Below are positions 1-40,887 of a stretch of DNA of 40,887 nucleotides, piece by piece. The stretch spans positions 1-40,887 of the forward strand of contig CALWHB010000012.1 of the NCBI GenBank assembly GCA_944380275.1, read 5' to 3'. Position numbers and translations under genes: made by a program. The notes beneath the pieces are model-generated. The model worked only from the letters and a program-made list of their open reading frames with translations. It was not told the DNA's origin and ran no database searches. Numbering within the stretch: the stretch's first letter is position 1; every line of letters begins with the position of its first letter. The DNA is from an uncultured Christensenellaceae bacterium. GTDB taxonomy: Bacteria > Bacillota > Clostridia > Christensenellales > UBA3700.

Positions 1-525
<525 letters not shown>

Positions 526-643
526 TTAAACTGCTACAGCAGTCGTTCATTATATGTTTTTCCAGGTGCTTTTTGTGAAAACGCGAAGGAAATGAATAAT
601 TTTTTTCAGAGAAAGTTTTATGCCTGAGTTAAAGCGAAACGGC

Positions 644-672
644 TTGACAGAAAATGTATTGTATGATAGAAT
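644..672 (+). promoter_or_regulatory. Promoter of the LacI-type regulator gene
   Basis: TTGACA (644-649), a 17-nt spacer, then TAGAAT (667-672). Operator O1 begins two bases downstream, so the expected start site lies inside the operator, which suggests autorepression. Confidence 0.75.
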
Positions 673-674
673 AA

Positions 675-692
675 ACTCGAAACGATACGAGT
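675..692 (+). promoter_or_regulatory. LacI-type operator O1
   Basis: ACTCGAAACGATACGAGT, an imperfect 18-bp palindrome with the central CG typical of LacI-family operators. The same 18 bp recur at 1706-1723. It overlaps the predicted transcription start of the regulator gene. Confidence 0.75.
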
Positions 693-702
693 GGCGGTAA
701 AA

Positions 703-1668
703 ATGTCAGTAACTATTAAAGATTTAGCTAAAGAAACAGGGCTTGCAAACGCGACGATAAGCGCGTATCTCAACGGTGTACCTGTCAGAGAATACAACAG
801 AGTTAAGATTGAAAAGGCTATAAAAAAACTGGGATATATAAGAAACGATTATGCGAGAGGTCTGAAGACGCATCGCTCAGGCACGGTGGGAGTTCTTATA
901 CCGGAACTGTCAAACGTGTTTTCCACAACGATTATCACTGAAATGGAAGAGTATCTCAGAGAAAAAGGATACGGGATAATCGTATGCGACTGCAAGACTG
1001 ATTTGCGCAGAGAAGAAGAATCATTGCGTTTTCTTCTCTCGAAGATGGTTGACGGACTTATTATAATGCCTGTGTCAACAGATAAAAAAGCATTTTCTAT
1101 CGCTGTAGAAAACAATATTCCCGTTGTCGTAATTGACAGAAAGACGAACTCAGACGAAGTTTCGCACGTTGTCATTGACAACAGAGAGATAAGTCGCAAA
1201 GCTACCGAAAAGCTGATTGAGAAAGGTTGTGAAAGAATTGCGCTTATCACGGGAAACACCGAAGTGTATACTGCCGGAGAGAGAAAAGAAGGTTATGAAG
1301 AGGCAATGCGCGCTGCAGGATTGTATGACGAAAAAGCTGTCCGCGACGGTAAACTGAGCGTCGAAGGCGGCTATGCGGCAACAAAGAGTATTCTCAACGA
1401 AATCCCTGACACCGATGCGATTTTCGTAACAAACTACGAAATGACGATTGGCAGCATAATCGCTCTCAACGAAGAAGGAAGAAAAATAGGAAAAGATATT
1501 GAGTTTACGGGATTTGACAAAGTTGAGATAACTAAGGCTTTCGTTCCCGAAATGAGGACGGTGAATCAGCCGCTGCCGGAAATTGGAAAGGTCGCTGCGG
1601 AAACGCTTATAGATATGATTGGAGGCGGAAAACCGCGCGACATCATACTGAAAGCCGAAATAGTCTGA
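703..1668 (+). CDS. LacI/GalR-family transcriptional regulator
   Basis: A DNA-binding repressor expected to respond to a sugar. From the ATG at 703 it has 321 residues. The N-terminal helix-turn-helix reads TIKDLAKETGLANATISAYL (about residues 4-23), followed by a hinge and a periplasmic-binding-protein-like sensor domain (from about residue 58, TVGVLIPELSNVF). Family length is about 330-340, so it is complete. A GTG at 691 is an alternative start, but it lies inside operator O1 and has no ribosome site; the ATG has a weak GGCGG at 693-697. The gene precedes an oxidoreductase, transporter and hydrolase cluster that carries matching operators, so local control is likely. A CCCCTTTAAAGGGG palindrome at 1675-1688 follows the stop and may be a weak terminator. 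The effector is not deducible; an L-fucoside or its product is a guess from the GH95 gene. Confidence 0.93.
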   Translation: MSVTIKDLAKETGLANATISAYLNGVPVREYNRVKIEKAIKKLGYIRNDYARGLKTHRSGTVGVLIPELSNVFSTTIITEMEEYLREKGYGIIVCDCKTDLRREEESLRFLLSKMVDGLIIMPVSTDKKAFSIAVENNIPVVVIDRKTNSDEVSHVVIDNREISRKATEKLIEKGCERIALITGNTEVYTAGERKEGYEEAMRAAGLYDEKAVRDGKLSVEGGYAATKSILNEIPDTDAIFVTNYEMTIGSIIALNEEGRKIGKDIEFTGFDKVEITKAFVPEMRTVNQPLPEIGKVAAETLIDMIGGGKPRDIILKAEIV

Positions 1669-1705
1669 AAACATCCCCTTTAAAGGGGTAAAAATTTTAT
1701 CACAA

Positions 1706-1723
1706 ACTCGAAACGATACGAGT
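1706..1723 (+). promoter_or_regulatory. LacI-type operator O2, upstream of the oxidoreductase operon
   Basis: Exact second copy of the 18-bp O1 palindrome, 28 bases before the aldo/keto reductase ATG. No convincing -35/-10 pair was found beside it, so it may block read-through or control a weak promoter. Confidence 0.75.
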
Positions 1724-1751
1724 TTTGCATAAAGGGAGGAAATAGGGCGTA

Positions 1752-2756
1752 ATGAAATTTCCAAAGATAGGTATGGGAACCTTCGGGTCTGACAAATACG
1801 ATGAATTAACAGTCGCGCATGCGGTGGAATACGCAATAAAAGCCGGATACAGGCTTTTTGACTGCGCATCTGTTTACGGAAACGAAGAACAGATAGGCGA
1901 CGTCCTGAAAAATGCTTTCGACAGAGGTATTGTGAAAAGAGAGGACATCGTCGTCATGAGCAAAGTCTGGAACGATATGCACGGCGAAGGCGACGTCGCA
2001 AAGAGTTGCGAAAAGTCTATAAGAGATTTGAAAACAGGCTATCTGGACGTGTATTTCGTACACTGGCCGTTTCCTAATTATCACGCTAAAGGTTGCGACG
2101 TAACGAGCAGGAGCGAGGACAGCAAACCTTTTTTCGCAGAAGATTTCCTCAGAGTCTGGAGGCAGATGGAAGACCTTAAGGACAGAGGATTGGTAAAAGA
2201 AATTGCAGTCAGCAATATGACCGTGGCAAAAATGAAAGCCGTTTTGCCGTATTGCAGAATCAAACCGTACGCTATTGAAATGGAACTGCATCCCACGTTT
2301 CAGCAAAAGGAGCTGTACGAATATTGCAAGGAAGAAGATATAAAGATTGTAGGCTATTGCCCTTTAGGTTCACCCAACAGACCTGAAAGGGACAGAACGG
2401 AAGAAGACATTGCGGATACAGAATTGCCTCAGATAAAAGAAATCGCGTCAAGACACGGCTGTCATCCTGCGGAAGTCTGTATTGCATGGGCGATAGGAAA
2501 GGGGCACACGCCGATACCGTTTGCGTCCAAAGAAAGAAATATCGATAATAATTTAAAAGTTGAAAAAGACGTGATTCTTTCTGAAGAAGAAATACAAGCT
2601 ATTGACGCTCTCGATTGTGGCAACAGGCTTATAAAAGGACAGGTTTTTCTATGGAAAGGCACAGAAGACTGGCATGATTTGTGGGACGAAGACGGAACAA
2701 TCGCAGATTGGCGGTTTGAAAACAATGTCTGGAAAAAACAAGGAGAAAGAAAATGA
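1752..2756 (+). CDS. Aldo/keto reductase
   Basis: An NAD(P)(H)-dependent oxidoreductase of the AKR superfamily, 334 residues. The catalytic tetrad is visible: D37 and Y42 (RLFDCASVYGNE), K71 (VMSKVW) and H104 (YFVHWPFPN). The later SNM and PLGSP segments match the barrel and cofactor site. GGAGG lies 12 nt before the ATG. The gene ends in a four-base ATGA overlap with the zinc dehydrogenase, so the two are translationally coupled. Context suggests reduction or oxidation of a sugar released by the GH95 enzyme, for example an aldose or its lactone. That substrate is inference; AKR sequence alone does not define it. The C-terminal end (around FLWKGTEDWHDLWDEDG) is longer than in many AKRs. Confidence 0.9.
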   Translation: MKFPKIGMGTFGSDKYDELTVAHAVEYAIKAGYRLFDCASVYGNEEQIGDVLKNAFDRGIVKREDIVVMSKVWNDMHGEGDVAKSCEKSIRDLKTGYLDVYFVHWPFPNYHAKGCDVTSRSEDSKPFFAEDFLRVWRQMEDLKDRGLVKEIAVSNMTVAKMKAVLPYCRIKPYAIEMELHPTFQQKELYEYCKEEDIKIVGYCPLGSPNRPERDRTEEDIADTELPQIKEIASRHGCHPAEVCIAWAIGKGHTPIPFASKERNIDNNLKVEKDVILSEEEIQAIDALDCGNRLIKGQVFLWKGTEDWHDLWDEDGTIADWRFENNVWKKQGERK

Positions 2757-3811
2757 AAGGCAAGATGACAGGGGCAATATTACCCGGAAACAGCACTGTG
2801 GAATTCAGACAGTTTGACATACCCGTTCCGGGACACGGACAGGTTCTTATTAAGACAATGGCGTCGACTATTTGCGGCAGCGATATAAGATGTATTTACC
2901 GTGAACATACGGGCAAGGGCGCAGAAGGGTATATTCCCGGAACCATTGCGGGACACGAGCCGTGCGGATACATTGTCGAAGAAGGGGAAGGGCTTAAGAG
3001 ATTCAAAAAAGGCGACAGAGTAATTGTGTACCACATAAGCGGGTGCGGAGTCTGTTATGACTGCCGCAGGGGGTATGCGATAAGCTGTACAAGTCCTCAC
3101 AGACAAGCTTACGGCTGGCAGAGGAACGGGGGTATGGCACCATATATACTTGCAGAAGAAAAAGACCTTATTCCGCTCCCTGACGAGCTGTCGTATTATG
3201 ACGGAGCGCAGGTTGCGTGCGGATTCGGCACGACATACGAGGCTCTTGAAAAAATAGGCGTATGCGGCGATGATGCCGTGTTGGTAGTCGGACTGGGACC
3301 TGTAGGACTTGCTACGGCAATGCTTGCAAAAGCTATGGGCGCGCAATGTGTTATCGGTGCGGAATACGCAGACGAACGTATTGAAATTGCAAAAAATCTG
3401 GGTCTTTTCGATTATGTGTTCAAATCCGACGCGAACGCGATTGAGAAAGTATTGTCTGTTACGGGAGGCAGGGGAGTTGAAAAAGCCGTCGACTGTTCTG
3501 CAAACGACAACGGAAGACAACTTGCGATAAGAGCGACCCGTTCTTACGGAAAGATTGCGTTTGTGGGAGAAGGAAACAGCTGTACGTTTAATCCTTCGCC
3601 TGACATTATCCACGGTCAGAAGACGATTTACGGCAGTTGGGTTACTTCGCTGTGGCGCATGGAAGAACTCGTTGAAAAAATAGTCAGATGGGATATACAT
3701 CCCGACAAACTGATTACGCATAAGTTCCCGTTGGAAAAGGCAGAAGAGGCATACGCACTGATGGCAAGCGGAAAATGCGGAAAAGTCGCAGTGGTTTTCG
3801 ATGAGAAATAA
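2753..3811 (+). CDS. Zinc-dependent medium-chain alcohol/polyol dehydrogenase
   Basis: MDR-superfamily NAD(P)-dependent dehydrogenase, 352 residues. Catalytic zinc ligands are C41 (TICGSD), H68 and E69 (GHE). The structural zinc site has four cysteines at 98, 101, 104 and 112. The Rossmann fold carries GLGPVG at about residues 175-180. It resembles sorbitol, threonine or inosose dehydrogenases, but the exact substrate cannot be read from sequence. It overlaps the reductase stop by four bases and probably works with it on one sugar pathway. A small inverted repeat (3853-3858 with 3867-3872, no T tract) lies between this gene and the transporter and may be a processing hairpin. Confidence 0.9.
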   Translation: MKGKMTGAILPGNSTVEFRQFDIPVPGHGQVLIKTMASTICGSDIRCIYREHTGKGAEGYIPGTIAGHEPCGYIVEEGEGLKRFKKGDRVIVYHISGCGVCYDCRRGYAISCTSPHRQAYGWQRNGGMAPYILAEEKDLIPLPDELSYYDGAQVACGFGTTYEALEKIGVCGDDAVLVVGLGPVGLATAMLAKAMGAQCVIGAEYADERIEIAKNLGLFDYVFKSDANAIEKVLSVTGGRGVEKAVDCSANDNGRQLAIRATRSYGKIAFVGEGNSCTFNPSPDIIHGQKTIYGSWVTSLWRMEELVEKIVRWDIHPDKLITHKFPLEKAEEAYALMASGKCGKVAVVFDEK

Positions 3812-3925
3812 TGTCATCGTTTATTGCTAAAAACAGAATTGCCGTAAATAAGCAAGCCGTATAAGAGGCTTGAGTCGCAAACTGAAAAGCAGCAAAATTC
3901 AGGTAGCAGGGAAATAAGGGAAATT

Positions 3926-5515
3926 ATGATAAAAGTAAAAGACTTTGCTAAAAAAGTTGCGTTGTTCTGGAACAAGCCGCCACAGGGCAGATATCTCAAT
4001 CTCAAAGAGATTGTCTGCCTCGGCGGTGCCGGACTTGGCGTCAGTTTTATATGCAATCTTATAAACATGTACGTTACTATAGGGCAGTTGCCGCTCATAT
4101 ACAATATGGGCGACTACGGTACGCTGCATGCGACAATCATATACCTCGTCGCATGTGTGGGAGGGCTTGTGCTGACTCCCGTATACGGCAAGGCGATACA
4201 ACGTACAAAATCCAAGTGGGGCAGATATAAACCTTACATATTGTTTCTTGCGCCCTGCGTTTCCGTCCTCGGAGTGTTTGCGGTGTGGTCGCCGGGAGGA
4301 CTGAGTCTTACACAAAGGATAATCTATGTGTATTGCCTCAGTATACCGACCTTGCTTGTGTGGAATCTTTGGTTTAATACGTGGAATCTTTTCCCCGGCG
4401 TATTTACGCCTAATCAGCAGGAAAGAGTGGATATATGGTCGCCTATAGGACTTGTAATGGGATTTGCGCCCACGGTGATGAACGTACTTAAGGACGTGTT
4501 TGCCGGTATATGGGGCGACGTGAACGCTGCAAGAATATTCGGTGTTACGAGTTGTGTCGTCGGTATGTCGTGCATACTTCTGCTTACAAGGGTAAAAGAA
4601 CGCGTTTTTATTACTGATACCGAAAATACCGACAATAAAATAGGCGCGATTGCCGGATTGAAAATGGTACTGAAAAACAAACCTCTTTTAATCCTTACGC
4701 TTGCGCTGACTCTCGGTTGTATGAAAGGTACCATTGATACCGTATGGCATATCATTGCGAGAGTAAAATATGCAGAAGATATGGCGACTGCAGCACAGAT
4801 TTTCGGTGCGGTAAGTATAGTCGTGGGATTTGCTGCGACTCCTAATATGGTTTTGCTGCCGCTTTTTACGAGAAAGATGAACAACCGTACGATAATGATT
4901 ATGTGGCAGGCGTTCAATACGTGCGCATATCTGATACTGGCGATTATCGGTTTCGGAAATTTCAAGCCGGGGACAACGTCGGCTGTAATTATAACTGCTT
5001 TGCGCTTTGTGGCGAGTTTTAACGCTATAGGCTCTCTTCAGCCGCTTATGCTGTCAGAGATAGGCGATTATCAGCAGAAACTTACGGGATACAGGCTGGA
5101 AGGTTTTATACAGACGATAGCGTATTCTTTCCCTCTCGTTGTTACGCAATTGTGTGCGTTGATACCGGCGGTTATACAGGGAAAAATCGGTTTCAATCCC
5201 AACAATTATGAGATAGTGAGCGGACAATCCAACGTTCTGTCCGAAGAACTTATATCAATTGCCGAGAGATATGCCGACATTGCAATATGGATTTCTACGG
5301 CATCCGGATTTTTGATGCTGGTGTGTCTGTGTTTTTATTCCCTTGACAAGAAAAAACATGCTAAAATAATAGAGGAACTCAGACAAAATTCTGTTAATTC
5401 CGAAGAAATTGAAAGCGATATGACAGACAAAGAGTGTTCTGATTGCGAAATGTCTTTTGACGGTACCGTCGAAAGCTATGAAGAGAAATCAAACGACGCA
5501 GATAAGGAGGAGTAA
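3926..5515 (+). CDS. GPH-family (MFS_2) sugar:cation symporter
   Basis: A membrane transporter of 529 residues with about 12 hydrophobic segments. The loop reading YGKAIQRTKSKWGRYKPYI matches the glycoside-pentoside-hexuronide family signature between helices 2 and 3. The C-terminal cytoplasmic tail (about residues 480-529) is acidic. The stop and the next ATG share one base (TAATG), and AAGGAGG at the end of this gene is the ribosome site for the GH95 gene, so uptake and hydrolysis are made together. The likely cargo is a small fucosylated or related oligosaccharide, because the hydrolase lacks a signal peptide; this is inference from context. Confidence 0.9.
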   Translation: MIKVKDFAKKVALFWNKPPQGRYLNLKEIVCLGGAGLGVSFICNLINMYVTIGQLPLIYNMGDYGTLHATIIYLVACVGGLVLTPVYGKAIQRTKSKWGRYKPYILFLAPCVSVLGVFAVWSPGGLSLTQRIIYVYCLSIPTLLVWNLWFNTWNLFPGVFTPNQQERVDIWSPIGLVMGFAPTVMNVLKDVFAGIWGDVNAARIFGVTSCVVGMSCILLLTRVKERVFITDTENTDNKIGAIAGLKMVLKNKPLLILTLALTLGCMKGTIDTVWHIIARVKYAEDMATAAQIFGAVSIVVGFAATPNMVLLPLFTRKMNNRTIMIMWQAFNTCAYLILAIIGFGNFKPGTTSAVIITALRFVASFNAIGSLQPLMLSEIGDYQQKLTGYRLEGFIQTIAYSFPLVVTQLCALIPAVIQGKIGFNPNNYEIVSGQSNVLSEELISIAERYADIAIWISTASGFLMLVCLCFYSLDKKKHAKIIEELRQNSVNSEEIESDMTDKECSDCEMSFDGTVESYEEKSNDADKEE

Positions 5516-7704
5516 TGAGCAGACTTTATTTCAGCGCACCCGCGCACAGCTGGTATGAATCTTTGCCTGCCGGTAACGGAAAGACCGCTATGGTCGTTAC
5601 GGGAGGAAAAAGTTGTGAAAAACTCTGGTTTAACGATGCCGAGTTGTGGTCCGGATATCCGAAAAATCACGACAGACAGAGCGCGAAGGATGCGTTGCAA
5701 AAAGCGAGGGAGCTTGTTTTTAGCGGGCGTACGTCAGAGGCTGATGAGTTTGTAAGAAAAAATCTTTACGGCAATTACAGTGAGGCGTTTATGCCTCTCG
5801 GTACGGTCAAAATCAGATTCAAAGCCGGGAGCAATAAACGTTATTCAAGGACCCTCAATCTTGAAAACGGAATTATAGAAACCGATTGCGAAAGCATTTT
5901 GAGAAAGGCTTTTGTGTCATATCCTCATAAAGTCGCTGTTTATTCCGTTGAGGGAAAATCGCCATTTTGTGCCGTTATAAGTGCGAAATCTATACTCAGA
6001 TATACCTCTTGCATTAAAGACGGAGTGCTTACGTTAAGCGGAAACGCTCCTGATTATGCTGCGCCGAATTATCTAAGAACAAAAGTCTTTCCCGTGCGTT
6101 ACAATGAGAAAAAAGCGGCTGCGTTCTGCCTCGCTCTAAAAACGGAAACGGACGGTAAGACAGAAGAACGCGGCAAAACTCTTATTATAAAAGACGCGAC
6201 TTATTTGCGCGTATACGCTGTAACGGAAACAGGTTTTAAAGGCTATGACCGGATGCCGGATACAGACAGAGAAAAAATAAAATGTAAAGCGGTTGAGGAA
6301 CTGCTTGGAATAAACGCGGATTATGAAGAAATCGAACGTGCGCACATAGACGATTATCGCTCTTTGTATTGCAGACAGAAACTTCTGCTCAAAGAGGGCG
6401 GCGGCGACGTGTTGAAACTGCTCGACGCTGCAAGGAAAGGAAAAACCGACGCGGAACTTATAAATCTTATTTACGATTACGGCAAGTATATGACGATTTG
6501 CGGCAGCAGGAGCAGTCAGCCGCTCAATCTCCAGGGACAATGGAATAAAAGCGTACGTCCGCCCTGGAGCAGCAATCTTACGACGAACATCAATGCTCAG
6601 ATGAACTACTGGGGTGCGACCAGAGCAGGACTGGAAGAGTGTATGCAGCCGTTTTACAAAGCCGTACTCGAAATAGCAGAGAGAGGAAAGAAAACGGCAA
6701 CAAGCAATTTCGGCGCGAGAGGTTTCTGCTGTAATCACAATGTCGATATTTGGCGCAATACGTCGCCAGTGCAAGGGGACCCGTGTTATATGTATTCTCC
6801 TTTGTGCGGGGCGTGGATGGCAAACGAGATGTATGCGCATAAAAAGAACTGCGGCAAAATTGACGAAGAAACGGTTTTTGTCGTTGAAGAAAGCGCGAAA
6901 TTCTGTCTGGATTATCTGACGGAATATAAAGGAAAGGCTGTAATATGCCCTTCGGTGTCGCCGGAAACCGCTTATAACGAAAACGGAAGGAGAGTAGCGG
7001 TGGGCATTGCCTCTGCATACGAAATGTCCCTTGTCAGGCAGACATTTGCAAACTGTCTTGAAATCAGCACGGACGAACAGCTAAAAGAAGAGATAAAAGC
7101 AGTTTTTCCGCGGCTTTATCCGTATGAAAATGCAGAAAACGGTCTTGCGGAGTGGGCGGGAGCAAAGATGTCCGCAGAAAAAGGACACAGACATTTTTCG
7201 CCGCTGTACGGTGTTTATCCCGGAAACGTTATAAAGGAAGGCAGCAAAGAATACGAGTGGGCAGAAAAACTGTTCAGGTACAGACTGGAAAATTCTTCGT
7301 CGTCAATCGGATGGAGCGCGGCATGGTCGATATGTCTTGCCGGAAGATTCAAAGACGGCATTGCGGCAAAAAAAGTGATTGAGTCGTTTACCGCAAGGTC
7401 GGTTATGAACAATCTGTTTGACTATCATCCGCCGTGTTATTTCCAGATTGACGGAAATATGGGATTTGTTGCAGGAATAAACGAATTGCTTTTGTCGGAA
7501 AACGACGGAGTTATAAGTCTGTTGCCTGCATGGTTCGATACAATAAAAAGCGGCGAAGTCAGAGGATTTGTCGTGCAGGGTGCAAAAGTGGATTTCTGCT
7601 GGAAAAACGGCAAAGTCGTAAGTCTGAAGGCTGACAGACCTGTAAAGGCAGTAAATAAAAATATAGACGAAAACGCAATAACGGAAAACGTTATTTTGGT
7701 GTGA
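5515..7704 (+). CDS. GH95 family alpha-L-fucosidase-type glycoside hydrolase
   Basis: An inverting hydrolase of 729 residues with the GH95 layout: N-terminal beta-sandwich (to about 225), helical barrel (about 270-650) and C-terminal beta domain. The known active-site positions are all present: N358 and N360 in TNINAQMNYW, general acid E484 in SVSPE, and D646 in FQIDGN. PPWSSNLTTNIN and HNVDIW are also typical. GH95 enzymes remove alpha-1,2-L-fucose, and some act on alpha-L-galactosides. No signal peptide is seen, so it acts in the cytoplasm on a substrate imported by the upstream symporter. It starts at the overlapping TAATG. Fucose isomerase, kinase and aldolase genes are not in the window. 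Confidence 0.92.
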   Translation: MSRLYFSAPAHSWYESLPAGNGKTAMVVTGGKSCEKLWFNDAELWSGYPKNHDRQSAKDALQKARELVFSGRTSEADEFVRKNLYGNYSEAFMPLGTVKIRFKAGSNKRYSRTLNLENGIIETDCESILRKAFVSYPHKVAVYSVEGKSPFCAVISAKSILRYTSCIKDGVLTLSGNAPDYAAPNYLRTKVFPVRYNEKKAAAFCLALKTETDGKTEERGKTLIIKDATYLRVYAVTETGFKGYDRMPDTDREKIKCKAVEELLGINADYEEIERAHIDDYRSLYCRQKLLLKEGGGDVLKLLDAARKGKTDAELINLIYDYGKYMTICGSRSSQPLNLQGQWNKSVRPPWSSNLTTNINAQMNYWGATRAGLEECMQPFYKAVLEIAERGKKTATSNFGARGFCCNHNVDIWRNTSPVQGDPCYMYSPLCGAWMANEMYAHKKNCGKIDEETVFVVEESAKFCLDYLTEYKGKAVICPSVSPETAYNENGRRVAVGIASAYEMSLVRQTFANCLEISTDEQLKEEIKAVFPRLYPYENAENGLAEWAGAKMSAEKGHRHFSPLYGVYPGNVIKEGSKEYEWAEKLFRYRLENSSSSIGWSAAWSICLAGRFKDGIAAKKVIESFTARSVMNNLFDYHPPCYFQIDGNMGFVAGINELLLSENDGVISLLPAWFDTIKSGEVRGFVVQGAKVDFCWKNGKVVSLKADRPVKAVNKNIDENAITENVILV

Positions 7705-7705
7705 T

Positions 7706-7943
7706 ATGAAAGTTTTTTATGCTAAGGATTACGGGATTGTTCCCGGTAAAGAAGTCGCAAAACAGGTTGACGTTCTCCTGAGAAAAATGTCGGAAGACGA
7801 TTGTGAAAAAGTCGTTGAGATAGAAAAAGGGGAATATTTTATGAACAGCATGCGAAACGTTTCGGATTATTGACGCGAACGACTGCGGTGTTTCTGCCGC
7901 TGACGGCTTTAAAACATAGAAAGATTATTCACTTGATAAATGA
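7706..7943 (+). pseudogene. Remnant of a right-handed beta-helix glycan-active gene
   Basis: One base after the GH95 stop an ATG opens 55 codons (MKVFYAKDYGIVPGKEV, then VVEIEKGEYFMNS). This matches the usual start of pectate-lyase-fold or GH28/GH141-like beta-helix proteins, where KDFG and KGTYY motifs recur. It stops at 7871-7873. A second frame from 7863 reads IIDANDCGVSAADGFKT, a TAG at 7917-7919, then KDYSLDK and TGA at 7941-7943. This looks like a surviving C-terminal end. Several hundred codons are missing, so internal deletion is the simplest reading. The 12-bp palindrome CGAAACGTTTCG lies at the junction. The family assignment of the fragment is moderate. Confidence 0.6.
7853..7864 (+). 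promoter_or_regulatory. LacI-type operator-like palindrome O3
   Basis: CGAAACGTTTCG, perfect 12-bp palindrome identical to the one at 8870-8881. It shares the left half CGAAAC and the central CG with O1 and O2. It lies at the junction of the pseudogene halves and downstream of the convergent gene. Confidence 0.5.
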
Positions 7944-7945
7944 AA

Positions 7946-8794
7946 TCAGATTTTGTCAAGACTCCATTTTACTTCGTGAACTATACTGCTGCCGGGGCTG
8001 AGTGCTTTGACGGGGGAAAGCGTTTCTATCTCCAGCATTTTGTCGCAGGTGTAGCACTCGACGTTGCATGAATAATCTGAGTATCTTCCTTCTTTTGTTT
8101 CGCGGCTCATCTTAAACAACATGTTTTTTATGCTGACAGATAATTCTTTATTTGTGAATACGCCTATTTTAAATGCAGAAGGTCTGTTTTTCTGTTCAAC
8201 TTCGATATAATTGTTTTCAAGCGTGAATCTGTCGTCTTTGAGGTCGGTATAACTCCAAAGTACGAGATTTCTGTTGGGAAGAAGTCCCGTATCTTCTTCC
8301 GGGAGAGGGATATAGGCTTTGGCACCTTTATCCATAACCGACAGAGTCCATACAGCCAGTTCGTCTGAAACAGTGTCGGATACGTTTATGAGAGTATGCG
8401 TTACGGTAGCGTTTCCGTCGTCGTGCATCTGAACCGAAAGGATTTTTCTCAGCCCCGTTGTAGACTCGTCTTCTGAAATAAAATCGGTTTTATCGTCGGT
8501 TTCGACAATTCTGACAGGGGAGTTGTCGGGATAATACGTGTCTTCGTATTCAGGGCTTTTCCAGAGTCTGTGTCCTCCGTATATGTGCCAGATGCCTTTG
8601 TCTTTCAGATTTTCTTTTATAAATGCACTGTCGCGGTTTATTGTATCGTTCAAATCTTCAAAGAATATATTTTCGCCGCCGTCGTAGCCGTAAAAAATAA
8701 TTCTCGGTCCGACGTCAACCGTAACAAGCATTTTTTTGCCGCCTTTACGTAATACGGCACATCTGCCGTATATTTTATAATTTTCAAACTCCAT
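7946..8794 (-). CDS. Mutarotase-like (DUF4380-type) protein
   Basis: From the ATG at 8794, with AGAGG seven bases upstream, the protein has 282 residues; an upstream in-frame ATG at 8854 lacks such a site. The segment IYGGHRLWKSPEYEDTYYPD (about residues 70-90) is typical of DUF4380-like proteins with a galactose-mutarotase-like beta-sandwich, and DVGPRIIFYGYDG fits its N-terminal strand pair. No signal peptide is visible. Such genes often sit in carbohydrate loci; a role in anomer conversion or sugar binding is inference. Transcription comes from a perfect consensus promoter with operator O4 at the start site, so it probably belongs to the same LacI regulon. It converges on the beta-helix remnant. 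Confidence 0.75.
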   Translation of the reverse strand: MEFENYKIYGRCAVLRKGGKKMLVTVDVGPRIIFYGYDGGENIFFEDLNDTINRDSAFIKENLKDKGIWHIYGGHRLWKSPEYEDTYYPDNSPVRIVETDDKTDFISEDESTTGLRKILSVQMHDDGNATVTHTLINVSDTVSDELAVWTLSVMDKGAKAYIPLPEEDTGLLPNRNLVLWSYTDLKDDRFTLENNYIEVEQKNRPSAFKIGVFTNKELSVSIKNMLFKMSRETKEGRYSDYSCNVECYTCDKMLEIETLSPVKALSPGSSIVHEVKWSLDKI

Positions 8795-8808
8795 ATTGTA
8801 CCTCTCAA

Positions 8809-8823
8809 GCCGTATCGTACGGC
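8809..8823. repeat. Inverted repeat in the leader of the mutarotase-like gene
   Basis: GCCGTATCGTACGGC has 6-bp arms around TCG. It lies between operator O4 and the ribosome site. It could be an mRNA hairpin or another protein site; the CGTATCG core resembles the right half of O1 read backwards. Confidence 0.4.
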
Positions 8824-8869
8824 ATATTTTTTTGAACGGACGAATCGACTTCAATATTTACATATTAGT

Positions 8870-8881
8870 CGAAACGTTTCG
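8870..8881 (-). promoter_or_regulatory. LacI-type operator O4
   Basis: CGAAACGTTTCG perfect palindrome, 13 nt downstream of the -10 box of the minus-strand promoter, i.e. close to the start of transcription, a classical repressor position. Confidence 0.7.
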
Positions 8882-8894
8882 TGTTTGCAATTTG

Positions 8895-8923
8895 ATTATA
8901 TCAGATATACGTGTTTTTGTCAA
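8895..8923 (-). promoter_or_regulatory. Perfect consensus sigma-A promoter of the mutarotase-like gene
   Basis: Read on the minus strand: TTGACA (8923-8918), 17-nt spacer, TATAAT (8900-8895). A full consensus promoter would be constitutively strong, which fits control by the adjacent operator O4. The rest of the 306-bp divergent gap to the DUF4838 gene is AT-rich and shows no other clear signal. Confidence 0.85.
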
Positions 8924-9100
8924 TTCTTATTTCTGATTGAAAGATAGAATAAACTGCTAAGGCATAAAGCGCAATACGGCTTGAGAAAAAAAAGAGGTTT
9001 AAATATCAAAATAATTGTTATTAGCTTGAAGAGGATACGTCGATATGTTAAGATATAAATGCAGTCTGCTGACTTTTAATGATTTTCAAAAGGGGAAAAG

Positions 9101-11104
9101 ATGTTGAAAAAATTAGTTGTTGTTTTGATTGTAGCTTTTGTTGCGATGTTTGCTGCCTCGTGTAAAGACGCAGAAATAGCCGGACGCAAATCCGATAGCG
9201 TCATTTCTGTTGCAGACAACATGTATTTCGACGAAAGCGAGTGGGTTGCTTATCTTGCCGAAGAAAAAGAAATTTGTCTTGCAGAAGACGGAGAGAGCGA
9301 ATACAAAATCGTATATCCTTATTCACAAAAAGACAGTTTTGAAGAAGACGCGCTTTATCTGAGCAACGTTCTGAGAAAAATGACCGGGGACGAAGACGGT
9401 TTTGAAGTTGTCGGCGACAATGAATTTTATGCGGGAAAATACATTTCTCTCGGGGATACCGTTTTCTCTGCAGGTATTGAGGCAGAAGGGATTGATTACG
9501 ACGGGTACGTTATAAAAAGCGTTGACGGCAATATTTTTATCAAAGCCTCTTCATCTGCAGATTCACTTACGGCGAAGGACGGTGTTATAAACGGTATTTA
9601 CGGCTTTGCTGAAGACGTACTTGGCTGTATGTTCGTGAGAAACGATTATGATTATATTCCAAACGCCCCCACAGTATATCTTGCGCCTGTCGATATAAAA
9701 GAAAGTCCTGATTTTGCATGGAGAAGAATATATCAATACGAGGTTTCTCAGGACGGTTGGAGCAAAAGGATAAAAAGCAACGGGACGGGTGTAAAATCGG
9801 ATATCGGCAACGATGCCAACAACTACTGGGGAACGTGGTGCCACAGCGTATTCACGTTTGTAAACCCTGATATTTATTTTGAATCTCACCCTGAATATTT
9901 TGCATATATCGACGGGAACCGAAGAGTCGAATATAAAGGCAATCTCACGCAGCTTTGCTTTACCAATCCCGATATTTATCCGATTATAGAGGCAAAACTC
10001 GCTGAATTTATTGAAAAATACCCTGATGCCAAATACTGGGATTTCAGCATTAACGACAACAACAATTATTGTCAGTGTGAGGAGTGCGAAAAGTCTTATG
10101 AAAAATATAATTCAAGAGCAGGTGCGCTGATTGAAATTATCAACAGACTTGCAGAGCGTTTTCCCGATAAATATATAAGCACCCTCGCATATTTTTACAC
10201 AAAGGACGTGCCTGAAGGGATTGAGTGCGCAGACAACGTGAATATAGTTATCGCGCCGATACAGACGTCGCAGCTATACAGTAGTAAATACGGCGAAAAC
10301 GCAGCGTCCGCGCAGGCAAAGAAAATGGTCGAAGACTGGAGTGCGATATGCGACAATCTCTTTTTGTGGGATTATGTCGTCGATTTCAAGAATCTTCTTA
10401 TGCCTTATCCGAACTTCGCCGTTCAGAAAGAAAATGCCGAATTTTATAAAGAACGCAACGTCAAAAGCGTATTTCATCAGGGCAGCAGAGAAAAGAAAGA
10501 CGAGTTTGCGTGTCTTAGAAGTTATCTCCTTGCAAAACAGCTGTGGGATACTGATACCGACGTCAACGCTCTGCTTGGCAAATACGTCAGCGTAACTTAC
10601 GGCGACGCGGCAGAATATATTGCGGAATATATTGATATTATGCATGAATCGGTGCGGACAGAGGCTGCAGAACTCGATTTGTACGACGCGCCCGAAAACC
10701 ATTACGGGGATTATCTGAGCAACGATAATGTTGAAAAATATATGCAACTTACGCAAGACGCACTCAATGCCGTCGGCGACGATGCAATTAAAGTCGGCTT
10801 TGTCGAAGAAATCAGAATAAACGTCCTTTATGCCAAGATGTACTGTCAGGGATGGAACGTAAACGAAAAAGAAGAGGCTTTTGAAGAATTTACCGCTCTT
10901 GTTACAAAACACGGAATAGAAAGACCTTATGAAATCGCGCCGCCCGACATGGAAGAATTTCTGAGCGATACCTATCCTAAGTATCTTTCAACTATAAAGC
11001 TTTGGATTTCTCTGAGCGTAATCGGCGGAGTCGTTTTTGTATGCGTTCTGATTGCAATACCTGTAATAATCGCAAGACGAAAAAGACGGAAACAGAATAT
11101 GTGA
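9101..11104 (+). CDS. DUF4838 lipoprotein with C-terminal membrane anchor
   Basis: A 667-residue secreted protein. The signal peptide ends in AASC, so C21 is a likely lipidation site. The middle (about residues 240-480) matches DUF4838: FVNPDIYFESHPEYFAYIDG, then QLCFTNPD, DFSINDNNNYCQCEEC and FLWDYVVDF. This family has a barrel-like core and is found in glycan-degradation loci; its biochemical role is not established to my knowledge. A second hydrophobic segment (about 636-657) followed by RRKRRK looks like a C-terminal membrane anchor, which is unusual for a lipoprotein. AGGGG precedes the ATG. The gene diverges from the mutarotase-like gene, so it may belong to the same sugar locus, but no operator was found close to its own start. 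Confidence 0.8.
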   Translation: MLKKLVVVLIVAFVAMFAASCKDAEIAGRKSDSVISVADNMYFDESEWVAYLAEEKEICLAEDGESEYKIVYPYSQKDSFEEDALYLSNVLRKMTGDEDGFEVVGDNEFYAGKYISLGDTVFSAGIEAEGIDYDGYVIKSVDGNIFIKASSSADSLTAKDGVINGIYGFAEDVLGCMFVRNDYDYIPNAPTVYLAPVDIKESPDFAWRRIYQYEVSQDGWSKRIKSNGTGVKSDIGNDANNYWGTWCHSVFTFVNPDIYFESHPEYFAYIDGNRRVEYKGNLTQLCFTNPDIYPIIEAKLAEFIEKYPDAKYWDFSINDNNNYCQCEECEKSYEKYNSRAGALIEIINRLAERFPDKYISTLAYFYTKDVPEGIECADNVNIVIAPIQTSQLYSSKYGENAASAQAKKMVEDWSAICDNLFLWDYVVDFKNLLMPYPNFAVQKENAEFYKERNVKSVFHQGSREKKDEFACLRSYLLAKQLWDTDTDVNALLGKYVSVTYGDAAEYIAEYIDIMHESVRTEAAELDLYDAPENHYGDYLSNDNVEKYMQLTQDALNAVGDDAIKVGFVEEIRINVLYAKMYCQGWNVNEKEEAFEEFTALVTKHGIERPYEIAPPDMEEFLSDTYPKYLSTIKLWISLSVIGGVVFVCVLIAIPVIIARRKRRKQNM

Positions 11105-11280
11105 ACAGGAAAGACTTATGCTCATCTGGTATCGGACGCTAAAAACAGAATTGAATATTGATTGCTTTATTGTTTTGGATTATAAGACAAAAGCGGAAGT
11201 CGTCGGACTTTTCCCGGTATATAACGACTTGATTTGATAAAAAAAGCGTTCATACCGGCTTTTAGGGCGTATATACGGCT

Positions 11281-11306
11281 CATACCGCTCATAAAATAGC
11301 GGTATG
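11281..11306 (+). repeat. Hairpin containing the start codon of the YtxC-like gene
   Basis: CATACCGCT and AGCGGTATG form a perfect 9-bp inverted repeat with an 8-nt loop. The last three bases of the 3' arm are the ATG at 11304. The remaining gap from 11105 shows no other gene. Confidence 0.6.
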
Positions 11307-12023
11307 TGGAAGAAGACTTTGACGATTGATAAGAAGTATGACAAAGAACTCAGAGCGTTGCTCAGAGAACTCGGCAAGAATAAGTCGCTTGTTTTTACGG
11401 TAGAGGAGGACAGGTCGAGAAAAGTTGTTTCTGTTGCGTCGACGGGTGCGGACATCAACGCTGCAAACGATTATCTGTCCGACAGAGTAGCAAGACTTCT
11501 GACGACTTATTTCAAGCACGCTTTTATTTCAGACAGGCTTAATAAAAAAGAGTTTGACGAGGCGGAGGCGTGCCTTATGGCTGTTATGATTTATTATGAC
11601 TGTGAAGGAGATTATGCAGAAATTTTCGATAAATTGCGTGATTACGAAGTAATAAGCGTGGACGGAGTTTATAACTTTGCAATCAAAGACATAAAGGAGG
11701 ATTGGCAGGAGCTTTGCGACGTTTCCGGCAGTCTTTTCGACGGAAGTTACTGCGACGACGACCTGTACGACGTGGCTTGTTACGTAGTGGAGGAAAAAGC
11801 AGACAGGACGAGGCTCATGATTGCCGACGCTCAGAACCCGGTTGTAACCGATGTCGCGAAAGGGGTTTTTGTAACGGTTGACGATTTTTACGGGGATAAA
11901 AGGCTTAATCTCATAAACTGCGCAGTCGGATGCGGGGCGAAAGAAATCACTTTTGACGCCGGTTTCAAGGATAAAAAACTTTTTTCGGCATTGTCGAGAT
12001 TCGCAAAAATAAAAATCATCTGA
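11304..12023 (+). CDS. ytxC: YtxC-like putative sporulation protein
   Basis: A 239-residue soluble protein without recognised catalytic motifs. The region around YEVISVDGVYNFAIKDIKED (about residues 113-132) resembles the conserved leucine-glycine-phenylalanine-arginine segment of YtxC proteins, and the C-terminal end with VGCGAKEITFD and FAKIKII fits their end. Position supports the call: in Bacillus subtilis ytxC lies directly upstream of thrS, as here. It is shorter than the B. subtilis protein (about 280 residues). The function of YtxC is not well defined; it is linked to sporulation by annotation. The start codon is buried in a hairpin and lacks a good ribosome site, so translation may be weak or controlled. 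Confidence 0.6.
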   Translation: MWKKTLTIDKKYDKELRALLRELGKNKSLVFTVEEDRSRKVVSVASTGADINAANDYLSDRVARLLTTYFKHAFISDRLNKKEFDEAEACLMAVMIYYDCEGDYAEIFDKLRDYEVISVDGVYNFAIKDIKEDWQELCDVSGSLFDGSYCDDDLYDVACYVVEEKADRTRLMIADAQNPVVTDVAKGVFVTVDDFYGDKRLNLINCAVGCGAKEITFDAGFKDKKLFSALSRFAKIKII

Positions 12024-12071
12024 TTTACAAGCAACGGCGACGAAATCGCGTAAAACGGATTTAAAAAACCG

Positions 12072-12100
12072 TTGACAACGTTGCTGCGGCGGTTTATAAT
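12072..12100 (+). promoter_or_regulatory. Consensus promoter of the thrS transcript
   Basis: TTGACA (12072-12077), 17-nt spacer, TATAAT (12095-12100). The transcript would start near 12107, at the 5' end of the T-box leader. Confidence 0.85.
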
Positions 12101-12106
12101 AAATGC

Positions 12107-12335
12107 ACAAAGCAAATGCCGCGCCCGTTGAGGGCAGACAGAGGACAAGCTGCAACGTTACGAGCCACAGAGAGCTTTCGGGAGCTGAGAAGAAAGCGCA
12201 AACGGTCGTTGACAGTACCACCGCTGAAAGGCACGTTCCGTACGAAACGGAAGAATTAAGCGACGGCGAAAGCCGTAAGTAAGGTGGAACCGCGACATAT
12301 TGTCGTCCTTACGTGAAAACGTAAGGACGTTTTTT
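12107..12335 (+). promoter_or_regulatory. T-box leader of thrS
   Basis: A tRNA-sensing leader that ends transcription unless uncharged tRNA-Thr binds. The conserved T-box AAGGTGGAACCGCG is at 12281-12294, and the AG-box-like AGAGAG element lies near 12161. The segment AGTACCACC near 12215 supplies a threonine specifier codon ACC, matching the downstream gene. The TGGA in the bulge would pair with a tRNA ending UCCA. The leader ends in the terminator at 12304-12335. Confidence 0.9.
12304..12335 (+). terminator. Rho-independent terminator of the T-box
   Basis: An 11-bp perfect stem (CGTCCTTACGT / ACGTAAGGACG) with a GAAA loop, followed by TTTTTT at 12330-12335. Confidence 0.92.
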
Positions 12336-12358
12336 ATACGCAAAACGGAGGTTTTATT

Positions 12359-14296
12359 ATGATAATTACGCTCAAAGACGGAAGTAGTAAAGAGTACGAG
12401 AACGGAAAAACCGTGCTTGAAATCGCAAGGGACCTTTCAGAAGGTCTGGCGAGAGTTACGCTTGGCGCGATAGTGGACGGAAAAGTCGTTGAGGCAAATA
12501 CCGTTCTTGACAGCGACTGCAATCTGCAGATACTCACTTTTAAAGACCCGGAGGGAAGAAGGATATACCGCCATACCTGCGCGCACGTGCTAGCGCAGGC
12601 TGTTAAGAGCGTCTATCCGACGGTTAAACTGGCTATCGGACCTGCAATTGACGACGGTTTTTATTATGACTTCGACTTTACGACTCCGATAACGATGGAA
12701 CAACTCGACAAGGTTGAAGAGGAAATGAAACGCATCATCAAAGCAAACTATCCCCTCGAAAGATTCGTTCTGCCCAGAAAAGAGGCGTTAAAACTCATGA
12801 AGGGATTTGACGAACCCTATAAGGTAGAACTCATAAACGACCTGCCCAAGGACGCAGAAATTTCCTTCTACCGTCAGGGCAATTTTACCGACCTTTGCGC
12901 AGGACCGCATCTGCCGTCAACAGGTATGATAAAAGCTTTCAAGCTGACAAGCCTTACCGGAGCTTACTGGCGCGGCAACGAGAAAAACAAGATGCTTTCG
13001 AGAATATACGGCACCTGCTTTGATAAGAAGAGTGAACTGACAGAGTATCTTGCGGCAGTCGAAGAGGCAAAAAAGCGCGACCACAACAAACTGGGCAGAG
13101 AACTTGGCATCTTTATGACAGACGAGAAAATAGGTCAGGGTCTGCCTTTGCTTATGCCTAAGGGAACGAAAATTTTCCAGACTCTGACACGTTTTGTAGA
13201 GGATGAAGAGGAAAGACGCGGCTATGTGCGTACGAAAACTCCGTATATGGCAAAATCCGACCTTTACAAGGTTTCGGGACACTGGGACCATTACAAAGAC
13301 GGTATGTTTGTTATAGGCGACGAGGAAAAGGACGACGAAGTTTTCGCTCTGCGTCCTATGACTTGCCCGTTCCAGTATACCATATATAACAACGGACTCA
13401 AAAGTTACCGCGACCTGCCGATAAGGTACGGCGAAACCTCGACGCTGTTCAGAAACGAGGCAAGCGGAGAAATGCACGGTCTTATCCGTGTCAGGCAGTT
13501 TACAATCAGCGAAGGACATATCGTATGTACGCCTCAGCAGCTCGAAGAAGAGTTCAAAGGCTGCGTCGACCTTATCAAATATATGCTGACTTGCTGCGGT
13601 CTTCAGAACGACGTAACTTACCGTTTCTCAAAGTGGGACCCCAACGATACTAAGAAGTATATCAATGAGCCGGAAACATGGAATAAGGCTGAGGATACGA
13701 TGAGAAAAATCCTCGACCATCTTGGAATCGAGTATACTGAGGCGGTAGGAGAGGCGGCGTTCTACGGACCTAAGCTGGATATTCAGATAAAGAACGTACA
13801 CGGCAAAGAGGATACGATAATCACCGTACAGGTAGATATGTTCCTTGCTGAAAATTTCGATATGAGCTATGTTGACGAAAACGGAGAAAAGCGCAGACCT
13901 TATATTATACACCGCACTTCTATCGGCTGCTATGAACGTACGATAGCTTTGCTAATCGAGAAGTTTGCAGGTGCGTTCCCGCTGTGGATTGCTCCCACTC
14001 AGGTAAAAGTAATCAGCCTCACTGACAGAAACGCCGCGAGTGCGAAAGCTATATCCGACAAGCTTTACGGTTACGGTATCAGAACCGAAGTTGACGACAG
14101 GAGCGAAACGGTCGGCTATAAAATAAGGAGTGCGCAGCTGGAAAAGGTTCCTTATATGATAGTAATTGGCGATAAAGAGGCAGAAACGGGAGTGCTTTCG
14201 GTAAGACGCAGAGGCGAGGGAGTTATAGGAGAGATGAGCCTCGACGACTTTATCGCACGACTGCTCAAAGAGATTGCAGAAAAACGTCTTGACTGA
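12359..14296 (+). CDS. thrS: Threonyl-tRNA synthetase
   Basis: A class II aminoacyl-tRNA synthetase, 645 residues and full length, that charges tRNA-Thr in the cytoplasm. In order: TGS domain (1-60), editing domain with HTCAHVLAQAV (about 66-76) and DLCAGPHLPSTG, catalytic core from about 245, and anticodon-binding domain (about 545-645, ending near VLSVRRRGEG). Catalytic zinc ligands are C336 (RPMTCP), H387 (SEGHIVC) and H518 (IIHRTS). GGAGG lies just upstream of the ATG. The T-box leader controls transcription in response to uncharged tRNA-Thr. Codon use matches the surrounding chromosome, unlike the block that follows. Confidence 0.97.
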   Translation: MIITLKDGSSKEYENGKTVLEIARDLSEGLARVTLGAIVDGKVVEANTVLDSDCNLQILTFKDPEGRRIYRHTCAHVLAQAVKSVYPTVKLAIGPAIDDGFYYDFDFTTPITMEQLDKVEEEMKRIIKANYPLERFVLPRKEALKLMKGFDEPYKVELINDLPKDAEISFYRQGNFTDLCAGPHLPSTGMIKAFKLTSLTGAYWRGNEKNKMLSRIYGTCFDKKSELTEYLAAVEEAKKRDHNKLGRELGIFMTDEKIGQGLPLLMPKGTKIFQTLTRFVEDEEERRGYVRTKTPYMAKSDLYKVSGHWDHYKDGMFVIGDEEKDDEVFALRPMTCPFQYTIYNNGLKSYRDLPIRYGETSTLFRNEASGEMHGLIRVRQFTISEGHIVCTPQQLEEEFKGCVDLIKYMLTCCGLQNDVTYRFSKWDPNDTKKYINEPETWNKAEDTMRKILDHLGIEYTEAVGEAAFYGPKLDIQIKNVHGKEDTIITVQVDMFLAENFDMSYVDENGEKRRPYIIHRTSIGCYERTIALLIEKFAGAFPLWIAPTQVKVISLTDRNAASAKAISDKLYGYGIRTEVDDRSETVGYKIRSAQLEKVPYMIVIGDKEAETGVLSVRRRGEGVIGEMSLDDFIARLLKEIAEKRLD

Positions 14297-14352
14297 TTTG
14301 CGAAGTCGTCTGCAGAAATACAATAAAAAATAAATATAAATATCAATAAAAC

Positions 14353-14393
14353 AAAAAGTCTTCCGACAAAGTGCGTGTCCCATAGGGATTTTT
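14353..14393 (+). repeat. Left copy of a 41-bp inverted repeat
   Basis: Begins AAAAAGTCTTCCG and ends ATAGGGATTTTT. The reverse complement of 17975-18015 matches at 34 of 41 positions: 13, 8 and 12 identical bases separated by a 7-bp variable part and one mismatch. The pair brackets the kinase, regulator and CNNM block. Confidence 0.8.
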
Positions 14394-14427
14394 ATAAACA
14401 TTATATAATTGCACTTTCAAGCGGAGA

Positions 14428-14460
14428 AAAAATCAGATTCCATTACGGAGTCTGATTTTT
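14428..14460 (+). terminator. Bidirectional-type terminator after thrS
   Basis: AAAAATCAGATTC pairs with GAGTCTGATTTTT (13 bp with one G-U pair), loop of seven, then a T run. The A run on the 5' side gives a T run on the other strand as well. It lies inside the left repeat, so it may belong to the inserted block rather than to thrS. Confidence 0.8.
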
Positions 14461-14485
14461 CTTTTGTTGTGGTAATCAATTCAAA

Positions 14486-14514
14486 TTGCAATCATCTTGT
14501 CTTTTTGATATAAT
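14486..14514 (+). promoter_or_regulatory. Upstream promoter of the kinase operon
   Basis: TTGCAA (14486-14491), 17-nt spacer, TATAAT (14509-14514). It probably gives basal expression, upstream of the regulator-boxed promoter. Confidence 0.55.
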
Positions 14515-14530
14515 ATAGTAAAGAAAAACA

Positions 14531-14563
14531 TTAACTGTTTCTTTATCAAAACTATGTTATAAT
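14531..14563 (+). promoter_or_regulatory. Response-regulator-type promoter of the kinase operon
   Basis: TTAAC, six bases, TTTAT, eleven bases, TATAAT. The half sites are 11 bp apart, one helical turn, as in OmpR/PhoB-type regulator boxes that replace the -35. The same layout recurs at 16364-16396. Confidence 0.65.
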
Positions 14564-14593
14564 AAAAATGACTTATTACGTGAAGCAAATAAG

Positions 14594-15658
14594 ATGAAAA
14601 AACTTCCCAAACAACTTAAAAACGTGCTGTTCACGATAATTATATTGATTGTTGCGTTCGGGGTATCCGTTCTTTTACAAGACGTGCTTACGATACAAGA
14701 ACACGTTACGACGGTGTTTGTTTTTGCCGTGTTTTTAGTATCTCTTTGTACGGACGGATATTGGTATGGTATCATTACTGCACTTGTAGGAATGCTTGCA
14801 GTAAATTGGGCTTTTACCTTTCCGTTTTTTGAATTTAATTTTACCATTCCCGAAAATCTTTTATCGGCTGTTATTATGATTGTCGTTTCCATATTAACGA
14901 GTATGCTTACGACGAAGGTAAAGCGTTCGGAAGAAATAAAAGCAATCGGTGAAAAAGAACAAATGAGAGCAAATCTTCTTCGTGCTGTTTCTCACGATTT
15001 AAGAACACCGCTTACGACCATTTACGGGGCAAGTTCCACAATGATAGAAAATTACGAGAGTGTTCCCGATGAACAAAAACTTAAAATATTGGGCGGTATC
15101 AAAGAGGACGCGCAATGCCTTATCCGTATGGTGGAAAATTTGCTGTCCGTTACAAAAATCGAAGAAGGAAAAGTAAAACTTATCAAAACCCCTACCGTAT
15201 TGGACGAATTGATAGACTCGGTTATCGTAAAATTCAAAAAACACTATCCTACGCAAGAGATTGATTTGGATATTCCCGAAGAAATTGTCCTTATTGCTAT
15301 GGACGCTATTTTGATAGAACAGGTGCTTATCAATCTTTTGGAAAACGCCGTTCAACACGCAACGGGAATGACGAAACTTTCCCTAAAAGTCTATGTAATT
15401 GACAATAAAGCCATTTTTGAAATAAAAGACAATGGTTGCGGTATTGCAAAAGAACGGCTTGAAACGATTTTTCAAGGCAATTACGAAAAGAGTGAAAGTC
15501 TTTACGATAGTCAAAAACGAAATGCAGGCATCGGACTTTCCGTTTGTGCTACGATTATAAAAGCGCACGATGGTTCAATTCATGTAGAAAACAACAAAGA
15601 TGGTGGCGCGAAATTCCGCTTTTCGTTGGATATTGAGGAGATGAACAATGAGCAATAA
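14594..15658 (+). CDS. KdpD-like membrane sensor histidine kinase lacking the KdpD N-terminal domains
   Basis: A 354-residue kinase. It begins with a DUF4118 (KdpD membrane) region of about four helices (residues 9-108), followed by HisKA with phospho-acceptor H134 (AVSHDLRTPLTTIYG) and a HATPase domain with the N box (NLLENAVQHA) and G boxes (DNGCGI, NAGIGLSV). Full KdpD is about 900 residues and has cytoplasmic Kdp and USP domains, which are missing here. No kdpFABC genes are present, so potassium control is not supported. The likely partner is the response regulator that overlaps its 3' end by 11 bases. Codons are richer in TTA, AAA and CGT than in thrS or the pur genes, which suggests transfer. 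Confidence 0.88.
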   Translation: MKKLPKQLKNVLFTIIILIVAFGVSVLLQDVLTIQEHVTTVFVFAVFLVSLCTDGYWYGIITALVGMLAVNWAFTFPFFEFNFTIPENLLSAVIMIVVSILTSMLTTKVKRSEEIKAIGEKEQMRANLLRAVSHDLRTPLTTIYGASSTMIENYESVPDEQKLKILGGIKEDAQCLIRMVENLLSVTKIEEGKVKLIKTPTVLDELIDSVIVKFKKHYPTQEIDLDIPEEIVLIAMDAILIEQVLINLLENAVQHATGMTKLSLKVYVIDNKAIFEIKDNGCGIAKERLETIFQGNYEKSESLYDSQKRNAGIGLSVCATIIKAHDGSIHVENNKDGGAKFRFSLDIEEMNNEQ

Positions 15659-16355
15659 ATATAGAATTTTGATTGTTGAAGATGAAAATAATATACAAAC
15701 GTTTATTTCTGCATTATTAGAAGCAAACGGTTATCAAGCAATTACAGCAAACACTTGTTACCAAGCAGAAATGTTGTATGGTTCATACTTGCCCGATTTA
15801 ATTATTTTAGACTTGGGTTTACCTGATAAAGACGGTAGCGAGTTGATATCAAAATTACGAGAAAACGATTCCGTTCCTATTATTGTTTTGTCTGCACGTA
15901 GCAAAGAAACAGACAAGGTAAATGCTCTTGATTTAGGGGCAAATGATTATATCACAAAGCCGTTTGGCTCGGCAGAACTTTTGGCACGAGTCCGTTCTGT
16001 ATTAAGGAATAGCCGACATAATGAATTAGGACGATTGCCAAACGCAAAATTTATTGTTGGTGATTTACTTATTGATTACGAGGCGCGACAAATCTTTGTT
16101 AAAGATGAAGAAATTAAATTAACGCAAACGGAATACAATATTATTGCGTTTTTATCCGAACATTCGGGAAAAATGATGACGTATGCGACAATAATAAAAG
16201 CGATTTGGGGCGGTTGTGCGGACGAAAGCAGTATTAAAAAATTACAGGTAAATATGGCAAATATTCGCAAGAAATTCGGAGCGAAACCGGGCGAAGATTA
16301 TTACATTACAAATGAACTTGGTGTAGGATATCGAATGAACGAAAAACCCGATTAA
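15648..16355 (+). CDS. OmpR/KdpE-family response regulator
   Basis: A 235-residue two-component regulator. The receiver domain (1-120) has acidic pocket E11/D12, phospho-acceptor D55 (IILDLGLPD) and the switch lysine in TKPF. The winged-helix DNA-binding domain is at about 130-232 (LTQTEYNIIAFLSEHSGKM, then GVGYRM). It overlaps the kinase gene, so the two are made together. Matching direct-repeat boxes before the kinase operon and before the CNNM gene make it the natural candidate to activate both. Codon use is strongly A+T rich. Confidence 0.92.
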   Translation: MSNKYRILIVEDENNIQTFISALLEANGYQAITANTCYQAEMLYGSYLPDLIILDLGLPDKDGSELISKLRENDSVPIIVLSARSKETDKVNALDLGANDYITKPFGSAELLARVRSVLRNSRHNELGRLPNAKFIVGDLLIDYEARQIFVKDEEIKLTQTEYNIIAFLSEHSGKMMTYATIIKAIWGGCADESSIKKLQVNMANIRKKFGAKPGEDYYITNELGVGYRMNEKPD

Positions 16356-16363
16356 ATTTAATC

Positions 16364-16396
16364 TTAACTAAATCTTTACTGTGTATATGTTATACT
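16364..16396 (+). promoter_or_regulatory. Response-regulator-type promoter of the CNNM gene
   Basis: TTAAC, six bases, TTTAC, eleven bases, TATACT. Spacing is identical to 14531-14563, and both share TATGT just before the -10. It begins nine bases after the regulator stop codon. Confidence 0.65.
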
Positions 16397-16427
16397 ATAA
16401 AAGTAAAAATTTTATAAAAGGAGAAAA

Positions 16428-16460
16428 ATGTGGACGACTTTCCTCGATGTAGCCTACTAA
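16428..16460 (+). CDS. Leader peptide MWTTFLDVAY
   Basis: A 10-codon open frame with an excellent ribosome site (AAAAGGAG, five bases before the ATG) and a TAA stop at 16458-16460. It is the first translated item after the boxed promoter and lies 120 nt before the CNNM start, followed directly by strong hairpins. This is the layout of leader-peptide attenuators. The peptide is not one I recognise. It could also be an accidental frame, but the ribosome site is better than that of most genes around it. Confidence 0.55.
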   Translation: MWTTFLDVAY

Positions 16461-16580
16461 ACAACTTCTTTTGTAAATCTTCTATTTGCAAAAGTATAAA
16501 CGTTTATAGTCTAACAATGTATATTCTACGTTGTTAGCCGTTTTACTTTATACTAACATTTACAAATAGGAGAATTACAA
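16461..16580 (+). promoter_or_regulatory. Structured leader with competing hairpins before the CNNM gene
   Basis: Stem A pairs 16468-16478 with 16484-16494 (11 bp, one G-U). Stem B pairs 16511-16521 with 16527-16537 (11 bp, one G-U). Alternatives exist: GTTAG at 16533-16537 can pair with CTAAC at 16553-16557, and CTATTTG at 16482-16488 can pair with CAAATAG at 16563-16569, touching the ribosome site AGGAG (16568-16572). Opening stem A by a ribosome on the leader peptide would change which pairings form. No T tract is present, so any control would be at translation rather than termination. Confidence 0.5.
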
Positions 16581-17897
16581 ATGGACATATTTTATCAGTT
16601 ATTATTACAGTTTATACTAATTTTACTCAACGCCTTTTTTGCGGCAACGGAAATAGCGATTATTTCTTTAAACGAAAAGAAAGTAAAAGCCCGTGCTGAC
16701 GAAGGCGATAAAAAAGCAAAGAAGATGCTAAAAATCATCAAAGACCCGACGAAATTCCTTTCGACGATACAAATTGGTATTACGCTTGCAGGTTTTCTCG
16801 GCTCGGCATTTGCGGCAGATAATTTTGCGGAAAGGTTGTCGGGTTGGCTCGTTACAACGTTTAACGTTTCGGCGCAAGGTGCAAGCGTTATCAACACCGT
16901 TTCAGTTATTGTAATTACGTTAATCCTTTCTTACTTTACCCTTGTTTTGGGTGAACTTGTCCCCAAACGTTGGGCAATGAAGCATAAGGAAAAACTTGCT
17001 AACGGCGTATGTGGCATTATTTCCGTTTTAACGGTTATCTTGAAACCCGTTATATGGTTTTTGACTGTTTCTACAAACGGCGTTCTTCGTTTGTTTGGTG
17101 TAAAGCCTAACGATGACGACGAAGCCGTTTCGGAAGAAGATATCGTTCTTATGCTTGACGCAGGTGGCGACGGAGGTACTATCGACAAAGAGGATATAAA
17201 ATACATTAAAAATGTTTTTAGACTTGACGGTATGACCGCAGAGGACGTGATGACACCGAGAATGAGCGTAGTGTGTATATCTGACACTGCAAGTGATAAC
17301 GAGATTATTCAAATGATTGAAACGGAAGGCTATTCTCGTATTCCCGTTTATTCGGGCGACGTGGATAATATTGTTGGTATTTTGTACGCGCGTGAATATT
17401 TGTTAAAGCGTGGAACGCCTAACTTTGAATTAAAACAAATTTTGAAAGAGCCGACGTTTGTTCCGAAAGGAAAATCTTTGGATATCTTGTTTAAGGAAAT
17501 GCAAAAATCGCATACGCATATCGTTATTCTTATCGACGAATATGGTATGACTTCGGGTATCGTTACGATGGAAGATATTTTAGAAGAACTTGTGGGCGAA
17601 ATTTGGGACGAACAAGACGAAGAGATAGAGCCGATTACAAAGGAAAGCGATACAGTATTTTTTGTGAAAACTAATATTTCCGTTGAAACGTTTTTTGATT
17701 ATTTCAATTTAGTAAGAGATGAAAATATTGAATCTGCAACGGTAAATGGTTGGATTATAGAAAACCGTGAAGATATTCCCCAAGAAGGTTATTCCTTCGA
17801 TTATGATAAATTGAGAATTACTGTTACGAAAGTGGAAAATAAGCAAACGCAAGAAATTAAAGTAGAAATTTTAGAGCATACAGATATGCATATTTAA
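16581..17897 (+). CDS. CNNM/CBS domain (CorC/HlyC-type) membrane protein
   Basis: A 438-residue integral membrane protein. The N-terminal DUF21/CNNM domain (about 1-150) has three to four helices and AATEIAIISLNEKKV near its start. A CBS pair follows (about 215-335; VMTPRMSVVCIS, IVTMEDILEELVGEIWDE) and then a CorC_HlyC domain (about 345-430). The family includes magnesium exporters such as MpfA/CorB and proteins once annotated as hemolysins; magnesium or divalent-cation efflux is the best family-based guess. It is the last gene of the repeat-flanked block, has its own boxed promoter and leader, and shares the block's A+T-rich codon use. Confidence 0.92.
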   Translation: MDIFYQLLLQFILILLNAFFAATEIAIISLNEKKVKARADEGDKKAKKMLKIIKDPTKFLSTIQIGITLAGFLGSAFAADNFAERLSGWLVTTFNVSAQGASVINTVSVIVITLILSYFTLVLGELVPKRWAMKHKEKLANGVCGIISVLTVILKPVIWFLTVSTNGVLRLFGVKPNDDDEAVSEEDIVLMLDAGGDGGTIDKEDIKYIKNVFRLDGMTAEDVMTPRMSVVCISDTASDNEIIQMIETEGYSRIPVYSGDVDNIVGILYAREYLLKRGTPNFELKQILKEPTFVPKGKSLDILFKEMQKSHTHIVILIDEYGMTSGIVTMEDILEELVGEIWDEQDEEIEPITKESDTVFFVKTNISVETFFDYFNLVRDENIESATVNGWIIENREDIPQEGYSFDYDKLRITVTKVENKQTQEIKVEILEHTDMHI

Positions 17898-17924
17898 GAG
17901 AAGAAAACTAAATAGAATGAGAAA

Positions 17925-17947
17925 AGGCGTGGCATCACGCCACGCCT
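17925..17947 (-). terminator. Terminator hairpin between the CNNM gene and the WYL gene
   Basis: AGGCGTGGC pairs with GCCACGCCT (9 bp, 5-nt loop). On the minus strand it is followed by TTTTCTC, so it mainly serves the WYL regulator; on the plus strand it lacks a T run. Confidence 0.7.
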
Positions 17948-17974
17948 GACTCTTCAAAGACAGCACCTACCGCA

Positions 17975-18015
17975 AAAAATCCCTATTGGACACGCGGTAA
18001 AACGGAAGACTTTTT
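17975..18015 (-). repeat. Right copy of the 41-bp inverted repeat
   Basis: Reverse complement matches 14353-14393 at 34 of 41 positions, in opposite orientation 3.6 kb away. It lies between the CNNM hairpin and the end of the WYL gene. No obvious target-site duplication is visible outside the copies. Confidence 0.8.
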
Positions 18016-18036
18016 TTCTGTCTTTGTTATTATAAT

Positions 18037-18963
18037 TTATTTGCGGTAAATCGACGCTGCATCGTCGAAAAGAGCAGTTATTTTGTTCCTTAGCGACGAG
18101 GGCAGAATTACTTCGATTTCCGCGCCGAATCCCGCGAGTTTCCTGAGGGTTGCCTCATTGTCGTAAACCTCACCTTGCGCAATATAAAAACCGCCGTCCT
18201 GAGCGCGGTTGACGTTTTCTATTCCCAGCCACTCTTCGATATCGTAACGTGCAGGCTCTTTGACCTTAAGCGTAATTCTTATCTTGTCTTTCTGCGTAGG
18301 GTCGCACAAGTTCCACTCTTTTTCATAAGCAGGTATCTGATATTTTGTATCCAGCATTATAATATGCGTTATCCTCGAAATCTTGAAAAGTCGCAATGCT
18401 TTGTCTTTCAGACAGTTTGCATATACATACCATTGATTGTTTGACAAAACGAAGGCGTAAGGTTGAATATCTCTCTCGCTGATTTCTCCTATGCGGTTGT
18501 GATAACTTATTCTGACAGTGCGTTTTTCTTTTTTTGCTGCTGCAATAGAATCGAATTTTGCCGCGAGTTTAGGGTTTGAAAGCAGAGTGTTTGCGTTGTC
18601 GACTACAAAGTCTTCGTTTATAAAACCGCTTTGCTGAGCAGAGCGCACGTTTTTTATTGCGGTAAGTTTTTTTATGACCGCATTTACTTTGTCTGTATTG
18701 GGCTGAATAGCGTTGAGGGCAGCGACGATGAGCTGCAGCTCTTCTTTGTTAAAATAATTTGCACTCAGTTTGAAGTCGTCGCCTATCATTATGCCTCCGC
18801 CGCGTCCTTTCTGACAATAAACCGGTATGTGAGCCATACTCAGTGCGTCGACATATCTGTAGACCGTTCTCTGACTGATTTCAAGCTTTGCGGCAAGTTC
18901 TTCTGCAGTTACCACATCGTTATTCAGAAGTTCTATAAGCATCGTAAACAGATTGTCTATCAT
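18037..18963 (-). CDS. HTH/WYL-domain transcriptional regulator (YafY type)
   Basis: A 308-residue DNA-binding protein. The N-terminal winged helix-turn-helix (about 5-55; AEELAAKLEISQRTVYRYVD) is followed by a WYL domain (about 140-215) with NNQWYVYANCL and RLFKISRI, and a C-terminal WCX-like region. WYL domains bind nucleic acid or small ligands. The gene diverges from gdhA with a 342-bp gap, so control of gdhA or of itself is possible but unproven. Its ATG at 18963 has AAAGGAG upstream. Codon use matches the main chromosome, so it lies outside the imported block. Confidence 0.9.
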   Translation of the reverse strand: MIDNLFTMLIELLNNDVVTAEELAAKLEISQRTVYRYVDALSMAHIPVYCQKGRGGGIMIGDDFKLSANYFNKEELQLIVAALNAIQPNTDKVNAVIKKLTAIKNVRSAQQSGFINEDFVVDNANTLLSNPKLAAKFDSIAAAKKEKRTVRISYHNRIGEISERDIQPYAFVLSNNQWYVYANCLKDKALRLFKISRITHIIMLDTKYQIPAYEKEWNLCDPTQKDKIRITLKVKEPARYDIEEWLGIENVNRAQDGGFYIAQGEVYDNEATLRKLAGFGAEIEVILPSSLRNKITALFDDAASIYRK

Positions 18964-18986
18964 AATATATACGCTCCTTTATGAAT

Positions 18987-19015
18987 ATTTTAATAAATTT
19001 ATGCGAAAAAGTCAA
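18987..19015 (-). promoter_or_regulatory. Promoter of the WYL regulator gene
   Basis: Minus strand TTGACT (19015-19010), 17-nt spacer, TAAAAT (18992-18987). Confidence 0.7.
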
Positions 19016-19019
19016 ATTA

Positions 19020-19032
19020 AATATGACATATT
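19020..19032. promoter_or_regulatory. Palindrome upstream of the WYL promoter
   Basis: AATATG-A-CATATT, perfect 6-bp arms, extendable with flanking TTAA on both sides. It lies just upstream of the WYL gene -35 box in the gap shared with gdhA, so it may be a regulator site. Nothing else clear is seen between it and the gdhA promoter. Confidence 0.4.
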
Positions 19033-19218
19033 AAGTCAGTTTTTACGCATAAAATGAATATTATTCAGAGATTTTAAGTAAACAATATTGAACGAAACGA
19101 GGATTACAATGCAAATTTCTTTTACATTTGATTGCTGAAAGTGCTATGAAAAGCGCAGAAAATCCCGTATGTACGCGTATTAAAAGAATAATGCAAGAAT
19201 AATGCAAAAAAAATTTAA

Positions 19219-20643
<1,425 letters not shown>

Positions 20644-20667
20644 TTTAATATCGATTTGTCTGAAATG

Positions 20668-20711
20668 AAAAGTGCCTTTTCTCAGTTTTCGGGAAAGGGT
20701 ACTTTTTTATT
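20668..20711 (+). terminator. Terminator of gdhA
   Basis: AAAAGTGCC pairs with GGGTACTTTT (one G-U), with further weak pairing inside, followed by a T-rich run. Confidence 0.75.
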
Positions 20712-20758
20712 TTTTAGTCATAAAAACCGATTTGTGAATAAAATAACAATTTTATATA

Positions 20759-20788
20759 TTGACTGTAATATTGACTTATTTGTAAAAT
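20759..20788 (+). promoter_or_regulatory. Promoter before the surface-protein pseudogene
   Basis: TTGACT (20759-20764), 18-nt spacer, TAAAAT (20783-20788). ATTGACT occurs twice, 12 bases apart. Confidence 0.5.
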
Positions 20789-20852
20789 ATAAACATAAGG
20801 GTTAAATATTTATTTTCTTTAAGTTGTGCCCTTGTTGTGTAAAGGAGAGATT

Positions 20853-21558
20853 ATGGGAAAAAGAGTTATTTTGCCGCAATTTTAGTTATTGCGGTGTTAT
20901 GTCTTAGTTTTGCCGTTGTTATGCTTACGAACAATTCCGACATTGCAAACGCGGCTGACAATACTTCTGCGGCTGGTATACCGATTCTGCGTTTAAAAAC
21001 AAGGTTTCTTCAGACAGCTATATGGTCAACTCAAATACGACGCTGTATGCGCGCTGGCTCGTTACCGTAGTTGAAACAGAAGACGACGACGAAGTGGAAA
21101 TCAAAGTTGAAAGCCCCTCCGGTTTTGACGAGGACGTGAAGGTTTCGGTAGTCGACAAGACAGAAACACAGCACGGTATCACCGTTGAAAACGGCAAGGT
21201 AGATAAGGTGTACGAAGTCAGCATAAACGCTGAGGTCAACGGCGAAATTACCGTGAGCATTTACGTTGGCACAAACTTCGACAGCGCAAACTGTAACGTT
21301 TATAAAGCAGATAATGACGGTGAACTTACACAGGTCGAATATGCTTATTCAGACGGATACGTTACTTTGAGTACTTCAGAACTGGGTACGTTCGTGTTCT
21401 CTTCGTCCGTATCTGACGGTGGCAACGCAGGTATTGTTCCTCAGCCTGAAGACGGAAACGGAGTAGTTATCGCGGTGTGCGTCGTATGCGCGGTGATAGC
21501 AATTGCGGCGATAGCGGCGGTGGTCGTAGTTGCCGTAAGAAAGAAGAGAGCGGCTTAA
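20853..21558 (+). pseudogene. Frameshifted InlB-repeat surface protein with C-terminal membrane anchor
   Basis: Three reading frames carry one protein. The ATG at 20853 (after AAAGGAG) runs into a stop within ten codons. Adding one A to the five-A run at 20858-20862 restores a signal peptide ending in VMLTNNSDIANAADN. That frame then stops at 21068. Near 20970 the sequence switches to a third frame reading GWYTDSAFKN and TTLYARW, the end of a Listeria-Bacteroides (InlB B) repeat. This frame continues to 21558 with an acidic beta domain, a hydrophobic segment and RKKRAA. The middle repeats appear to be deleted. The 3' frame alone (ATG 21022) gives 178 residues. Sequencing or assembly error at the repeats is an alternative explanation. 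Confidence 0.75.
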
Positions 21559-21584
21559 ACCTCTCTACAACCGTAAATACTCTG

Positions 21585-21614
21585 AATCCTCTCCCGCAAG
21601 GGAGGGGATTTTTT
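21585..21614 (+). terminator. Terminator after the surface-protein pseudogene
   Basis: AATCCTCTCCC pairs with GGGAGGGGATT (11 bp, one G-U) around a GCAA tetraloop, followed by TTTTTT. Confidence 0.9.
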
Positions 21615-22371
21615 ATCGTTTTTCATAAGACAATGCAATGTTAAAAAAGAAGGGACATAAGGCGAAATAAAACGCAGAAAGGGAAGAAAGGTCAAATCAG
21701 GACGAAATAAAGCCGCAATCAAAAAGCAGGCGGAAACAGAAGGGGAAGGCAAGACGGATTAAAAAACCGCAATAAAAACGTTAAACAGAAGAAACAGAAG
21801 GTAAGAGAAAAAAGCCTGAACAAAAAAGCGTTAATAAATTGAGGACCTCAAAGACGAAATAAAATGATAATCAAAATAAGAAAAACCGTATTGATTCCTC
21901 ATTTGAAACGCTTTTGTAATTTTGATTAATAAGCAGTAAAATAAAGTAACTTTTTAAAGGAAAAAATGTTTTAAAAACTGTTTTCAAACCGGTGAAAAAA
22001 AAGTAATTCAGTGTAAAAAAGAGTACCGGATTATGCATAAAAAGCGCAAAATGAATAAACGCTCTTTTGCGACCGAAATCATAAAGAGCCGTACCGACTG
22101 GTTTTTTCGTGCTTAGTGTAGGTTTTTCGCATATTTGTATGTTGGTGGAAATAAATTCTGAAGATAAATTTTATTCATTTTATGTGGATAACTCTGCCTT
22201 TATGTGGAAAACTCTGTGGATAACTCGCCAAAAACAGCTGTTGAACGTGATTTTAAACGTTTGACGACGATTTGCGGATTTGTTACTGAAAATTACTTTT
22301 TTACTTCTCAAAGCAATGCAAGGAAGGATGAAATTTGTCGTAAATTTGTTTTTTTATAGCCGTTTTTCCCT
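21615..22371. other. Long non-coding region before the pur cluster
   Basis: No credible gene on either strand. About 21640-21870 is strongly purine-rich on the plus strand, with recurring GACGAAATAAA-like and AACAGAAG words. The rest is AT-rich. Three DnaA-box-like 9-mers lie at 22183-22223. The short minus-strand frame here is a by-product of the purine tract. Confidence 0.6.
22183..22223 (+). promoter_or_regulatory. Cluster of three DnaA-box-like 9-mers
   Basis: TGTGGATAA at 22183-22191 and 22215-22223 are exact reverse complements of the TTATCCACA box; TGTGGAAAA at 22203-22211 differs by one base. All have the same orientation, beside an AT-rich stretch. A TTATCCGCA at 22413-22421 is one mismatch away in the other orientation. 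Confidence 0.5.
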
Positions 22372-22399
22372 TGTATAAAAAAAACATTTATGCTAAAAT
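22372..22399 (+). promoter_or_regulatory. Promoter of purE-purC-purM-purN
   Basis: TTGTAT (22372-22377), 16-nt spacer, TAAAAT (22394-22399). The leader can form CCGCAG/CTGCGG (22417-22422 with 22449-22454) enclosing an A/T-rich inner hairpin. No known purine riboswitch pattern was recognised. Confidence 0.5.
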
Positions 22400-22471
22400 T
22401 TATATATTAAATTTATCCGCAGATAAAAACGTCGTTTTTTTGCGTTTACTGCGGTGATTGAGGAGATTTTT

Positions 22472-22963
22472 ATGGCAAAAGTTGCTGTTATCATGGGAAG
22501 TATTAGCGACCTCGACGTCGTAAAACCCGCTGTCGACATTTTGAAGAGCTTTGACGTTGAAGTGGAGGCGAGAGTTATTTCGGCTCACAGAACCCCTGAG
22601 CTTGCTCACGAGTTTGCCGTTTCCGCTGCAGACAATAATATCGAAGTCATTATATGCGCGGCAGGTAAGGCTGCTCATCTCGGCGGTGTTATCGCAAGTT
22701 TTACTCCGTTGCCGGTTATCGGACTTCCGGTAAAGAGTTCGACCATGGACGGTCTGGACAGCCTGCTCTCAATGGTACAGATGCCCGGAGGTATCCCCGT
22801 TGCCTGCGTGGCTATAAACGGCGGACTAAACGCCGGATTGCTTGCGGTGCAGATACTTGCGGTCAAATATCCCGTTCTTATGAAAAAATTGCAGGATTAC
22901 AAGCGTAACCTTGCGCAAAAAATACAACATGACGACGCAAAATTGCAAAAGGAGTTAATGTGA
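22472..22963 (+). CDS. purE: 5-(carboxyamino)imidazole ribonucleotide mutase / AIR carboxylase
   Basis: Forms CAIR in de novo purine synthesis; 163 residues, normal for PurE. The GSISDLDVV phosphate-binding start, SAHRTP with active-site H39, and [11 protein letters not shown] are visible. The last motif has Lys where classical PurE has a second Gly (AAGG), as I recall for clostridial PurE. The start at 22472 follows GAGGAG; an in-frame ATG at 22454 lies before that site and is less likely. First gene of the cluster, joined to purC by a TGATG overlap. No purK is present in the window, so the carboxyl source (N5-CAIR or CO2) is open. Confidence 0.95.
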
Positions 22964-23670
22964 TGGAAAGGACAACCCAACTTTATGAAGGTAAGGCAAA
23001 AAAAGTATATCTCACGACAGACCCGGACGTAGTTCTCGTTTCTTATAAAGACGACGCTACCGCTTTCAACGGCATCAAAAAAGGCACGATTCAAGGTAAG
23101 GGCGTAGTCAACAATGTCTGCAGCAACCACCTGTTCAAGTTGCTTGAAGAGAAGGGTATCCCCACTCATTACGTTGAACAGATTAACGAAAGAGAAACTT
23201 ACGTAAAGAAAGTTCAGATTGTTCCGCTCGAAGTAATCGTACGCAATATCGCCGCAGGTTCTCTCTCTAAAAGGCTGGGCATCCCTGAAGGCACTAAACT
23301 TGCAAGCACCGTGCTTGAATTCAGTTATAAGAACGACGACCTCGGCGACCCTATGGTAAACGACTATCACGTTTACGCGATGAATCTCGCTACAAAAGAG
23401 GAAGTCGACAAAATCAAGGCTATGGCTCTCAAAGTCAACGATGTGCTGAGCGATTATTTCAAAGAAATCGGCATCGAACTCATCGACTTCAAGCTTGAGT
23501 TCGGCAGATATAAGGGCGATATTATCCTCGCAGACGAGATTTCTCCCGACACCTGCCGTTTCTGGGACACCAAAACAGGCGAAAAACTGGATAAGGACAG
23601 ATTCCGCCGCGATATGGACGACGTAGACAAGGGTTACAGAGAAATCAAGAAGAGGATGGGTCTGGAATAA
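22963..23670 (+). CDS. purC: SAICAR synthetase
   Basis: Couples CAIR and aspartate with ATP hydrolysis to make SAICAR. It has 235 residues, typical for the bacterial enzyme. Family motifs are YEGKAKKVY at the start, [15 protein letters not shown] (about residues 92-106), and LIDFKLEFG then [15 protein letters not shown] near 175-205. The ATG at 22963 shares its A with the purE stop and has AAGGAG nine bases upstream; a GTG at 22960 is the next in-frame alternative. Its product normally goes to PurB, which is not in the window. Confidence 0.97.
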
Positions 23671-23706
23671 TCCGACTTTTAAAAACAAAAGCGACAAGGA
23701 GTATTT

Positions 23707-24723
23707 ATGGCTATTGATTACAAATCCGCAGGAGTGGACGTAGAGGCAGGATACGAGGCGGTAAAATTGATGAAGGAATATGTCAAGACGACCTACAACG
23801 ACAGCGTTCTGGGCGACCTTGGCAGTTTCGGAGGTTTTTACGCACTCGACGACAAAGAGGACGGGGATTGCCTCGTCGCAGGAACTGACGGCGTAGGAAC
23901 TAAATTGAAATACGCTTTCGTTCTCGACAAGCACGACACGGTCGGTATCGACGCAGTCGCAATGTGCGTCAACGACATCGTATGCCAGGGCGCGAAACCT
24001 TTGTTCTTCCTGGACTATATCGCGCTTTCAAAACTCGAACCCGTAAAGGTTGCGAATATCGTAAAGGGCGTATGCGAGGGTTGCAGACAGTCAGGTTGCG
24101 CGCTTATCGGCGGCGAAACGGCTGAAATGCCCGGTTTTTACGCTAAAGACGAATACGACATCGCGGGTTTTGCTGTCGGTATCGTAAAGAAAAACAAGAT
24201 AATCAACGGTAAAAACATCAAGGCAGGCGACGCGCTCATAGGTCTTGCGTCCAGCGGCGTTCACAGCAACGGCTATTCTCTCGTAAGAAAGCTGTTCGGA
24301 GAAGACAAGGAGAGCCTGAGCAAATATAACGAAACACTCGGCTGCACTCCTGCAGAACTCGTGCTGACCCCGACGAGAATTTATGTGAAAACCGTGCTTT
24401 CGATTATCGAAAAATTTGAAATCAAGGGCATCGCTCACATCACGGGAGGCGGTTTCATAGAGAATATTCCGCGCATTATCCCCAAAGGTCTGGGCATATC
24501 AATCGACAGGTCGTCTTATCCGCTGCCGCGCATATTCAAAGCGTTGCAGGAAATCGCCGGTATCGACGACCGCAAGATGTGCAACACCTTCAATATGGGT
24601 ATCGGACTGGTCATGGCGGTAGACCCGTCAATAGCGGCTGACGTCGTAAAAGAGCTTGAAAAACTGGGCGAAAAGGCGTACGTCATAGGCAAGGTTACCG
24701 ATAAAGAGGGCGTGGAGTTATGA
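23707..24723 (+). CDS. purM: Phosphoribosylaminoimidazole (AIR) synthetase
   Basis: ATP-dependent ring closure of FGAM to AIR. It has 338 residues, the usual length. Motifs include [43 protein letters not shown] and [12 protein letters not shown], all typical of PurM and of the PurM/PurL superfamily ATP site. AAGGAG precedes the ATG after a 36-base gap from purC. It ends in a four-base ATGA overlap with purN. Confidence 0.97.
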
Positions 24724-25310
24724 AAAAAATCGCCGTATTCATCTCGGGTTCGGGCAGCGACATGCAGAGCGTAATCGACGGCTGCGAAAGCGGTTATATC
24801 GACGGCAAAGTGGTATGCGTCGTTGCGTCAAGGGACGGCATTTTCGGACTGGAGAGAGCGAAAAAACACGGCATAGACAGCGCAGTATTTGCGCTTAAGG
24901 ATTACGACGGCGACTGCGGGAAAAGGGACGAGGCAATTCTCTCTTATCTCGCAGGTTACGACGTCGATTTGATAGTGCTTGCAGGTTATCTCGGCATAGT
25001 TACTCAAAGACTTGTGTCGACTTTCCGCAGACGTATGATAAATATACACCCGTCGCTTATACCGGCGCATTGCGGCAAGGGTATGTACGGGCTGAGAGTC
25101 CACGAGAGCGTTCTCGCAAGCGGCGACAAAGTAAGCGGCGCGACCGTTCATTATGTGGACGAAGGCACTGACACCGGAGATATAATCGTGCAGCAGAGAG
25201 TAGAAGTCAGGGAGGGGGATACTCCTCACAGCCTTCAGGAAAGAGTTCTTGAAACCGAACATCAGCTGCTGCCTTACGCGGTGCGTTTCCTTTGCAGAAA
25301 AGACAATTGA
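24720..25310 (+). CDS. purN: Phosphoribosylglycinamide formyltransferase (folate dependent)
   Basis: Transfers formyl from 10-formyl-THF to GAR. It has 196 residues, close to E. coli PurN. The N-terminal phosphate loop reads [13 protein letters not shown], where the common form is SGxGSNLQ. The catalytic trio is N108 and H110 ([18 protein letters not shown]) and D151 (EGTDTGD). Translation is coupled to purM by the overlap. Its last codons lie inside the stem of the terminator that closes this first transcription unit. Confidence 0.95.
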
Positions 25311-25332
25311 GAAATTGGCTTTTCTCTTTTTT
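25296..25332 (+). terminator. Terminator at the end of purE-C-M-N
   Basis: AGAAAAG-A-CAATT pairs with AATTG-G-CTTTTCT (12 bp with one internal mismatch, GAGA loop), followed by CTTTTTT. The purN stop codon (25308-25310) lies in the hairpin. Confidence 0.8.
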
Positions 25333-25405
25333 ACCCGCGCGCGTATTACTTTTTGCTAAGAAATGCATGTGCGGAATTGCGTAGGTATAGGGACGCGCGG
25401 ACATA

Positions 25406-25435
25406 TTGATAAAAATCTATACGAATTTTTATAAT
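25406..25435 (+). promoter_or_regulatory. Promoter of purH-purD-purL
   Basis: TTGATA (25406-25411), 18-nt spacer, TATAAT (25430-25435). Upstream, CGCGCGT and ACGCGCG arms in the 156-bp gap could form a long-range hairpin or a protein site. Confidence 0.65.
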
Positions 25436-25466
25436 ACAGTAAAAATCAATTATTCAGGAGATTAAG

Positions 25467-27005
25467 ATGAAAAAGAGAGCGTTAATCAGCGTTTCCGACA
25501 AAACGGGAATAGTAGAGTTTGCAAAGAGCCTTTGCGGCTACGGTTACGAAATAGTTTCCACGGGCGGCACGCTCAAAGCGTTGCAGGGCGCGGGTATCGC
25601 GGCGGTCGACATCAGCAGCGTTACCGGCTTTCCGGAGTGCCTTGACGGAAGAGTCAAGACCCTTCACCCCAACGTCCATGCAGGACTTCTCGCAATGAGG
25701 AGCAACAAAGAGCATATGGACTTTTTGCAGAAGATGAATATCACCCCGATTGACATCGTCGTCGTAAACCTCTATCCGTTTAAACAGACCATTTCAAAGC
25801 CCGGAGTAGAACTTGCCGAGGCGGTCGAAAACATCGACATCGGCGGACCTACCATGCTGAGGAGCGCGGCAAAGAACTATCAGGACGTTGCGGTCATAGT
25901 CGACCCCGCGGATTACGCAACCGTGCTTGACGAACTCGCAAACGGCGGCATAAGCGTACAAACTAAATTCCGTCTTATGTACAAAGTTTATCAGCATACC
26001 GCATATTACGACACTCTGATTGCCAACTATCTCAGACAAAAACAGGGCATTGAATTCCCCGACAAACTGACGCTCGCTTTTGACAAGGCTCAGGATATGA
26101 GATACGGCGAAAATCCGCATCAGAACGCGGTTTTCTATAAAGAACCTTTCCCCGTTGCAGGTTCTCTCGCGTGCGCAGAGCAGCTGCACGGCAAAGAACT
26201 TTCGTATAACAATATAAACGATACCAACGGTGCGCTGGACCTGCTCAGAGAGTTTTCAGAGCCTACCGTCGTTGCCGTAAAACACGCAAATCCCTGCGGT
26301 GTCGCTACCGCGGCGACGATAAGCGAGGCTTACAAGAAGGCTTACGACGCAGACCCGACCTCTATTTTCGGCGGTATTGTTGCTGCGAACAGAGAGATAG
26401 ACAAGGCTACAGCGGAGATGATTCACTCTATATTTATCGAAATCGTCGTCGCGCCTTCGTTCAGCAAAGAGGCTGTAGAAATCCTCTCTCAGAAACCCAA
26501 TATCAGACTGCTTAAGCTTGAGTCGATAAACTCGCCTATACCCGCAGGATGCTACGATATGAAAAAGGTGCTGGGAGGACTTCTCGTACAGGAATACGAC
26601 AAAATGGTCGTAAATTGCGAAAAGGTTAAGACCGTTACCAAGAAAGAGCCTACCAAAAAGCAGATGGATGACATGGTTTTTGCCATGAAAGTCGTAAAAC
26701 ATACAAAATCCAACGCTATCGTAATCGCAAAAGACGGCGTTATCCTCGGCATAGGATGCGGACAAGTCAACCGTATAAGAGCGACCGAGCAGGCTATCGC
26801 TCACTCTCTCGTCGATACAAAGGGCGCGGTGCTTGCAAGCGACGCCTTCTTCCCGTTCGACGACTGCGCGAGAGCGGCGGCTAAAGCCGGAATAAGCGCG
26901 ATTATGCAACCGGGCGGAAGTATCAAGGACCAGCTCAGTATCGACGCGTGCGACGAAAACGGCATCGCTATGGTATTTACCGGCGACAGACATTTCAAAC
27001 ATTGA
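25467..27005 (+). CDS. purH: Bifunctional AICAR formyltransferase / IMP cyclohydrolase
   Basis: Catalyses the last two steps to IMP. It has 512 residues, normal length. The N-terminal MGS-like cyclohydrolase domain (about 1-190) has [23 protein letters not shown] and [13 protein letters not shown]. The C-terminal formyltransferase domain has [11 protein letters not shown] with the catalytic Lys-His pair, and ends [16 protein letters not shown]-like (here [16 protein letters not shown]). CAGGAGA precedes the ATG. First gene of the second pur unit; purD follows after ten bases. Confidence 0.97.
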
Positions 27006-27015
27006 CGGAGGGTTT

Positions 27016-28275
27016 ATGAACAGCGTACTCGTTATAGGCGGGGGAGGAAGAGAACACGCTATCCTCGTCGCGCTTTCAAAAAGTCCCAAGGTGGACAAAC
27101 TGTACTGTCTTCCCGGAAACGCGGGAATAGCGGAGATTGCGGAGTGCGCTCCGGTTTCCGCAACCGATTTTGACGGGATAATTTCATTTATCGAGGCTCA
27201 CGACGATATAAAAATGACTGTCGTGGCTCCCGACGACCCGCTGGCTTTAGGGCTTGTAGACCTGCTGGAAAGCAAAGGCTACCGCGCTTTCGGTCCCCGC
27301 AAAAACGCGGCGATTATTGAGGCGTCAAAAGCTTTCAGCAAGTCGCTTATGAAGAAATACGGCATACCGACCGCGGCTTACGAAGAATTTGTCGATGTCG
27401 ACAAGGCTAAAGAATACGCAAAAAAATGCGCTTATCCGCTTGTCGTAAAAGCTGACGGACTCGCTCTCGGAAAGGGAGTAATCATCTGTCAGAACGAGGC
27501 GGAGGCTATGACCGCTCTCGAAGAAATGATGGTAGGCAAAAAATTCAAGGACGCTGGAAACAAAGTCATTATCGAAGAATTTATGGTGGGCAAAGAGGTT
27601 TCCGTACTCAGCTTTACCGACGGTAAGACGATAGTTCCGATGGTTTCTTCTCAGGACCACAAGCGCGCTCACGACAACGACGAAGGACTCAACACCGGCG
27701 GTATGGGTACTTTCTCTCCGTCAAAGGCGTATACCGAAGAACATGCCAAAGAAACCATGGAAAAGATTATCCTGCCCACGATGCGCGCTATGAACGCTGA
27801 AGGCAGAACGTTTAAAGGCGTGCTTTATTTCGGACTGATGATTACCGAAAACGGCGTGAAAGTGGTTGAGTACAACGCGCGTTTCGGCGACCCCGAAACT
27901 CAGGTCGTCCTTCCCAGACTCAAGACGGATTTGTACGAAATCTTCGACGCGATAATAGACGAAAGGCTTTCTGACGTCAAAATCGAGTGGGACGACGAGG
28001 CAGCCGTTTGCGTTATCGTGGCGTCGGGCGGCTATCCCGAAAGCTACAAGAAAGGCGTTCCGATTACGATTGGCAAGCTCGACGACGGCATAGTGCTTTA
28101 TCACGCGGGTACGGCTTTCAAGGACGGAAAGCTGGTTACGAGCGGCGGCAGAGTCATAGGCGTTACCGCAAAAGGCAAAGACATTGACGACGCGCGCAGA
28201 AAGGCATACGCAAACGTTGATAAAATCAGCTTTGAAGGCGCGTTCTACCGCAGAGATATAGGCATAAAAAAATAA
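27016..28275 (+). CDS. purD: Phosphoribosylamine-glycine ligase (GAR synthetase)
   Basis: An ATP-grasp ligase joining glycine to phosphoribosylamine; 419 residues, normal length. The N-terminal domain starts VLVIGGGGREHAI. The ATP-grasp region contains VKADGLALGKGVIIC, SSQDHKRAHDNDEGLNTGGM and EYNARFGDPETQ, the standard PurD signatures. GGAGG lies close upstream of the ATG. The substrate phosphoribosylamine would come from PurF, whose gene is not in this window. Confidence 0.97.
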   Translation: MNSVLVIGGGGREHAILVALSKSPKVDKLYCLPGNAGIAEIAECAPVSATDFDGIISFIEAHDDIKMTVVAPDDPLALGLVDLLESKGYRAFGPRKNAAIIEASKAFSKSLMKKYGIPTAAYEEFVDVDKAKEYAKKCAYPLVVKADGLALGKGVIICQNEAEAMTALEEMMVGKKFKDAGNKVIIEEFMVGKEVSVLSFTDGKTIVPMVSSQDHKRAHDNDEGLNTGGMGTFSPSKAYTEEHAKETMEKIILPTMRAMNAEGRTFKGVLYFGLMITENGVKVVEYNARFGDPETQVVLPRLKTDLYEIFDAIIDERLSDVKIEWDDEAAVCVIVASGGYPESYKKGVPITIGKLDDGIVLYHAGTAFKDGKLVTSGGRVIGVTAKGKDIDDARRKAYANVDKISFEGAFYRRDIGIKK

Positions 28276-28310
28276 ACGGTTATCGGAATAAACATTTACG
28301 GAGAATACAG

Positions 28311-31300
28311 ATGGTAAAAAGAATTTTTGTTGAGAAAAAACGCGGATATGACGTGGGTGCGAACAAAGTCAAATCCGATGTAACCAACGTACTCGGTATA
28401 GGAGCAGAGGACGTAAGGGTCTTTATCCGCTATGACGTCGAAGGACTCGAAAAAGAGATTTTCGACGAGGCGAAAAAGACTATATTCAGCGAGCCTCCCG
28501 TCGACGACGTTTACGAGGACGAGTTGCCGGATATTGACGGATATAAGGCTTTCGTTACCGAATATCTCCCCGGACAGTACGACCAGAGGGCAGACAGCGC
28601 GATGCAATGCGTCCAGCTTTTGTCCATGGGGCAGCGTCCGCTTATAAAATGCGCGACGGTTTACGCCATAAAGGGTGTGGACGACGCTCAGCTTGCCAAA
28701 ATCAAGCATTTTCTGATTAACCCGGTCGAGAGCAGAGAAGGTGATTTTTCTCTTCCCGAAACGCTTGTTCAGAAGGTGGAACAGAACCTTACCGTTCCTA
28801 CGATTGACGGATTTATCTCCATGTCTGACGAAGGAATTGCCGCATATCATGCGAGCAAAGGGTTTGCGATGAGTGTGGAAGACCTTGCTTTCGTACGCGA
28901 TTATTTTGCAAAAGAGGGCAGAAATCCATCGGAAACCGAACTTAAGGTTATCGACACTTACTGGTCCGACCATTGCCGTCATACCACGTTTGCAACCGAA
29001 ATTACTGATATTAAACTCAATTCAGAAAATCCCCACGTGCAGAAAGCACTTGAGGAATACGAAAGACTTTTCAAAGACCTTTACAAGACCAGACCGGATA
29101 AATACAGATGTCTTATGGACATTGCGACTATTGCGGTCAAAGAGCTTAAAAGGAGAGGAAAACTTGACAATCTCGACGTCAGCGACGAAATCAACGCTTG
29201 TTCTGTACGCGTTAACGTTGATGTGGACGGCAAGGACGAAGAGTGGCTGATTATGTTCAAGAACGAAACGCATAACCATCCTACCGAAATTGAACCGTTC
29301 GGCGGTGCGGCGACCTGCCTCGGCGGCGCGATTCGCGACCCGCTCAGCGGCAGAACTTTCGTATATCAGGCTATGCGCGTTACAGGTTGCGCAGACCCCA
29401 GAGAACCGGTTGAAAAGACGCTCAAAGGAAAACTCCCTCAGCGCGTTATCACAAAGACCGCTGCCGCAGGATATTCCAGTTACGGCAACCAGATTGGTCT
29501 TGCTACCGGTCAAGTAAGCGAAATGTACCATGAGGGATACAAGGCTAAGAGGCTTGAAACAGGTTATGTAATCGCCGGTGCGCCTGCGTCCAACGTCGTC
29601 AGAAGAAAACCCGTAGAAGGCGATATTATCGTACTTCTCGGCGGAGATACGGGAAGGGACGGTTGCGGCGGCGCGACGGGTTCGTCAAAAGCTCATACCG
29701 AAAAATCTGTCGAAGTGTGCGGCGCGGAGGTGCAGAAAGGCAATCCTCCGACAGAACGCAAAATTCAGAGATTGTTCAGAAATCCCGACGTAAGCAGACT
29801 TATCGTCAAATGCAACGACTTCGGTGCAGGCGGCGTTTCCGTCGCTATCGGCGAGCTTGCAGACAGCCTTGACATATTCCTCGATAAAGTTCCTAAAAAG
29901 TACGAGGGTCTGTCCGGTACGGAACTCGCTATATCCGAATCGCAGGAGAGGATGGCGGTAGTGCTGGACAAGAACGACGTCGAAAAGTTTATTGCCGCTG
30001 CAAAAGAAGAGAACCTCGGCGCAACGGCAGTAGCGGTAGTTACCGACAACGGCAGGATGAGGATGTTCTTTGCAGGCAACTGCATTGTGGATTTGAAACG
30101 CGCGTTTTTGGATACGAACGGCGTAAAGCAAAAACAGGACGCAGAGATAAACGAAAAGATTACCTCTTATATAGACAGGGCTAATCCCGAAACTGCAAAG
30201 GCTTTCTCTGAAGGCGACGTCAAAGGCGCGATTCTGCACGAACTTTCAAGACTCAACGTCTGCTCTCAGAAGGGTCTTGGCGAAATGTTCGACAGCACCA
30301 TAGGCGCGCGCACCGTGCTTATGCCTTTCGGCGGCAAATATCAGCTTACTCCGTCCGTCGTTATGGCGGCAAAGCCTCCCGTAAAGGGCAGAACAGATAC
30401 GGTTACGGTAAGCGCGTACGCATGCAATCCTCACCTTATGAGCGAGTCGCCTTTCACTGGTGCGGTATATTCTATCGTAACATCTCTCAGCAAACTCGTT
30501 GCAAGCGGCGTAAAGTCAGACACGATAAGACTTTCTCTTCAGGAATTCTTTATGCGTCTGAACAAAGACCCGCAGCGTTGGGGACAGCCGCTTTCCGCGC
30601 TCCTCGGCGCGTTGTACGCTCAGCTCAATATGAACGTTGGCGCGATAGGCGGCAAGGACAGCATGAGCGGAACTTTTGAACATATCGACGTTCCTCCCAC
30701 ACTGATTAGTTTCGCTATGGGCATTTCCAAAGCGAGCAAGCTTATTTCCAACACGGTGACAGAAGATAGGAAAGCCGACAAAATATATGCGATTTCTTTG
30801 CCTCGCGACGAGTACGGTATGCCCGTATTCGACAAGGTGTCAAAGTTGTACGACGTTATTTACGAGGCTATTGAAAAGGGCTGGATAAAATCCTGCAACG
30901 TTGTTGAAGAAGGCGGTGTCGTCGCGGCAGTCCTCAAGAGCTGCCTCGGCAACAAAGTAGGCGTCGATATTGAAGAACTTACAGAAGAAATGTTCGCGCC
31001 GCGTATGGGCGACTTTACCGTGCAGTGCGAAAACGCCGATTTCGCGGCGGAGTTCGAGCCTGTTCTCGTCGCTACGCTCAACAATACTCATACAGCCAAG
31101 ATATGCGGCACGTCTATAAAGTGCGACGAAATGATTAAGGCGTTTGAGGGTACTCTCGAAAGCATATTCCCGACGACTGCTCCCGCAAGCGGCAACGTTG
31201 GCAATCTCATCTGCTGTGCGAGAAAGATTGAACGCACGCCGAGAGGTATCGTAAAGCCTACCGTTCTTATACCTGCTTTTCCAGGTACCAACTGTGAAGA

Positions 31301-32051
31301 CGATACTGCAAGAGCATTTGAAAGAGCGGGCGCAAAAGCTGAAATTTTCGTCATCAAAAACCAGAACGCTCAGGATATAGAAGAAAGCGTAAAATCGTTG
31401 ACGGAGGCTATCGGCAGAGCGCAGATTCTGGCGTTCCCCGGCGGATTCAGCGGCGGCGACGAACCTGACGGTAGCGGAAAATTTATCGCTACGACCTTCA
31501 GAAACCCCGCAATACGCGATGCGGTTATGGAACTTCTTTACAAACGCGACGGTCTTGCTCTGGGTATCTGCAACGGTTTTCAGGCACTCGTCAAGCTGGG
31601 ACTCGTGCCGTACGGCGACATCAGAGAGCAGAAAGATGAGGCTCCTACACTCACTTTCAACAATATTTCAAGACACGTTTCGACGATAGTGAGAGTAAGG
31701 GTGGCGACCAATAAATCTCCGTGGTTGTCTTCAGTCAAGGTCGATGACGTGTTCAGCGTACCCGTTAGCCACGGCGAAGGCAGATTTGTCGCTCAGGAAG
31801 AAGAACTGCAAAAGCTGATAAAGGCGGGTCAGGTAGCAACTCAGTATGTCGACAACAATAATCTGGCGACTATGCTCAGTCCTTATAATCCCAACGGAAG
31901 TATGTACGGCATAGAGGGTATTATTTCACCCGACGGCAGAGTGCTGGGCAAAATGGGACACGCAGAAAGACTTGACGACAACCTGTACAAGAACGTAGAA
32001 GGCAATTATGACATGAAACTGTTTGAAAGCGGCGTCAGATACTTTAACTGA
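28311..32051 (+). CDS. purL: Phosphoribosylformylglycinamidine synthase, single-chain fused form
   Basis: Makes FGAM from FGAR, glutamine and ATP. At 1246 residues it is the large single-chain type, not the small PurL plus PurQ plus PurS set. In order: N-terminal PurS-like part (about 1-150), linker with DTYWSDHCRHTTF (about 220-232), two PurM-like halves (KNETHNHPTEIEPFGGAATC, later GGKDSMSGTFE), and a C-terminal class I glutaminase with C1087 (LGICNGFQ), H1154 and E1156 (VSHGEGRF). The start resembles clostridial proteins of this type. GGAG precedes the ATG; a strong terminator follows the stop. It is the last gene of the pur cluster. Confidence 0.97.
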   Translation: MVKRIFVEKKRGYDVGANKVKSDVTNVLGIGAEDVRVFIRYDVEGLEKEIFDEAKKTIFSEPPVDDVYEDELPDIDGYKAFVTEYLPGQYDQRADSAMQCVQLLSMGQRPLIKCATVYAIKGVDDAQLAKIKHFLINPVESREGDFSLPETLVQKVEQNLTVPTIDGFISMSDEGIAAYHASKGFAMSVEDLAFVRDYFAKEGRNPSETELKVIDTYWSDHCRHTTFATEITDIKLNSENPHVQKALEEYERLFKDLYKTRPDKYRCLMDIATIAVKELKRRGKLDNLDVSDEINACSVRVNVDVDGKDEEWLIMFKNETHNHPTEIEPFGGAATCLGGAIRDPLSGRTFVYQAMRVTGCADPREPVEKTLKGKLPQRVITKTAAAGYSSYGNQIGLATGQVSEMYHEGYKAKRLETGYVIAGAPASNVVRRKPVEGDIIVLLGGDTGRDGCGGATGSSKAHTEKSVEVCGAEVQKGNPPTERKIQRLFRNPDVSRLIVKCNDFGAGGVSVAIGELADSLDIFLDKVPKKYEGLSGTELAISESQERMAVVLDKNDVEKFIAAAKEENLGATAVAVVTDNGRMRMFFAGNCIVDLKRAFLDTNGVKQKQDAEINEKITSYIDRANPETAKAFSEGDVKGAILHELSRLNVCSQKGLGEMFDSTIGARTVLMPFGGKYQLTPSVVMAAKPPVKGRTDTVTVSAYACNPHLMSESPFTGAVYSIVTSLSKLVASGVKSDTIRLSLQEFFMRLNKDPQRWGQPLSALLGALYAQLNMNVGAIGGKDSMSGTFEHIDVPPTLISFAMGISKASKLISNTVTEDRKADKIYAISLPRDEYGMPVFDKVSKLYDVIYEAIEKGWIKSCNVVEEGGVVAAVLKSCLGNKVGVDIEELTEEMFAPRMGDFTVQCENADFAAEFEPVLVATLNNTHTAKICGTSIKCDEMIKAFEGTLESIFPTTAPASGNVGNLICCARKIERTPRGIVKPTVLIPAFPGTNCEDDTARAFERAGAKAEIFVIKNQNAQDIEESVKSLTEAIGRAQILAFPGGFSGGDEPDGSGKFIATTFRNPAIRDAVMELLYKRDGLALGICNGFQALVKLGLVPYGDIREQKDEAPTLTFNNISRHVSTIVRVRVATNKSPWLSSVKVDDVFSVPVSHGEGRFVAQEEELQKLIKAGQVATQYVDNNNLATMLSPYNPNGSMYGIEGIISPDGRVLGKMGHAERLDDNLYKNVEGNYDMKLFESGVRYFN

Positions 32052-32077
32052 CAGATTTTCAGACGTCAACCGACAAG

Positions 32078-32100
32078 AAAACGCCGAAAGGCGTTTTTTT
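32078..32100 (+). terminator. Terminator after purL
   Basis: AAAACGCC, GAAA loop, GGCGTTTT, with T run to 32100. Confidence 0.93.
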
Positions 32101-32290
32101 GTTATCTATGGCAAAAAAAATTACGGAATATAACTAATAAAGCAGTAAAAATAAAAAAATCGAAAAAAATTAATTGTTCAGAGTTGAAACCCGACAGACA
32201 AACCGTTTCAGGCAGTAAATCCCATTGCGGAGCAGAAAACGGTGCAGGAAATTGTCATTGTCGGATTAAAACGCTCTTTGTTGCTTGCTA

Positions 32291-32319
32291 TTGATATTTT
32301 TATGCGCGCGTGTTAAAAT
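32291..32319 (+). promoter_or_regulatory. Promoter of ygiQ-recX-nnr, possibly leaderless
   Basis: TTGATA (32291-32296), 17-nt spacer, TAAAAT (32314-32319). The ATG begins at 32326, where transcription is expected to start, so the mRNA may have no leader. Confidence 0.65.
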
Positions 32320-32325
32320 ATAATT

Positions 32326-34296
32326 ATGTTTTTACCGATTACACCTGAAGAATTGAACGGGCAGCAGCCCGATATAGTTTACGTCATAGGCGAGGCTTAT
32401 TGCGATCATCCGTCTTTCGGACACGCGATTGTGTCCAGACTTCTCGAAAGCCTGGGCATGAGCGTGGCTATTTTATCTCAGCCGCAAAACGATGCGGACT
32501 ATCTTAAATTCGGAGTTCCCAAAGTGGGCTTTTTTGTAACCGGCGGAGTCGTCGACAGTATGGTGAACAACTATACCGTGGCAAAGCGCAGGAGAGATAC
32601 CGATGTTTACAGCGAAGGCGGCGACGTGGGCAGACGTCCTGACAGATGCGTGGACGTATATTGCAAAAATCTCAAAAGACTGTTTCCCGAAAGCGCGGTA
32701 GTGATAGGTGGGATTGAGGCGTCGCTGAGACGTTTTGCTCATTACGATTACTGGGCGGACAGAGTTATGCCGAGCATACTCGTGTCAAGCGGCGCGGATT
32801 TGCTTATTTACGGTATGGGAGAGCGGCCGATTACAGAAATAATCAAACTTGTGCAGAAAGGAGTGCCGCTCAAGGATATACGCGACGTCAGAGGGACGTG
32901 CTATCTCGAAAGTTTTGACAATCTCTCTTCAAAACTCAAAAAGGCGATAGAGGAGAGGGACGCGATTTTCTGCCCGTCTTTTGAACAGGTGCGCGACGAC
33001 AAAAAAGCGTACGTTGAGGCGTTCAACGTTCAGTCTGCGCAGAACGACCACGCAAACGGTAAAATTCTCTTGCAAAAACATCCGGGCAAATACGTCGTTC
33101 AGAACAGAAGTCAGCTGCCGCTTTCTCCCAAAGAGATGGATGCCGTTTACGAATTGCCTTATATGAGAGATTATCATCCTTCATATACGAGGGGAGTGCC
33201 TGCAATGCAGGAAGTAAAATACAGTCTTACCTCTGTGAGAGGCTGTTTCGGGTCCTGCAATTATTGCGCGCTGACTTATCATCAGGGAAGAATAGTGCAG
33301 AAACGCTCTAAAGAGAGCCTGGTAAACGAGGCGAAAAAGCTGATAGCGGATAAGGATTTCAAAGGCTATATACACGACGTAGGCGGACCTACCGCAAACT
33401 TTCGCGACCCTGCTTGCGCCAAGCAGATGAAAAACGGAGTCTGCGCCGGTAAACCTTGTATCGGTTTTAAAAAATGCCCTAATCTGCAGGTATCTCATGA
33501 AGAATATATTGAACTTTTACGCGAATTAAGACAGCTTGAAGGCGTAAAACGCGTTTTTGTAAGGAGCGGTATAAGATACGATTATGTGATGTACGACAAG
33601 GACGATACCTTTCTTAAAGAACTTGTAAAGCATCATATCAGCGGACAACTCAAAGTTGCGCCCGAACACGTTTCGGACAACGTACTTGAGGCGATGAACA
33701 AACCGCCGTTTTCTCTGTATCTCGCGTTTAAGAAGAAATTCGACGACCTCAACGCAAGGCTGGGGAAAAAACAGTACCTTGTTCCTTACCTCATTTCTTC
33801 GCACCCCGGTTGTACGCTTAAAGACGCAATCAGACTTGCGCAGTATCTGAAGTCTATAGGGTATATGCCTGAGCAGGTGCAGGACTTTTATCCCACGCCG
33901 TCCACAAAGTCTACGTGTATGTATTATACGGGAATAAACCCCGACACGGGCAAGCCGATATACGTGCCTAAAGACAAACGCGAAAAGATGATGCAGCGCG
34001 CGCTCATGCAATGGAGAAAGAAGAGCAATTACGAGTTGGTTCACGAGGCTCTTATAGAGGCTGGAAGACAGGACCTGATAGGGTTTACCGAAGAGTGTCT
34101 TATAAAGCCTACAAAGGAAGAGGCAGTTGCGAGAGCAAAAGAGAGAAAAGCGGCTGAAAAGACGTCAGGCAAAAATAAAAAAACCGATTTAATTCACACG
34201 GGTGCAAAAAAAGAGTATAAAGGTCAGTCTGCGGGGAAAACCTTTGCAGGCAAAGACAAAAAGCGAGGACTCACGGATAAGCGGGGAAGAAAATGA
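32326..34296 (+). CDS. ygiQ: YgiQ family radical SAM protein
   Basis: A 656-residue member of the UPF0313/YgiQ family. The [4Fe-4S] site is C307, C311 and C314 (GCFGSCNYCAL, CxxxCxxC). The N-terminal end (MFLPITPEEL, then GEAYCDHPSFGHAI) matches family starts and supports the ATG at 32326. The C-terminal DUF3362 part contains QVQDFYPTPSTKSTCMYYTG. The last 50 or so residues are lysine-rich and low complexity. The physiological reaction is not established. No ribosome site is visible before the ATG. It overlaps recX by four bases. Confidence 0.93.
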   Translation: MFLPITPEELNGQQPDIVYVIGEAYCDHPSFGHAIVSRLLESLGMSVAILSQPQNDADYLKFGVPKVGFFVTGGVVDSMVNNYTVAKRRRDTDVYSEGGDVGRRPDRCVDVYCKNLKRLFPESAVVIGGIEASLRRFAHYDYWADRVMPSILVSSGADLLIYGMGERPITEIIKLVQKGVPLKDIRDVRGTCYLESFDNLSSKLKKAIEERDAIFCPSFEQVRDDKKAYVEAFNVQSAQNDHANGKILLQKHPGKYVVQNRSQLPLSPKEMDAVYELPYMRDYHPSYTRGVPAMQEVKYSLTSVRGCFGSCNYCALTYHQGRIVQKRSKESLVNEAKKLIADKDFKGYIHDVGGPTANFRDPACAKQMKNGVCAGKPCIGFKKCPNLQVSHEEYIELLRELRQLEGVKRVFVRSGIRYDYVMYDKDDTFLKELVKHHISGQLKVAPEHVSDNVLEAMNKPPFSLYLAFKKKFDDLNARLGKKQYLVPYLISSHPGCTLKDAIRLAQYLKSIGYMPEQVQDFYPTPSTKSTCMYYTGINPDTGKPIYVPKDKREKMMQRALMQWRKKSNYELVHEALIEAGRQDLIGFTEECLIKPTKEEAVARAKERKAAEKTSGKNKKTDLIHTGAKKEYKGQSAGKTFAGKDKKRGLTDKRGRK

Positions 34297-34925
34297 GCTT
34301 AATCACCGATATAAAACCTAATAAGAGAGATAAAGACAGGGTCAATCTCTATCTGGACGGGGAGTTTTACTGTTCCGTAAGCGCGCTTGTCGCGGCGGCA
34401 AAAAAACTGAACGAAGGCAGAGAGATAGACGAAAAAGAACTATCCGACATCGTTTTTGAATCAGACAAGAGAAACGCTTTCGAATACGCGCTGGGGTATA
34501 TCTCACGCTATGTATGTACGCAAAAGAAGATTGAACAGAAACTGTACGACAAAGGCTACGGCAGAGTCGTCGTGGAATTTACCATAGAAAAACTCAAGAG
34601 TTACGGTTATATAGATGACAGAGAATACGCCGCGCAGTACGTAACCGTCAACAGAGGAGTGAAAGGCGCGAGAAGGCTCAGAGAAGAATTGAGGCAAAGA
34701 GGAGTCGCTCAGGAATATATCGACGCTGCTCTCAAAGACGTTTCGACTGAGGAGGACGACGCATACGCGCTTGCGGTAAAGCACAGCGCGGGCAAAGACC
34801 TTAAAGACGAAAGATATGTTGCAAGACTTGTCAGATTTCTGGTTTACAGAGGATACGGGCAGGATGTCGTCGCACGTTGTCTGTCAAGACTGAGAGAGCA
34901 AAGTGCGGAAAGGAGTAAGAGATGA
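34293..34925 (+). CDS. recX: RecX regulatory protein
   Basis: A small modulator of RecA filaments, 210 residues. Features include an N-terminal beta extension (NLYLDGEFYCSVS) and helical repeats with CTQKKIEQKLYDKGY, SYGYIDDREYAAQYV, KGARRLREELRQRGV and FLVYRGYGQDVVARCL, all typical RecX motifs. Both ends overlap the neighbours by four bases (ATGA), so it is coupled to ygiQ and nnr. recA is not in the window. Confidence 0.92.
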   Translation: MSLITDIKPNKRDKDRVNLYLDGEFYCSVSALVAAAKKLNEGREIDEKELSDIVFESDKRNAFEYALGYISRYVCTQKKIEQKLYDKGYGRVVVEFTIEKLKSYGYIDDREYAAQYVTVNRGVKGARRLREELRQRGVAQEYIDAALKDVSTEEDDAYALAVKHSAGKDLKDERYVARLVRFLVYRGYGQDVVARCLSRLREQSAERSKR

Positions 34926-36418
34926 GATTTGCTGTTTCAAATGCCGTTATGGCTGCAAGCGATAAGGCGTGCATAGCCTCAGGCGTTCCGTCAACGGAAC
35001 TCATGGCGAGAGCCGCAAAAAGCGTGTTTGACAATATAGATAAAAGCGGCAGAATTTATATTATATGCGGCAAGGGCAACAACGGCGGCGACGGTTTTGC
35101 TCTCGCCTGCCTTTTATGCGAAACCGGCTGCGACGTTTCTTTGTTTTATGTATCAGATTATATTTCTCAGGACGCGGCTTATTACAGAGATAAACTGAAG
35201 GAAAAAGGATTTTCAAAAATATTTCCCGCAATCGATTGCGATTACCGCGCAGACCTTATCGTGGATTGTATTTTCGGAACGGGATTCAAGGGTGTTCCGT
35301 CCGATGAGTATGCTGCGATAATCAATAATATCAATGCAAGCACAGCGAAAGTAGTATCGGTAGATATTCCCAGCGGACTTGACGGTACCGGTGGAAGAGC
35401 CTATGTCGCAGTCAAGGCAGATAAAACGGTTGCAATTCAGGCGGTAAAAAGCGGACTTCTGCTGGGTGACGGAAAAGATTTGTGCGGTGAAATAGTAGTA
35501 GCGGATATAGGTATACCTATCACCGGGGAAAGATACCATGTTGCGGAAAGAGAGAATTTTGGCGGCATATTTGCTCCGAGAAGACAAAATTGCAATAAGG
35601 GAAGTTTTGGTAAAAGTCTTATAATAGGCGGTTCGGCAGAGTTTCCGGGTGCGCCGAAACTTGCAGAGGCAGGCAGAGCCGCATTGCGTGCGGGAGCCGG
35701 ACTCAATACTCTTTGCGTGCCTTATTCTTTGTTCTCTGCTTATGCCGGATGCGTTGTGGAAAGCACGCTGTTTCCTATGGCGGACAATGACGGAAAATTT
35801 CTATTCGACAAGGGCAGTATAGACAGAGCGATGAAAGGCGTTACCTCTGTCGCAATCGGTCCCGGTATGGGAGCGGACAAAGATGAAAACAAGAAGATAT
35901 GCTTATATATCGTCAGAAATTTTGATTGCGACTGTATACTGGACGCGGACGCGCTCAATGCGTTTGGAGAAGAAATATGTGAGTTGAAAGAGAAGAAAGC
36001 GCGCGTTCTGCTCACTCCGCATCCCAAGGAGGCGTCAAGACTTGCGGGTAAAAACGTAGACGAAATTCTTTCAGACCCCGTGAAAGCTGCAAAGGAACTC
36101 TCAGCAAAGTGCGACTGCGTCGTACTTCTCAAAGGTGCTACTACGGTGGTTGCAGACGGGAAGAGAGTAAATCTTATTGCCAACGGCACGCCTGCGCTTG
36201 CAAAAGGAGGGAGCGGCGACGTGCTTACGGGTACGATTTGCGGTTTTGCCGCGAGAGGAATCGACTTGTTTGACAGCGCGTGCGCGGGAGCGTGGTTGTG
36301 CGCAGAGGCGGCAAAAGATGCGCAAAGAGAATACGGCGACTTCGGCGTGCTTGCAAGCGACGTATGCAAAGAGGCAAAAAAGATAGCAGACAGTTTTGCT
36401 GCGGCAAAGGATTTGTAA
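34922..36418 (+). CDS. nnr: Bifunctional NAD(P)H-hydrate epimerase / ADP-dependent dehydratase
   Basis: Repairs damaged NAD(P)H hydrates. It has 498 residues, the size of the fused YjeF protein. The N-terminal epimerase domain (about 1-205) has CGKGNNGGDGFALA and VSVDIPSGLDGTGG. The C-terminal ribokinase-like dehydratase domain (from about 220) has KGSFGKSLIIGGSAEFPGAP, AIGPGMGAD, LTPHPKEASRL and AKGGSGDVLTGTICGFA with catalytic D433. It starts in the recX overlap. A hairpin terminator at 36504 closes this unit. Confidence 0.95.
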   Translation: MRFAVSNAVMAASDKACIASGVPSTELMARAAKSVFDNIDKSGRIYIICGKGNNGGDGFALACLLCETGCDVSLFYVSDYISQDAAYYRDKLKEKGFSKIFPAIDCDYRADLIVDCIFGTGFKGVPSDEYAAIINNINASTAKVVSVDIPSGLDGTGGRAYVAVKADKTVAIQAVKSGLLLGDGKDLCGEIVVADIGIPITGERYHVAERENFGGIFAPRRQNCNKGSFGKSLIIGGSAEFPGAPKLAEAGRAALRAGAGLNTLCVPYSLFSAYAGCVVESTLFPMADNDGKFLFDKGSIDRAMKGVTSVAIGPGMGADKDENKKICLYIVRNFDCDCILDADALNAFGEEICELKEKKARVLLTPHPKEASRLAGKNVDEILSDPVKAAKELSAKCDCVVLLKGATTVVADGKRVNLIANGTPALAKGGSGDVLTGTICGFAARGIDLFDSACAGAWLCAEAAKDAQREYGDFGVLASDVCKEAKKIADSFAAAKDL

Positions 36419-36503
36419 GCTGTTCAATTATCCGAAAGAGGTGTTTACCCTGCCTCGCGGATTTTATATAAAACGTGATTTTCAGGCAGAAACAGATTCA
36501 AAC

Positions 36504-36541
36504 AAGAGGTAACCGTCGTTATCTCTTATTGTTTTGTTTTT
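36504..36541 (+). terminator. Terminator after nnr
   Basis: AAGAGGTAAC pairs with GTTATCTCTT (10 bp, one G-U), loop CGTC, then a T-rich tail. Confidence 0.8.
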
Positions 36542-36749
36542 AATTATGTTTGCGCGCATGGCGATGTGAAATATCAAACCGCGGAGAGTTATACTCGAAA
36601 GCTTTTGCGTTTACAGATGTGCGGTGTGTATAAGTCTGATATTTACTTTTAATATTTTAAGATTAAAATTTTGAGGTTTGGCAAAAATAACATTGTTCCT
36701 GAAAGACTCATACAATGAATCGGGGACAATTTATTTTACGGAGAACAAA
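36542..36749 (+). other. Gap between nnr and the toxin gene
   Basis: AT-rich. The longest start-to-stop frame before the toxin ATG is only a few codons, so no antitoxin gene is seen here. No clear consensus promoter was picked out. Confidence 0.6.
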
Positions 36750-37094
36750 ATGATAAAGAGAGGAGAACTGTATTATGCCGACCTCAGTCCCGTCGTAGGC
36801 AGTGAACAGGGGGGAGTGCGCCCCGTTCTGGTCGTTCAGAACGACGTAGGCAATAAGTACAGCCCCACCGTGATAGCGGCGGCGGTTACGAGCAGGATAA
36901 ACAAAGCGAAACTTCCCACGCATATCGAACTGGGCGCAAAGGAATACGGGTTGCCAAAGGATTCAGTTGTACTGCTTGAACAGATACGCACTCTCGACAA
37001 GTGCAGACTCAAAGACAAGATAGGTGAGATACCCCTCGACGTGATGTCAAAGGTTAACCGCGCTCTCATGATTAGCCTGGGATTCTTAAATTAA
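36750..37094 (+). CDS. ndoA: EndoAI/MazF-type mRNA interferase toxin
   Basis: A sequence-specific endoribonuclease of 114 residues, close to B. subtilis NdoA (116). It begins [20 protein letters not shown] and contains [14 protein letters not shown] with catalytic R24 and T47 (AAAVTS), then [13 protein letters not shown]. The ATG at 36750 has GGAG upstream and gives the family start; an in-frame ATG at 36678 would add 24 unrelated residues. In Bacillus the antitoxin gene lies just upstream; here nnr and a terminator are there instead and no antitoxin frame is seen. Confidence 0.93.
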
Positions 37095-37097
37095 TTT

Positions 37098-37119
37098 ATG
37101 CGGTGCTGATGCACCGCAT
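37098..37119 (+). terminator. Hairpin after the toxin gene
   Basis: ATGCGGTGC, TGAT loop, GCACCGCAT: 9-bp perfect stem directly after the stop. No proper T run, so it may be a weak terminator or 3' stabiliser. Confidence 0.55.
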
Positions 37120-37313
37120 TGCTTTAATTATCAATTTAGAACATTTGACGCGAGGAGCAAAAACTACATAATAACATGCGACGATGTTTATTGACAGTTA
37201 AACAGGTATTAATTCACAACCGATTTTTTAATAAAAATATCCGTTATTTTTATAAAAATTTTTCTAAATTTGTAAAATTTATATAAATTTTTAAACACAT
37301 GTCTATTATCTGA

Positions 37314-37338
37314 ACCTAAAATAATGTTTTTTTTAGGT
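37314..37338 (+). repeat. Inverted repeat upstream of the second GPH transporter
   Basis: ACCTAAAA and TTTTAGGT, 8-bp perfect arms with a 9-nt loop, just before the promoter at 37346. It could be a regulator site or a T-rich terminator hairpin. The surrounding 37120-37340 stretch is very AT-rich with no gene. Confidence 0.45.
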
Positions 37339-37345
37339 CAAGTAA

Positions 37346-37374
37346 TTGTATTAATATTAAAATTGTGTTAAAAT
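37346..37374 (+). promoter_or_regulatory. Promoter of the second GPH transporter gene
   Basis: TTGTAT (37346-37351), 17-nt spacer, TAAAAT (37369-37374). Confidence 0.6.
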
Positions 37375-37418
37375 TATTCTTAGGTTTAAAGACCTTACAC
37401 TTATAAGGAAGGAAAATT

Positions 37419-39203
37419 ATGAAGAAACTCAACGACATTGCAATTCTTCACAAGCTGCTTGGTACCGACCCCTCCAAAAAAGAGGACGTCCAGCCCAAGG
37501 AGGCACTGTCTTACTCGTTCGCGGGTCTGGGACAGAACATCATCTGCCAGTTGGTTACTACGTTCTTTATGATGTACATGACGGACGTTGCGGGCGTAAG
37601 CGCGATGTGGCTCTCGTGGATGTTCCTCTGCGCAAGACTTTTCGACGCGTTCAACGACCCGATTATGGGTTCTATCGTCGAAATGACTCGCTCCAAATAC
37701 GGCAAAATGCGTCCGTATCTCAAGTATTCGCCTATTCCGATAGCGATATTTACGGTGCTTTTGTTCATTTCTTTCGGTGACAGCATATCGCAGGTAGGAC
37801 AGTTTATCTACTCTACGGTGATTTATCTTTGCTGGGGTATCGCATACACGTCTGTTGACGTTCCTTACTGGGGACTTGCATCTTCAATGACTTCGGATAC
37901 CGACAAGAGAAACACGCTCCTCACCGTTGCACGTCTTTTCTGTACTATAGGCGGCGGTCTTGTTTCTGTCGTTATTCCTGTCATAGGTCTTGACAAGATG
38001 AATGTAGACGAACAGAGAATAGCTTACATAATCGTTGCGATAATCTGCGTTGCAATGGCTGTTCCCACTTTCTTTATAGGTTTCAAGAATACAAAAGAGA
38101 GATTTTACGACAATTCTTCAGAAGGCAAGTTTTCACTCAAAGAAAACCTCAAACTTCTCGGAAAAAATACTCCGGCTCTGCTGATAATTCTTATCGGCGT
38201 TCTCGGCTCTCTGCGTACGATATATATGACCACCACTCTTTACTATGCAAAGTATAATCTGCGCAACTTCGGTCTGGCTGCGGTTATCTTCCTGCTCGTT
38301 GTTCCCGGCGGTCTTATCGCAACGCTCCTTACCCCGTATCTTTCTAAAAAGTTCAGCAAAAAGACGGTATTCTTCTGGTCGCACATAATCGGCGGCGCAT
38401 TGATGGTATTGCTGTATTTCATAGGACTGTCTTCAAACGGTACCAATAAGGTTTCTCAGGCTTTCTTCTATATAATTATAATCCTTGCTGGTATTCCTAC
38501 AGGTTTCAGCAACATTATGACTTATTCGATGATTGCTGACTCTATCGATTATCTTGAAGATAAGACGGGAGAAAGAGCAGAAGGTATCTGTTTCTCGTTG
38601 CAAACGTTTATTTCCAAGATAGGTATGGCTATGACTGCGTTCGTTACGCTGATGGTTCTCGGTGAGTACGGATACAATGCAGACCTGGCTCAGACCGCCG
38701 TTACAGACGAAGTTTATTACAGCGAGGCTTTCCAGAAAATATGTGAAGGCAACTGGATGGCAACCACGCTGCTTTGTGGTCTTTCTATGTTTGCTTGCGC
38801 TATTCCGCTTTTGTTCTATACTTTCACTGAGGACAGACAGAACGAGGCTGTTTCAAGAGTTCTTGCAAGAAAGATTGTTGCAGGAAATACCGATGCGACG
38901 GTACGCCATGAGTTCGTTCTTGCCGTAAATGCCATTGACAGAACGAAGAGAGAGAGCGTTCTTATAGGCATTGCAGAGATATTCGGTCTTAAGACTGTAG
39001 AAGAACTTGACGCAAAAGTCGAAGAACTCAAAGTTGTTGACGATGTTCTTGCAGAAGACGAAGTACTCGTACATGAAGACAACGTAGATGACGTTGCTGA
39101 AAAGCTCGGCGTTGAAGAGATTTCAGAAATTGGCGACGACTACTCCTTCGGTGAAGATGAGAAAGAAGACGCTCAGGATAAAGACAAAGGCGACAAAGAA
39201 TAA
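37419..39203 (+). CDS. GPH-family (MFS_2) transporter with long acidic C-terminal tail
   Basis: A 594-residue membrane transporter with about 12 helices in the first 470 residues. DAFNDPIMGSIVEMTRSKYG followed by KMRPY is the family signature between helices 2 and 3. Typical GPH proteins have 450-480 residues. The remaining 115 or so form a cytoplasmic extension: a short helical part (RVLARKIVAGNTD, ESVLIGIAEIFGLKTVEEL) and then a very acidic end (SFGEDEKEDAQDKDKGDKE). AAGGAAGG precedes the ATG. It stands alone between the toxin and dnaX with no sugar enzymes, so the cargo cannot be inferred. Confidence 0.9.
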   Translation: MKKLNDIAILHKLLGTDPSKKEDVQPKEALSYSFAGLGQNIICQLVTTFFMMYMTDVAGVSAMWLSWMFLCARLFDAFNDPIMGSIVEMTRSKYGKMRPYLKYSPIPIAIFTVLLFISFGDSISQVGQFIYSTVIYLCWGIAYTSVDVPYWGLASSMTSDTDKRNTLLTVARLFCTIGGGLVSVVIPVIGLDKMNVDEQRIAYIIVAIICVAMAVPTFFIGFKNTKERFYDNSSEGKFSLKENLKLLGKNTPALLIILIGVLGSLRTIYMTTTLYYAKYNLRNFGLAAVIFLLVVPGGLIATLLTPYLSKKFSKKTVFFWSHIIGGALMVLLYFIGLSSNGTNKVSQAFFYIIIILAGIPTGFSNIMTYSMIADSIDYLEDKTGERAEGICFSLQTFISKIGMAMTAFVTLMVLGEYGYNADLAQTAVTDEVYYSEAFQKICEGNWMATTLLCGLSMFACAIPLLFYTFTEDRQNEAVSRVLARKIVAGNTDATVRHEFVLAVNAIDRTKRESVLIGIAEIFGLKTVEELDAKVEELKVVDDVLAEDEVLVHEDNVDDVAEKLGVEEISEIGDDYSFGEDEKEDAQDKDKGDKE

Positions 39204-39231
39204 TTAATCGCTTTCAAATTCGTGCTACGGC

Positions 39232-39260
39232 TTGTCTGAAATGAAAAGTTGTGGTACTAT
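39232..39260 (+). promoter_or_regulatory. Promoter of dnaX
   Basis: TTGTCT (39232-39237), 17-nt spacer, TACTAT (39255-39260). The -35 side lies in an 18-mer also present after gdhA (20656-20673). Confidence 0.5.
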
Positions 39261-39276
39261 ATAAACAAGCAATCGT

Positions 39277-39305
39277 ACGCTCTCCGGCTCGTTGCCGGGG
39301 AGCGT
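39277..39305 (+). other. Strong leader hairpin before dnaX
   Basis: ACGCTCTCCGGC pairs with GCCGGGGAGCGT (12 bp, one G-U), loop TCGTT. It lies near the 5' end of the predicted dnaX mRNA, without an immediate T run. It could be a terminator of the upstream transporter or a leader structure. It does not show the conserved loop of SRP RNA, which neighbours dnaX in Bacillus. Confidence 0.6.
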
Positions 39306-39357
39306 ATTGAGAATATAAGGGATAATTCTTTTTAATTAAGTCAATAAAAGAGGCACA

Positions 39358-40887
39358 ATGGCATACGTTTCGCTTTATCGAAGATATCGTCCGGGCGAGT
39401 TCTCCTCGATGATAGGACAACAACATATCATCCGTACTCTCAGAAATCAGATTATGACGGGTGCTATTTCTCACGCATACCTTTTTACAGGTTCGAGAGG
39501 AACCGGAAAGACGACCACAGCTAAAATATTCGCCCGTGCCATAAACTGTCTGCACGTCAAAGAAGACGGTTCTCCTTGCGGAGAGTGCGAAATCTGCAAA
39601 GCTCTTGCAGACTCTTCAAACATGGACATAATTGAAATGGACGCGGCGTCCAATAACGGCGTGGACGAAATCAGATACCTGCTTGAAAAGGTGAAATTTG
39701 CTCCGTCGATAGGAAGATATAAGGTATATATAATCGACGAAGTCCATATGCTTTCTCCGCAAGCGTTCAACGCGCTTTTGAAGACGCTTGAAGAGCCGCC
39801 CGAACACGTCGTGTTTATTCTTGCAACGACCGAGGTGCAGAAGATTCTGCCGACGGTGCTTTCACGTTGTCAGAGATTTGATTTCCGCCTGGTACCCACG
39901 CAGGAAACTGCAGGACTTCTTCAGCGCATTTTTGACGAACTAAAGACTCCTTACGACAAAGAGGCTCTCGTTGCAATAGCAGAGGCGGGAGAAGGATGCG
40001 TGCGCGACAGCCTTTCTCTTGCAGAAATGTGTATCTCGTATTGCGGAGATAAAGTCACTTACGACGGTGTTTTAGACGTTCTGGGTGCAAGTTCTCCTGA
40101 GGCTGTGCTTGAATTGACGGGAAACATACTTGCCGGCGACGTAGAAGGAAGTCTTAAGAGAATAGATGGCAATTGCAAAGAAGGCAAGAGCGTCAAAGTA
40201 CTCGCGTCAGATATAGCCAAGACGCTTAGAAATCTCATTTATTGCAGAAACTGCGGCAATGCCAACAAGATTCTCAATATGCCGAGAGAACTGTACGCCA
40301 AGACAAACGATATGTCTATGAAGTACGACAATTCAAAGTTGCTAAGATGCCTTGAAATTATATGCTCGGTGGACGGCGACCTGAGATACGGTTCCAACGC
40401 AAGACTCGTGCTTGAGGCGGCGGTGGTAAAAGCGTGTGACGAATACTGTTCAATCGATGCGCAGGGAGTGCTGATGAGGCTGAAAAATCTTGAGGCTAAA
40501 ATATCTTCAGGGCAAGTTGCCGTGGTTTCGGCACAACCTTCTGCATCGACTTCTCCTGTAACTCAGACGGATACGGCTGAAAAAATACTCGTATATCTTC
40601 TAAATACACTCAAAAAACGCAGTATGCACGTTGAATATGCGTATTTTTCAAAACTCAACAAAGAGCAACTTGAAATAAAAGACAATAATCTCATAATAAA
40701 AGCGACAAGCAATGGGCAGAAAAGCAGTATTATGTTCTATCTCAACGAATACGAAAGTATTATAAGAGAGATTTTCAGGGACTTCGGGCGCATTGTCGTA
40801 GAAGTTGAAGTAGTTGAGGATGAAAGTAAACAAAATATCGAAAACATAAAAAAAGTTTTCGGTGCCGATAAAGTAAATATCACAAAC
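39358..40887 (+). CDS. dnaX: DNA polymerase III subunit gamma/tau, 3' end outside window
   Basis: The clamp-loader ATPase of the replisome. The frame is open from ATG 39358 to the window end (510 codons). It starts MAYVSLYRRYRPGEFSSMIG, has Walker A G45-T52 (GSRGTGKT), zinc ligands C64, C74, C77 and C80, Walker B with YIIDEVHML, and sensor/arginine-finger region ATTEVQKILPTVLSRCQRF. Domain III follows (about 225-370), then a tau-like C-terminal part. Bacterial DnaX is about 540-640 residues, so little is missing. An AAGAGG-like site precedes the ATG. Confidence 0.96.
   Translation, partial: MAYVSLYRRYRPGEFSSMIGQQHIIRTLRNQIMTGAISHAYLFTGSRGTGKTTTAKIFARAINCLHVKEDGSPCGECEICKALADSSNMDIIEMDAASNNGVDEIRYLLEKVKFAPSIGRYKVYIIDEVHMLSPQAFNALLKTLEEPPEHVVFILATTEVQKILPTVLSRCQRFDFRLVPTQETAGLLQRIFDELKTPYDKEALVAIAEAGEGCVRDSLSLAEMCISYCGDKVTYDGVLDVLGASSPEAVLELTGNILAGDVEGSLKRIDGNCKEGKSVKVLASDIAKTLRNLIYCRNCGNANKILNMPRELYAKTNDMSMKYDNSKLLRCLEIICSVDGDLRYGSNARLVLEAAVVKACDEYCSIDAQGVLMRLKNLEAKISSGQVAVVSAQPSASTSPVTQTDTAEKILVYLLNTLKKRSMHVEYAYFSKLNKEQLEIKDNNLIIKATSNGQKSSIMFYLNEYESIIREIFRDFGRIVVEVEVVEDESKQNIENIKKVFGADKVNITN

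Follow-up and report, generated by a model that had tools for sequence, protein, structure and literature searches.

How a two-component system and a CNNM/CorC protein came to lie between thrS and a WYL gene was the question raised by this locus of an uncultured Christensenellaceae bacterium, which we analysed within a stretch of 40,887 nucleotides (the window). A first-pass annotation had described a truncated KdpD-like kinase, a response regulator and a CNNM/CorC protein of A+T-rich codon use, bracketed by a 41-bp inverted repeat with no transposase, and had proposed a mobile or mobilised module. Family and profile searches bore out this gene content, with KdpE as the closest relative of the regulator:

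14594 to 15658, + strand: sensor histidine kinase, C-terminal half of KdpD only (DUF4118, HisKA, HATPase_c)
15648 to 16355, + strand: KdpE-like response regulator
16581 to 17897, + strand: CNNM/CorC family membrane protein with CBS domains

The kinase (354 aa) consists of DUF4118, HisKA and HATPase domains without the KdpD/Usp N-terminus, and matched the KdpD model at positions 649-884 only, with 165 bits against a cut-off of 1123. Its core and the regulator were nearest to KdpD/KdpE and the CNNM protein to the GldE and PaeA models, all below the cut-offs of those models; the CNNM transmembrane, CBS and CorC_HlyC domains all scored above their Pfam cut-offs. Unlike KdpDE, the element has neither a KdpD/Usp sensor domain nor kdpFABC or any other kdp operon, and inside the window copy no transposase, as had been stated, and no recombinase gene was found. 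The A+T-rich composition was likewise confirmed by the proposed GC and codon comparison: GC was 36.3% in the element and 45.4% in the rest of the window, and third-position GC was 0.29-0.36 for the element genes compared with 0.50-0.60 for thrS, gdh, purE, purC and purM, with intermediate values for WYL (0.46) and ORF 9101 (0.43). The names assigned by eye, on the basis of translations or neighbouring genes, are thrS, gdh, the pur genes, groEL, EamA, GNAT, XRE, PstS, HipA, four-helix bundle, exonuclease, methyltransferase, Na/Pi cotransporter, DUF1989, Fic, HsdM and isochorismatase.

Against mobility, the annotation had named the case that related strains all carry the block at this site. The opposite was found: the block was absent from all seven thrS-WYL junctions readable in same-genus relatives, that is, those with both genes on the retrieved piece. 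No match to the CNNM protein exceeded 42% in any of 12 same-genus genomes. Two further near-complete copies, L087 and L109, occupy other genome sites and are identical to the window element at 98.15% and 99.0% of DNA positions, in hosts whose ThrS proteins are 67% and 65% identical to that of the window. In L087, the copy follows a gene identified by eye as groEL. The case for mobility is strong: the site is empty in relatives, distant hosts have near-identical copies elsewhere, and the 2-bp repeats match.

The inverted repeat is real: 34 of 41 positions (83%) pair between the arms at 14353-14393 and 17975-18015. It is, however, not one unit or the end of the element but a composite, with the two halves of the thrS terminator outside and the mobile-element ends inside; the element's own terminal inverted repeat measures 24 bp, of which 21 are identical:

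14353 to 14367, no strand: left arm of the host thrS intrinsic terminator (AAAAAGTCTTCCGAC), complementary to 18003-18015 and part of the rejoined fold
14368 to 14369, no strand: left copy of the 2-bp crossover repeat AA, from end-pair analysis
14370 to 17998, + strand: whole mobile element, 3,629 bp, with copies in L087 and L109 98-99% identical
14370 to 14393, + strand: left terminal inverted repeat AGTGCGTGTCCCATAGGGATTTTT, putative attP half-site, from arm complementarity
17975 to 17998, - strand: right terminal inverted repeat ACCGCGTGTCCAATAGGGATTTTT, putative attP half-site, from arm complementarity
17999 to 18000, no strand: right copy of the 2-bp crossover repeat AA, from end-pair analysis
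18001 to 18017, no strand: right arm and T-run of the host thrS terminator (AACGGAAGACTTTTTTT), from the rejoined fold

When rejoined, the flanks fold as AAAAAGTCTTCCG-ACAAAA-CGGAAGACTTTTT at -17.2 kcal/mol, and relatives, by reading, have an intact terminator 3' of thrS. By this predicted fold, the element interrupts the loop of the thrS intrinsic terminator and has the same AA dinucleotide on either side. The 41-bp unit is not scattered through the host genome (G000; 1.78 Mb, 89.8% complete): a 36-nt core pattern allowing up to 3 mismatches occurred only at the two ends of the element, with no hit for the reversed control, and a 72-base query likewise found these two places, its six other matches being short and partial (18-23 nt). 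Element DNA matched 13 plasmid records, the best covering only 6%, and 5 phage records, the best covering only 12%; the matches listed (8 of the 13 and 5 of the 5) fell on the query's kinase, regulator or CNNM portions. Exact matches to GCGTGTCCNATAGGGATTTTT numbered 0 in viral contigs. The window contained no Rfam family at the gathering threshold and no tRNA, and PADLOC gave only weak matches to its proteins.

The right end of the element retains a trace of the enzyme that may have moved it, together with one of two terminator-like hairpins:

17894 to 17911, + strand: remnant of a gene for a large serine recombinase (LREEN* codons); the L087 sister copy keeps 64 codons matching DUF4368 at 2e-15
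14423 to 14466, + strand: left terminator-like hairpin belonging to the element (14405-14480 folds with z -5.31, 0/200 shuffles)
17925 to 17947, + strand: the element's own right terminator-like hairpin AGGCGTGGCATCACGCCACGCCT, from its fold; it recurs 3' of recombinase genes elsewhere

Five recombinase codons remain in the window copy, and a DUF4368 tail in L126 is 97% identical to the 64-aa tail of L087. A full recombinase of 556 aa (Resolvase, Recombinase, Zn ribbon and DUF4368) is encoded at L235 in genome G301, where its gene ends directly 5' of a right-end module matching that of the window element; in L235, L236 and L237, the right-end hairpin likewise stands 3' of a recombinase gene, whether intact or partial. 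Hairpins at the position of the left one covary in a related end class, where the structure tested was taken from the same alignment and further pair types (17 versus 16.7 in shuffles) showed no excess on that measure. The G301 element, 9,752 bp long, was pieced together from two contigs that overlap by 49 nt; AA repeats flank it, its rejoined site forms a perfect stem, and it carries a Mob_Pre relaxase (1.6e-48) plus cargo. With its DUF4368 large serine recombinase, relaxase and cargo, it resembles Tn4451/Tn4453 (TnpX/TndX). L245 has a more distant, truncated recombinase tail; the element there is flanked by GA repeats and lies in a perfect terminator-like dyad. Across the loci compared, tblastn of the DUF4368 tail found copies of the window element only, plus a weak match in L123 (31% over 51 aa, E 0.06); no match was found in the host genome at its 89.8% completeness, nor in 16 of the 25 genomes searched. 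Since most passenger elements show no recombinase remnant, we infer the enzyme of those remaining elements from their ends.

According to the parts of PMC5704250 and PMC3158075 consulted, Tn4451 recombines at 2-bp identical sequences, carries MobV and integrates with low specificity, and its relative Tn6104 carries a two-component system and a transporter. Like Tn4451, the window element has identical 2-bp repeats (AA) at both ends; unlike it, this copy is without recombinase and relaxase, its ORFs including no MobV/Mob_Pre gene. The target here would be the loops of terminator-like dyads, a target that those parts of the two accounts do not mention. Most probably, the block is non-autonomous and derives from a Tn4451-like element, keeping passenger genes only; the recombinase of that element would land in terminator dyads. 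Its insertion would have been the work of a DUF4368 recombinase, provided either in trans or by an ancestor, which joined attP, formed by the two 24-bp inverted arms around AA, to the terminator dyad as attB and thereby split the thrS terminator. Because the element's own end hairpins could substitute for the terminator lost, such a landing would be near-neutral. Excision and integration are here deduced from sequence, namely from ends, empty sites, copies and the recombinase tail.

Across this Clostridia order, further elements combine these ends with different passenger genes, and the sites they occupy bear on target choice. Our end-pair survey covered the loci from L057 up and the window, and took every nearest inward-facing pair passing the end score, with no flank filter and with duplicate sites merged. 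Flanking dinucleotides were equal in 18 of the resulting 20 pairs, compared with 126/380 for swapped flanks, and the rejoined site folded at -10 kcal/mol or below in 17, compared with 72/380; two pairs had no equal dinucleotides and three failed the folding threshold. Equal-dinucleotide counts at offsets -5 (18) and -6 (13) stem from conserved letters inside the ends, and the 16 elements of a first scan are a biased count, as that scan was pre-filtered on dinucleotide and fold. The core dinucleotides are AA, TA or TT, as against GA in Tn4451; GA occurs here only in L245. Since the blocks of relatives share both ends and kind of site, these results suggest a recombinase that uses terminators as landing sites.

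The end-pattern search gave 2 reversed-control hits in 396 genomes, and none was noticed in a later pattern search. At least eight of 31 listed pattern places are chance (L057, L058, L062, L063, L064, L070, L078 and L079), apparently one conserved coding motif without element features, as likewise are L130 and L135 among the 35 loci of another pattern search. The DNA around further hits of model R1 yielded more cassettes and no intact recombinase; many of the weaker R1 hits resemble ordinary terminators.

Terminators might instead be merely where insertions survive, the recombinase being unspecific in A+T-rich DNA and selection sparing harmless insertions. Terminators are likely neutral places, and DUF4368 marks the multi-targeting clade in Durrant et al. 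2022 (PMC10083194, consulted in part), being present in 63% of its recombinases, one of which has a TT core with T-/A-rich outer ends, a pattern that would fit a terminator. Survival by itself predicts, however, neutral intergenic hits outside such loops too, whereas in 17/20 pairs rejoining gave a strong hairpin with the crossover in its loop; we regard this account as rather unlikely. Origin as a mobile insertion cassette from an IS30-like DDE insertion sequence, with cargo in place of the transposase, is improbable. IS30 prefers palindromes and duplicates 2 bp at their centre, and the 24-bp inverted ends, 2-bp repeats and palindromic target would suit it, as would IS30 transposases in 3 of 22 element-bearing genomes. 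Yet no such end pair lay within ~1.5 kb of the three IS30 genes, the best single end matches near them had 3 mismatches, and it is a serine recombinase tail, not a transposase, that adjoins the right end; IS30 mobilisation was accordingly rejected. Movement of dispersed integron-like cassettes by a tyrosine recombinase that reads hairpins, an integron integrase for instance, which many passenger genes with common ends and end hairpins could recall, is more improbable still, given the 2-bp repeats, the two inverted ends at single dispersed sites and the serine recombinase tail. An old resident operon between paired terminators has next to no probability and was rejected: low GC by itself could be ordinary, but the seven junctions are empty, near-identical copies sit in distant hosts and the genus has no close CNNM protein.

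Within the element, both transcription units carry a common promoter box:

14531 to 14561, + strand: kinase-operon promoter region with putative regulator box TTAACTNNNTCTTTA and TATGTTATA, from a pattern search
16364 to 16394, + strand: second copy of the promoter box, 5' of the CNNM leader (second exact match, 0 in 100 shuffles)
16428 to 16460, + strand: putative leader ORF MWTTFLDVAY*, start and stop kept in 4/4 copies compared
16470 to 16580, + strand: long hairpin including the CNNM ribosome-binding site AGGAG (16568-16572), from its fold

The box pattern, derived from these two sites, matched twice in the element and 0 times in 100 shuffles. The region 16415-16585 folds at -43.6 kcal/mol (z -5.63, 0/200 shuffles), with almost no compensatory change among copies and a weaker hairpin in L117. 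The common box suggests that the regulator drives its own unit and the leader-controlled CNNM transporter. The kinase would phosphorylate the regulator, which may bind the box at both promoters; leader ORF and hairpin, hiding the ribosome-binding site, would further hold CNNM translation, and the CNNM protein might export a cation or polyamine. The annotation had guessed, from family membership, at magnesium or divalent-cation stress as input and output; sister elements carry TrkH/TrkA and, by eye, a Na/Pi cotransporter, which points to ion homeostasis more broadly. Of the proposed self-contained sensor-to-transporter module, the sensor-to-transporter part is supported by the shared box; for movement the module is not self-contained, having only a recombinase scar. 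Unlike KdpDE and CorC/CNNM/PaeA, both systems are joined here as one mobile unit.

For DUF4368 large serine recombinases as a class, we propose tentatively, at slightly less than even confidence, that the terminator dyad is attB, and that their ends spawned dispersed, integron-like passenger-only cassettes, equipped with terminators of their own and mobilised in trans among gut Clostridia families. Cargo in the cassette pool includes ion transport and two-component genes and, by eye, four-helix-bundle, HipA-like, acetyltransferase and methyltransferase genes. Unlike integron cassettes, these are single dispersed insertions with two inverted ends and no array. They resemble mobile insertion cassettes in having passenger genes between transposon-like ends without a transposase; those known derive from DDE insertion sequences, unlike the window element, which would come from a serine recombinase element. 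No passenger-only derivatives are described for the multi-targeting recombinases in the parts of PMC10083194 consulted, and its main text has 0 occurrences of "terminator"; our literature search found no report naming terminators as the target of a DUF4368 recombinase.

DUF4368 recombinases are known multi-site integrators under development as integration tools, and their target has so far been described, in the sources as consulted in part, as a relaxed, A/T-flanked sequence. If the terminator dyad is the target, it would provide a simple rule for the sites of these recombinases and would account for the harmless landing of such elements. Broken-terminator halves would then guide annotators to both ends of an insertion, even without a recombinase, and uncultured gut Clostridia would hold a pool of small mobile gene cassettes.

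The first-pass annotation described a 41-bp inverted repeat (14353-14393 and 17975-18015) bracketing what looked like a mobile or mobilised sensor-to-transporter module. Both inverted arms were present as described, a search of the 1.78-Mb host genome recovered the repeat unit at these two places only, and family searches found the named genes, comprising a kinase (DUF4118, HisKA and HATPase_c), a KdpE-like regulator and a CNNM/CBS/CorC protein, within a block that was indeed A+T-rich (GC 36.3% versus 45.4% in the remaining window). The length of the repeat had to be revised, since the left arm's outermost 13 nt (AAAAAGTCTTCCG) paired with the outer portion of the right arm (CGGAAGACTTTTTTT) as two halves of one intrinsic host terminator, leaving ends proper of 24 bp and an element spanning 14370-17998 with AA on either side. 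In line with the proposed mobility, the block was absent from all seven readable thrS-WYL junctions of relatives (L042 and L044-L049), a count that leaves out L043, where the contig ends, and four relatives whose fetched piece has no thrS. Measured between aligned ends, thrS and WYL lay 93 to 676 nt apart in these seven; five junctions were short (93-171 nt), each with its own terminator hairpin by reading, and the sequence just ahead of the window's terminator was also present in L045. Across 12 same-genus relatives, WYL gene identity was 81-86% in eight, namely these seven and L043, and 48-52% in the four without thrS. Because the arms pair as terminator halves and junctions in relatives are free of the block, we concluded that the block had entered the thrS terminator at its loop.

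Two of the relatives, L048 (848-1501) and L049 (495-1172), had an isochorismatase-like gene (by eye) directly behind thrS, in the interval occupied by the element in the window, and the search of that interval found no inverted repeats of ≥14 nt. Upstream of thrS in the window, a 239-aa ORF (11304-12023) was without Pfam or NCBIfam match.

Scanning the genome collection for exact matches to GCGTKTCCNWTAGGGATTTTT returned 35 stretches; 33 had Clostridia, Clostridiales, Oscillospiraceae or Firmicutes in their titles, and the other two were unrelated and without element features. Each end was matched to the closest end facing inward towards it, with flanks not used in the choice. Of the resulting 20 pairs, 18 had equal dinucleotides left and right where the boundary was predicted (AA in 9, TT in 3 and TA in 6), the exceptions being L189 and L179. 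Boundaries shifted by -4 to -1 or +1 to +6 gave 0 to 4 equal pairs out of 20, and swapped flanks gave 126 of 380; counts at offsets -5 and -6 were high owing to conserved letters inside the ends. When the host flanks were rejoined without the element, the dinucleotide sat in the loop of a hairpin, with a mean fold of -16.5 kcal/mol versus -7.0 kcal/mol for flanks swapped among elements. Folds of ≤ -10 kcal/mol were reached by 17/20 rejoined flanks, the weak ones being L121, L106 and L189, and by 72/380 swapped flanks, which fold somewhat because most flanks are A-rich on the left and T-rich on the right. The window element also had its own hairpin at each end. In the largest class of left ends (20 sequences), hairpins showed compensatory changes, with 96.5% of cells paired and 38 cells changed on both sides versus 10.3 after shuffling and 0-4 after sliding; one measure on these left ends gave no excess. 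Such end hairpins probably restore termination on both sides.

A search for the inner end (≤2 mismatches) in 396 genomes of the order matched 25 genomes including the host, some matches being due to chance, in coding sequence. The copy in genome G231 (stretch L087) was 266 bp longer than that of the window, and about 209 of these lay close to the right end, where 64 codons matched Pfam DUF4368 (2e-15), a domain of large serine recombinases. Of this tail, the window copy retains LREEN and a stop only. Used as query, the L087 tail matched in 9 of 25 genomes searched; in G301 it was part of a protein of 556 aa containing Resolvase, Recombinase, Zn ribbon and DUF4368 domains, whose gene stopped just short of a right end of the window's kind. 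The contig with this gene overlapped at its start, by 49 nt, a second contig on which the same left end is followed by TrkH, TrkA, KdpD (two frames), KdpE and a Mob_Pre relaxase, and the composite element from both contigs measured 9,752 bp, with outer flanks rejoining as CGGTTACTAAAATTAGTAACCG and AA repeats. Partial recombinase genes adjoined similar right ends and half terminators in G042 and G114. G176 (L245) held a truncated, more distantly related tail (40% over 163 aa) within an element of 2,644 bp that has GA repeats and sits in a perfect dyad. For three other DUF4368 genes (L244, L249 and L250), the fetched pieces showed no clear left partner. As DUF4368 tails or recombinase genes adjoin these ends, a serine recombinase is preferred over a DDE transposase as the putative mover.

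IS30 was also tested as mover and did not fit. In the G301 element, KdpD (L101, 3418-5122) ran in two overlapping frames of 304 and 265 aa, perhaps owing to a frameshift or an assembly error. The L245 element additionally carried a HipA-like gene (by eye), an independent case of a passenger with a recombinase tail.

Two papers describe Tn4451-type elements as having a serine recombinase with a 2-bp crossover, a MobV gene and low specificity (PMC5704250, PMC3158075). Durrant et al. found DUF4368 in 63% of recombinases of one multi-targeting clade and present one recombinase with 21 sites whose core is TT and whose outer ends are rich in T and A; "terminator" is absent from the main text of that paper (PMC10083194). 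Among titles and abstract beginnings in the open literature, none was found naming terminators as target of insertion sequences, serine recombinases, TnpX or DUF4368, which is not proof of novelty.

Elements ranged from 317 to 3,895 bp, with one further of 265 bp, and their passengers varied. They included a HIT protein and WYL with GIY-YIG and, in a longer form, TrkH, TrkA, KdpD and KdpE; reading of translations added four-helix-bundle proteins, a membrane XRE protein, an EamA-like transporter, GNAT, an exonuclease, a lipoprotein, a small ATPase with a DUF1989-like protein, and a methyltransferase. The same-genus relative G011 held an element of ~1.3 kb inside another perfect terminator-like dyad. 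L108, L116, L138 and L206, whose other genes differ, shared a protein of 117-118 aa and closely similar sequence (four-helix-bundle/S23-like by eye), located some 240-250 nt away from the right end. L114, L110, L106 and L133 measured 317-364 bp and had the same ends without any evident gene, as MITE-like forms; those read further contained GTTATATT repeats. A related yet different end (CCCTATAAGGGATTTTT) stood in L225 beside Fic-like and HsdM-like genes (by eye) and may be a marker of defence cargo.

Within the window element, a 31-nt box (TTAACTNNNTCTTTA-N7-TATGTTATA) occurred twice, once ahead of the kinase operon and once ahead of the CNNM leader; its pattern, derived from these two sites, gave 2 matches even at ≤2 mismatches and 0 in 100 shuffles. 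TrkH in the G301 element was preceded by a similar box (by eye), and the kinase and regulator there were 41% and 44% identical to those of the window. The box common to both promoters suggests that the regulator would control its own operon and the CNNM transporter. Between the regulator and CNNM genes lay a 10-codon ORF with a ribosome-binding site, followed by a hairpin that includes the CNNM ribosome-binding site (-43.6 kcal/mol, z -5.63); both were kept in four copies, the hairpin being weaker in L117. This arrangement points to possible translational attenuation of CNNM, whose nearest named models, none of which came close to its cut-off, included exporters of magnesium/cobalt and of polyamines.

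In G231, which belongs to another family, the whole block stood behind groEL, again within a terminator loop, and was 98.15% identical to the window over 3,574 nt (GTDB stretch L105 of CALVUQ010000002.1 represents this same locus). A longer version in CALVWQ010000026.1 (left end L109, right end L126) was 99.0% identical over 3,543 nt and had a Na/Pi cotransporter-like gene near the right end. CALVOD010000183.1 (L117) held the right part, including CNNM, a Na/Pi cotransporter-like gene and the right end, and had lost most of the kinase and regulator to an internal deletion. G373, likewise of another family, showed only the two ends, located at contig ends. ThrS identity to the host was 67% in G231, 65% in the L109 genome, 69% in the L117 genome and 69% in G373, compared with 97-98% in two same-genus genomes. 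These results indicated that transfer of the element is recent and crosses families.
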